Positions 1 through 64,000 of a DNA stretch of 64,000 nucleotides are shown one piece after another. Numbering within the stretch: position 1 is the stretch's first letter; the number at the start of each line of letters is the position of its first letter. Source of the stretch: Paramacrobiotus metropolitanus (taxonomy: Eukaryota > Tardigrada > Eutardigrada > Parachela > Macrobiotidae); contig NW_026570313.1 of assembly GCF_019649055.1 (NCBI RefSeq), positions 186,001-250,000 on the forward strand, written 5' to 3'. The notes beneath the pieces were generated by a model, which was given only the letters and a program-made list of their open reading frames with translations, made no database searches and was not told the DNA's origin. Both the position numbers and the translations under genes were made by a program.

Positions 1-1225
1 TTCAGATTTATCAAGATTTTTACTAAAAATTGTTTTGAATTAGAAGAACTTGGCCAGTTTTTCTTTTATGGTATTTTTGGTTTTATTTATCAAGATTTTT
101 CACAATTTAAAAACAAACAAAATTCAGTAAAGAATTTGACCTTCGTAAATTTATCCGAATTTTTGTTTGTATATTTATCCAGAGTTTCAGTTTAAATGAA
201 CCATGACTGCATAGATAAACCAAAAATTGCCAAAAAATTATATAATTACAATAACTTATACAAACCGGCATTACATAATTTAAATTAGGGGAAAATTTTT
301 ATTATTCACGGTGTAATTGCAACATTGCATGTACAGCTGCACAATACGCAATCAAATTTCTTACGAAGACGTCGGACGCGACATTTGACACAGTGCTATA
401 AGGAAATTGTTCGAAGCGGTCAAGCCTGCAATTTTAATGATCAGCGCGTTGTTGATTACTCCACAGTGGTGTGGCCAATAATCCACGGGTCCGCATGTAA
501 AGTGCACATTCAGCACTGAGCGCGAGCGTCAAGGCGCGCTGTTATTGCGCCGCAATCACTGGTCATTACACGTGTTTTTATTAAAACGCCCAAATATAAA
601 AAGCTGACATTCTCCAACCGGTGCACTTGAAATTATACACCGCGGACGGATTTATTTCGTCGTTTATTCAATGAACTTTTGATAAAAAAATTAAGGGGAA
701 TTTTTTCCAACGAATTTACAAGCGTCACCTGAAGGGTTCATCAAGAGCGACGAAAAAGGATTTTTCTTTTTTTTTCCAACACTTCCGAAATATTAAATTC
801 ATAAACAAAATTAATTGATAGACTAATTAAACAAATTATTTACTAAAAGAATTTCCTACTAATAAATAAGAGGTATTTTTATTTTAAAACGAAGTTATTG
901 CTTAATCAAAATTAAAATAAAGCGGAATGACCAAAAATAAAGAAATTAAAATGAGAAATTGTATAGAATGAAAATTATTAAATTAAGGCATTTTCTCCCC
1001 AAAAATACAGGGAAAAAATATGAAATGGTACAAGGCTCATATATTTAAAAATAGAAATTAGATATAAAAAAATTAGAAATAAAATACTTGTCAAAAGTAA
1101 AATAATTATTGGTCTTTTAAGAAATAAAGGTAATTTTTCAATAATTATTTTGATTTATTAAAACGACTTTTCTATAAGAAATTATTGAAAAAATAACCAA
1201 ACAACTCATTTTCCCAACTGAACAG
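1..1225. other. AT-rich non-coding DNA upstream of, or within, the LZTS-like gene
   Basis: This stretch is strongly AT-rich and I see no credible exon in it. The first coding exon of the next gene opens at a splice acceptor (CAG at 1223-1225), so this DNA is either an intron or 5' flank of that gene. A 64-codon open frame at 325-519 has no recognisable content. Confidence 0.6.
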
Positions 1226-4200
1226 AACCCGGCGGTCGTGCGCCCCTCAGCCTTCAAGCCCTTCGTCCGCCCGGACCCCGCCGCCACCCCCGCACCCCCG
1301 CCACCCCCCTCAGCCCGCCCCCGGCCAAACCCAGCGCCCCGGTGCGGCGCAGCACGCCCCGCAACCACGTCGGCAAATCCCTCTCGGACCCCTGCGGCCA
1401 GGCGACCCCCCTGGGGGGTTCGGCGCGCGGCCCGTCCTACCGGAAGCTGTCGGCGACGCACCGCTACACGCCCACCACGGCGCAGTCGCTGTACTATCCC
1501 AGCAGCAGCGACCAGTCGTCGGGCGGCAGTTACGGGTACGGAAGCGGCGGATGCTCCGACCAGAGCGTGGACAGCTGGTCCATGTACGGCGGGATGCACG
1601 GCGGGCATAAGGTCTACCGCGCCCGGATGATCCGTACCGAGTAAGTTAGAAAATAACATTGGAAAAATTCAATAAAAAAATGCAAAAATTCAATTTTTAC
1701 CGGCTGTATTTTTTTTATTGAATTTTTCGTTTTATTTTCTGAGTTCTACCAGTTTCCTTAATTAATTTTATTTTTGTTTGTTTTTACCGCTTTTGAAGTT
1801 TTTGAAAGTTTTTTCCAATTTTTACCGGTTTCTTGATTTTGTTTTTATTTGTTTGTGCCGGTCATATTTTTTATTGAATTATTGTATTTTATTTTCTAAT
1901 TTTTGCCGGTTTTCTCAATTTTGTTTTACCGGCCGATTTTTTAATTTGTTTTCTGTTTTTTTCCGGTTTGTTTTGAAGGTTTACCATTTGTTTTTAGTGA
2001 GGACGAAGTGTCCCTGTCGGATGACCCCTACCACGTGACCTCGACACCCAGTCCGAGTGATTCCGGGATCGCGGTGAACTACGAGAGTCTGCTGCGCGAG
2101 AAGGACAACGAGATCGCCGCGCTCCGCCGCACCATGGAGCTCAACGAGGGTGTCATCTTCAAAGTGCACGAGGAGAAAGAGGTAAACGCGGCGTGTCCGG
2201 TGCCGGTAATGTAACTCTAAGAAACCTAAGAAGCCCAAGAAAACTAAATAACCGGTCAGCTGCACTAAGAAAATCCAAGAAATCTTGAGAAACTCATTGA
2301 ATCTGAGAAGCCTTACCAACATAAATCGCCCAAAAAATCTAAGAAAATCTAAAAAACATAAGGAAATTGGGGGATAAAACGGCTAGCAAGTAGCAACACT
2401 GCAAATTAGAAGAACATATTAAGTTAACAACCGGTCGGCCGTACTCAGAAATCTAAAAAACCTAAGAAATCTGAAAAATCTATGAAACCCAAGAAGCCTA
2501 TGAAATTTAAGAGAAAAAAATAAGAATCCGGTTAGTAACGCTGATAAACCCAGAAAAACCGAGAACCTTGAAAAGCCTAAAATGCCGGTCAGCCATAATA
2601 AGAAATCTAAGAAACTTTAGAAATCTGATAAACCCAAGAAACCTAAGAAATCTAAGAAACCCAAGAAACCCAAGAAATCTAAGAAACCCAAGAAATCTGA
2701 GAAATCTAAGAAAATATACCAGTAACCGGCTTCTTGCAGGCGGCCTGGCGGAAACAGTTAGACAGCCTGCGCACCTCCCACGACACGCAGCTGCGCAGTG
2801 TCTCCTCCGAGCACGAGGCCAAAGTGGAGGAGGTCCTGCAGGCCAACGACGCGCTCCGCCAACACAACGTTCAGTTGCAGCAGCAGCTGCAGACGGCGCT
2901 GGAGGGCCGCGGCGCCCTGGAGGTCACCCGCGAGGACCTGGAGGCGCGGCTGAGTGAGGCGCAGGCGCGGTTGGACGAGGCCAGCTGGTTGGTGTGCGAG
3001 AAGGCCGGCCAGATCGCGCTGCTGAAGAAGCAGCGGCCCGCGGCGGCGGACCAGGCGCTGAGCCAGCAGGTGCTGCAGCTGCAGGGCCGGTTGGAGCAGG
3101 CGCAGAAGGAGGCGCTGCAGCGCAACGCGGAGCTGAAGGATCTCCGGCAGACGCTCAACTTCCTCTCCCAGCAACTGTACCAGGTATGTGCGAACAACAC
3201 AGCGGCATTCAACGATGTTGGGTTGCTAATAATAAAAATTAAAAATAATAGAATTGGCGATTTCCGGTGTTTTATGCCTACTTACATTTCTTTTTCGCAA
3301 AATGTCAAAGAACCTTGGCAAAAATTAATCCAATTTTATGGTTATTGAAGCCACCTGATTTAGTGGTTTTATAATCTCCGCGAAAAGTTTTTCTCACAGT
3401 CGCAGCCGATGGGAAAATTTTCTTCGTTCGCTTTGTATGTTTTGTTTTAGAGAAAATCTCGTATTTTTAGAATCACAGAGTTAGTGTGACGTATGACTCA
3501 TGTTATGATCAATAATAATATTATATTTAATATTAATTATAACATGCTTCATACGTCACAAGATAGTTACAGATTTACAGTACCTACGCGATCCAAAAAC
3601 TAAATTATAATTTTAAAAAATCCAAATACATGTATTTTAAGCCCCGAGTAGTGTGAATTACAATACTTAATCAGCATCAAAACTATTTTCCGCAGTAAAT
3701 AACAGGCGAGCTGAAGAACTGCATCAAGCGACCGAAAAGGATTTAAAAGTTAAACTAAAATAATTGCCCTTATATATATTTCGGCGATCGAATACCTGCT
3801 CCATTATTTAATATAACATGGAAAAAATAATTTCTCATAAACAAAACTAGGAAAATAAATGAATGAAAAATTTCCGCAGTAATTAACAGAAATTCTCTAT
3901 AAAATGCAGGTACAGCAGAAGCTAGACTTGGCCAGCGGCGAACTGGAGGCCAAACAGGAGAAACGCGGCAGCCTCTCCGAGCCGCCGGAAGTCGACACTC
4001 TCCGCCGCGAACTGGCCGCATTGCGTCTCCAATACAGCGCCGAATCGCGGCGCATGGAAGACGAGCGACAGACGTGGGCGGTGGAGAAGGAGAAGGTGCT
4101 GTCGTACCAGCGCCAACTGCAGCTGACCTACCTGGACATCTACAAGCAGAAATGCCGGCTGGAATCCCAGCTGGACGACATGGGCAGCACGCTGCGCATC

Positions 4201-4251
4201 AACGAGTTGATCGAGCTGCCCAGCGAGGCCTCCCGCGAATCCGACTGCTGA
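1226..4251 (+). CDS. LZTS: LZTS/Fez1-family coiled-coil protein, 5' end missing
   Basis: Exons are 1226-1640, 1998-2181, 2740-3183 and 3910-4251 (TGA); phases agree at all joins (1386 nt counting the one base from a preceding exon). The first exon is Pro/Ser/Arg-rich with no in-frame ATG before codon 1582 and is preceded by an in-frame stop and a CAG acceptor, so the initiating exon lies upstream and was not found. Exon 2 holds the segment YESLLREKDNEIAALRRTME, and exon 4 ends in EKEKVLSYQRQLQLTYLDIY, both typical of the Fez1 domain of leucine zipper putative tumor suppressor proteins. Exon 3 is nearly all heptad coiled coil rich in Gln, Glu and Leu. Family members are cytoplasmic scaffold proteins linked to microtubules, beta-catenin and postsynaptic structures; that role is inferred from family membership only. 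Another coiled-coil scaffold is the main alternative. Confidence 0.75.
1641..1997 (+). repeat. Intron 1 of the LZTS-like gene: diverged T-rich tandem units
   Basis: The intron consists of diverged copies of a unit of roughly 90 bp, each with a TTTTACCGG-like core followed by TTTTATTGAATTTT-like sequence (near 1695, 1825, 1855, 1905 and 1925). The donor is GTAAGT at 1641 and the acceptor TTTTTAG ends at 1997. Confidence 0.5.
2182..2739 (+). repeat. Intron 2 of the LZTS-like gene: AAGAAATCTAAGAAACC repeat array
   Basis: Almost the whole intron is a degenerate 8-10 bp repeat of the form AAGAAAYCYAAG, clearest at 2620-2720. It is punctuated about every 150 bp by CCGGTCAGC-like blocks (near 2251, 2432, 2528 and 2583). 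The reverse complement of the same unit (TTTCTTAGGTTTCTTAG) recurs in introns near 53130, 60820-61120 and in spacer DNA at 63700. Confidence 0.7.
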
Positions 4252-5151
4252 CCGTTAGATTTTGATTCCGGATTGTAATAACCGTTCTCCTGTTCTTCAC
4301 AAAGAGTCTGTAGGCTTTTATTTTGTCCGTTGTCGGTATTTTTTTCGTAGGTTGTTGCTGGTTTAGAAAATGGGTTTTTGTAAATTGTATCGGTTGATTT
4401 TGCCCTTTATTGTACAGAATATGATATTAAAATGTTGAAAATTTGAAATTTGTGATTTTGTGGTTTTGACGCAAAATGTCTGAAAGTATCTATGACAAAG
4501 GTCACCAGTCTCCCCACACGCAATTAAACATCCTCGTGCCGAACATAACCGACAGATGGCACCAGTAAAAAATGGCAAAATAAAGTAAACAGCCAAGAAA
4601 TAAACTAGTAAAAAATGTGCCAGATAACAGGAAGCAAATTAACAGAATATAAAAAGAAATCCCATTAACAAAAAATTCCAGGAAAAAATTAAGCAAATAC
4701 AAAAAAAGTGTACACAATTATATATACTGAATACGTACTTATAAAAACAAGAAATATTCAGGAAACAGCGGAAAATTAAAATGAAAGAAAGAAGGTAGAC
4801 GGAAAATAAACCTTACCATAAGGAAACCAGAAATTTCGATGGTATTCGCTTCCGAAACGCTTTTATTGCAAAACGATGAAAAACGATGGCATGCAGTTTT
4901 TCCGCTAATGATAAATGATACTCACTCGTACACACACACAAATAAATGTTTTGCAACTGTACAACTAGCAATATATTGGTAACTGTCAAGAAGTTTATTC
5001 CACTTTTTTATGTGCTGTTGCACAAAACTTAAATAAGCACAGTATGTATATAAGAAAAATAAGTAGTGCAGAGAAACGCAATGCGGAACACATAGAAATA
5101 ACGTCACAAGTAATATATCATGGAGAAACAGCGAATTAAGAAGCAAGCCGT
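4252..5151. other. Convergent spacer between LZTS-like and hemerythrin-like genes
   Basis: AT-rich DNA without a credible exon. Both flanking genes end here, so it should hold their 3' UTRs. A minus-strand AATAAA (TTTATT at 4994-4999) lies about 155 bases past the hemerythrin-like stop and could be its poly(A) signal. Confidence 0.5.
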
Positions 5152-6470
5152 TTAATGCAGATCCTGCGCTTCATCGGGGAAGGAGCGGAAGAGATCGCGC
5201 ATCTTGTCGATAGGCAGCGCCAGGAAGCCGGTGAGGCTCTGGAACGCTCCCTTATCGGGGGCGTCGGGATGCGGGCGTGTCGGCACCATCTTGCGGGTTT
5301 TCTCGTACTTCTTCCCGGCTTCCAGCAGTTCATCCCCGGAGAGGCCTTTGCGGATGACCTATCAAATCACATTATAAAAGCAACGCTACAATGGGGATTA
5401 AAATCAGGAAATCGGCCAGCTGGTCCGCGGTTTAAAATTGATAATAAAATCACACACCAATTAACGAATACGCAGGAAACGCGGGAATTTGTTTTAATTC
5501 CGGCTACCTTTAAATTAATTTGATTTTCAGGCATATTTTGAATTTTATTCGTGTAGATAAGTTTCATGAACGATTTTCAGGTCAGAAATTTGTTTTCGAA
5601 AAACTTCACTAAGCAGGAGCAAATTTTCCCACGGACAGCAATCGTGGGAAAAAAATTTCGCTGAGATAAATAAAACATTCTGGTGATCTGTGGATTACAT
5701 TTTCCAAAATTTCTTAATGTTTCTATTCAGATACAATATTTTAGGACTATAAAAGCGGAAAACCGCCAGGCGGTCGGCAAATGAATAATTAAATCAACAA
5801 AAAATGTGCGCCACAGGAATATATTCAAATGCGCATAGCATCGCCAGCACCGGGTTCGAACAGAGAAGCGCTTGTCTGCGCAATATGCGTAAAAACGAAG
5901 CATCTGATTTTGAAAGCCTACACTTTCCATATATGATTGTAGGTCTTACGTCAAGATCGCCGTCCTGGCTTTCCTCCATGGCGATATGCTGCAGGAGCTC
6001 CTCCATCATCCGGTCGATCTGGGGGCGGGTCTCCGGCGTGACCTTTTTCCCGTCCAGCTGGCTGAGGGCCTCCTTGGTCTTCTGGTGGTCCTTCCGGGAT
6101 TCGTCGGCCAGCGCTTTGGCTTGTCCGCCTAATTTGTCGAGAAGCGGGTACACCTCCAGCTCCTCGGCAGCGGCATGCTTGGCGATACTCCAGATCAACT
6201 GGTTCAGCCATTTATCCGCGTCCTCGCCCTGTGTGGCCTGCACGCGCTCGTACGCGTGCTTAATTTCCTGTCATAGCCGAATTTACTAACATTTAATTAC
6301 TATAATAAAACTAATAAAATAAAAAATAAAAAATAAACAAAAAATAAATAAAAAAATAAACAAAAAAATAATATAAAGTAAATAAAATTTACTACGGACA
6401 ACAAAACAAGAAAGTTCAGTGCAATACTTACCGAGTGATCGTCCAGAACACGCTGAATAACGTCAACCAT
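5152..6470 (-). CDS. Hemerythrin HHE cation-binding domain protein
   Basis: Three phase-0 exons on the minus strand, 6432-6470, 5950-6267 and 5152-5358, encode 187 residues. The first exon holds only MVDVIQRVLDDHS. The full HHE ligand pattern can be read: H12, H44xxxE48 (KHAAAEE), H74 (RKDHQ) and H107xxxE111 (LLQHIAMEE), which would bind a di-iron centre within a four-helix bundle. The C-terminal exon starts after the bundle and includes TRPHPDAPDK, a motif common in the bacterial and fungal HHE proteins of this type. No signal peptide is visible, so a cytosolic protein is expected. Family roles include oxygen, nitric oxide or iron sensing and storage; none is shown here. The short form resembles microbial HHE proteins more than annelid-type hemerythrin, so ancient transfer is possible, but the gene has normal introns and host-like composition. 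Confidence 0.85.
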
Positions 6471-7033
6471 GGCTAATGTTTATTATTCCAAATAAATTTC
6501 GTTGAAGTCGAAAACTCTGTAACGGCAGTTAAAGCAGATTAACGTATTACTGACTACTGCGACTTTTTTATGTACTGTTGCACGGTATACAGAGGTATGT
6601 TTTTGATGCCGGTACAGCGCTTCCGGGGTATACCTCTGCCCCTCCGAGCTCTTTCCGTTCAGGCGCGATCAACGGGGTTTTCCCACATAATCGCAGCGCT
6701 ACAATTTGTTCAAGTGAAGCAACGGCTGCGGTAAATCCGCACAAGAAATAATTAAACACCGTCACCGATGCCGGTAAATGTGCGCTACGTGAGTATCCAG
6801 CTGCGAGCGATGCACGGCTACAAAACAAGGTATTTTACGTAAATACGTATACGGTACAGTGCATCATGTAACCGCCATTGGGTAGTTGAGTTGGCGGCCT
6901 GAAAATGACCATCAGTTAGTAAAGTTACGAAACTTTACTAAGAAAGAGACTTTAAGAAACTTTAAGAAACTTTCAGTTGGTTAAGAAACTTTCTGTTGAG
7001 AAATTTACGGTTTCACGGATTTAAGGATTTGGC
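6471..7033. other. Spacer upstream of the hemerythrin-like gene
   Basis: 5' flank of the minus-strand gene. Around 6930-7010 there is a short array of AAGAAACTTT units. No exon is supported. Confidence 0.5.
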
Positions 7034-7575
7034 CCGGTACATAGCACTAAATTCGTGTATATCTATGGTGGATCTACGGGAACTTTCGCTGTCGCGCACG
7101 CCCAAACACTTTTTTGCATTGCTTTATGGTATTTTGTAGCCGAAAGAATTGTATACGTAGTTGTGAAATCTGTTTGAGCGCGCAACATCCGGCTGCAGAG
7201 TTATGAGGGTACTTAACAAAATTCAAAAAAGTTTAAATGCATTTAGGTGTACCAAAAGTCTCATTATGGACCTATTTCCCGTTCAAATTTTGCACGTAAA
7301 CGCACATACCCATGAAGATCGTTTTATCACCGATCCACTGCTCTAGCATGTTTTTCAAATTTTGAAATGAATTTCAAAATTTTAAAATTCATTTTGAAAA
7401 TTCGAAAAAAATCGTAGAAGTCTGAATCCGTGTTAAAACAATCTTGATGGTTATGTGCATTTACGTGCAAAATTCGAAAGGGATCGGTCCAACACCGCAA
7501 AAAAGCGCTGTAAAATGCGCTGCCGCGCATGTAAACGTGCTTGCTACCATGTACAGGTCACTTCCGGTACATGGT
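7034..7575. repeat. Foldback (inverted-repeat) element, copy A
   Basis: The left arm 7279-7316 is the inverse of 7443-7480 with few mismatches, around an AT-rich near-palindromic centre at about 7380. The outer ends both carry GTACATRG-type sequence (CCGGTACATAG at 7034, and the inverse of CCATGTACCGG near 7565). The left half also aligns in direct orientation with 8507-8900 (shared blocks such as ATTCGTGTATATCT and GCGCGCAACATC). It is non-coding. Confidence 0.7.
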
Positions 7576-8314
7576 ATTTACCTACAGTATAAACAGTTGC
7601 CTACCGATGGCGGCTACAGAGGCTTTACGATAAAAACACTCATGAAACTTTTGTATTCTGTGCCAATCGACTCACCATGCATCGATCGATAACCCGTCTT
7701 GTGGCTGCTATATCTCACTCGTCTTCGACCCGAACGACGGCGCAAGCTACACTGTCTACGCATATCGGCTCGTCATAGTTTCTTGGAATTTTTCTGTTGT
7801 TATTGGTTGTCTCTCCTGAAAACATATAGATCAAAGCGCCCACACCAGCTCAGACGTGTGCATTCCGGTTTCCCCAGGCCAAGCACACTACGATACGGCT
7901 ATTCTTACTTCCTTCTCAGCCGTTGTATGCTGCAGAGGGAAAAGAGTTTTCATATCGTGCTGCTCCATGTTACGCGGAGCAAATAATGTTTCGGGATGCG
8001 TTTGACGGATCGTGCAACGCTGACCGACCGTTGTGATCAGGATGACGAGACGTCCACTGGAGACAGACGGAGCCGTGGAGACGGTTACATGCTGGAAGAA
8101 ACGGGAAAGCACTGGTTCGACTTATTATTTTTACTGGCAAGGACTTGTACCCCATAGCTTCTCCCGTATATTGCAGTGATCCGTTTTGCACCCGCGTCGG
8201 TCATCCAGAGGGTGCCCTGCGGCGCGGTGGCGGCGGGGGAAGATAGCCTCGGTACGCCGCTTCCTGGCTGGCTCGCGTGACCGTTTCCCTGCATAAAACC
8301 GAGAATTTTTGCAG
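7576..8314. other. Spacer or 5' part of the nuclear receptor gene
   Basis: No nuclear-receptor zinc-finger pattern can be read on either strand here. One candidate extra exon is 8177-8251 (+), after TTGCAG and before GGTACG; its phase would fit the exon at 8315, but its protein (ending in AVAAGEDSL) is not diagnostic. Confidence 0.4.
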
Positions 8315-10886
8315 GCGATGCTGCATCTGCAGCCGCCGCCTCCTGGCACACCGCCCCCACCGGTAGGTGGCAGTCTCAGTGCGACAGCGGCTACAGCAGC
8401 AGCCGTCCCTCCTTCTCCCCGCCCGGGGAGGACGATGCCGCGGTTGTGGCTCACCCCACGGCCAGTCCAGTGCAGATGTCCTCAGGTACGGATTAAGGGA
8501 AGTATTCCAGTACATGGTCCCACATTCGTGTATATCTGCGCGAAAACTTTCACCTTCGCGCACTCCCAGTTAAACACCTTTTTGATTTGTTCTAATGACA
8601 TTCTGTAGCCAGATGATGTGTATACATTGGCGTGAAAACCGTTTGTGCGCGCAACATCGGGTTCGAGAATTATGGCTATCAGAAAATTCCAAAAGGTTTA
8701 AATGTAGTCGGATGTACCAAAAGTCTTGTTATGGGTGTCCTTTAAATTTTGCATATGCAACACATCTATATATGATGACCGGTTTACACCGAACCACGCT
8801 TCGGGCACTTTTTGAAATTTCAAAATAAAATTTAAAACTTTAAAAATTCATTTTAAAATTGTAAAAAAATGGTGCAAGTCTGGTTTGGTGTAGAAACGAT
8901 GTCCATTGTTACGCGCATTTCTTATAGCCATAACTCCCGAACCGAATATTGCGCACACAGACGGTTTTCCCGCCAAATAAATAAATTATAAATATTTTCA
9001 TATTGATACAAGAGTATCAATATGAAAAAGCGGAGAAGACCTGGATATATTGTGTTTGTGTTTGGAGATTCTTTGGAAAGCAAAATTTTTCGTACAACGT
9101 ACATGTACAAGCTTGTCCGGTAATTTCCTACGTAAAGGTACAGCTAGCGCGAAGTTTGCGCATATAACGATGGCCACTTCACTACGTTTATGAAAATCTG
9201 TAAATGCGCTCCGCAGTTAGATTGTCGCTTACTGCACCAATCATTTTCTAGCCACCTTCGCCAGGCAGTTTCTCATAAAATTATATGGCGTGTACGAGGC
9301 CACCACCCAGCCAAATGCAAGTTACGTGTTTGAAAAGTGTGGTGTGGCGCGCCGTAGTGTGAAGTTTGGCGTAACACGCAAATTTGTGTAAATCGCTGTA
9401 TGGATTCGTAAGAAATTACCGGACAAGCTTGTACACGAACTGATACCAAGTTCATGAACTGGTACAAGTACCGGCATCCTTTCTTTGCCAAGTTCAAGTG
9501 ATTCTCTGTTCATAAAAAACGTCGGGCTGTGTATGCAGATGCCGCCGGCGGCCGGTCGGCGTCCGCCCAGCCCAACGGCCGCTCCGTGGTCCCCGTGAAT
9601 ACCGTCCATCTGCCGCGCTTCCTCGGCCGCTACTGGGATCTGAGCACCGCCCGCGGTGCGGCGCTGCAGCAGACGGCCGCCGCAGTGCAGAAAGCCTACA
9701 TAACGGCCTTCGGCGACCAGTTACTCAAGTTCAATCGCTTCATGCTGGCGGCACTGCGGGACGGGGAAATACCGGTCAGTGCCACACCGACATCTTTGCA
9801 CTCTCCACCGACAAGTTTAATTTGTCCCTTAATTATCGGTTTGCAGCATCAGCCTCAAATGAGCATCGAGCAGGCTGTGGAGATGATGCAGAAGTCGGTG
9901 GCGGTGGATATCGACCGGCTGCGCCGTTTCACGGCCCTGCTGCCGGGATTTGCGGGGCTCAGTCGGGCCGATCAGACGGCGCTGCTGACCGAGAAGTACT
10001 GGCTCTGCGAACTGGTGCGCAAAAAAAGCGATTCTTGATAAAACGAAACGAGTACGTACAGTGCCAGCATTAGGTGCGTTTTTGCAGCTTTCGCACTGCA
10101 AGTTCATCCACAAGGGCGAAATCTACACGTACTTCGCCGCCAGCGGCGACCGTGACCTGCACTGCGGACTGTACTGGCTGGACATCCTGGGCGTGGATGC
10201 GGATTTTATGCGCTTCATCTACGGCTTTGCCGGCGCCTTTAACGATATCGGTCTGACCCAGACGGAGATCTATCTGCTCCTGGCGACCGGCATTTTCCAA
10301 CCAGGTACAACTGCAATTAAGGGAAGTGGCCTGGTACATGGTACCAAATTCGTGCACATGCACGAAAACTTTCACTTTCGCGCACTTCCAAACACTTTTT
10401 CGTGTTGGCGTGAATATTTTTTGTGCGCACAACATCTCCAAATACTGAGTTTCATACACAGTTTTCATTCACACCAATGTTTATAAATAATTTGCCTACA
10501 GAACATCTTACAAAATGGGGAAAGCGAAAATTCCCGTGCATGTACACGAATTGTAGTCTCTTCTACTGGGTCAATTATTTGTCCCCAGGGTCACAAATTC
10601 GATAATAACGGTATGATCACATGCCATGGTTGCTGTAGATGGGACGAGCGCGGCCGATAAGACTACCCTGTCTTTCCTGCACTCTCTGTACCTGGACGCC
10701 TTCTTCTACTCCCTCGGCACGCGCCTGCCGGTAGCCGAACGAGCGGTGGCCTACGAGAAAGTGGAGCGGACGATGCTGCAGTTCCCGCACATCTTCCGGG
10801 TGTCGGTGCTGTACGTCAACAGTATGAACCTCACTGGTGTACCTCTGCGACCGTCGTCCATTGAATTCCGCGAGTGCTTGGAGTGA
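8315..10886 (+). CDS. Nuclear receptor ligand-binding-domain protein
   Basis: Exons 8315-8485, 9539-9774, 9847-10014, 10088-10304 and 10639-10886 (TGA) join in agreeing phases; the 5' end is incomplete. The first exon encodes a low-complexity Ala/Ser/Pro hinge. The LBD signature is clear: LLPGFAGLSRADQTALLTEK (helix 3-5 region), then a beta-turn-like GEIYTYFAASGD, and helices running through FPHIFRVSVLYVNS. The family consists of ligand-regulated transcription factors acting in the nucleus. The last residues SSIEFRECLE could be a weak AF-2 helix. No DNA-binding domain exon was found upstream within the window, so the protein may be LBD-only, or its zinc fingers may be encoded further away and be missed. 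I cannot assign a subfamily; it looks divergent. Confidence 0.75.
8507..8980. repeat. Foldback element, copy B, in the nuclear receptor intron
   Basis: Left arm 8626-8676 (GAAAACCGTTTGTGCGCGCA core) is the inverse of 8921-8978. The left half matches copy A at 7034 onward in direct orientation. It lies wholly inside the intron 8486-9538. Confidence 0.7.
8995..9028. repeat. Perfect 15 bp hairpin
   Basis: TTTTCATATTGATAC at 8995-9009 is exactly inverted at 9014-9028, with a 4-base loop AAGA. It sits directly after foldback copy B, inside the same intron. Confidence 0.8.
9104..9435. mobile_element. 332 bp element with 27 bp terminal inverted repeats
   Basis: The 27 bases at 9104-9130 (core ACAAGCTTGTCCGGTAATTT) are repeated in inverted orientation at 9409-9435 with one mismatch. 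The interior is non-coding. This looks like a MITE inserted in the nuclear receptor intron; no clear target duplication was identified. Confidence 0.65.
10321..10556. repeat. Foldback element, copy C, in the last nuclear receptor intron
   Basis: Starts with CCTGGTACATGGTACC and has ATTCGTGCACATGCACGAAA, inverted at about 10525-10556 (CCCGTGCATGTACACGAATT). Its left part aligns with copies A and B (CGCGCACTTCC, TGTGCGCACAACATC). Confidence 0.65.
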
Positions 10887-12507
10887 GACCGCCACACCGC
10901 AGTCATCTCGGTGCAGCCGTCTTGGCGCTTCCTTGCTGTTCGGCGGAATTACGCTGCGATTGACCGCTACGCTGTTTTTATGCCGGAGCATGGCGCCTGG
11001 TTAGCCATGCGACAACGCTGGCTGAGCCGGCTTTTGGTCCATCACCAGATAAACGTGGAGGCCAGATATCGTCCGTAGGCGACCTAATTATTTTAGAATT
11101 ACCTTACGAAAACCTCGGATACTTTATGCCACCGACAGCCAGTGCGATTTTCGCGCTAGTACTTCCCCCGTCGTTCTGTTGTTTTACTTCCTAAATCAAT
11201 TTTTGACGTATTTGACTGAGATCTTGATAATCACGATAAAAGCAGTAAAAGAGCATAGTTATTGCAATTTTTGTTATTACTTGCAGCCAAATAATTTGAT
11301 TATTTCCAGTTATTACCTTGTACACGATTGTACGATTGTACATTGCTGAGATATTATGGCGAATGATTGAATAAAAATGGAGAAAATAATCAAAACCCGT
11401 TGCATATATAACCAAATTGTGTATTATGTACTGCGTACATAAATACAACACAGCAAAGTGCACATATGATGCATATAATTTTGACCGCTGATGATTCTCA
11501 AGTCTCAACCAATATCATATTGATAAAATTTAAAAAATTGCCAATGTACAGTTGAACTTATGCACTTTATACACGGTTTGATTGTAAGTAAATCTTTTTA
11601 ATATATCTATGTATTTCGATGTTTTTCCTATCCTGGAGATTCGGATAATTTAACTTCGCATTCCCGGCATCCCCGACACGAAATTCTCTACGCATTCCCA
11701 ACATCCCCGATCGATACGAAATTCTCTACGTTTTTTCACATAAAAAATTGAATAATTTTTTATCACTCTCGTGTATAAGCGTGTACAGCGACAACAACTA
11801 TCGCCCAATCAACTACAGACAAGTGGAACAACGCGGAGAATTCCGTGTCTCTGGTGCCGGGTATGCGTTGCTATACCACATAATTATATGTACAGCTAGT
11901 ACAACCGTCCGGTTATTTGATAATATTATATTATCTATAATATGTACAATACAAGCTTGAAGCGTCCGAAGTACAATAAGTAGACTTGTGTTATTATTGT
12001 GGTTAGCCGGCAAACCCGCCTCCGGAAAAGCGGAAGGCGCAGCGCTTGTCTGACACATCAGCAGTTTTTATTCCCGCTGTAACACCGTACAGTACGCGCA
12101 GACAGAATGTGTTGAAAGGAATAGTGGGTGTGACGTGGCCCGATAAGAAAACGGCATTCGGCAGCCGATCGACCGGCCTAATCGATTTCCACCGTACTTT
12201 GTATAATCAGCTGTACAGATTATTCTCTACGCTCTACCAAAGCTTTTAACATATACTGCGAATGCACAGACAGCGCTGAAGCCCATACGCGGTACGCGTA
12301 CTAGAGTAGCGCCAGACTTTTGCTAACGGAGCCCGAAATTAAATGTTGATGTCATCAGTTACCGAGCTTGTATATAATTATCAGACCATCATAATATAAA
12401 AATCATCCAGTAATAACTATACCCGAAACAACTGCCTTTCTTGCTGCGACAGTTTATTCCCGTTTGTATATATAGTATATATACGCCGTATATATACCGA
12501 TACATGC
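10887..12507. other. Spacer between nuclear receptor and GH19-like genes
   Basis: No convincing exon. At about 11655-11732 there is a tandem duplication of about 40 bp (two copies of CGCATTCCCRRCATCCCCGA followed by ACGAAATTCTCTACG). The rest is AT-rich or mixed sequence, probably including the nuclear receptor 3' UTR. Confidence 0.5.
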
Positions 12508-12520
12508 GTATATATAAATC
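12508..12520 (+). promoter_or_regulatory. Candidate TATA box of the GH19-like gene
   Basis: GTATATATAAATC lies about 50-60 bases upstream of the ATG at 12569, within a TA-rich stretch (12470-12520). The location suits a TATA element only if the 5' UTR is very short; it may be simple AT repeat. Confidence 0.3.
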
Positions 12521-12528
12521 GCCGCGCT

Positions 12529-12567
12529 GATTATTATTATTATTGTTATTATTACTATTATTATTAT
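12529..12567 (+). repeat. ATT trinucleotide repeat next to the start codon
   Basis: About a dozen ATT/GTT/ACT triplets run up to the base before the ATG of the GH19-like gene, so they probably lie in its 5' UTR. Confidence 0.8.
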
Positions 12568-12568
12568 C

Positions 12569-15500
12569 ATGGCGGATCTGCTCACCGCGGAGGAATTCCA
12601 GCGCACACTCTCGGCCATCCACCGGCCGGCCCAGCCGCAGCAATTCCCGCTGCTGCAGCAAGCCATCGAGGACGCGGAGATCGGGAGTCGCGCGGAGCTG
12701 GCGCTGTTCCTGGCGAATGTCTACCACGACAGCGACGGTCTGCAGCGGCTGGCCGAGAAGGACAACGGGAAGGGGAAGGAGTTTGACGGGGGATACCGGT
12801 ACTACGGGCGCGGCTACCTGCAGATCGCGCATATCTACAGCTACCGCGACGCGTCGGAGGCCGTCCTGGGCGATGAGCTGATCCTGGAGAAGCGGCCGGA
12901 GCGCGTGGAGAAGGAGCCGCAGCTGGCCTGGGATGTGGCGGCCTGGGTGTGGCGCGAACGGGTGAGAAAGACGGTAACGGTAGCGATAAGATGGGGGAAT
13001 GGGTCTAGAGTAGTGCCGGCTGTGTCAACGGCAACGGCTGCGCCCAGTTCGCATTTGAATATTGTAGTGTGGCTGCCGTCGCGCGCGGTCGGCTTATGTT
13101 TTCTTAGGTTTTCTTATGTTTTCTTATATGTCTATGCCTGTCATGATCGGCGTGGTTTTGCACCGTATTGCTGCTTAATAGACTGAGTAAATTTTAAATT
13201 TGTTGTATATATATTTTTATTAGTATTACTTTTTCATAAATTATTTTATTTTTTATATATGTTTTCAGATTTTATTTTAATCTAGAAATTGTTTTTTGCA
13301 AATTTAAGACAGCGACTAGCCTTCGCTAGTGAGGAAGTTTTAAAACTGTTAACTTCAATTATTATAAATCGATGTCATAATTACGAGAAGACGCTTTACA
13401 AGTAACAAGAGAGATTCTTAAGAAATTTGATTATTTGTAACACAGTTTTCAGCTGCATCCTGAATCCGGCAGCATGTTAAGCGACATAATTTTTATTGTA
13501 ATTTTTTGTTTCTCCTGTCCAAAGGTCACGTAGTTCCTGGTTGTGGCATAGATCTATTTTCCTGATAATTGTGCCGGTTTCGTGAGCCATTGAACCAGTG
13601 GACACAAACAAATTCTTCTAAGCGGCCGGTTTTAGTCTGGATGTTTCTGTGAACCGGCGAATTTAAAAATTAGACTATTCCATATTTCAGCAAATGCTCT
13701 GATGAACAACGATGAAAAAACGTTAGCAAAATATATGTACAGCATATCAGACGAATGCATTGTAGACATGAGTATTGTCACTGTAAAGGGAACCGCTCCC
13801 GTTACGTAACAGGAATATATGTGCAAATACGTGCATCCACCCGGAACATGCACTTGTGATGACATAACGGTAGTGTTTATGGATTGTATGCATATTGTTC
13901 CGGCTGTGTGGATACTATAGCTGTCCCGCAAATCCCTGCTGATGACGTAATGCTCAGCGGTGTCTGTGTGAAGGTGGCATATCAAGTTGCAGCTGACAAT
14001 TTTTTAACAGATTAATATGCGTCACCGGGCGACAGGTGATGTTCAGGGTTGAAATGTGAGCAGTTTGCGGCTGTTTTATGAAATTAAATTGATTTGAAAT
14101 GAAGGGAATTATCTTCATTTTTTAAGCAATTTTTTTGTAATAAAAATTCACAAGAAATTAAATGAAAAATCAATATTTGCTAATATATCGTGCTTTTCAA
14201 CAGCTATTTCTTCCGTTAAATTTTAATAAATCGACACTTGGTTTGAGCAGTTCTAAAATTTACCAATAATAATTTTAAAACAGTTAAATTTTTCATTTCC
14301 GACCGTTACAAATTCTCGAAGCCCGGTTTATTCTGAAACGGAAGAAAATACTAGGAAAGTGCACCGCTTTAGGCTAGCACTATAAGACCGAAGCGAAGCT
14401 ACTGCTAGAAACAGTAAAGGGAAACATAACCTAACGGGCTTCCTATTATTTCGTCCACCATTCATTTTGTCCATCATTCATTTTATCCACCATTCATTTT
14501 GTCCACCAATTACTTTGTCCACTAATTATTTACTCCTTTAAACTACAGAGAACCGTTTAAAGTTCAAACCGATGAATACCGTTAAAGCCGAAAAGAATTA
14601 CTACCTAAGAAAACCTAGGGTAGAATTACCTAATGAATCTAAGAAATCCTAAGATAACCTAAAGCACAGTAATCGTTCTCACTTCTCAGCATAGTGTTGA
14701 GGGTTGCGAGGTGTTGTATATCGTTTAACCTAAACCACTGTAATCGTTTCAGCACAGAGTTAGCGTTTGCGTAGGTGCAGTAAAGTATAAATCGAACTCG
14801 GTAGTGTGCATCGAACTGTATGGTGGACATAATGTACAGTGGACAAAATGAATGGTGGACGAAATGAGTGGTGGACAAAATGAGTGGTGGACCAAATGAA
14901 GGGACACGACCCAACGAGGTCATACGTTCATATCTGCTTGCCAAGACTTTCGTACTAAGACTCACCATTCTGTATAATGTAAGTAATACAACAAAGTCCT
15001 TGAGTACGATATTGATTACAAGACTGTATGTGTTTCCATAACATTCGTATACTACAGATTAACGTTCATTACTCACCATTAGTACAAGATGCACGGAATA
15101 TTAATGCCGCTTACTGCTAAAAGTACGAGTAAGTGACGCTTTTCTTTTAAGTGGAAACGTGCTTACCGAACTCTTTATACGTACTGCAAGTGATACGAGC
15201 AAGTTTTGGGCGCCAAATAAGAAAAAAGTTGCCCGCGATAGGGGCGTGGTCCCTCATTACAACCTTGCGGCAGAATGCCCTGTTACGCGTTTTCACGAGT
15301 TGCCGCTCAAGATTTGTCTGCTAACTGATTGACTAACAATGCAAACGTAGGTCAATAGATATCACAATGGACAGAGGTCATAAATACAACAAAGGTTACG
15401 GTTGCTACGACATCTCGTTTACCGTTCTGCAGTTTCTTAATGTCTGCGCCCCTGCCAATCCACTGTTTCTTAGCAGATAGAATTGAATCAAGCTGAATCT

Positions 15501-16585
15501 AGGAATTTGCTGGACTACATTCCCTTTTACTGTTCCGACTCCCTAGCTTAGCTTCGGTCTTATATGCTAGCATAGAACGGTGCTACTTCTATGTCAGTAA
15601 TAAATGATACAGGAAAAAAGGATAGGGGTTGCTTTTTTGAATATAGAGGGTCTACTATCACTTCAGCTGCTAAATCAGTCAGCTGTGCGCTGTTTCTTGG
15701 TAGTTAGTCTAAGGACATTCTGTTAGTACCGTGTTTAGTAAAATTTGCTCTTAGGACTGACAAAACACGTTAGTAAGCACATTAGTGTTTTGGTTTAATG
15801 CGCGGTTACAGGTTCCCCTACGTTGTAGTGCCTAAATGTTATTGAGCGCCTAGCAGTCTCATCTAAGTGCCCCTAAGTGTCGGTCACGCCCTAACTACTT
15901 AGGGCGTGACCGACAACTTAGTGCGTGACCGACGTGCGTGACCGACGCACAAAAATTCCCGTTTTCTTGAACATAGAGGACCTTCGCTTCGCTTCGGTCG
16001 ATAAAATTCATTAAAAAAAAACTACATCGATTTTATTTCCCGATTGCGTTGTTTTTTTATACTTGACACCAAACGAAATTAAATAAAATATTTCCAAATT
16101 TTATTAAATCGGAATTTACTATTTTTGATCAGTTTCTCCATCTGAAAATTATCTAGCTAATAATTTGATTTATCTAATTATTAATTTAATTATTAACTTA
16201 ATAATAATTTATTTATATAATTATTAATTAATGAATTAATAGGCGTTGCCTTCTTTCTAAACATACCTAATAAATTCATTTAGATTTAGCAAAACAAATA
16301 ATGAAAAATTTAAAAAAACTGATTAAAAAACTAAAAAATTTTTTTAAAAAATTGGAAAAATTAATTAAAAAACTGATTAATTGAAAATGTAATTTTGAAC
16401 CGTAGGTGAAGCCGTACGGGACGGCCACCCTGGAGGACACGGTGCGCTCGCTGAACAGCGACGAGCTGGACGGCGATCGCAGCGCACTGCGGCGCCGGAA
16501 ACAATTTCTGCGTGCCATCAACAAAGTCCTGCAGCCGACGGCGGATGCGGGCGAGGAGGCGTGTCCGGATGAGAACGACGAGTAG
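12569..16585 (+). CDS. GH19 chitinase-like protein
   Basis: Two phase-0 exons, 12569-12961 and 16406-16585 (TAG), give 190 residues. Family landmarks: AELALFLANVYHDSDG at about 42-57, RYYGRGYLQIAHIYSYRDAS at about 77-96 (matches the GH19 YYGRGxxQI motif) and LAWDVAAWVW near 120-129. GH19 enzymes hydrolyse chitin with inversion, using a Glu in the HES/HET motif; here that position is Asp54, so activity is uncertain. There is no N-terminal signal peptide or chitin-binding domain, which suggests a cytosolic protein or a non-catalytic role. The C-terminal exon (VKPYGTATLEDTVRSLNSDE) is the usual family end, followed by an acidic tail. The single intron of 3.4 kb is packed with inverted repeats. 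The gene ends tail to tail with VPS13. Confidence 0.85.
14359..15586. mobile_element. About 1.23 kb element with roughly 65 bp terminal inverted repeats
   Basis: The segment 14359-14425 (core TATAAGACCGAAGCGAAGCTA) is found inverted at about 15519-15586 with several mismatches. The interior has no transposase frame. It lies inside the GH19-like intron and contains the smaller foldback at 14449-14905. Likely a non-autonomous DNA transposon or two nested elements. Confidence 0.6.
14449..14905. repeat. Foldback with arms built of a 15-16 bp subrepeat
   Basis: The left arm 14449-14525 repeats TTCATTTTGTCCACCA four or five times. The right arm 14817-14900 repeats its inverse, TGGTGGACAAAATGAA, about five times. 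The spacer between them has CTAAGAAATCCTAAG-like units and no gene. Confidence 0.8.
15879..15914. repeat. Perfect 16 bp hairpin plus short direct repeats
   Basis: GTCGGTCACGCCCTAA at 15879-15894 is exactly inverted at 15899-15914 with loop CTAC. It is followed by further GTGCGTGACCGAC copies to about 15949. Confidence 0.85.
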
Positions 16586-17733
16586 AAATTGGCCGTTTCC
16601 GGGCGGAAGTGTTCCTGATCGATGCCGGCAGTGGAAATATTCCCGCATCCGGCATTAAAAAAATTCCAAATTTTGTTGTTGAATTTCCCATAATTATTTC
16701 GCATATCCATACGCCGGCGCAGATTTGCACTACAGTTGTGTTTTATAATTAATCAATATTTTTACATATTCATTTTGCACTGATAACGGTAAATGATGGT
16801 ACTGTTGTGCTTTATTTAAGCTATATGTACAGTGCACGCATATTTTAGCCGTTTTACTCGTACATATACAAATCACTGGCGTGAAAAATTTTAATGGTTT
16901 TATTTAATGGCTGCGGTAACTGTGCTTTTTTTGGCTTTTTTTTTGGGCGACGTACGTGTCTGTGCGATGCTTGATAAGGGAACAATAATGTCAGCGGTAA
17001 TCTTGATTCGATAATTTTCGATTACATCGTCGATTACGCTTTTTTTATTGCAGAAAGGTCAGCCGGTCAGTGGCACGTATAATGAAATTCCTGAACTGTT
17101 TATATTCGATCATAAACATTTTCGAAGCTGTAGTGACTGGAAATCTGTCACTATTTCAAGATAATTCATTGCGAATGTTTAAACCGGCACAAAATCTGGA
17201 ATAAAACCAATTGATAATTGTGCAAAATGTTCAATTTAAAATTTTCAATTATATAACACTGAACAATTCTAAATTACTAATTAGAGTAATTAAATATTGT
17301 CGACTTATTAACCGATTTTTTATGTCGTTTAAATCGACCGGAAAATATCTGTAAATCAGAAAGTACTGTTTTTTTCACTGCAGAATGGCGAATTGAATTT
17401 GTGACTGTTAGTGAATCCAGATTTAATTCTCCACGGCAAAATGAAAACACCAGGTTAATTAATTACAGGAAAAATAATTACTAAAATCGTCCATTGTACA
17501 GACGTACATGAGACTCAATTTGAGTCAGCAAAATAAATGCGTAAATATGTATTTAGCAAGACACAAGCAGCATGGATGATGTATCACAAAAGAATTACAA
17601 AATAACACCGCAAAAACACATTCCAACCGGAAACGGCAGCGGTTGCACGCGAAAAACTCACCCGTTAGAAAAACTGTTAAAAATCGGTGACACTAATTAT
17701 TAAAAAAAAACAGAGAGAAATTGGAAGATAAAT
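16586..17733. other. Convergent spacer between GH19-like and VPS13 genes
   Basis: AT-rich DNA holding the 3' ends of both genes. I see no further exon or strong repeat. Confidence 0.6.
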
Positions 17734-20700
17734 TCAGTGCTCTTTCATGGATTCCATCTGCGCTTTGACTTTCTCGATGAACCACTGCGCCGAATCCTGA
17801 TCCTGTAAATAACACACACAACCGTCAAACAAATCACCGATAAAATATTCTTAGAAAAAATACTAAGAACAAGAGAAAAAATCGTATCAAAAAATTGTCA
17901 AAAATTAAAACATAGATATAAAAATAAATTAATAACTACACAAAGCAACACTTCAATAATTCCAGCTGCATAATAATAAATTAAATGGGCCATAAATTAT
18001 AAATAATAATTAAAAATTATTACAAAGTTACTAATTCAATTTAAGAAAAGGACAGAAAAATAAATAAATCCAGAAAAAAGAAGAAACCTAAATATTCTGA
18101 CATAATCGAAACAAACCGACACCTGCTATTTTTAAAATTTGGGTTATAAATTATTCCTTCATAAAATAAACAGAAAAAGCATCTAAAACAATTTCGATTC
18201 ATTAAAATTAATAAAAAAAATAAAATAAAATTACGAATAATGTTTAATTACCCATTTAGTTGGAAAATAAATTACTGGTTGAATAAATATCATTTAATAT
18301 AAGAAAGCGGAAATTATTTGTGTTATTAATGGTTGAATGCGTTGCGGTGAACGGCGCTGACCTCGACGAAGACGTAGCGCGGTTTGTCTTTGCGCTCGAG
18401 ATGCAGGAGACCGCGCAGTCCCTTGCCTTCGGCCTCCACCACGGGGAACATGATGCCCTTCTCCGTCCACGTGGGCACGCCCACAAAGTTGTCCCATTCG
18501 TACATCCAGTGGATCGTGAAACGACCCTGCCAGAAAAAACAAACATCTTCAGTTAATGAGAAAAAGAGCAGCAAAATTCGGAAAAAATTCGAGATAATTC
18601 CCCAACAATCACAGAAAAAAACAGCGGAAATTTACAGGAAAAATCTATCACAATTTCAAGAAATACGGTAAAAAGAACGGAAAAATAATCAGGAAAATAT
18701 TGACAAGCATCAGCAAAAACTCCACCAAAATTACGGAAAAATAGAAAGAAATCGCAGACAATTTGAAGAAAACCGAAGAAAAATCGAAAACAAATTCACA
18801 AAAAAACTGAAGGAAATGTACCATAACCCAGAAAAAAAAACGGAAAAAATTCCGATAAAAAATCCAACGCGACTAGAAAAAATTCCAAAAAATCTACACC
18901 ACAGCTGAATATATTTTAGAAAGTTCACAAAAGAAACCGGTAAAAAATCGAAGACAATTTACAGAAAAATTGAAGGAAATGTACGAAAACACAGGAAAAA
19001 AATCGAACAAAATCCCGATAAAAAATCCAGCGTGACTAACCTGCAGGATATCGCCCTTCTCGAGGTACAGCAGCCGCTTCGTCGTCAGCATCAAGACGTA
19101 GCGGCGCTCGTGCGACGTAACGAGGTGCGTGACGTACTCGTCCTCCTTGAGCTCCTTCTTCTGCACGTCGCGGAAGAGGTAGGCGCCCTCGGCCTGGTGG
19201 AGATTGTAGGGGCGCACCAGGCCGTCGGGGGGGATGTGGCGGGTGGGGCGCAGGCGGATGGGGTCCACGTCGGAGGTGGTCAGCCGGCGCACCGCCTCCA
19301 AGGAGCCCGTCGCAAAGTCTACGACGCCCGCCACCGGCCGCACGACGACGCCGATCAATCCGCGGCCGATGCCCTTCATGAAGCCGGCCGCGCCTTCCTG
19401 CCGGGCGCCCTCCACCGGTCTAAGCACAAAATCAACCAATTTAATTTTTATTCCTTTTATCACGTAAAAAACGAAGATTTTTATCAGACATATTTTTCTT
19501 ATTTTTATTTCCATTATAATCCCAGCACACATTATTTTGTTAAAATTTTTTATCAAGTAAAAAATGGGCTATTTTTATTAGAAATGTTTTTCTTGTATGT
19601 ATGTATTTTATTATCATTATAACCTCAGCATAATTTATTTTGCAATGATTAAAAGCTGAATATTTTTATGAGAAATATTTTTCCTGAATTCCCAGAATAT
19701 TTTATTTTCATTATAATCCCAGCAAAATTTATTGTGTTATTACTGTATGACATAAAACTTGGGATATTAAGTAGGTTGCGTTTTGCACGGCCAAAGGATT
19801 AACGGCAAAATTAACGACGGTTTTAGCGTTGTTAATTTAATGTTCCGTTGATTCGAATAAGAGGTTGCGTTATACACTGAACAATTTACTACCCCTAAAA
19901 TTAACGGGAGGAATTGCTATCAACCAGTCTCCATTCATCATTTTGTTTACCAGCGTAAAGATAACGAAATGCAGATTTTTCATGTGATGTAAATACGTTA
20001 GAGAGAACTGCGGTTTAAGTTTCGCACAGACGTTATAAAGATCAGTCATTTCATTCTGAAATGCGTGAATTTTGAAAACTGGTGAATATGCAGTGATGCA
20101 CAGTACACGCTACAAAGCTGTTACAGAAGTTAGAACATTTGGTTGCTGAATCAGCAAAGCATTCCTATCACTAACTGTGTTTTAGTTTTTACAATAATTT
20201 TCACATTTATGACAAAGTAAATTATTTTGCTTTCTAAATAGCTGGCAAAAAAATCACTGACAGAAGTTCAACTGTCAAGACTGGTACAATTTTCGAAATT
20301 TCGAGTCGAGTGGGCAACTCAGGATTGAATGCCCAGGCAGAAATTCACCGGGTAGACTGTCTCGCTTATGCAGTCTTCGTACTCAATGGTCCATGTGGGC
20401 CCAGTCGTTCATTACTGAATTTTAACGTCGTTATTAACGAAACGATACCCCTTCGTTTCGTTAATAACGACGGGTACTGCCGTTTAAACGTTCGTTAATT
20501 GTACCCCGTCGTTAATTCTATCGTCAATCGTACCCCTTCGTTGATACCGCAACCTGCTTATTGTTATTAGAAATATTTCTCTTGTATTACTGTAATTTTA
20601 TTTTTATTATTCGATGAACCCGATTTCATCAAAAACAATAATAAAAATTCGTTGAGAAATAATTGCGGGTATAATTTAAATGATGCCTACTATAAAGGCG

Positions 20701-23700
20701 ATTTTATTGGGATGAATAACGTCGCTACATACTTGGTGACGATGCCGGTGATGCCCTGCGTCAGTCCCTGGCCCAGCGCCTTGCCGCTCTGCAGCACCGC
20801 CCCCGGGAAGTCGGTGGGGGTGCGGTTGCGGTCGCGCTGCCGTTGCCGCTGGAATTTCTCGTCGAAGCTCACCGTGGCGATGGCCCGGCCCACGCTCCCC
20901 GTCAACTTCTCCGCTACAACCCAACACAACTCAATTATTACCGAATTATCCATAAATTTTCCAATTACTTAATATTATTTAAATCATTTAATATTTACTG
21001 CTAAAATTATTAATGAATATTTAAACGGTTTTTTTAGGGTAATTCAAAATTAACTTACCGGTGCCGAGAACGCCGCCCACCGATTTCCCCACCAGACTCT
21101 GGATGCCGCTGCTCAGCCCGGAAATAAACTCTTCCGGTCCCTCAATGGCACCCTCGTACCTATTCCACAAATAAAAAAAATCAATTTCCATTTATTACCA
21201 ATTTACTGCCAATTTATCCCATAAAGTCCTGATTATTTCCACGATTTAATTCCCCGCAAAAAGCGGATAATTTCCGGAATTTTTGTTTTATCGATTACGT
21301 ACGGTTCGTAGAAGAGATCCCGCACGCCGGAAGTCACACCGCGCACCAACCCGAAGGGATTCCCAATAATGTCCAGACCCAGCGCGATCGTATAAAATCT
21401 ATTTAAAAATAATCACAAATTAAGGAATATTTAAATTAATTAAATTATATTTTTTAAATGATTATTATTTGATTTATTAATGGATTTATTGGTGACGTAC
21501 TGTTTGAGGAGCTGGGAGACGTAGTGGCTCTGCAGCTGCTGCTGCATCTGCACGGAGGTGAAGCTCTTGTGCAGCCGCTCGAAGGTGGCCAGTTTGATGA
21601 GGACGTCGTTGACCTCCGTGGCCGTCACGCCCAGCGTCCGCAAAACAGCCCGGCGAACTCCGACTGCACGTTCAACGCCGACTGCTGCTCGCCTAGCGGG
21701 AAAAACAAAAAACAATTACTAACTTGTAAGTGCAGCAGCAAAATTGAGCAAATAGGTTGTGTTAAATCAGCAATTTATTACGTTCCTTCATTCGTCATTT
21801 GAGCCAGTACACTACGCAAATCACTACTCCAGCGCATATTTACACTAACTAAGATGACAAGTCACAGCAAATTACTTCTGACTGCAATACAGTGCTGAGT
21901 TGTGTAGAAATCAGGAAATGTTAAAAATAAAAACAACAGACATGGGAAACATCAAAATCGACGCACCAACCAAATAACAATTCGAACGACTAATCAAGAA
22001 TTAACTGAAAAACATAAGAATTAACTTAAAAGCCATTCAAATGTGCTTTACTGGTAACTTGTAATTATAAATTTCGCACTAGAAAACATATAGGAAAACA
22101 ACAAAATCGGAAAAGGAAACTCAACAAATGGAAAAGAAAAACACAAAATTAAATAAGAAAAAATAAAATCAAACAACTTTCAGAAAAAACGAAAAAGAAG
22201 AAAAATCCGGAAAAATATAGAAACCGGGGAAAAAATAAACAACGACCCAAGAATCCATTTAAAATCCATTTTTATGTGCTAGGAGGTTTATTAGTACTAA
22301 ATCCAAGAATTAATCTAAGAATTAATCAAAAATTTCGCTGTGCTATATTTGGAAATAAAATTGAGAAAAATTCAGCACAAGAAAAATATAAAAAATATAA
22401 GAAAACATAAGAAAATACGAAGACGAAAAGCAAAAAAAAAAACATAAGAAAATCCAAGAAAAATACGAAAAAGAATAAAAGCAGAATAAAAAAACCTAAG
22501 AAAATCCAAGAAAAATACGAAAAAGTCAGGAAACATGAGAAAAATCAGAAAAGCGGGCGTGCTTACTGTCGGCGCCGGTCAGGGAGAAGCTGACATGGAT
22601 CTTCAGCGGATGAATGACCAGATGGTCGAAGGGCAGCGGCGTCTCCGTGCCGACGCCCAGACTGACCGTCTCCGCCAGTCCCCGTCGCAACTCCGCCCCG
22701 TCCTGCTGGTGGAAGTTATCCAACATCTTCTGACGCGCCTTGAAGCCGCTCTCGCCCTCCGGCTGCAGAATGGCCAGGATGGAGTTGATCACGCCCTGGT
22801 CGGCGCGCACCTCCAGCTCCTGCACCAGCGCCTCCAACAGTTTGAACTGGGGAACTTTGCTGTGGGCGGTTTGGCGGATGATCAGGCTGCCTTCGATCAG
22901 CGGTTTGTGTCCGACACTCTCCGGTAACGGAACGGGGACCAGCAGGGTGGGGTACTGGGATAACGGGTTCGGGTTGTCGATTTGCACCTAATTAACAGTG
23001 CAATCTTGGTCAAACAATTAACTGAAAAAATTTTTAATTAAACGCCTTATTTTTCTGGTTTTTTCCGTTTACTAGTGGGAGAATAAACGGTTTATTTTTT
23101 GTCGAAAACAATTAACTAAATTAATTTCAAAATAAATATCTTATTTTTCTAATTTTCCCGCTTAATAATGTCAGAATAAACTGTTTATTTTTTTTTTGAT
23201 AAATAAGCTGTTTATTATGAAACTGTCCACAATCAGCAATCAAATTAATTTCAAATAAACGGCATTTTTCTGTAAATAAATCGCTTACTGGCCTTACAAC
23301 ATCGGGAATAAAATCGGAAGATAATCGGCTTTTTGTTCACCAAGCTGAAATCAGTAACATTAATTAAGTAAATAATTAATGACATTTCGCTCAAAACAAA
23401 TTAGAAACCAATTAACCATTATTACTGCAAAAGCCTAAATTTAAAAGAAATAATTTTTAAAATAGCACACATGAATATGAAATACGTAATTACGTACTGA
23501 AGAAAGAAACACTATAACGCACACCTTCACTACAACTGATAGTACCAAAACATTATTTTTCATAAAATTATCAAAAGAATTTCCCTCCGCAAATAAAGCA
23601 GCAAATATTGCCTGAATAAATGTAAATACTGCAGAAATTTCTGTTACAACAATTAAAATTAAATATTGCTTCTATTGATTATATTTAATATTATACCTTT

Positions 23701-26700
23701 TGCAGTTTGACATGCACTTGATACTGGCTGGCGGACATCTTGAAGCGGCACCAGAAGCCGTCCTCGTAGATGCGCTGCAGCTGGCGGTGGTGCGGTTTAT
23801 TCATCATCATCTGCGTGAAGTCCACCTCCAGGTTAGCCTGCTCGATCTTCGTGGCGCCGTCAATGTGGATGTCGGCCTCGATGTTGGAGCGGTACTTCTG
23901 GAAGGCCTGCTCCAACTGGCGCGCCTCCGAGCCCTTGAAGGTGTGGAAGCGCTTGGAGGTGCTGCTCAGCTTCCGGTACTGCCAGATCGGCCCACTGCTC
24001 ACAATCCCCGCATAAATAACCTTATAACAAAAATAAACAATATAAGTGCAATAACGGAAAATAAATGCCGAAAAAATAGCAACAAATACCAACAAATAAT
24101 AAGGAGAAAATTAATGCTATGAAACAAAAATAAATCCTCATAAACAATACGAACACCAACAAAAATTACAGAAAAACGCTATGAAAAATATAATACACGA
24201 TAAACAAACCTTTTAATAATATTAAACGATAATAACAAAAATGATTCAAAACAACCAGCAATGATTAATGAAAAAATAATAATGAGCCACAATAAATGCT
24301 GCTTATTCTAATAAATAGAAATAAAATAAATACTAATAGAGAAAATAAATCGCATCAATAATAACCAATAAATAAACTAGCCAATAAAATTGCAAATAAA
24401 ACAGAAAATATAACTGCAAAATTAAGAGAGCAGTCAACAACAACTAAAATCGCAAATAAGACAGAATTAAATTGTAAAATTAATAAAAACAATAAATAAG
24501 ACAACAAATAAAGTACCTCGTGTTTGGCGACGTTGTTGACCAGCGACACGCCGATCCCCTCCATACTGGCCACCACCTCCAGCGACGTGGCCTCCAGATC
24601 AACGGCCTGCTGCACCTTCAAGGCCAGATCCACATCCGCCGTGAACAGCAGAATCCGCTCGTTCTCGTAGTAGAAAGACACCCAGTAGAAGACGTCGGTG
24701 TCCACCGGGAGATTGCCGGAATCGTCCTGGTTGATGTCGGTGACCTGGGGGTTGTTGTCGCGGAACAACCACTCCAGTTTCTTCTCGTTGGACGGTTCGG
24801 GCCAGGCGAACAGCCGCTCCATCCCGGCTTGCACGGCGTCGAACTGCAGTTGACCTACTTGGCGGTAGTACACCGGGAAGGGGGTCAGGTTGACGAAGCG
24901 GTGGGTGGCGCGGCCGGGGTAGAAGGGCTGCAGGGTGGTCACGGCGTTGCACTCGCTCACCTAACCATTCAGTTCAATTTACACCCATAAAAAATAATTA
25001 AAGATAATTTAAAGAAGAAATACAACGTACTGTATTGAAAAAAATAATTAAAATTCGTTGTTTGATTAAAAATTCATAAATAAAATTACGGTGCAACAGT
25101 TAAAGTAAAATTTATCACAGCCGAGCCATAAAAATTTAAAGAAAACATTTTCTGTGGAAATCGAAAAAGTTTTATTTCGATTTTCGACATCTTGTTTAAA
25201 GTTTCGATAACATCCCATTCCAATTATAATGGGTACATGAACCGCATTTAAAACGGGTTCGGCTGACCTATGCAAACGCAAAAATTTCTGCTGAATTTCT
25301 AAAACAGCAAATATACGAGTACTATTTCTACCTGTCAAAACTAGTTTTTAAATTTCAGAATTATTCTTCTAGAGCTAGAAACTACATAATTTTCCCTTGA
25401 TAATATTGTGAGAAAAATAAAAGAAAAATGTCCTTGTTATTTTTTCAAAAATAACACAGAAAATGCCTTTCTAATTTTTGGCAAAACAAATCCTTTTTAA
25501 ATGCCAAAAACAGTTCTTCTACATTTTAAAATAATTCTCCAATTTCCAAATATTTTTTCTACACTCACAAAATAGTTTTCTTTAGACAATACTAATAAAC
25601 CAACAACTTTCTTGCTAATTTTATGAAAGTACAAACAAGACCTTTTTACATGCTAAAACTATTATTATAAATTGCAAGAAAATTTCTTCCAAATTTCCAG
25701 CAGCTGTTCCCCGACTGACCTGCGTCTCGACATAAACCCCGCCAAACTCATTATTCAACCGCAGCAAATTATGCTGCAGCACGCCGTAACAGAACGCCGG
25801 CGTCTCCTCCACGGTTTTTATAAATTTTAAAACTCTAATTCCTAATAATTCTTTTTCATATTTTGAAATTAATTTTAGTTAGACAGTACCCGAGCAACGA
25901 TAAAAACGGCAATTCCAGCGTTAATTTATAAAAGTACAAAGATAACTTGTTTAAAGTAGAAAAAATATTTCCGTAAACTGCAAAATAATTCTTACAAATT
26001 TCCAGAAATTCTTCCCAGACTGACCTGCGTCTCCACATAGATCCCACCAAACTCATTATTCAACCGCAGCAAATTATGCTGCAGGACGCCATAGCAGAAG
26101 GCCGGCGTCTCCTGCACGGTGTTCTGCACACGACACACCAGCTTATTATGCTCCGCACATCCCAACTCCTCATCGCCCTTTTCCGCCTCCTTCTCCTTGC
26201 GCATATCATTAAAGTACGGCCAGAAGGGGACCGTCGCCTTGGGCGGGATGTTGATCCACTGCGAGGCCTCGTGGTTCTCACGCACATCGATCCCGACGTC
26301 GCTGACGTTGCTCAGCACGTAGTACGGCGTGAAGACGACTGTTTTCGTGATGACCGTCGCGCTGGAGCGGATCTGCATGCCGATTTCGTAGGTCCGCTCG
26401 GCGCCCTTGCAGACCACCACACCGTTGCTGCCCACGGCGTCCGGGCTGAACTTCTTGGACCACTCGGCGTCTTCCACTTTAATGCCGATCTTCCGCTTCT
26501 CCTGCAATTTTTGGAATGAAATTTAAACAGCTTTGAAACGCCGTCGGAAGATGTAATTTAATTAAATTTATTAAAAGTTTTTGCTCAATAATTTATCGCG
26601 TTTAGCGTTCAAAAATAAATCACTGGATGAAATCAATGTTTTTTTTTGCAATCTGGTTTAAACCACGAGTCTGGTTTGAATTACCTTCAAATCTCAAGAA

Positions 26701-29700
26701 TTAATTAGAATCAAATTTTTTGTTGTAAAAACCGTTTCGTTTATCTGTTTCGAACAGCTGTTTTAAAATTTAAAAATGAAACTAAAGAATTTTTGAAAAT
26801 AATTTTCAAATTCCCAAAGAAGTCAAGGATTTAAGTCGGACATCAATTAATTAGAAAAATAGTTAAAATTACATTTCTCTATTTCCAAAAACAGCTAACC
26901 TTTTGCGAACAACCGTTTTAAGAGTTGGAATCGGAATTTTATAATTTCAAAAATAATTTCAAAATACCAAGGAATTAATTCTGAGATTAATTAATTTGAA
27001 ATTAATTTGAATAAAAGCCGGTTTCCAGCAACAGTTGCTGTTTGAAAAATTCGTATATTAATTCCTATAACTGCGAGAAATATTTCACCAGTAACAAAAA
27101 TTCAACAACTTTTTTTCAATTTAAAAACATCTTTTTCGGTTCACATTTTTCAAAATACCGCTTAAAAATGTCGAAGTTTACTTGGGAAATTGTAGGTTTT
27201 CATGCTCCTTACCTGTAAATTCCCATAGGACGTGGAATACAGCAGCGGCTGCGTAATGGTCCCCAGATGATCCTTCAACGGATCCCGATAGCTCAACAAC
27301 AGCCCCGTCTTATTCAGCATCCAGAACGGCGAGTAGATCGTCAGGAAAATCGTCCCGTCCTCCTTCAGCGTGCGGATGCCCACCAGCACACTGTCGCGCT
27401 TGTCCGTGTCGCGGGTGTTGATGGTCTCGCCCTGGCAGATCAACGTACACGGCGTGAACTCCTCCGTCAACGACCCGACCAGAATCTCCCCGTCCCAGTC
27501 GTGGTCCATGTAGTTCTTTAAGCGGAAGAGGAGCCGGTGTTTGGACGGATGCACGGTGTACAGCGGTCGGCTGTTGCCGGCTTCGATGGGGACGTAGGTG
27601 TGCTCGATGGAGAGGGCGGGGTCCGCGGCGGCCTTCTCTAAACGCGCCAGGCGGGTTTCCTGCGCGTCCAGGTAGCCGATGCTCATATCGTACGGGAGGA
27701 CATTCGCCACGGTGATCACGCTGCGTAAGAACACCTACAAAAATTTAAAATTGAAAAACATTTTCCTTTTCTATTTTCACGATTTCAAATCCCCAAAAAA
27801 TGAGAAAAAAAACTAGCCTAAAATTAGAAAACAAAATAATCAGGAAAATTCCATGAAAATTCCTTTCCAAAAACGTGAATAAAAAGGGTTTTTATCCAAC
27901 TGGCAAAAATCTTAATTCAAAACTGGCAAAAATCTGTAACTGTAAAACAGTTGTAAAACTGGCAAAAAACTAAAAACTACTAAAACAATTTCCTCTTGTG
28001 TTTTCACGATTTTCAAATCACAAAAAAATCGAAAATAAAAATCAACCTAAAATTACACAACAAAATAAATAGGAGAATTTAATGGAAAATTCCTTTCCAA
28101 AAACATGGATAAAAAGGTTTTCAACGAACTGGCAAAAATCTCCAGTCGTAAGTGTCACGAACGTAGTAAATGGGAGCTCAACAATGTTCGCAAAGGGCAA
28201 AAGCTGTTACCTTAATTCAAAAAGCGTATAAACGATATTTTCACACCTAGACTAATTTTTCAAAAAATGCATTAAAAAACTTTCCCTGGAAAACTGACGT
28301 AAACCTTACAGAATTCCAAAATAATTTGTTTTTAATTCAACTCCAAATCAGAAAGGTGATTTTTTCGACAAGGTGCAGAAACAGAATTTTTCCAGATTTC
28401 AAAAACCTGTTTTAACAAGTTACTTTATGAAAACTATAGTTTAAATTTTTCTAAACAGTAGAAACATTACGACAAATATACTTACTGTGCAACTTGTAAA
28501 GAAAACGCTGTTCTTGAATAATGTCACTATTTCGGGGTCAACCCGGCCATACCTGGTATTCGACGCTGTTGGGCGTGTACTTCTGGGTGTTCTCGTACTT
28601 GACGTGCTCGGAGCGGCAGAACATGACAAAGTACAGCGTGGAGTCGACGCCCAGCTTGGCCGGGTCGCACTGCATCATGTAGGTCTTCTCGGCGACGTCC
28701 AGCCGCAGAATCTCCCCGATGGGGATCTTCTTGGAGGCCTGGTACAGGTCGGAGTGCGCCGGTCGGCAGGATAACACCGCCTTCTCGTCGAACTGCACCG
28801 ACCGGATGGGCATGAACACCGTCTGGTTCGGATCCACCACGCCCGTGTGATCCACCGAGGCGAATCCGCCCTGCAATTTTAAATGCTTCATTAATTTTTT
28901 ATCTATTATAACTGTAATAATTCTGACGCTGCACTTTCTCGATTGGGTAATTTTTCTAATTTATGCTTAGTTTTCTAACAAAAAATGGCATGTAATTGCC
29001 TTGGCCTGCATTACTGGCTTGAAAACTCATGTGAGCATTTTTTTAAACTGTTATCTCACATACATTTTTGTAAAATTTAAAAACAATTTTTTTACCTAAG
29101 AAATAACATAAAAACGAAATAATAAAAGGGGATAATTTATCCGAAACACAGCAAATAAATTGATACAAAAAATGAAAATGCGCAGCAAATAAATAAATTA
29201 AATAATAAAAACTTGATACAAATTTTTTAAAGTCATTATGATATTAATTATTAATCTCAAGGATTATTAAATTTGGTAATAAGTTTTTATATATGCAACA
29301 ATAATCAGCAGGTTTATAGCCACAAAAAATATATAATTAACTGCAAAATAATACAAATAAAGTAAATAAAACGAATGTAAAATACAAAAAAACCAACGAA
29401 AAATATTATAACATTCCAGTATTTCAGTATTATTAATATTATTCCTCTTTAACTGATTTTTTTTAGAAATTCACTATACCTGTAATTCCATGGGCATGAG
29501 GAGGTAGCTGGTGACGGTCATGGAGCTCTGCAGATGGATGGCCTTGTAGTTCGTCTCGGCCACCACGTCGACGATTAAGCGCAGAGGGCGCTGCACATCG
29601 TCGGCGTTCTGGATGAGGAAGAAGCGGCGTTCGGCTTTCAACAAACTGATCTCGATGCTGCGTCCGGCGACGATCAGCTTCATCTTCAGATCCGTCTCCG

Positions 29701-32700
29701 CGGTCGACTGGTGCAGGACGTTCTTGTGGAATCGGCGGATCTTCTTGTTCAAATAAATCTCGCGGCTGGCGCCGGATTTGACGGCGACGATGCCTTCCAA
29801 ATCCTTGGTCACGTTCTCATCCACGCCGTATTGCAGTGGAGCAATAACCTAAAACATTTTTATAAACCAATTTAAAATGTTCTTAACATTTTACATAATT
29901 TGAAATAGGTCGGAGATAAATTCATAAAATTTTCGATTATTCCCAACTTTCTAAGAGTTCTAGATTATTTTAAGTACGTTCAGAATTGTTTTCCGTTCAA
30001 GGTCCAAAAAATTCCTCAGTTAATAAAAATACGGAAATAAATAGTAAATTACAAAGATAAGCAAAAAGAAACGCATAAAACTTCAGCACGAAATCTTAAA
30101 ATAAAATTTCGAACTAATTTGATAAAATTTCCAAATGAGTCCGGAGATATAAATTCTCAAGAATTCCAGTTCACTTTAAAACGCGCCCGGAATAATTTCC
30201 AATTAATTTCCAAATAATTTCTTAATTATTAAAGAAACAGAAAATGAAATAATACAATTAAACTTGCAATTAAACGCAAAAAAGATGCCGACATAAAATC
30301 CAAAAATAAAATCTGATAATAGCCAACTATTCATCAGAAAAGAAAATTACCTGAATTTGCACGTCGAGTCCCAGATGGTTTTGTACGATATACGGCGCAC
30401 TGCTGGACGCCTCCTGCAGCGGGAGATCCTTGTTGGTGGCCTCCAGGAAGGCGTCGACGACGCGTTTGATCAGCTCGACGGACGTCTTGGTCACAGTCAG
30501 CTGCAGCGGTTCCGTGGCTTTGATGCTCAACTGCAGCGCGGCGCTCTCCTGCATCACATCCGTCCCGATCGTGTTGGGGATGACGTCCTGCGCGCCCGGC
30601 CCGGGTGACGCCAGACTGTCTACGCTCTGCGCGCTGCCGCGGCGTTGCAGATTCATTCCCTAAACAATTCCAATTAAATTTCACCAGTTACTCTTGTAAT
30701 TTATTTATTTCGTGGCTGAATTAAATATGAGTTATCAAACTAAATTCGAACCCAAACAAATTATCCCGATAAAATTTGCTCGAATTAATAAAAAAATTAT
30801 TTAATTTAAAACAACATTATTTTTCCAAATTTCATTTTAACGAAATTAGTTTCACTGATTTTTCTGCCACCGTTTTATTTAGGGTTCGATTAACTTTCTG
30901 AATTATTTTTTAACATCTGTTTAACAACATTCAGGTCAAAACTGACATACAAAACAAACAAAACACTTGTTTTATTGTTTTATAGCTTTGTTTTATTTCA
31001 GAATTAATAATTTTATAACCAGCTTTATTGAAGTTTATTCACACAGTTTTTAACTTTAAGCTAAATGAAATTGGTAAAATCTTTCTGAATATTCGTAGCA
31101 CAACAAAAAAAAATTGAAATAAATAAAAAAACTGATTCATAAAAAACTGTAAATAAATCTAAAAAATCTTAATCTTAAAAAACTGTAAAAAAATTTATTT
31201 GAAATAGAAAATATTTTAAAAAATTATGTATACATTTTTACAAATCGGGATCGTTCCAGTTAGTGGTGCTAACGTTGTATACCTGTTTGGCGGCGGTGCG
31301 GAGATCGGCAATACTGATATCATTCCTGACCATCTCCACCTGCACCTCCCACGACCGCTCCGTCTTCCCATCGTCAATCGGCTCGATAATCGGCTCCCAC
31401 ACATCATGCTTGGGATTGTACGAGCCCATCTCCAGAAACAATATCCCTTTGGCCTGCATCCGCGTCGTCCAATCCCTGACCGTCCCGAACGCTCTACACT
31501 CCAACAAAAACGCCGGGAAGTACCGATTGACCTCCCCAATCTCCACCACTACCATCACCGACGGCAGATCGAACATAAACACATCGCCCTGCTGCAGCTG
31601 GCGCTCCGTCTGCGCTTCCGTCTTCTCCAGGGCCGTCAGGATCTTATCCCCCGGGAGGTCCTCCTCGGGAGGCTGCAAGAACCAGTGGGTGTCGGCCTGG
31701 ACGGGGGCGGGCTGCCAGAGGTCGGAGTAGACCCCGATGGGGTGCTGCGGGAAGTCGTCGGCGGCGTGGGAGGTGCCGAGGCTGGCCAGGGTGGTGCTGA
31801 TGAGTTTGATGACGGCCGGGGTGATGATGATGGTCAGGTCGGTGCAGGTCAGGCCGATGTGCTGCCCGGCGTCCGTGGATTCTTTGTACTGCAGGGCGAG
31901 GTCCGCCGGGGAGATGATTTGTTGGGGGCTGGCCGCGCGGGATTTGTAGTGTGTGGCGAACATGCGGAAATTCTCCGCGGACGCCTTCAAAAGGAAAACG
32001 TACGATTCAAAATCAAGCGTTTATCAATTACTAATAATTTCAAATTAACTACAATAGCAAAATAATTTTAACATGATTCTGAAAACTCAGTTTCGATGCT
32101 AATTTGAAAAATAATTAATATAAATTAATATTCGGCTAATTCACAAGCATTTCGTAACAGTTCCAATGTAACGGCGTTACGGCATAATACTTTTCAGATG
32201 TTTTTCAAACAGTTTCGAAACAATTTTGACAAAATCCAAATAATTTCAAAGTAATTTTAAAATCATTAAAATAATACAAAATTGATTTAAATCACGCCAG
32301 ATGTATTTCCAAATAGTTTTCAAACAGTTTCAACACAGCTGCGTATTAAATTTTAATATTTTCCAAATAGTTTCGCAATGATTTAAAATTAATTCCAAAC
32401 AATCCTAAATAATTTTAGAATATTTCAAAGCAGTATTAAATAATTTCCGAATATTGCAATTTTTAAATACTTTCCAACTAAACTAACTGCAAAAATAATT
32501 TTAAAGTAAGCTATTTTAAAATCAGTTATAAGTTATTTTAAAATCATCGCAGGAAAAATTCAAATTAATTGGGAAAAATTTCGAATTATTTAGGAAAACG
32601 ATTACCAATTAAATAAATATAAGACATTTTACATTAGGAAATCCAGCGTAAAATTGTACCTGGAAACTTTTGCCGATGCTGGTGATGCCCATATTCAGCT

Positions 32701-35700
32701 TGACATCCACGGACAGCAGCAGCACCTTGGAGTCGACATTCTTCGGATCCTCCACCAACAGAATCGTCGGACTGTTCACCGTGAAATTCACCGCGATGGT
32801 GCGTTCCAACGGCAGCTCCTTCTCGGGGGGTTTCGTGGCCGGCAGCACCGGTTTATTCTTCCTAACGGACTGCGGCGTCTTGGCGGCGGCTTCGTCGGCC
32901 TTCTCCTTGATTTTGGCGCGCACCGGCGCCTCCTGCCGGTGCGGACCGCTGCCGTCGGCGGCCTCGTGGTCGGGATTGCTGCTGTTGTTGATGGTGAAGA
33001 ACTGGCCCACTTCCATGAAGAAATCCAGGATAATCACCACCTCGATCTGGGCGATCTGCGCGTCCACGCTCTGGTTGCCGTCCGAGTCCTGCCGCGCTTC
33101 GATTAGCGCTAACGGCGGCATCTGGAATAACAAAAAACAGTGGTGCAAAAACTGACTGTGAAAATACAAAGAGAAATTCAATTTCAAGCAAAATCGCCAA
33201 GTTAAATTTCAATTTTCACTATTTTTCTGAATTTCCCTATTATAAAAAAAAAAGAAAAATATTGCCGTGTTGACCCAGAACCTGGAAAACAAATTTGGCT
33301 TATTTAGTAAATGCTAATATATGATAAAAAATTAAAAATCATTAAAACTGCAAAATTAATATCCATTAATATAAAAATTTCCGGGCAATGCAAAAACTGG
33401 TGAAACCACATCGAAAAAAGCGTTAAAACTAAAGCAAAATTTCAAATGAATCAAACAGTCAACTACTAAAACAAAAAAAATTAATATAAATTAATATACA
33501 AATTACTAAATTAATTTTTAAAAAAACAATCCAAGAAATACGTTAAAAATTGCCTGCGAAAATCAAAATCATACAGTAAAATTCAGTAAAAAATTAGTTC
33601 CTGCTTACTTCTTTGTCCTTGCTACCGGCATTGCGCAGATACAGCAACCGACTGATGCGGTTCTCGAAATTCCCGCGGCAGTCCTGCACATTGAGATCCT
33701 GGAGGATGAGCTGGCCGGCGATGATCATATCCGGCATGATGCCGCCTTCCAGCCGGAAACCGGCCAATTCCAGGTACGCCAGCTTGTGCTCGGCGACGTC
33801 ACCGCTCGCCGGGGCGGCCACCGACATCCGGCGGCCTTTTTCGGGAACGGCGCCGCGCCAATTCAGCGCCGCGCTGATCTTGTCCAGGGACACGGCGAAT
33901 TTGAACCGCGGCACTTCCGGCTGGTCGCCGGTGGGTTCCGGCGTTTTCGGGTGCAGTGGATCCGCGGCGATGATTTCCGATTTACTCGGCGACGGCGGTG
34001 AGCCTAGAAAAACAGAAAAAAAATTTTACTTTAGGTTAGTTAAACAACTTTCATTTCAGTTACTCTAACTACAGTAATTCATAAAAAATTAATTCTTATT
34101 TTCTCTTAAGGCTTTCTTTAGTTAATCTGATTTCCTCTGTAAATTCCACAATTCTATTCAATCCTAAAATACATGATATTCTATTTCGATGTCAGGCTGT
34201 TTATTCTGTTTATTTTGAATTTCATTTCAGGCTTTTTTCGGTTAAGCTAACATCATTGTATAAGTTACTGTGAAATTTTTCTGTGAAACATTGGTAAAAT
34301 AAAAAAATTGTATAAGCATTAATGATTTATTTTATTTATCGTGCAAGGTTCGTTTTGAATAAATCTTTATTTCCCATTAAATTCATTTATTTATTTTCAC
34401 AAGAAGTCTGGAGAATTTAACTGCAGTCTATCGCTAGCTGACTTGTTTGACAATTCAAATGCCAAGTAAAGGCAGTACAAATTTTAACTAAAACCACACT
34501 TGCTTTTTATCAGTTCAACTCGGTTGTATAATTAATTCAAATATAAATTTTTATAATTTATTTTCCTACAATTCTATCGAAAAAATTTGATAATCACGAC
34601 ATACCAGCGGGCTGCGCGCTGTCGACACTGGACGGCTCGGGTGTGCCCAGGAACTGGGCGCGCTCATCACCGACATCCGTCAGCGGCTCCTCGGGAACAC
34701 TGGCCAATTCCGGCGCCGGCAAATGCGAGGGATGCGGCGCCGTCGCCGGTTGTTTGCCTTTCGTGTAGTCTTCCGCAAAGTTCTGCGTGAACACATCCAG
34801 AATCACCTGGTAGTCCACGTTGCTCAGGTTAATCTGCAATAAATTCAAGTAAATAAATTCCCGTAAAGAAAACCGGAAAAAATGTTAATCCGACCTCGAA
34901 GGACGGCAGACTGCCGCTGGCGGTGATTTCCGGGATGGCGGCGTTCTGCTTGTAGCTTAAATTACGCTCCAGCGCCAGTTTGGTGGTGTCCGGTTGTTTA
35001 ATGATGCTGAAGGTCTGACCGCCGCCCTTTGGCTTATAATCCTCCACACTGAACAACAATTTTATTTCAGTTGTATAATAATAATAACAATTAGTGACTT
35101 ACATTTTTTATACAACAAATAATTATTTAATATTTTAATTAGTTAATTATTATTAAAGCTTAGTGATTTTGATTTTTTATAATAACTAAAAAATTAAATT
35201 ACTGAATCACTATTAATGCTGAAGTCATTTGCTTCATGCTTACTCAATATTAATCATCGCAACTATCCCGCAGTCTAATTAAACCCGAGCTGTGGAGAAA
35301 TAGTATGAATTCCTGTTTCATTGCATACCGGCAAGCGGCAATCAGTCAGACTAAAAAAACCAAATTCAAAAACTAACCGAAAAATAAATACTTTTTATTA
35401 GAATATTTTTAAATAAATTAAACAAATATTTTACATAAATGTTTTTAAATAAATATTCTTAAATAATTAAATATTTTATTAGAAAATAAAAATTCCACTG
35501 AAAGTAGCAAGAAGCGCTGCAGCATTTAGAAGATGAAGATTTCAACATATTCAACACCAACTAAAAAGTCGGTACCGCGTAAGCCCGGAAAATTACCTGT
35601 AAAACAAACTAAAATAAAAATAATAAAAAATTCAGTTGAAAACGATGAAAAATTCCAGTCTAAATTCACAGCGCAAATAATTTAAAATTCGCATTATGGC

Positions 35701-38700
35701 TACTGAACTAGCAGCGTAATCAAAATCAAAAACATTAATTTGCAACACAGGCTTACCGGTCGAAGGCGATGCTGGAGATGGAGACGGTGACCTTGTCGAT
35801 GAGGGCGTCCTTCCCGTCGACGACATCGTTGGCGATGCGCAGACTGCCCAGATCGAAGATGAGCGCGTTGCCGCTCTTGGAGTTCTGCGGCAGGATGACG
35901 ATGGGCGCCTTCAGATCCGCTTCGATCTTCAGGCGCGACGCTTGCTCGTAAATGTCGATGGCCGTCTGCTTGGTCTTTTCACCGGCGGCTTGCGCCGCAC
36001 CGGCAAACTGGGCGACAATTCCCTATAGCAATAGAACGCTCAAATTTACAACTATTTCATAAAAATTTTATTTATTTTAATTTCTCTAAAAATAGCCGAA
36101 TAACAACAAAACCCGTTGAATACATTACCAAATGTAATGTAACCAAAAAATCCAAGCATTCCCGAAATCAAAACCCATTGAAACAAAAAGAATTTATTCA
36201 ATTTAATTTATATTATCTAAAAAGAGCCAACAAGTTCCGATACAGCAACAGTACCGATCAATGTAATATAATTTTAAAAAAATTTAAATTCAATATGATC
36301 TTCGAATTTAATCACTACAAACGTTAATTAATTTACATTCCCCAAGAAACCATTACCTGCAGGGATTCGGCAAAGCGTCCAATGTCCAGGAAAAAGTAGT
36401 TGAGGAAGACGAATTCGATGGCGCCGAGGGAGACCTCGATCTCCTGGCTGAAGAGGCCCTTCTCGCGCTGCACCTCCAGGGGCTCGTTGTGGATGACCAC
36501 CTTGATGTCCAGCAGTTCTTGACCTTTCGTCTGCAGGATCATGGGCCACAGCGCCTCCTGGTCGGGATTCTCCAGCGTGATGGCCTTCAGCTTCGATTCC
36601 ACCGTCATGGAGCTCTTCTTCTGCTGGAAGCCCACGTCCAGCCCTTCGATCACCGACCGGCACAGCGGCCCGTACGCGTCCGCCAGCGTAATCGTGATCA
36701 TTTCGCCTACACCGTTGAAAATTCAATTTTAAATATTTTTGTTAAATAAACACCACATTTAATCCCGCGCAAATTAAATAGTCCAGTTTAAATTTCAGTA
36801 AACAATTCCTAGTATTTTCTATAAAAGAACACAAAATTACTACACAAAAACAAACTAGAATAATTAATTAATACACATCAATTATCAATTAATTATTCAT
36901 CAATAGTCCAGAGTAGACAGGTTAAATATTTTCAAATTTACGCAGGCATTTTAGTAACTATTTCATAAAAAAAAATACTACACAAAACAAATGATGAACA
37001 GTTTCCTAATTTACACGACCACTATTTTTGAATTTATAAAAATCGTTCTAATATTTTCCAAAAACCGGAAACTGTTACAAGCAATAAAGTAACCTGAATA
37101 TTTTCCAATTTTAGAAAACCACTAATTTAAATATTTCGAATTATTTAACTATTTCCAAATGTAAATAAATTGTGAAATACATGTATTTTTCAAAAAATAT
37201 ATGCAAAAAATACTGCGCAAAAATAAGACACAAATCAGCGCAGTAGTCAGTAGAGCAATTTTTGCGGTTACCGGTGGCATGCAGGGCGAAATGGATGAGT
37301 TTATCGTCGGAAATAAATCCTTCATCAGCGCTTGCGGCAGTCAGATCCGTTCCCATGTCCACCACTTCCGCCGCGGGCGTCTCAGCTGACGTCTCGGTGG
37401 CCGGCGGCGCGGGAGCGAAGAAGGAGGACAGCAAGCGCGGTCCAGCGGCCTGTGATTCAGCCACCACCGCGCTGACTTGCGAGCGCAATGTCGTGATAAA
37501 GCCGGCGATTTCCAGCAGCGACTGCTGATCGACTAGCACTTCCAGTCCCGACGCATTGGCGTCCAACCTATGAATTACGATTTCGTCACCACTTAACAGC
37601 ACCCGAGTCGCGTGAAATGGGAAATTATGCAATAAAAATACTGCGAAAATAAATCACACAGACAATCAAATAAAAATTTTGGCCAAATTACTTGAATAAA
37701 CAATTCTATAAAAAAAAAACACCGATTTCCCAATTACTTTACAACGTTCGTAATAATTCGTAATACGTTACCAAGCTTCTAAATAAATCACACCAACTTA
37801 AATTAATCCATCTGAATGTTTTTAATAAATTTCGTTGTTTTGTAAAAGTTTTGCATAAAAGTTTGGCAATTTTTAAAAAAATTATTCTGCATTCGAACGA
37901 TAAAAAAAAATTATTTCGAATTACCGGTTTTCTAAATGCTTTACAAGTTTCGCAATAATTCAAAATAAACCAAACCAATTTCTAATTTACGACCTATTTT
38001 TCACAAAATTTTAAAATTATATTCTGGTCGAATGATCAGAAAATTAATTTAGAACTGTCGGAAAAACAACTGCAAAAACCGTAACTAAAACTACAGTATC
38101 AAGTACATGTATTTAAGTCCAGATAAAACAGAAAGCGAAGCAATAACAAATGAAATGGAAAAATAAATCATGCAAAATATTATACAATAATTGCAAATAA
38201 AGTTAATAAAAAATGCCCTACTTGGACAGTGTGCAGTTGTGTTTGGACTCGAAATCCGGGCTGAGCGAGCTGACACTGGTGTAGATCAGATACAGCACCC
38301 GGCTTTCCGCCGGCGCCGAACTACTGCGGTGCGCCTTGATGAGCCGTTTCGGCGTCGGACTGTCCTTCCCCGTGAACTCGATGAACATGTCGTTGAGGGC
38401 CGTGGTGGCCACCAGGTCGGAGGCGGTCATGGCCACGCCCTGCTCGAAGTGGAGGGCCGCCACGCGCATCAGCGGCGGCCGCTGCGAGTCGCTGTTGAGG
38501 ATGGAGATGCTGATCTCCTCCACCTTCAGACTGAAGTCAATGATCACCACGTCCAGACTGGCGCCCTCCACTTCCGGCTGCTTCATGGCGAACAGCGTCT
38601 GCACTTGTTTCATGTCGCGATATTCCCTACAAGGAAAAAAACCAACCTTAAAAAATAATACAACAAAATCTAATTTTTCCAGTGACATCCCTACCTTTTC

Positions 38701-41700
38701 GTACGACAATAAATTATTAAAAAATCTATAACCGTCGGGGAAATAAGTATTATCAAAAATCAATTATTTTTCACGTTAATCGTTGAATCTTTAATGGCAA
38801 AAGCCCGGCAACCACTGCAGAACAAAAGAAGCTTGCTGATGATAAACAGTTAAACACTAATTTAAATTAATTAAAAATAAAACACTGAAAAGCAACCAAA
38901 ATCGTAGTTCGAGAGCTTGATTTCACGATTACTGTTATCCAAATTCCTAAATAAATTATTTTGAATTATTTCGAAATTTTTTCACGATTTTACACCACTT
39001 TGCTTATCCAGAAAAAAATTCCGAAAGCAGATTTAAAAATATTTTTAAAATAAAAATAAACTGACCGGACGATATCTCTGGCTTTTTCGGAAAATTCCAA
39101 ATTTCCGCTGTAGGACATATCGGGCAACGGAATGGTCAGTAACATTTTCAGCATCTTCAGCAGCCGCTTCTCGGAAATATCCACTTTCACCACCGGCAAC
39201 TCACCAAAAATCCGGCCCAACGGCAGCATGGGATGATTACGGATTAAACAGTTCTAAAAATAAAATTAACCAATTAAAAATCAACAATAATTCCGGAAAA
39301 TAATCAATAATAATTACACTTTCGTCAAAATTAAGCAGAAGGTTTGTTCAAATTATTTACCTGAAGTTCCAGTTTGCAGTTAATGGAATGCAGGATCTGT
39401 AGCGGCGACTTGTCATCCTTGCGGGCCCGCTGATAATCATCGCCTTCTTCCGCGAAAATAATGGATAAATCCTCGACAATTAGCTGGTATTTCTCGTAGG
39501 ACTGCTCCTTGAGATCCTCGATGGAGGCGATATCGGGATTGACGTTGCCGCCCTTCTCCAGACTGGTCAGCTTCACCCGCCCGAAGTCCAGGACGACGCA
39601 GGAGGATCTGGCGAAGACGGCGCCGTACTCGGGAATGATCAGGTACGGCGCTTTCAGGTCCACATCGAAATCGGTGTAACGGTGGTGCTCCAGGATGTCC
39701 CGCACCGCCGCTACCGTCGATTCACGCAGCGCCTAAATTAAATAAATAAATTAAATAGAAATAAAATTCAAATTAAATAGGAAATAAAAATAATTATTAG
39801 AGCAAAATGTTTTCAATTTAATTCCAGAATTTTCGCGAAAATAAATGTTCTTCAAAACTTCGCAAAGCAAAACATATGTTCAACTGAAAATAACAATTAA
39901 CTACCTATAGCAACACAATCGCTGAACTTAACCTAAAATTCAAAAGAAAGACTAACAGTAAATTAAATTAAAAATAAAAACAAAATTATCAATATGATTG
40001 CCGAAAACATACGTGTTGAATTTCTAAAAATAACAACCTACTTAAGCGGAAAATAACTGAGAATCAGCAGCCCATTGCGTAGAATGAAGTTCGCTGAATT
40101 AACTTTTAAAGACGGCAAAAATAAAATTAAACAAAGTCCTGCATATGAGCAAATAAATTATTCAGGGAGTGTAATAAATTAAATCTTTTTTGTGGCGGTT
40201 TTTACCTGTAAAGCAAGGATAGCCTGCGCCTGCAGCTGACGCAGCGCAATGGCTTCCGGGGGCTTGAAGAATTTGACGCAGGCGTTGACGGTCTCAGCGT
40301 CGTAAACCAACTGCAGTGGATCCACGAACAAATGCAGTCGGACGCCGAATTCCGAATCCAGCGGATTGGACTCGTACAATAACTGCATTAACGCCGGTGT
40401 TTCCTTCTCCGGCCGGGCGATCTCCACCGGCTTCTCATCCTCGCCGCCCTTATCCTTCAAAATAGCCGAAAACAGTGTTTCCATTTTTTAATAAATAATT
40501 TATTTTGTCATATATTTTCAGTAAAACTTAACTCCAAAATTTCTATCTATATTTTCTGAATTTATTTAGATAAGAAACTTAGTAATAAAGCAATTTTATA
40601 AAACAGCATAAAATAACTTTTAAAAAATACAGAAATACTTTTTTATAAGTTAGTTTTATTAATTAGTAGTGCAATATTTTCCGCACTTTGCCCAAGATGA
40701 GGAGATCCTTGACGACAGTCTTGAGGTAGATGCCGTTGGCGGTAGGTCGCTGCTCGAATTTGCCGCTGAAGCCGGTCAGTTGCAGTTTGGCCACACTGGT
40801 GCGCTCTCCCTCGTTCTCGTCGTCCGTCACGGCCACACTGGCCTCATCCACATCCCACAGCAGCCGCGTCGACACGTATTCCGCCGGGAAGCCGCCCGTC
40901 TCCTCCACGCCCTCCGCCAGGCCTAAGGCGGCGTGCAGCTTCGCCTTTTCTTCATCCGTCATGGCTTTCTTCAATCTAAACAGCAATAATGAAAGAATAA
41001 AGGCTAAAATAAATCCTCAAATAAATTTTAACCGGAAAATCTGACAAATTATAAAATAAATTATTAAAATCAACACAAAACAAACGACAAAAACATCGAA
41101 ATACTTCTTCAACAAAAAAATAATTATAAAATAAACCGACAAAAAAAGTTCAAAGTAATATTTTGTTGAAAAAATCTGTTAAATAATTTCAGATATAAAA
41201 TCATTAAACTAAGCATAAACAAAACAGCCAGAACAAAATGCAATACAATTAAAACATTTAATAATGTTCACACTCCATCAAATAAATTCGAAGCAAGTTT
41301 ACTAAATAAAAATAATAAAAACGTTTCTTTTAAAAATTGCAAATTAAATTACCGGTGGCGGATGTCGTTTTCATCCAGCGCCTCTTCTTCGGCATGACCC
41401 CCGCCGGTCAGCCAGGACCACCAGGACACCTTCTTCTTGGCCTTGTTGACGTCGAACTGGGCCTGGTGACGCGCCAGAACAATGTTGAAGACGTCCAGCT
41501 TCTTCTCCAGCTCCTCCAGTTCCGTATCCTGGGCGGCCGACAGCTTCGTCGAGTTGATTTTGATGGAATACAGGTAGGAATACTGGCGCAGCAGGTCGCG
41601 GTGGGCCTTAATGGACTCCCAGGACCACTGGCGCAGACGCGGCTTCACGTCCACTTCCAGCACCGCCGACTGCGCGTACTTCCACCTGCGTCACACATTC

Positions 41701-44408
41701 CTATTAACTGCCGATTTTCTTAATCATTAATTTCTTATTTTCTTCAGATAAGCAGACCATATTTTTCTCTATTAATTAATCATTGTTATGTTCATTTTAT
41801 TATGGAAAATGTCAAAGAAAAAAGAAAAAATACTAAATTTGTTATGGATTAGTTAGATACAGAATTTGTAATTTTTTTAACTTGAAAAGAACGAACAAAG
41901 AACTAAGTAATCAATTCAGACAACAAAATAGCTGAATTTTTTTACCATATGGGTTAATTAATCACTTCTGCTTCAATTGTTAATTTAATTACGAATAAAT
42001 TCGAATAAACCAGCAATTCATGACGTGTCTGTTTTCTGCTAGACTTCATGATGGATTAATTCAGAACAAAATTCCAGAAAAATACTAATAACTGATGTAT
42101 CAAGTTTGTCATCAAATATTACGGTTGCAAATTTTTGTTTGAATTAATTCGGGGAAAAAGGAGAAACTGACCAGTCCTTGGAGTTCTTATTGCCGATGGG
42201 ATGCTGGGGAATGTCGAAGCCGCTGTAGCGGGATTTACTGTTTAGTCCCTCCATCTCCTCCAGGAACTCCAGCACCCCGGCGTACTGCTGGCGGGATAAT
42301 TTCAAGTTAATGGTTTCCAGACCCATGTCTACCGTCAGTTTTGGCGCTCCGAAATTGCAGTCTTTGGACTCTGGTCGCGGGTTCAGCGCCAGACGCGAGG
42401 TGAAGAACACCGGCTCCAGTACTACAAAATCAACGTCATAAAATTTTGTAAAAAATCACAAAGAACACCTGTACCGTGGAACGCTTGAATCGCTGAGGGA
42501 TCCGCTTTGGAAGTCTCAAAAAATTCCTTAAATCTTACCTGCAAAATAGAACAAATAACAATATTATCAAATTAATTCAAAACATTAATCCGCCTTCTTA
42601 TGGTGAAAATTCAGTTGTACAACGTACGAGTATTTCATCTTTGGAAAGTCCGCTGAAAAGAGTCTTTTCCTTGGGTGAGCAATATGCTGAGAGATATTCC
42701 AACCGGAGTAGCTACAAAAAATGATAAAATAAAAAATGAATAATTTATTTCCATGAAAAAATGGCACGGCTGCGGCATACCTTATAAACCAGATGGCAAG
42801 CATCATCCAGGGTCTTGACGGAGAAATTTTCATCCGTACTCTGTGCAGAAACAGCGTATTAAAAATAATAATAATAAATACACTGCAAAAATAACACTGT
42901 TATTTTTCTTCATATTTTTTCAAAAAATATAAAATAATGCGCGGTAAAACGCGGAAAAATTCATGGAACCATTTCCACCGGCGTGGATAAGGAAGTGGCA
43001 CCGGGAACAAAATCGGCTGACCTTGAACATGACGCTGCCCAGCGTGGCGCCGAAGCAGAAGCTGTCGTGGGCGTCGTTGGCGGTGCTCTCGTAGCGCACG
43101 TGGACATTCTTGATCTCCACCTGCAGATTAGCCACAATCCGCGCCACCAGCCGCTCCGTGAACGTCGTCTTCTTCTTCACTGCAATCCCCAGCACGAAAA
43201 ACATCAGTGTAAATAAAATTACTATTATTATTAGAGGGTAAATGATAACTATAATATAAAATACAGTAAATAATGTCTACGCCGAGCACGGATAAAGCAG
43301 CACCGACCGGGTTCCTTGGATTTGGCTTCCTCCGCGTCCGTCTCCGATCCACCGACCAACTCCAGGTGACGCAGTTGGCGCTGTTTCTGCTCCCACTGTT
43401 TCCGCTCGGTTTTGGCTTTGTCGTATTCCGCTTCTACACAACACTGGCAACTTAAGAAAAGCCGCCACATATGACAACCGGGCACAAAAAAGTATGTCAA
43501 TTAAAACAACAAATATATTCAAAATAAATGCAGTCTCACAAACTAACCGAAACAAATTAGCAAAAAATAAAAATGGGACGCTGATAACTGCTGCATTTAA
43601 AAACAGAAATTATACAAAAACAGGAGAATACAAAATTACAGCAACGTAAAACAGACATGCAAATTGCGAATATTAAAATTATAAAAAATAAAAAGCGACA
43701 AAAAATTAGAAAAACGACCACGAGAACCAAAACAGAAAATTCCGCTTCTTTATTACGACGCTGATGCCAACAAAAATAAAGATCATTTAAAAAGCCAAAA
43801 ATTAGTATGATATTCGACCTGTTAGCCAAGCAACAACAGAAAAAAATAAGTAAAAACTTCAATTATTCAGAAATATCAGCAAATAATGTGGCTGAATTTT
43901 ATTGAAAAGCTGCAATGTTTTTATTTAAAAAGGGGTAGATAAGACGAAAAACAAGTCTTCTATTTCCAAAACCGTTCAGGTTCTCACCGTCATTGGGAGC
44001 GGCCAGGAGCAGGACATCCTCGATGATAATGGAGATGGGATGCGTGTACAAATTCTTCCACGGGATCTCCACGCGCAATTTCCCTGCAAAATCACCATTT
44101 TCTCAGTCATTTTTACTGGGAGCTCCCGCGGACCCGTGTCCGTTGGATTCTGTACCCAAATATCCAAATTTGGTGCGAATGGGGTAATTTAGATCGTCCA
44201 ACAGGGACTCCTTGGTCTGCAGTTCGCGCAGCTCCACATTTCCTGCAGCAACACAAAAAATGCAGCATTTTCAGCAAGTCGCAGCAAAGCGATGATTTCC
44301 TCGCTCACCGCTCCACACTGCCACGGAGAGCTGCTCGCGATCGAGATTCTCAATATAATCGCCGAGGAACGAGTTCAACACGTCCACCAGAATCCCTTCG
44401 AACACCAT
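17734..44408 (-). CDS. VPS13: VPS13 (A/C type) bridge-like lipid transfer protein, 38 exons
   Basis: ATG at 44408-44406, stop TGA at 17736-17734. I traced 38 coding exons (listed in the five segment entries below) totalling 10,082 nt; adding one base for the frameshift in exon 32 gives 3,361 codons, i.e. about 3,360 residues, close to the size of animal VPS13A/C. The start [20 protein letters not shown] is the chorein-domain opening. VPS13 proteins form long hydrophobic grooves that move bulk phospholipid between membranes at ER contact sites with lipid droplets, mitochondria, endosomes or autophagosomes. No UBA domain is seen, so VPS13D is unlikely; A and C cannot be separated by eye, and many invertebrates keep one gene for both. 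Introns are mostly 100-1,300 bp and AT-rich. The only break is the frameshift near 21642-21645. Confidence 0.95.
18780..19040. repeat. Tandem duplication in VPS13 intron 36
   Basis: About 18785-18885 and 18940-19040 are diverged copies (shared GATAAAAAATCCARCGYGACTA and CTGAAGGAAATGTAC-like blocks). The second copy runs right up to the 5' splice site of exon 36. Confidence 0.6.
19769..20559. mobile_element. 791 bp MITE-like element with AAGTAGGTTGCG ends
   Basis: AAGTAGGTTGCG at 19769-19780 is inverted at 20548-20559 (CGCAACCTGCTT, one mismatch). Both ends are flanked by ATT (19766-19768 and 20560-20562), a possible 3 bp target duplication. Inside are many GTTAAT/TTAACG-rich blocks and a perfect 19 bp hairpin, but no transposase. 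It lies in VPS13 intron 35. Confidence 0.7.
20426..20472. repeat. Perfect 19 bp hairpin inside the MITE-like element
   Basis: CGTCGTTATTAACGAAACG at 20426-20444 is exactly inverted at 20454-20472, with a 9-base loop. Confidence 0.9.
22567..24960 (-). other. VPS13: VPS13 exons 29-31: late rod
   Basis: Exons, minus strand: 24517-24960, 23697-24020, 22567-22987. Exon 29 has [20 protein letters not shown] and ends LVNNVAKHE; exon 30 has [20 protein letters not shown]; exon 31 has [14 protein letters not shown] just before the C-terminal membrane-binding part. Exon 31 leaves phase 1, which is the right entry phase for exon 32. Confidence 0.88.
25619..26118. repeat. About 304 bp tandem duplication covering the 3' end of VPS13 exon 28
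   Basis: The segment 25619-25814 repeats 25922-26118, including the last 30 or so codons of exon 28, the GTCAGT donor and about 100 bases of the intron. The copy encodes [20 protein letters not shown] and on to the donor with only conservative changes. It lacks a good splice acceptor. Confidence 0.85.
26025..34003 (-). other. VPS13: VPS13 exons 21-28: rod end, VAB adaptor and SHR-binding region
   Basis: Exons, minus strand: 33609-34003, 32660-33121, 31283-31984, 30351-30659, 29480-29848, 28553-28870, 27213-27734, 26025-26501; all but the first start in phase 0. Exon 22 has a charged Lys/Pro linker. Exons 24-28 carry the repeated beta modules of the VPS13 adaptor-binding (VAB/SHR-BD) region, with signs such as [32 protein letters not shown] and [20 protein letters not shown]. 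In the family this region binds organelle-specific adaptors through Pro-x-Pro motifs. The 3' end of exon 28 is duplicated downstream at 25619-25814. Confidence 0.88.
27773..28145. repeat. Tandem duplication in VPS13 intron 26
   Basis: About 27773-27910 and 28010-28145 are diverged copies sharing TTTCACGATTT, CCTAAAATTA and AAAATTCCTTTCCAAAAAC, and ending in AACTGGCAAAAATCT. Confidence 0.7.
34605..40975 (-). other. VPS13: VPS13 exons 11-20: central rod
   Basis: Exons, minus strand: 40687-40975, 40206-40454, 39361-39732, 39066-39253, 38222-38626, 37272-37567, 36357-36706, 35757-36022, 34895-35048, 34605-34833. These encode repeating beta-groove units, for example [20 protein letters not shown] (exon 12), [20 protein letters not shown] (exon 13) and [20 protein letters not shown] (exon 18). 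Exons 16 and 20 end in Pro/Ala/Thr-rich acidic linkers where a FFAT-like VAP-binding motif might be expected; I did not identify one with certainty. The 3' splice site of exon 12 lies inside a longer open frame and is a choice based on phase. Confidence 0.85.
41353..44408 (-). other. VPS13: VPS13 exons 1-10: chorein N-terminus and first rod segment
   Basis: Exons, minus strand: 44309-44408, 44156-44242, 43988-44083, 43308-43433, 43022-43179, 42781-42840, 42628-42711, 42475-42538, 42172-42421, 41353-41685. Phases agree throughout. Landmarks: [20 protein letters not shown] (exon 3), a charged linker after [13 protein letters not shown] (exon 4), [12 protein letters not shown] (exon 5), and [20 protein letters not shown] with [16 protein letters not shown] (exon 10). 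This is the lipid-accepting N-terminal end, which in the family faces the ER. Exons 6-8 are short (60-84 nt) and are the least certain. Confidence 0.88.
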
Positions 44409-46354
44409 TTTCGCGTAGATCAACGGGAATCAGGAAAAGACGCAGAATGCAGCATTCCGCAGATCGACACGTTCAAACATGAATTTCATCCAAAGACCAT
44501 GCACAGTTAGTTTGCAAGCACCATGCAAATACTTCTCCAGTTGTTGGAAAATTCACACAGAAAGGAAAAACATCATTGCAAATTAAGATTTTCAAATTGT
44601 AGCTAATTTGTTGAAGAGAAAGAAGGAAATGTTTGCGAAAAATGCAAAAATGACTGGTGTCACGGTGGAATTCCAGCACAGCTGACTCGTCCGGGATAAT
44701 TCCGTTGCTGATTACGGCGTAAGTGGAATGCCCGACAGAGAACGCACCGCGTGCGCCGCGTTAATATGGCGGAAGCGTCTTGTTAAAGCCATTGCACGTG
44801 GATGCCTATCTGGGCGGTGGCGTCCTACGGCAGTATTGTTTGTTTCCGCTTAAATTCCCTGTGGCTAAAAAAACCGCGCTTATTTGTTGGCCGCGTTCGA
44901 ACCGGTTTTCGTAAGCAAGCATCAGATTCAGAACGCTAACGCGAAAATCGGTTTCTAACAAACCTACGCACCTGTGTGTTTGTACTGTACTAGTACTTTG
45001 TAGCAGTTTTTCTGTAACTGTACGGTTCGTACCTAATTCTTACAAAAAGGACCAGTCTAACAAAAGTCAAAACACATTATTTTAATATACTGACAGTTTC
45101 CTCGTCCTAAACAAAGCCGTATATGGCATCTTTGGTGGCACAAGTCAACGAACTGAAAGGGTGCAGCGAGGCATGCGCCCCATTCTCCAAGAAATTTCCC
45201 AAAAGCTAGTGATTCATTTAAATAAATAAAATAGGAAGTATCCGCAATGCTCGACAACGCCAATGCACTAGTGAGTTCTGCAAAAGAAAAACAAATTTGA
45301 AGGAAAAATTAAAAATTTGCTATTTTCAGTTAAATTGCTACCGATTTTCGCAATATAACCGTTCTTTATAAAGTACAACTTAAAGCCGCCTGCAGACTCT
45401 GCAGTCTGCACTATTGGGAGAGCGGCACTGGTTCAGTATAGTTATACGAAGAACAAGGTATAGCACGCAGAAATATTCTCGGCGCTACTGCAGTCTATAG
45501 CGCTAATATTATTTATGTATCGCGTGGCATGATGTGGCATCCCGACTTAGCTATCAGTTAAGGCCAATGTCAAAGCGTTGTCGGGAGTGTTTAGCTTCGC
45601 CGGCTCTTCGACATGAGCTCACACTGGATCACAGTCATCAGTTTATATTGTTCACTAGGCGGTCGTTTGCATGCTGCCGCTTACAGGTGCATATCCCGCC
45701 TCCTGGAGACTATGGTTATTATCGACGGCAGTTTAAGTTTAAGTTTGTGCAACTTAAATCAGTAATCACATCATCGCCGCAGGTAGCCGGTTAACGCTTG
45801 CCGTGAGCTGTGACGCCTTACTGTGAGCTGTGCCGTGAGCTGTGAGCTGTGAGCCGTGAGCTGTGCGCCGTAAGCTGTGCTGGCTGTTCTGAAAATTATT
45901 AATTTAGATTACTAATTGACTTGCAATTAGCGCGTTCAGCGTTAAACCGCAAATGAGCGATTAGAATTAGAATTCCTTTGACACGCCCACACATAGTTTA
46001 CCGGTTATTGTAGTGCATCACTATGTACTCGTATATCCCTAAGCTTGCGCACCACCGGCGGAAAGAAATAAAACAACGGTGAACCAATGCGAGAAGTGGC
46101 CGCCCATCTTTTTTCCTTCCTGGCCGAAATTGCTCGCATTTTGAGTCATAAGGTTCGAATGCTGGCTGACTGGAACACCATTCGGCTTTAAGAATAATAA
46201 TTTTAAAGCCGGTAATCCAGAAATATCTAGGACTTTTTGTTTCTGCACAGCTACGTTACCGTTTGCTTTGAACTAATAAAGCAAATTTAATTTTTACTCC
46301 AGTTAAATAGTTTTTCATAAGTCGCACCGTTGCATATTCGTTTGGAGATACAGG
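44409..46354. other. Divergent spacer between VPS13 and the small membrane protein gene
   Basis: Should hold both promoters and the VPS13 5' UTR. I see no credible exon. A minus-strand open frame at 46039-46248 has no recognisable content. Confidence 0.5.
45797..45885. repeat. Degenerate GTGAGCTGT tandem repeat
   Basis: About eight imperfect copies of a 7-10 bp unit (GTGAGCTGT, GTGAGCCGT, GTAAGCTGT). Confidence 0.85.
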
Positions 46355-47020
46355 ATGGATGTTGGGAATATCATGAACAACGCTGTTGGAACTGTTATAG
46401 GTACTTGTAGTAAGTAACAGTTACTAAATTTCTATATCTGACCGTAATACACTTGTAATTGTGGTTGCAAATTTGCAGTAGACATCATACAATACTAAAT
46501 TCGATGTACTAACGTGCTGTAGTTCTCTTGGACAAATTTATGCCCGTTCGGAATAATTTCACCCTTTTCAGTAAATAGGTCTTGAATATCGTACTATTAA
46601 GAAAACCATGGAATACTGTATGTACGCTTAAGACCTTTACATATTCATCGTCTAGGTGTGGCAGTTATTCTCGGGGCTGCTACTGAACTGCTCGGACCGA
46701 CGCATGGTTGGTGGGTGGCCGGTGGATTGCTTGCAGCGTTTACTATTGGCGGAGGACTGGCTTATTATTACCAGATTCGTAAAAATCGCAATCGTAGAGA
46801 AATGCGACAGGTGGTGAGTAACTTCAACGATTTATTTTGCTATTTTTACCCGGTTGGATGTGCTGTAATTTTTGGGAATTATCTGTACGCCACGTGGCCT
46901 ACGTTTACGTTTTATTTGTGTTGTTTGCGGTACTTGTTGCATTAATTTTGAAAAACATATTTTTCTTGCGGTGTACAGGATGTGGAACAAGGTCAGCAGA
47001 TTCCTCTGGATGCGCCATGA
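46355..47020 (+). CDS. Small membrane protein, 81 residues, unknown function
   Basis: Three exons, 46355-46400, 46656-46813 and 46979-47020 (TGA), join in agreeing phases (46 + 158 + 42 = 246 nt). The start MDVGNIMNNAVGTVIG leads into a hydrophobic stretch (GVAVILGAATELLG) and then a clear membrane segment, GWWVAGGLLAAFTIGGGLAY, followed by a basic stop-transfer run (KNRNRREMR) and an acidic tail ending IPLDAP. It probably crosses the membrane once or twice with the C-terminus in the cytosol. No family was recognised. The model rests on splice consensus, phase and the coherent hydrophobic pattern; homology was not used. Confidence 0.65.
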
Positions 47021-47513
47021 ACACCCTTTCGGCAATGCCTGCGAAATTCCACACCGCTAAATAACGGATCGATTGTTTCACATTTCTGCACAACGAAATT
47101 ACCATAATCAATATGGACCAATTTTGTAGCAATAAATACAAAGCAAACCCGAGTTACAGAAATGAAAGCGTAAATCAAACTACATAAAAGTTTACAGTAA
47201 CAAAAGAACAACCATGTCTTCAGTCGCATTAAAAGACGAAGGAGCCCTTGCAACAATTACTCGTACAGTCGTACTCGTAGGCTCATGTGTATATCTTCCG
47301 TAAAGCAACGGGAGAGAAACAATATTCCTTGGTGCCTTACTTCGTAAAATAAAAATGAATTCGATTTTTCCATTAATACAACACGGTTCTTCAGTTAATC
47401 CGGAAGTTTCCGACCTTCCATGTATCAGTTTACACAAAGCGAGCCACGGACTTCCACGGTAAAGTTTAATCAATAGTCCGTAAAGATAGACAAGGTATCC
47501 GCGTTTGATCACA
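47021..47513. other. Short spacer
   Basis: AT-rich; a plus-strand ATG at 47214 opens a 29-codon frame (MSSVALKDEGALATITRT and on) that might be the first exon of the candidate gene that follows, but phases could not be settled. Confidence 0.3.
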
Positions 47514-47856
47514 GGAATACTTCCGACGCTTGAAACTCTGCTAAATGGGCACCGAGTGCGGATTAATTTCTTTAGCCTCCGGTGGTGGGATAGCGGCGAC
47601 AGCCTGCAAATCGCGGTACGTAAGTTCGTGTATGAACATATTAATCAAGAACATACTGTCATCATACTAACGATTAAACTAAATCTAATCAAAATCAAAA
47701 TCATAATATGTCCAATTATCTTATCAACAACTAGACTATAAATGCAGACACATGCTAAATGAGTTTGTTTTTATCTAGAGGTGGAGTGACGGTGGACTGG
47801 GACCTGCACTTCTGGAGGAAATCGACCGCGAAGTACAGCGTAGCCGGCTACGATAA
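47514..47856 (+). CDS. Candidate two-exon coding fragment, unknown product
   Basis: Possible exons 47514-47615 (after ATCACAG, before GTACGT) and 47779-47856 (after ATCTAG, ending TAA) join in phase. They encode RVRINFFSLRWWDSGDSLQI followed by RWSDGGLGPALLEEIDREVQ and a short end. The second exon is balanced in composition, unlike the flanks. No family was recognised and the first exon is unclear. Confidence 0.3.
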
Positions 47857-50800
47857 GTCGATAACTGTCTCATGTCGAGTTTTAAGGCTTTTTTTTAACG
47901 ACAGCGCGAATGCATAACTTTCTTCTTTCAAAAGGAAAAAATGTTTATACTGTATTGTTTACGCTAAGCGGTAAGCCAAACATTACTTGAATACATTTTT
48001 TCGGCATCAACCGGCACACATACCAAGTAATCCCGTAAAGTTTTACACTGATTTTTAATTCAATTTAATTGCAATCAGAGCAGGTAGTCCATTTCCGGCT
48101 AGGTTGACAGTCTGGCATGGGATTTTAAACCTGGCTGAATATCAAGCTTAAGAATCAATGTCGGTAGATTAGCATCCAGTAACCAAGAATTTAGAAAAAA
48201 CTGGCAGATAACAAAGCAGCTTCGGGCAGATAACAAAGCAGCTTAAAATTATCTTAACAACAGTTACAACGCTACTTAAAATAATCAAATTATTTTAAAA
48301 CTTGTTTTAAATTTTGGCAAATTATTATTACACATTTCATAGTTTTCGTTTTTTAAAAATTAATATGAGATAATGGTATTTTGCCAGAAGCTTCTGTTAT
48401 TAATGGTAATACAGCTTATACAAGCGATATGACAAAATTATTCTGTCCGCAAGATGGCCGGTTTCAATCGTCCCACATTAGGCTGATTGCAGGTTGCTTG
48501 AAATTAATCGTTCGCTCCACAATGTTCATTAGCTTACTGGGTACGACGGCATGGCACTTACCTATTCCCGCTCCAGCTGCATGCGTACAAGATATCCTCC
48601 TGCTTGATCGTAATACCGAACCGCTCGCTGTGACCGCAAAATATTTCAGTAGACGAAGTTCAATCCTGGGGAAAATTAGCAGGGTGATATCCAATTGTAC
48701 AAAATTGGCACACAATCGTTTTCATTTCTTCCAAGCACTTCTAGAAGTGCGCAGTGTATTTTTCTGTGTATTTTTATGTATGCGTCGCGCAAATTTTACT
48801 GCAATCGTTGTAAATTACTGATGGAAATTATTTAACAAACCCGGAAACGCTGTACAATAACGTTCCAACTTGGCTAATTAAGATAAGATTGCCATAACAC
48901 AATAATCATTGCCATAACACACATGCATTTTTGTTCTCCTGTAAGTGAACAACCACTGTACACATCTTTCCCGTTCACGTATCACGCTTATCGGTGCTTA
49001 TAGAGACTGTCATATGGCTACACTTACTTACGATGTGACTTTTGAGCATACCGGTACGTATATAAATCCGGCTGCGCGAAAGGTCACCGCGGGGCATTCG
49101 GTGGTGGGACAAATCGTCATAGACAGTTGGCCCTGAGGACTGACTATTCGTCGTGAGACATATACCGGCATAACATATTTTGGTATTAAGGACATTTCGT
49201 CTAAATGTAAGGACAAATCGTTTTTGTAGCAAATGGTCATAGTATGAGCGTTCGCTGACATAAGGCACTCCCAAATTTTTTTGCTCCCAAAAGTCGCGCG
49301 GTCAGAAGGTCACATTTCGAAAGGTCACCGAGGCAACGACGCGTCACAAAACGAATTATCGCTGCGACGAAATAAGAGCGGCGAAATGTCCCACGGCAAA
49401 ATATCCCGTGACCAATTGGGCTGTCACGATACGTCCCTTGTTCACTAAAGTATACATGAAAACAATGGTACAAAGAGTTGGCTTGATGTCACCGTGTTGA
49501 TGACCTCCTGCGACCGCTGAACTCGTTCTTGACGGCTCAAGTGTAGCATCTCCTTATTCATTTACTGTGTCTCTCGATGCCTAGAAGTTCCGTTCACTCC
49601 CATGATAAAAACGATACAACGCCCACTTCGTTAAAAATAAGAAACGATGTAAAGTTTTTGAGTCATAGAAAAACAACAAAAAGGCTGAAAAGCATCTTCA
49701 TTAGTAATAATATGCGGTGCTTGCACGATTATTTATCGAAATCATTATCATACCCGAAAAGTTAATTCAGAAATTCCCGATGAAAACGCACACTTTAAAT
49801 GCAACGTACCACGTTACCCACGGAAGCATAAGTTAACTATGTGTACGAGTATTAGTTAAGTACTGTAACTGTATAACGAGTGAAAATAAAATAATGGTTT
49901 GCTGAAACGCCCATGTTCCACCGTTTGTCGAATCGCCCTACCACTTGCGTAAAATGTATAGACTAAAAAATACAATAAGCTAGCCTTTGTGAAGTTTAAG
50001 CCATTGCGTACTATTGTTGTCGAATCGCCCTCTGAACCGCCGTCACAACCGGACCAAATAAAGTGTGCAGTTCATTCGTTTTGAATTTCTAGTTAGGGTT
50101 TCACAGAGCAATCTGCAGGATTTTGGTGCCAGAGAACGGGAAACATCTTCACTCCGCAAATGCTGCACTTTAAACTAAGTCTTTATTTTTACATAGTTGT
50201 CCAAATTTTCCACCGAAGAACTGCATTTTTAAACATTTCTAGCTTGCTGTTCACTGGCTACTTCGATGACCACCGAAACATTTAACGATTTCTTGTGTGG
50301 TTTTATGAAATTCTTGACATTTCATATACAATGTATACCTAGTTTTATTGTTACAGTAGCACCATAGAGACAGCGGTATTGTTCGTTGTACTCTATGACA
50401 GCACCTTGCTGGCACACCCAACGCTGACATCCGTATGACTCCGGGAAAGCGCTGACAAGTCTGACGAGTGAAGAGCGTTTTGGCCACGCCCGATGCTTGC
50501 CCGCTAATGACGTGAGTGCACCGGACAATTCATCAGTCAATCAGAATCTAGCTTTAAAGATGGTTTCTAGCAGCTCTCACCAGACGAGCGAACCGGTTCT
50601 GATGACTTGACAGAAGGTTAATAGTGCACTATCGGATCGATCCGGTCAGCAGAAAATCGTCAAGTTTTCGGTCAACCATACGAGTATAAGTACTGGTCAG
50701 CAAATTGTCGATCTGTCTTCAGGACCATATTCTCTTTGCAATAGTTACAGTACATGTATTTGTATAATTATTATGTTACTGTATTTTGGTGTTTATAAAG

Positions 50801-51705
50801 CTTACGCTTTCAGTTTCTATCCTGCGTCGACTTGTTACCGTTCAAAAGGTTAGCAAGTCGAGGCATCCGGCGGACGTTAGGGCCTTTGAGCCGTCCAGTT
50901 AAAACGTCCGTCCCCGCAAATATTTTCCCTACCAGTGCTTTTTGCATTTCCGATCCTAAGCAAGAGGGACGAGTGTGAATTCATATCCGGATGTTTTTGC
51001 CTGACCGGAATTCGTTGCCGGAAGTTTCTGCCACGGTTACATCGGCTACACCATTGTAATTTCGGTCAGCCGATCTGACGCTCCGGCGGTAAGAAGATAA
51101 TGTCCTGCGTTATATACAGTGTAGGAATAAAAGGACGCATAACCTGACCCACAGCATTCCGAACGCAAGCGGCGCGTACAACTCGTGGTCAGTTGAAAAT
51201 TAATAATATCCGGTTCTTCTTACGTAGCTGGCAATTTGATCGGTGCATACTGCATTGGCGCGCATACGTTAAAACCGCGTAGCCACTGCCACTGCCGCCG
51301 GAAGCGATGACTACCTGCAGTTTAAAGTCCAGACAGAGCTTTGGAATAAATTGCACTACTGTTTACTGTTAACCTCTACTAGTGGAGAGCGAATTGCTGT
51401 TATCGCTCATTACTCATCAGTAAATCATTGCCGGCAACCCTGAGCTAGTCGTGGGAGTTGATAAGCTTACCGTAAGTACTCACAATACTCGTAACGGATC
51501 GATTGTTTTGGTTCTTTGCTGAAATTGCTGTATCGTTCCGTACGTCTATAAATGTCACCGTATTCATACAGTTCCCGTTATATATACAAGAGATTAAAAA
51601 ATATTCTTAAATTTACACTCTTGTGGATACCGGGAGGTTTCGCCGGTGTTGGCCAGCAAATTTCTAACAAATCTTAACTGTAAATTGATGCTGATTTTCT
51701 AGGCC
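47857..51705. other. 3.8 kb spacer with scattered short frames and repeats
   Basis: No convincing gene. Open frames at 48381-48821 (+), 48464-48715 (-) and 50322-50540 (-) lack recognisable domains or splice context. The stretch 49040-49460 has inverted-repeat structure (separate entry). Just before 51706 a TTTTCTAG acceptor suggests a 5' UTR intron of the F-box gene. Confidence 0.5.
49040..49460. repeat. Foldback-like region with GGACAAATCG subrepeats
   Basis: On the left are GGGACAAATCGTC, GGACATTTCGTC and GGACAAATCG (49106-49222). On the right are inverses such as GCGACGAAATAAG and GCGGCGAAATGTCCC (49360-49395). The layout resembles the foldback at 14449-14905. Confidence 0.5.
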
Positions 51706-53429
51706 ATGTTTGTTTACGGTGATCACAAGCATTCCGTGTGCGCGTGTGTAGTACACGCGTGGAACGCCGTGGATGTGCTGATCGACGGACGGCTCCATCA
51801 CGGCCGCGTCATCAACGTGGCGGAGACAGGGCTGATCATTGATTTCCAATGCCCTGCAGGGCGCTCGCAACTGATCGAGTACGGGACCATTTTTCGCTGT
51901 GACGACCAGAACGGCCCGCCACACAGCGCGCAGGTCCTGCTGCGCCGTCATCCCGACGGCGCCTGGATCTGGTATCCGGGAAGAGTCGTCCCCGTCGGCA
52001 GTTGCTGGCATGGCGACTATGAGTTGGTGCAAGTGCAGCGGCACTACGGCACCGTCACCGAGCTGCTCCCCCGGGAGCGGATACGCGAGACCCCCTCGGA
52101 AGCGGATTTGCGCGAGCGGCGTGTGGAGGTGGGGGATTTTGTCGTCCGCTCGAGTCCGCTGCCCGTCGCGCATATGTTCAGCGCATCCCTGCCGTTCGGA
52201 CGGATCTTCGACGATGAATTCAGTCGTCGCCATAAGGTGTTGTTGACGGCCGTCCTCGGCCGTGAGATATTTTATCTGCAGCGACAAAACAGTTCTCCAC
52301 TGACCATCCAGCAGGTGGCGGACATTTGTCGTACGGCGAGAACGATCGACCAATCGCGGCCAACGCTTTCATCACGAGAGGTTGTCGTTGACACCCGCAT
52401 GCGGCTGCCCACTGAGTTGTTGGTGGAGATCTTCCAGTCGCTGGACTCCATCCACCGAGTCCGTTGTCGGCGTGTCTGTCTACTGTGGAACATTCTTCTC
52501 ACCACGGAAGCACACTTCCCGGATGTCTGGGTGTCCGGCAGCGACGAAACACACGGCATGTACGGGGTGGTGGCATGTTTGCTGAAATGCCTTACCAGCG
52601 CCCCCAAGGTGGTGCTGCTGAGCAGATTGCCGCTGCAGGACAGCCGACAACTGTCCGCCCCTATCCGCTACATCTTGCAACCCCATCGCCTGCCAGTGCT
52701 GGTGTTGTACGACTGCGCTTTCAGCGAAGCGCTGGATCGTATCAAGGAGGTGGTAGGTAGCGCGACGGAACTGAACGCGCATTGTGCACGCGACAAAGTG
52801 GTGTGGAAGAATTAATGTCGTTTGTCGGATGGCAGTCTGACAGTGCTGATACCGCGGCACTCCTTCCGCGTCCAGTCGCGCCTGCAATTGGAAAAGGAGA
52901 TGTGGGATGTGGTGGAGCGGAATCTGGTACTGCAGAAGACGCTGGATCGGCAGGCCGTGGCGGACTGCATCGCTGCATGCGTTCTGCGCCTGCAGAGAGA
53001 TCGGTATGATGAGCAAGCTCAACTGATTTCAAGAGTAAGTCCGTACTTCTGTGGTCATGGGTATCCTACCATTTCGGCCGCATGACACTTCGGCTGCCTG
53101 ATTCTTCGGCCGAACTTTTTTTCTTATGTTATTCTTAGGTTTTCTTAGGTTTCTTATATATATGTTTTCTTACGGTCGAAATGAAGGGCGGCCGAACTGT
53201 CAGGGAGCCGGTCATGGTATCAGACTGTCAGTCAGTGCATGAGACGTGGGCGACGAAAGTGACCAGTGAATGCTTGCAGGCTCTTAACCGCTATCAGAGT
53301 GTTGATCCCCGCGACTCCACCCACTACTGTGGTCGGGGATGGACGGCGTCCAATATCTCCGCTTTGGACGTTAAGCAGCTGACTACACTGACGACGGCGT
53401 ATTTAAACGAACACGTTGTCAAGCTGTAA
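51706..53429 (+). CDS. Tudor-like/F-box protein with an internal in-frame stop
   Basis: Exon 1 is 51706-53034 and exon 2 is 53280-53429 (TAA), phase 0. The start MFVYGDHKHSVCACVVHAWN follows a TTTTCTAG acceptor by three bases, which suggests a 5' UTR intron. Residues about 80-125 (HPDGAWIWYPGRVVPVG region) look like a Tudor or chromo-like fold. An F-box is clear at about 229-265 (RLPTELLVEIFQSLDSIHRV, then RCRRVCLLWN). F-box proteins recruit substrates to SCF ubiquitin ligases. TAA at 52813-52815 stops the frame after VVWKN (369 residues), but the same frame runs on as CRLSDGSLTVLIPRHSFRVQ to the splice donor and then into exon 2 (VDPRDSTHYC). This is the order I associate with a large tardigrade family, from memory. 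It may be a recent pseudogene or a truncated allele. Confidence 0.75.
53073..53218. repeat. Inverted repeat in the F-box gene intron
   Basis: TTCGGCCGCATGACACTTCG (from 53073) is matched in inverse near 53174-53205 (CGAAATGAAGGGCGGCCGAA). The loop is made of CTTAGGTTTTCTTAGG repeats (53125-53175). Confidence 0.65.
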
Positions 53430-55738
53430 GAGGTGACCTGACCTCTTCCGAGATCCACAATTGCACCAGTTGTCTCAAATTGTGAAGTGAATTTTAATAG
53501 TTCTGAGAAAAGCAGATTGTGTGAAGAATTAAAAAAAATACTTAAGAAACTCTGGCTCGATTTAGAAGCGTTATCTTACCAAGCTAAGCATTATCGCAAG
53601 AAAATGTGCGAGCCATCCGGTTAACTACAGCATCACATATGTACGTACAAGCTTGTACTCGTAAAGCTCGAAAAAAACTGTTACCAGTAATTAATGTACA
53701 ATCTAAGTAGCACAAGCTGCACAACTACCGGTGACATTTTGCTTGATTTCTTGTCAAAGAGAAAAACTGCTCACACACGCGGGCACGTCGCACTACGCCC
53801 TCGCTTTTCCTTCCTACGCCCCCTCGAAACGGTTATGTGATAACACTACCCGAAGTAATTTGTTGTAGTTGTAATTTGTACAATTTCTCGTATTTATTCG
53901 GTACTTTCAAGTTTTCAACGAGTGTTAATTCCGCGCAGGTGTATTGTTTCGTGTATAGGTTTTCGCCAAATGAAGCAAAATAAAATCTGTACACATTGGT
54001 ACAATTTTAGATCCTGACAAGCACATTTTATTTGTGAAATATCTGTACAGTGCACGGGATACAACAAAGTATAGAAGTATCAAGCACACGTACATGGCAG
54101 CATGGGTTGCAGTTAGGAACAACTCATGTAATTACTAACAGGCGTAACGTGTCGATGTGCCGGTACATGGTACGAGATTTAAGTACAAGCACAAGAACTC
54201 TTACTTTCGCGTACTTTAAAGCGCTTTTCACGTCGTTTTTACATCGTTGTACATTGTGTACCAAAATTCTCATTATGGACCAGTCGTCCCCCGATCTTGC
54301 ATATGAAGGCCGTTTCTACAGGTAGTAGCCACAATGATTTTTACAGTTGAAAAAAAAACAATTAAAAACTGTTTCACATTTTAAAAAAATTGTGGAATTT
54401 TCGAACAATTTGTTATGGTCGCCGATTCGCAGTACACTTACGCTCCGGCTTGAGGATACATAGGACCAGCGGTGACCTTTTCGTTTAGCTTTTGTCGACA
54501 GGTAAATTACTCAGTACATCATCGCAATTCGTTTTGCTTTATATTCTGCTGTTCTAATTGTTAAGAAATTAATGATTGCGATGGTCTATCATTTATGATC
54601 GGGCAGAACTGCCGAAGCAATGCAATCGCCTGCTTTCAACAACAGTATGTAATGTACATGTATCTGTACGAGTACATAGCCGAGAGTATCTTTACAGAGC
54701 GCTGTAAGTTTTGTCGGTACAAAAAGCTCGCATGCGGAATCGCCAAGTAAGAAACCATACCATTGTTTTAGCGACCCCCTTGAGTGAAAAACGATAATTA
54801 ATTTGATGTACTCAATTTTATAATATTTTCATAGTACCGAAACGAAACCAGAGTTCACCGTTTTCCCCAGATTCTAAAGCTAAGAAAACTAACGCGCTTA
54901 ATATTAACCTAACGTGTATTCACTGTATTCAGCTTAAAAGCATGGAAAAGATTGCATTGCACCATAAAAACGATTTCCCCACCATGCAGCGGGTGAATTA
55001 TACCGGTGAAATTGCAAGGGAGACCGGTTAACAGTGAAACTCCGATCCTGCACCGCATTCTGTTTAATTTAAAAGTAACTTATTTTAAAAGTTAAATTTA
55101 TATGGCTTTTCCCATGACGCGATTACGTATACGCCGATCTCCCCCAGCGAACCGAAAAGAAGAAGTTATGTATACAAATAACCCCGCTACAAGACGATGT
55201 ATAATAAATTGACAAAAATTTAAGAAAAACTGAAATTGACGAAAAATTTCGTGAAAATTTACTACACGCACTATCGTAGCGCGTACTAGGTATTAGTAGC
55301 CCGAATAAATAGCTTTACTTTCTCTAATAATTAAAATATTACTGTTGTGTCTTATCATTGGGAACATGCAAAACTGCGCAAGCATGCCGGTACGTTAGTT
55401 GTACGTTGCCTTTAATAGCGGATACAAGCGCATGTACGATACTGCGCTGATAGAAAATCTCGCTGGATAGTACAGTACTGTATAATGGCTTTGTCAGTCC
55501 TTGAGACGATGGTATATGAAACGTACGTAATGGATCGATGTTCTTTACTGTACATGTTGCCAACCACACTTCCATTCTACGCATGTTCGTTCCTCCTCGA
55601 CCTTGTCGCAGCGTCTTTCTTGATTAATGTCTAATTTCATTAGCTGTAATTTCTTCACAGCATCTCCGCGATTTCTCTCCTTATTCATCCTACTAACATG
55701 AGCCGGTAAACACCGGTGGATCGCGCCGTCTCCGCGTT
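53430..55738. other. Spacer between the F-box gene and the CNG channel gene
   Basis: No credible exon. It contains foldback copy D at about 54158-54420. The bases just before the CNG start are GC-richer. Confidence 0.5.
54158..54420. repeat. Foldback element, copy D (partial)
   Basis: Begins GCCGGTACATGGTACGAG and keeps several copy A/B blocks in order (ACTTTCGCG, GTACCAAAATTCTCATTATGG, and the AAAATT-rich centre). The right arm is not clear. Confidence 0.6.
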
Positions 55739-58700
55739 ATGCCGGAAGTCCCGACGCGTCTGGGCCGGACGCCGGCTCGCGCTCCGCGACTGCCGCGCGG
55801 TTGGCAGCTGCCCAACGGACGTTACCTGGCCTTCCCGGTGGTGGTGGACCCCTTCGGGAATCGCTTTTACCGCTGGCAGTGCGTCATCGCTTTGGCCGTG
55901 CTCTACAATGTCTTCGTTATTCCCGGCCGGATGGCCTTCCAACAACTGCGCGAGCCCCATCTGGACACCATGTGGATGGCGCTGGATTATATCTGCGATG
56001 GGATTTATTTGATTGATATTGTCGTGCATCTGTATCTCGGTACGTAATGACCGGCAAATGCGGTCCTGACGTGCAAACCAATTGGTAGTTATTTTTAAAA
56101 TGTTGCATTAAAATTAGCTAGCGTTTAATGAATTCGTTTTAGGCATCAGTTGGAAGTCTTATTTAATTTTACCAGTACTTTAATAAGGGGTTGTCATATG
56201 ATTTGATTATGTTAATTTAAAATTTATGTTTATTGACTTACAATGTGCACATTATGCGCAGACAGATTAACACATCAGAGAGCTTTAGTTGTTTGGTGAA
56301 AGTATATTAAAGTTGCTGCGGTTAAAACGTTAAAGCTCGTAGCTGAATTAGAGCAATTAGACCTTAATCGTTTTTAGTAATGTACTTTTCGTGCCATTGC
56401 AGTCTTATAATATTAGTGTCGTTATTAATTTTTACATTGGCTTGCGCTTTTTGTCATTTCGATGACCTGTTAAGAAAAATTGCATTTAATGCTAAAGGTC
56501 AAGCTTTCTTACGCAGCGCTGAGAATTGTTTTGTTTAGTAGCACTGCAAAGATATTGAGGCTTGTATAACCCTTAGCAAAACGTAAAAGCACGATTTATA
56601 CTGGATTTGTTCCTCTTTGTGCTTAATAATAATTACATTACTTTATTGATTTTTGTCCGGTATTACATCGTAAAAGTAAACAATGTATAATAGATAACCG
56701 TCGTGTTTGCATGTCAGTAAAGTCAGGCCCATTGTGTCTCCGTTGGTCTAATGGAAATGCCCATCTTGTATAAACTGCCTGGTTTCTTCCAGTGCAGCAA
56801 AAGGGATTAGTTTGTAAAGAGCTGGTCCGATAACATTATTAGATGCGATCTTATTGCGCGCGCCACAATGTCAATTGCTTCCTGCACCCTCCTCAACCGG
56901 CTTAAACCGCTTCAACAGCCCTACAATCCTGACCATCTTAACAATCTATCCATTTGTTTGCTTTACTCAATTACCGCTCTCCAGACGGAAGTTATTGATT
57001 TTTTTATTACACTTATACCGTTTTTTCTCCACGCAAAAAATGCAGCCGTATTTAGTTTAATTCGTTTGATAAATCGGATTAATTTACGGAAAGTGAACAG
57101 CATATGAAAACTGAGTGCATGCAATAACGAAACAATCCTTAAGAGAAACATACTCGAAATAAATCGTATGAATTTCATTTTATCAAGAGAACTAATAGAA
57201 AACTAAGAAGAATTGCAAATCAGTCAAATGCGTAAAATTTTGCATAGCGCAATTGAAAGTTATTAAAATGTCAGCGTATATGAAAATTAATAATTCAATT
57301 GAGAAAAAAATCCCGAATACTTAAATTAAATCGTTTTTATTTTACAGTATCTGGAGAAATCTATGAAAGCGATGTAGATAATTCAGAAATTAACATGCAC
57401 AAAACTTACATTTTGAAAACGGTTTGGATATCCGGAATTAATGTTTTAACGATGGCGCATCTGGAATAATCACAGAAGAATTAAAATACGTACAGAAGGT
57501 ACATACATAATTAAATAAAAAACAGAAAAACCACATAAAAATTTGTTTTAAAATAATTTATAAAAAATACGACCAATAATTAATAATAAAAATTCCGAAG
57601 TTTTTATAATAATTTTACATTATCAGAAGTCTAATAAATCTAAGAAAGCAGTACAATTCAGGAGTTGCAGTATACAAAATTTATATATGCCGTATGCAGT
57701 CTTTTCCCAGGAAGCTTGGTAGTAAGAAACCGCGTAAACATCGTTAATGCCGGGAATACAGTGTGATTTATTAATGGTGTTGTTGACGGCGGCGAAGCGG
57801 AAAAGAGCTGCGCGCGGGTGTTTACAGCGGCATGCGCCGCGTCGTTAGGGTAATCAGTGTGGAATAACGGTATAATTGTGCGGGATCGCTGTGGGCAGCT
57901 ATGCGGTGGCTGCTGCTGTTTTCCCGGCATCCATTCCCACATGAGAAATAACCCTGCGACCGGATATGTCTTGGGAATGCGCACTGCGTGCCGATGATGA
58001 TCCGATTAGTAATTAGACGGAGGGAGGGAAAGAGAGGGAGACACTACCCGGGAATCAGCCGCAACCCATTACTTAATCTCATCCCGGATAAGACAGGGAA
58101 AACAGCAGCGCAGTGCCAACAACAGTAGGAAGGCCACGCGCCGCTGGCAACCGCGCAGGAAATTAAACTGATGCACAGTTGCAGCTGACAGTTGGAATAA
58201 TACCTGTCGCACGGATGAACGGGTCCCGGCTTTGTTGCGGCCTCTGACAGATTTAGCGCCGCAATTAATTCGCAGCCGGCGGCGACAGGGATACCCGCTA
58301 GCACGTGACCTTTACTCAGCACTTTCCAACGGGTTTCCGCGCAGGAATTTGAATTACCGGAACGCGCGCCTTTTCCATTAGTGATATTAATGGTTGACCT
58401 TTACCAATCTGTTGCTTATATAAGGCTATTTAGCAACACGATAAACAGCTATATTTATATTGCTGAATAATAATAATAAATTAACAAGGTTGCAAGCGCT
58501 GGTAAACTACTTGATAGTTAAAATTTAAACATTAAAACGAACAATCAACATCACACCAGCATAAGGGCCGTGAGCGGCAGCAGGCTGAAGTCAAAAAAGT
58601 GCAAAAATACGGCTTCCTCTCAGGACGAAATGAGTTCGCTGCTGTTAGATTCGAAACTTTTGGTAGTTCTGGTTTATCAGCAAAGAAACTGGTCAAAGAA

Positions 58701-61700
58701 GTCGGAAAGAGGGTTGAGTTACAAACAGGCGAGATTCGCAGCCACGAGTTTTAAGCGGTTTGAAAGCGGTTCGCGTTTTTAAAACAGAGCATTTCTTTAG
58801 CAATTCAAGGAGGAAATGCCGCTTTTGTTATTGGTACTGTAGAAAATGTTGTTTTTTTTAAGTGTAACTAAGCCTTGCTATTGTTATCGCTGTATTGGAA
58901 ATAAATTACTGTACTGTATTCTATCAGCATCTCCGGCTACCCTTGATTTTCTCAGGGTATGGTAATAAAAAAACAATAATTTGTTCATTTAAGTAATAAG
59001 ACAGCAATTTAAAAAAATGTAATAAATAATTATAAATAATAAAAAAATGTGTTACATAAATGTACTGTATTGAATATTAACTAAAAACAAAAATAAAATA
59101 AATAAATGTAAATTATATACTAAGCAATAATATAAATAAATATGAACATGTATTTATAACGCGGGGCCGTATGGGCGCCACGCGTATCCTCGACAGCGAA
59201 CAGCGGTGAACCCTTATGAGGCTTTAATGCCGAATCTAATGCGCACCGTGGCGCAGCAACACCAGACTAATGAGGAAGGATCCTGCAGCCAGTGCAACTG
59301 TGCTGCAGGTCCGTCAAAACAGCGCAGTAATGTGCGGGGTGGAAATCCCCAAAAACAGCGAATAGCTACTCAGGAGGGCGGGGCGTCCCGCCCTTACACC
59401 CCTTTTGCAGGCATCGCTACGTCCTCGGAGCGAAATCTCCCAGGATTCGGAGGATCCGCACCCCACGCCGGTTCGGCTTGGGTTCCGGGTCAGTTCGGTC
59501 CGGTCGGCTCGAATCCGGTTCGGCTCGGGTTGGGTGGCGGGTCAGTTCGGTCCGGTTCGGTCCGAGGTCAGCCGTCTGGGTCAACGCATTGTCGCGCCAA
59601 ATCCAGGGTCCAACCCGGAAATTGGTAAATTCCGTCGTTTCTTCAGCAGGGGAAAGGTCACGTTCTGGAGAAATTTGGGCAAGGGTTTGGGGTCTATGTG
59701 GCCCGTGACCCCTGTAAAAAAACAAAGCACGCAAATCCGCGGTGAAATCCACTGCTCCGTCCGGGGGGAGGTCGCCGTCCCAGGAAGTTCGGGCAGTGTT
59801 ATGGTGGGGGAATTCTTCGGCGTGATGCTGGTGGTCGATCCGTGCCGTTGGGATCGGAGTTAGTGCTGCTGTTGGCGGTGTATCCGTTCTGGTTTCCCGC
59901 TGGTCCGGGTCGCGTTCGCCGTCGGCATCGCAGGAGGCAATTCTCGCTCCACGGCATCGCAGGAGGCGTTTCTCGCTCCGCGGCATCTCCGTCCAGTTTG
60001 GGAGGCATCCGTCGCGGGGAGGCGTCCATCTCCGTCAGTTGGGAGAGTATCCATCACGTTCCGCGTGGGGGGGGGGGGTGGGAATGTAGCTCCACACCCC
60101 GGGGTTAAATGGGGTTCATAACTCAGAGGTACTGCGGGCGCGACGAGCGCGCGCAGTTGGAAACGATAGCCAGATCTGCTACCATATAACGCGGGGCCGT
60201 ATGGGCGCCACGCGTATCCTCGACAGCGAACAGCGGTGAACCCTTATGAGGCTTTAATGCCGAATCTAATGCGCACCGTGGCGCAGCAACACCAGACTAA
60301 TGAGGAAGGATCCTGCAGCCAGTGCAACTGTGCTGCAGGTCCGTCAAAACAGCGCAGTAATGTGCGGGGTGGAAATCACCAAAAACAGCGAATAGCTACT
60401 CAGGAGGGCGGGGCGTCCCGCCCTTACATATTAATGAATAAAATCACTATTAACAAAATATTGTTATCCCAATTTTGTGATGCAGGGATTCCGCGGAAAG
60501 GCAATCCGGCATCCGATCTGCGCATCTCGCGGCGGGAATACTTCCGCAGCACGATGTTCAAGCTGGACGTGATCAGTATCCTCCCCACCGACGTCTTTTA
60601 CACCCTGCTGGGCACCCACTTCGCGGCGCTGCGTCTCAACCGGATCTTGCGCATGCACCGCATCCACCACCTCATCGAGCGCACCCGCATCCACTTCGCC
60701 CAGGGGTTCTATTTTGGCTTCTTCCAGGTGGTCATGTACGCCATCATCTTCATCCACTTCAACGGATGCCTGTATTACGCGCTCAATTATGGGCAAGGCT
60801 TTGGGTAAATAAAGTTTCTCAGATTTCTTAGGTTTCTTAGATGTCATAGGTTTTCTTAAATAGGTTTCTCAGATGTCTTAGCATGAGTTGTGTTTGTGCG
60901 CAGCTACGATATAAATTAGCGTATCAAGGTATCCAAAATTTCTTAGATTTCTTGGGTTTCTTTAGTAAGTTTCTTAGTCTCCTTTATGTGACGTTTATAG
61001 GAACCGGTTACATAGGGCGTACGTTTATCTTAGATTTGTCAGGTTTCTTAGATCCCTTATTGTGACCTTCTGCGCAGCAGGGAACTTAAGTAGTATGTAT
61101 CTTAGATTTTTTTGGTTTCTTACAATCACATTTTTATTGTGACCTTTTGCACAGTTATGATGAGTGGACCTTCCCGGTATTCACCAACATGACCAACCCG
61201 GTGACGAACGAAAGTATGGCGCAGGAAGGCAACTTCCTCAACCTGTATCTCCGCAGCTTCCAGTGGGCCATTGTCGTGCTGGCCCAGGACGTGGACGGCT
61301 TGATCTACGCCAACGTCATCGAGTGCCTGCTGCGCATCTTCGTCACGATCGAGGGCATGATGCTATTGGGCGCAGGCATCGCCATCGCCGAGCATCTGCT
61401 GGCCTCCAAGAACCGGCATCTTGAAGCCTACCAACGCCGGCTGGACGCCGTGAAGCGGTATATGGTGCTGCGACCGGTGGATAAGGCCATGCGGAAGAGG
61501 GTTCTGGGCTGGTTTAATTACGTCTGGGAACAGAAACTTTTCTCTGATGAACAGACTGATTTAGAGGTACTGTCGCCGATACTGCGGCTGGCCATTGCCA
61601 AAGCGGCGCATATGGATACCTTTCAGGTAACAACGCTGCATTTCTGCTGGCTTGATTTTCGAAAGTACTGGTTAGTTGATATTCCACTAGCGGCGCTGGT

Positions 61701-62330
61701 CAGTATTAAAACGTCACACGTTATTTCTAGCGCGTAAAACTTTTCCGCGGATGCGAGCCCCAAGCCTTAGAAGAACTTATCATGCGGCTGCAGCTACAAT
61801 TCTACTGCCCCGGCGACCTGGTCTTCCGCAAGGGCGACCACGCCAACGAGATGTACATCGTCCGCTCCGGACTCCTCCAAGTGGTCAGCGAAGACGGGAA
61901 AGAAGTGTACGCCTCGCTCTCACAAGGCAGCGTTTTCGGGGAAGTATCCCTCCTAGGCGGACTGACCCGCTCCGAGCAGAAGCGCACCAACACCGTCCGG
62001 AGCCAATCCTACTCGGAGCTCTTTACCCTCTCCAACCAAGACTTCCATGAAGTGTTGGAGAACTATCCGCTGGCTAAGCAGGCGGTGTTGTCGCGCAGCC
62101 GGCCCGTTCGAACCGACGGCTCCCCGACAGAAGAGTTACCGCCGGCACGCACCGAGGCGGAGTCCCTGGAGACGCGGGTGGAGAAGCTGACGGGGAGGAC
62201 GCCGCTGCTGCTGCACGAGATCAACGCGGCTATTGTGAGAATGGCCTCCGAGAACAACAGGCTCAAGAAGACCCTGCACCGGCTAGAGAAACTGGATAAA
62301 GTCCATGACTTTCGCTATTCTAGCGGCTAA
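55739..62330 (+). CDS. Cyclic-nucleotide-gated cation channel subunit with atypical pore
   Basis: Exons 55739-56039, 60486-60804, 61155-61626 and 61731-62330 join in agreeing phases to 563 residues. Order: VVVDPFGNRFYRWQ entry to S1 (about 45-62), S2 (MALDYICDGIYLIDIVV), S3 (FKLDVISILPTDVFY), S4 (RLNRILRMHRIHHLIERTRI), S5 (VVMYAIIFIHFNGCLYYAL), pore and S6, a C-linker (KRYMVLRPVDKAMRKRVLGW), a cyclic-nucleotide-binding domain with FGEVSLLGG and RTNTVRSQSYSELF, and a C-terminal coiled coil (EINAAIVRMASENNRLKKTL) like the trimerising CLZ helix of CNGA subunits. The protein sits in the plasma membrane and would open on cAMP or cGMP binding. The usual TTIGETP filter is missing (positions about 245-254 read IVVLAQDVDG). 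A modulatory subunit is possible. Intron 1 is 4.4 kb and rich in mobile DNA. Confidence 0.9.
58566..58850 (+). pseudogene. Decayed reverse-transcriptase C-terminal fragment
   Basis: A frame ERQQAEVKKVQKYGFLSGRN leads into VRFETFGSSGLSAKKLVKEV and stops; after a frameshift, SISLAIQGGNAAFVIGTV follows at about 58788-58841. The pairing of an ETFG segment with a terminal I-x-x-x-I-Q-x-GNAA motif is typical of the C-terminal end of reverse transcriptases from animal retroelements (family placement from memory). The frame is broken and no upstream catalytic domain is present, so it is a dead remnant in CNG intron 1. Confidence 0.6.
59155..59398. repeat. Left terminal direct repeat of the TRIM-like element
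   Basis: 244 bp, matching 60185-60428 at all but about one base. Confidence 0.9.
60185..60428. repeat. Right terminal direct repeat of the TRIM-like element
   Basis: 244 bp. It ends 57 bases before exon 2 of the CNG channel gene, so the insertion lies very near a splice acceptor. Confidence 0.9.
60805..61154 (+). repeat. CNG intron 2 with CTTAGATTTCTTAGG repeats and acceptor-like copies
   Basis: The intron is largely degenerate TTTCTTAGRTTTCTTAGG. The real acceptor TGTGACCTTTTGCACAG (ends 61154) has a close upstream look-alike, TGTGACCTTCTGCGCAG (ends near 61076), and a weaker relative near 60901, as if an intron-end unit had been duplicated in tandem. Confidence 0.6.
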
Positions 62331-63065
62331 TCAGGCTAGTGTTGTTTCCACAAGTTTCTTCTAGGATATAATTTTGACGTTGATGCGGCAGTATTGAAAC
62401 AATTGTATTTTTATGAACTGTTCTTGAGCAGACGAATATTGTCTAAGCGGATCACCATGTTGAGGCTGTGTGATATAACCAGGCAGCTACCAGGAACGTA
62501 GCTTGACTGCGCACAATTTACCGAACCTGGCAAAGCTGCCTCCGAACTTGATTTTGGTTGGTTATTTTTTCGTTCGTCACGGACGATGTAACTTAAAATT
62601 AGGCCTGCAATTTAGCCGCACAGTGATCTGATGTATCTCGATTCTGGTAATCGTAATCACAGCCGATTCGCGTGACCTTGCATCCTTTTCTAACCTGTAC
62701 AGTTCTCTGCTATCTCGAAGTGCTGAATAAGCAATTCGAAGCTGACAAACGTTTTAATATGGACAAACAAACTATTGATAACGAAATTATTACTACAGTA
62801 AATGACTGTAGACTGGCAAGACGCGGCGGATCGATGTTAGCAGAATAAAGCACAAACTGCGGCACTGAAAAAGGCAGTTATACGAGTACGGAGTACATGT
62901 GTATGAAGAACTTGCACTAGGAAAAATTTGATACAAACTAGGAAAAAGGGGCTGTATAAATCTGTCAATTACTTTGGACGTGGGATTTAGTCTTGTCGCG
63001 AAGAACAGCCAACACTGCAAAGGATCGCTGTTGCGTTAACACTACTGGGTATTTCCGCTCGCAGA
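62331..63065. other. Convergent spacer after the CNG gene
   Basis: No exon or strong repeat seen; holds the 3' ends of both flanking genes. Confidence 0.5.
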
Positions 63066-64000
63066 TCATCCTGCTGGCCAGTTCTTCAGGAAGCCATCCA
63101 CGTGCTCCGTGATAGAGTCGGATTGTCGTCCGTTGAGCGTCCAGCAGATGTTGCGGGCTTCCTCCAGGAAACCCTTTCCCAGCGCCAAGTCGGAGCGTAA
63201 GGCATGCTGCTCATGCGCCGCCAACTGGAACAAGGCCTGCGCGGCGCGCACCAAGACTTTTACGTTGCTGATGGTATTTCGGGAAGCAGGCCCTGAAAGG
63301 AAACGCCAGCACTATTATTTTATTCATGCATTTGTTTTTATTAATAATAATTATTCTTCAAGTTATTGTCATATGATAAAGAAAGTTTGAAGAGTAAATT
63401 TGGAAAATCCGGCACTGAAAGATGAAAAAAGGTCAGTGTTATCAGTTCTGCACTAACCCAGTTACTGCACGAGCAAGCATGCATTAACCCAATTACTGTA
63501 CGAACAAGCGGTGCTTTACTATGATTCAGTACCGGCGATTTGGGCGCATCGGATTTAATGCTTCTTAGAATTCTCAGCGTGACTTTTATATGTGTGCATA
63601 GTTCCGGCTTAGTTAAGAGCGTTCATCTCGGACTTCTACGATTTCTGAATATGACCTTTTTGCCGGCAGCGACCACTTAAAGTACGCCGTCTGTCTTATA
63701 TTTCCTAGGTTTCTTTGATTCTCTTAAGATCTGCATTTATTTCTTAAGGTCCCACTGGACGCTGTTTGTGGATATTGTAATTCATTTTCTAAGCGGCGGA
63801 TCGACTGACTGGTCGACTTGAGCTCTATATGGTACTTAATACTTTTCGATGCAGAGTACGGCTGCTTTTCATCCACTGCCATCGTTTGCTGGTCACCTAC
63901 CGTGCGCAGGCCGCAAAGTCCTTCAGCAGAGCCCAGGCTTCGGCGAAGCGGTCTCCTTCCATATAGCGACCGGCGACGCGCCAACCGCACACCAACCGGA
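63066..64000 (-). CDS. 3' part of an unrecognised helical protein
   Basis: Two exons on the minus strand, 63901 to the window edge and 63066-63267 (TGA), join in phase 2 when the acceptor at 63268-63270 is used. The product reads RYMEGDRFAEAWALLKDFAA, then VKVLVRAAQALFQLAAHEQH and GFLEEARNICWTLNGRQSDS, ending FLKNWPAG. It looks like amphipathic helical repeats; I recognise no family. An alternative acceptor at 63292 gives the same frame for exon 2 but the wrong phase for exon 1. The 5' part lies beyond the window. Confidence 0.55.

Follow-up and report, generated by a model that had tools for sequence, protein, structure and literature searches.

A tardigrade CNG-type subunit with an acidic, non-TIGE filter and a candidate modulatory role

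The window (the whole stretch of 64,000 nucleotides that we analyzed, from Paramacrobiotus metropolitanus contig NW_026570313.1) contains a CNG-type gene whose predicted filter is AQDVD, in the place of TIGE. The whole pore module of the encoded protein, that is, the filter and S6, has drifted, while the C-linker and the nucleotide-binding domain are retained. We lean slightly toward the view that the gene encodes a non-principal subunit, able to bind cNMP and lacking the zipper, which modulates channels formed by the TIGE-bearing subunit and which, alone, carries little or no cation current; we infer its ligand binding, co-assembly, non-conduction, and modulation.

Gene structure and the rewritten pore

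The gene (55739-62330, + strand) has four exons, all of its introns are GT-AG, and its 563 codons form one frame without a stop. Exon 1 (55739-56039, + strand) encodes the N terminus, S1, and S2; it is in frame, it was placed by homology and by its donor (G|GTACGT), and there is an in-frame stop upstream of the putative ATG start. (Helix names are from the alignment to CNGA1.) Exon 2 (60486-60804, + strand) encodes S3, S4, and S5 and was identified by homology, with acceptor ATGCAG|GG and donor TTTGG|GTAAAT. Exon 3 (61155-61626, + strand; acceptor CACAG|T, donor CAG|GTAACA) encodes the pore loop, S6, and most of the C-linker, and it joins 60486-60804 and 61731-62330 with the frame kept. Exon 4 (61731-62330, + strand), which has an in-frame splice and a match to cNMP_binding, encodes the end of the C-linker, the cyclic-nucleotide-binding domain (CNBD), the C terminus, and the stop. 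Intron 2 (60805-61154, + strand; 350 bp) has no counterpart in the nearest paralog, which lies on contig C229 (L001). The junction GFG|YDEW between exons 2 and 3 is supported by this paralog, because its exon continues uninterrupted through GFGYDGWT. The last intron (before RV[KQ]LF) is common to both genes. The exon at 61155-61626 is genuine, and the observation on the window gene is confirmed.

Intron 1 is 4.4 kb long and contains a repeat element: two identical 244-bp direct repeats, at 59155-59398 and 60185-60428, are 1,030 bp apart. In a genome scan, 40 of 258 candidate copies of this repeat were scored; because all of them were 97-100% identical and several were paired about 1 kb apart, the repeats probably belong to an LTR-type (TRIM-like) element that is short and young. 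Separately, the words TTTCTTAG and CTAAGAAA occur 24 times in the window, compared to 3.7 expected from base shuffling, with five of them in intron 2 (60824-61044) and nine at 2217-2706.

Exon 3 encodes WAIVVLAQDVDGL at the place of WSTLTLTTIGETP in CNGA1, with no gap through S6, and the alignment from YLR to RYM (WAIVVLAQDVDGLIYA in the window protein, WSTLTLTTIGETPPPV in human CNGA1) is also gap-free. Residues 238-259 (YLRSFQWAIVVLAQDVDGLIYA; 61246-61311, + strand) make up the pore helix and filter. Together these have just 3 of 21 residues in common with CNGA1, and the filter alone has 0 of 8: neither the Thr nor the Ile-Gly of the filter remains. This bears out the preliminary description, which had reported a CNG subunit without the TIGE filter. 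That description had also suggested that an Asp at about residue 252 stands in for the filter Glu, but the residue aligned with the Glu is D254 (61294-61296), and D252 (61288-61290) is in the place of the Ile.

When we searched all six frames of 55739-62330 with three patterns, we found no TIGE-like filter in the gene's frame. The only two [TS]xGE words were both in exon 4 and both out of frame (one on the + strand, adjoining a stop, and the other on the - strand). With these three patterns, no normal filter hidden in an intron or in another frame was found. A pair of frameshifts that masks TIGE is ruled out, because there are no gaps in the alignment to either side and because a comparable sequence is found on a second contig. 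The predicted structure of exon 3 alone (157 amino acids, from a single sequence) had a mean pLDDT of 42.5 and was unusable.

Identity to CNGA1 varies greatly along the protein: 23/61 and 31/84 across S1 to S5, 3/21 in the pore, and 3/35 in S6 (approximately 61312-61416, + strand, from the alignment to CNGA1), as against 31/73 in the C-linker and 51/114 in the CNBD. The cavity-gate residues, which are Phe and Val in CNGA3 (PMC10761061, in the part consulted), are replaced in the window protein by Leu and Ile, respectively. The window S6 contains three charged residues (E, R, and E), and its best 19-residue mean hydropathy is 1.78, the same as for CNGB1, compared to 2.71 for CNGA1. The arginine row of S1-S4 (RLNRILRMHRIHH) is retained.

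Pfam identified both Ion_trans (2.6e-20) and cNMP_binding (9e-21) in the window protein, each over its curated cutoff. The CNBD (PF00027) spans residues 387-476 (61797-62066, + strand) and includes the pocket motifs FGEVS (FGE) and KRTNTV (RT), which have a role in ligand contact. Mutants in which an Arg of the binding site is changed to Glu have reduced affinity (excerpt of PMC4942689). Searches against solved structures used a draft protein with three small junction errors as the query; the best relative was CNGA1 (1.3e-89, 304 bits). With the same draft query, the next solved matches were CNGA3, CNGA2, an entry titled "cyclic nucleotide-gated cation channel" (which we take to be TAX-4), and CNGA4; CNGB1 (190 bits), HCN4 (115 bits), and KCNH1 (98 bits) scored lower. 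With both domains in one chain, and nearer to CNG than to HCN or KCNH, the window protein can be assigned by sequence to the CNG family.

The window protein resembles the solved channels CNGA1 and CNGA3 (for example, 7lft and 8ev8), which are its best sequence matches, in the order S1-S6, C-linker, CNBD. These channels also have the TIGE filter, the S6 core FATIVGN, and the C-terminal leucine zipper of CNGA subunits (CLZ), none of which was found in the window protein. For the CLZ (PF16526), there was no Pfam match at E ≤ 1 in the window protein, and a scan of the genome gave seven places (six of them over the cutoff), none of which is on the window gene's contig (C93). The preliminary description had stated that everything else of a CNGA-like subunit was in place; this was too broad, given the rewritten S6 and the lack of a CLZ match.

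A tree of 18 rows, with the pore columns (295-325) left out, joined the window gene and the C229 paralog in one clade (support 100/100). The best tree placed this pair outside the group of vertebrate CNGA and the C2 gene (L008), but the branch is weak (57/75). In AU tests, neither a single clade of the genome's full set of 11 CNGA-type genes (p-AU of 0.123) nor a clade of ten of them, without the gene on C18 (L005; 0.36), was rejected. The window gene does not belong to the CNGB clade (5 rows, support 100/100) and does not have the arginine gate of CNGB S6: it has Glu at that position, whereas the three CNGB-type genes of the genome have Arg. Judging from the sequence, the window gene is not a classical CNGA, as the CLZ was not detected and the placement is uncertain.

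CNG-type subunits across the genome

We scanned the 169.8-Mb assembly with the pore exon, a canonical paralog, the full protein, and the CLZ model, and we built spliced gene models by script. This identified 11 CNGA-type and 3 CNGB-type genes, and there may be further ones. Just one of the 11 CNGA-type subunits modeled has the TIGE filter (TTIGE, on C2). The other ten, including the nearest paralog of the window gene, have at least five other types of filter: TNVGD (C18), TLIGQ (C124), TMIGI (C6, C12:426k, and C3), filters with one extra residue (TSIIPQ, TSILPN, and TSKPYE, in the C12:1.53M gene [L007] and two C45 genes [L015 and L016]), ADEGD (C229), and AQDVD (the window gene). The three CNGB-type subunits, on C26, have TIIGN (twice) or TAVGN, with GN in place of the GG of human CNGB. 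The window gene is not an isolated oddity: the C229 gene shares its clade, and ten of the 11 CNGA-type subunits lack TIGE. In the tree, the genes with TMIGI, those with TSxxP, those of CNGB type, and the window pair each form a single clade with starred support. This animal has probably turned most of its CNGA-type subunits into regulatory or altered-pore subunits.

The CLZ was over the cutoff in seven of the 11 CNGA-type proteins (C2, C124, C12:426k, both C45 proteins, C6, and C3), although one of the C45 proteins was barely so (27.5 versus 26.7 bits). It was weak in C12:1.53M (E = 0.14), and for the window gene, C229, and C18 Pfam gave no match at E ≤ 1.

The gene models span only the length of the query, the Pfam scans covered the CNGA-type proteins, two of the CNGB-type models (L003b and L004) miss parts of the CNBD, and L010 is in many short exons. 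The counts leave out L002 (C42), which is an indel-ridden near-copy of L001; L006, which was superseded by the better-cut L015 and L016; L009 and L011, which have GYGD filters; and weaker matches on C40, C6:734k, and C4:2545k.

Several of these loci have other features. The three CNGB-type genes lie within about 20 kb (C26:187500-208000; L003 and L004). The two C45 genes, whose filters are longer by one residue and contain a proline (TSKPYE and TSILPN), adjoin each other (C45:691000-704500). L007 (C12:1527000-1534500) has no Ion_trans match at E ≤ 1, yet it aligns through S1-S6, so it is either strongly diverged or imperfectly modeled. L011 (C39:385500-392500) and L009 (C40:979000-986000) are CNBD channel genes with K+-type filters; each locus has more than one channel-like stretch, and they are perhaps CNGK-like tandem channels.

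Candidate roles of the window subunit

The window subunit has kept a voltage-sensor-like domain, the C-linker, and the CNBD, and has lost the conserved cation pore. Because the CLZ, which is the part by which CNGA subunits trimerize, was undetected, it would occupy the odd slot of a tetramer, and its partners would be CLZ-bearing, TIGE-bearing subunits (the C2 gene). In the heteromer, it would bind cNMP and either silence the channel or alter its gating, its conductance, its block by Ca2+, or its sensitivity to ligand; by itself, it would give little or no cation current. A modulatory slot would suit a subunit with retained sensor and coupling parts, no detected zipper, and a drifting pore. 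The preliminary description was right to raise a modulatory, altered, or non-conducting subunit as a possibility.

There are precedents for such a role. CNGA4, CNGB1, and CNGB3 are not functional as homomers and assemble with principal subunits (parts of PMC10761061 and PMC4942689); rod and cone channels combine three CLZ-bearing subunits with one CLZ-less partner, and CNGB has no CLZ (excerpts of PMC10761061). CNGD, which is also CLZ-less, was suggested as a replacement for CNGB (PMC9803222, as excerpted). However, the precedents also weaken this reading in two ways. First, CNGA4 and CNGB1/CNGB3 retain a recognizable filter (T-[IV]-G-[DG]), and the window subunit does not. Second, what keeps CNGA4 from working as a homomer was found to lie in its C-linker (PMC4942689, in the section consulted), the part that the window gene retains.

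Comparison of paralogs favors a non-principal role. The window protein and the C229 paralog are identical at 225 of 502 columns (45%), and between them conservation of the pore plus S6 does not exceed that of S1-S5 (36% versus 39%), unlike in CNGA1/L008 (84% versus 48%) or CNGB1/CNGB3 (80% versus 55%). This argument is weakened because 4 of the 10 pairs compared, including the window pair, show no extra conservation of the pore plus S6, and one of these is CNGB-type: the others are L007/L016 (46% versus 50%), L015/L016 (37% versus 47%), and the CNGB-type pair L003a/L004 (45% versus 50%).

The chief rival, which we consider unlikely but by no means negligible, is that the window subunit conducts via a new filter, A-[QD]-[DE]-[VG]-D, with two acidic rings at the mouth and with altered, perhaps divalent-preferring, permeation. 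The pore of the C229 paralog is WATVILADEGDNS; it retains the filter Gly, and in both members of the clade positions 8 and 10 are acidic when numbered from the Trp of the pore. The acid kept at the place of the Glu (D254 in the window protein) and the second acid two residues earlier, at the place of the Ile, weaken the non-principal reading, and judging from the two sequences they could mean a functioning acidic filter. The replacement is also gap-free, S6 is still hydrophobic, and so are the gate positions. Against this rival, the Thr and the Ile-Gly are gone from the window filter, the interior of S6 has charges, the filters of the two paralogs have only 2 of 8 residues in common (the Ala, and the Asp that aligns with the Glu), and the pore shows no extra conservation between them.

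A broader form of this idea seems somewhat less probable again: the lineage would have rewritten its CNG family so that ten CNGA-type subunits, with five or more non-TIGE filters among them, share a single principal TIGE subunit, giving combinatorial heteromers of tunable selectivity, and the doubly acidic filter of the window gene would be a working new cation filter in the CNG fold.

We doubt that the window gene belongs to one of the ancient subfamilies without a CLZ that Lagman et al. described (CNGC, CNGD, and CNGF), where pores of this kind would be old and normal beyond this lineage as well. These subfamilies are CNGA-type without a CLZ (PMC9803222). The undetected CLZ and the placement of the window gene in the best tree both suit this explanation, but the branch in question is the weak one, and the AU tests left both CNGA-type clades of this genome unrejected.

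It is quite improbable that the window gene is decaying, or is an assembly error, and is intact in appearance only. The assembly does contain indel-ridden copies: the end of contig C42 (L002) matches L001 in two blocks, the main one 6.2 kb long (2 mismatches, 28 gap openings) and the second 0.9 kb long (7 mismatches, 11 gap openings). The GC3 of the window gene (0.77) is also above that of the ten other genes (0.48-0.69). On the other side are the 563 open codons and three GT-AG introns, the gap-free alignment of the pore, and the acidic non-TIGE filter on a separate contig. In addition, omega = 1 was rejected on the window gene's branch (2dlnL of 30.8; codon model of 499 codons in 11 genes). 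Synonymous sites are saturated: on some branches, the window gene's among them, the synonymous length reached the bound of 30. The value of omega (0.027) is therefore not usable beyond the rejection of neutrality; the gene is not neutral, but saturated sites do not give the strength of selection. Given the acidic-filter paralog on another contig and the rejection of neutral evolution, decay or misassembly is unlikely. The earlier statement that the exon is otherwise intact and not simply decayed stands.

As a side observation, C229:19500-29000 (L001) and C42:1113500-1120500 (L002) are nearly identical, with gaps as most of their differences, and the latter is probably an unpolished duplicate contig end.

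Just as improbable is a dead central pore with conduction by another route, such as the voltage-sensor domain, or with signaling only: the arginine row of S1-S4 is kept, but S1-S5 identity to the paralog is 39%, below the other pairs compared (44-56%). The model for such a route is HCNL1, a CNBD channel of the HCN family whose ions take a path other than the central pore and whose proton current was demonstrated. In HCNL1, protons pass through the voltage-sensor domain (PMC11700363, in the part consulted).

Tardigrade CNG channels in context

The high number of CNG genes in tardigrades is already known: Lagman et al. reported nine genes of CNGA type and as many as four of CNGB, the most among the animals studied (excerpts of PMC9803222), compared to 11 CNGA-type and 3 CNGB-type genes in this genome. 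The terms "pore" and "selectivity filter" do not occur in the main text of that paper, and among the titles and abstracts of the open-licence literature we found no account of tardigrade CNG pores or of degenerate CNG filters. The filters of vertebrate CNG channels are TIGE, TVGD, and TIGG (PMC10761061, in part). In a survey of CNBD and Kv-like channels, the metazoan CNG channels with TIGE were the sole clade-level departure from TVGY/FG, and other strong deviations of the filter were rare features of single channels (PMC7576140, in the parts consulted). One CNG gene was up-regulated in an anhydrobiosis study within a tardigrade genome paper (excerpt of PMC5531438); we claim no link between that gene and the window gene.

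The ten of 11 CNGA-type subunits that depart from TIGE do so in several ways and provide, on a common scaffold, a naturally occurring series of pore variants, which makes it testable what a CNG subunit can lose while still serving. More broadly, they suggest that cGMP/cAMP signaling in this animal has diversified at the level of the channel.
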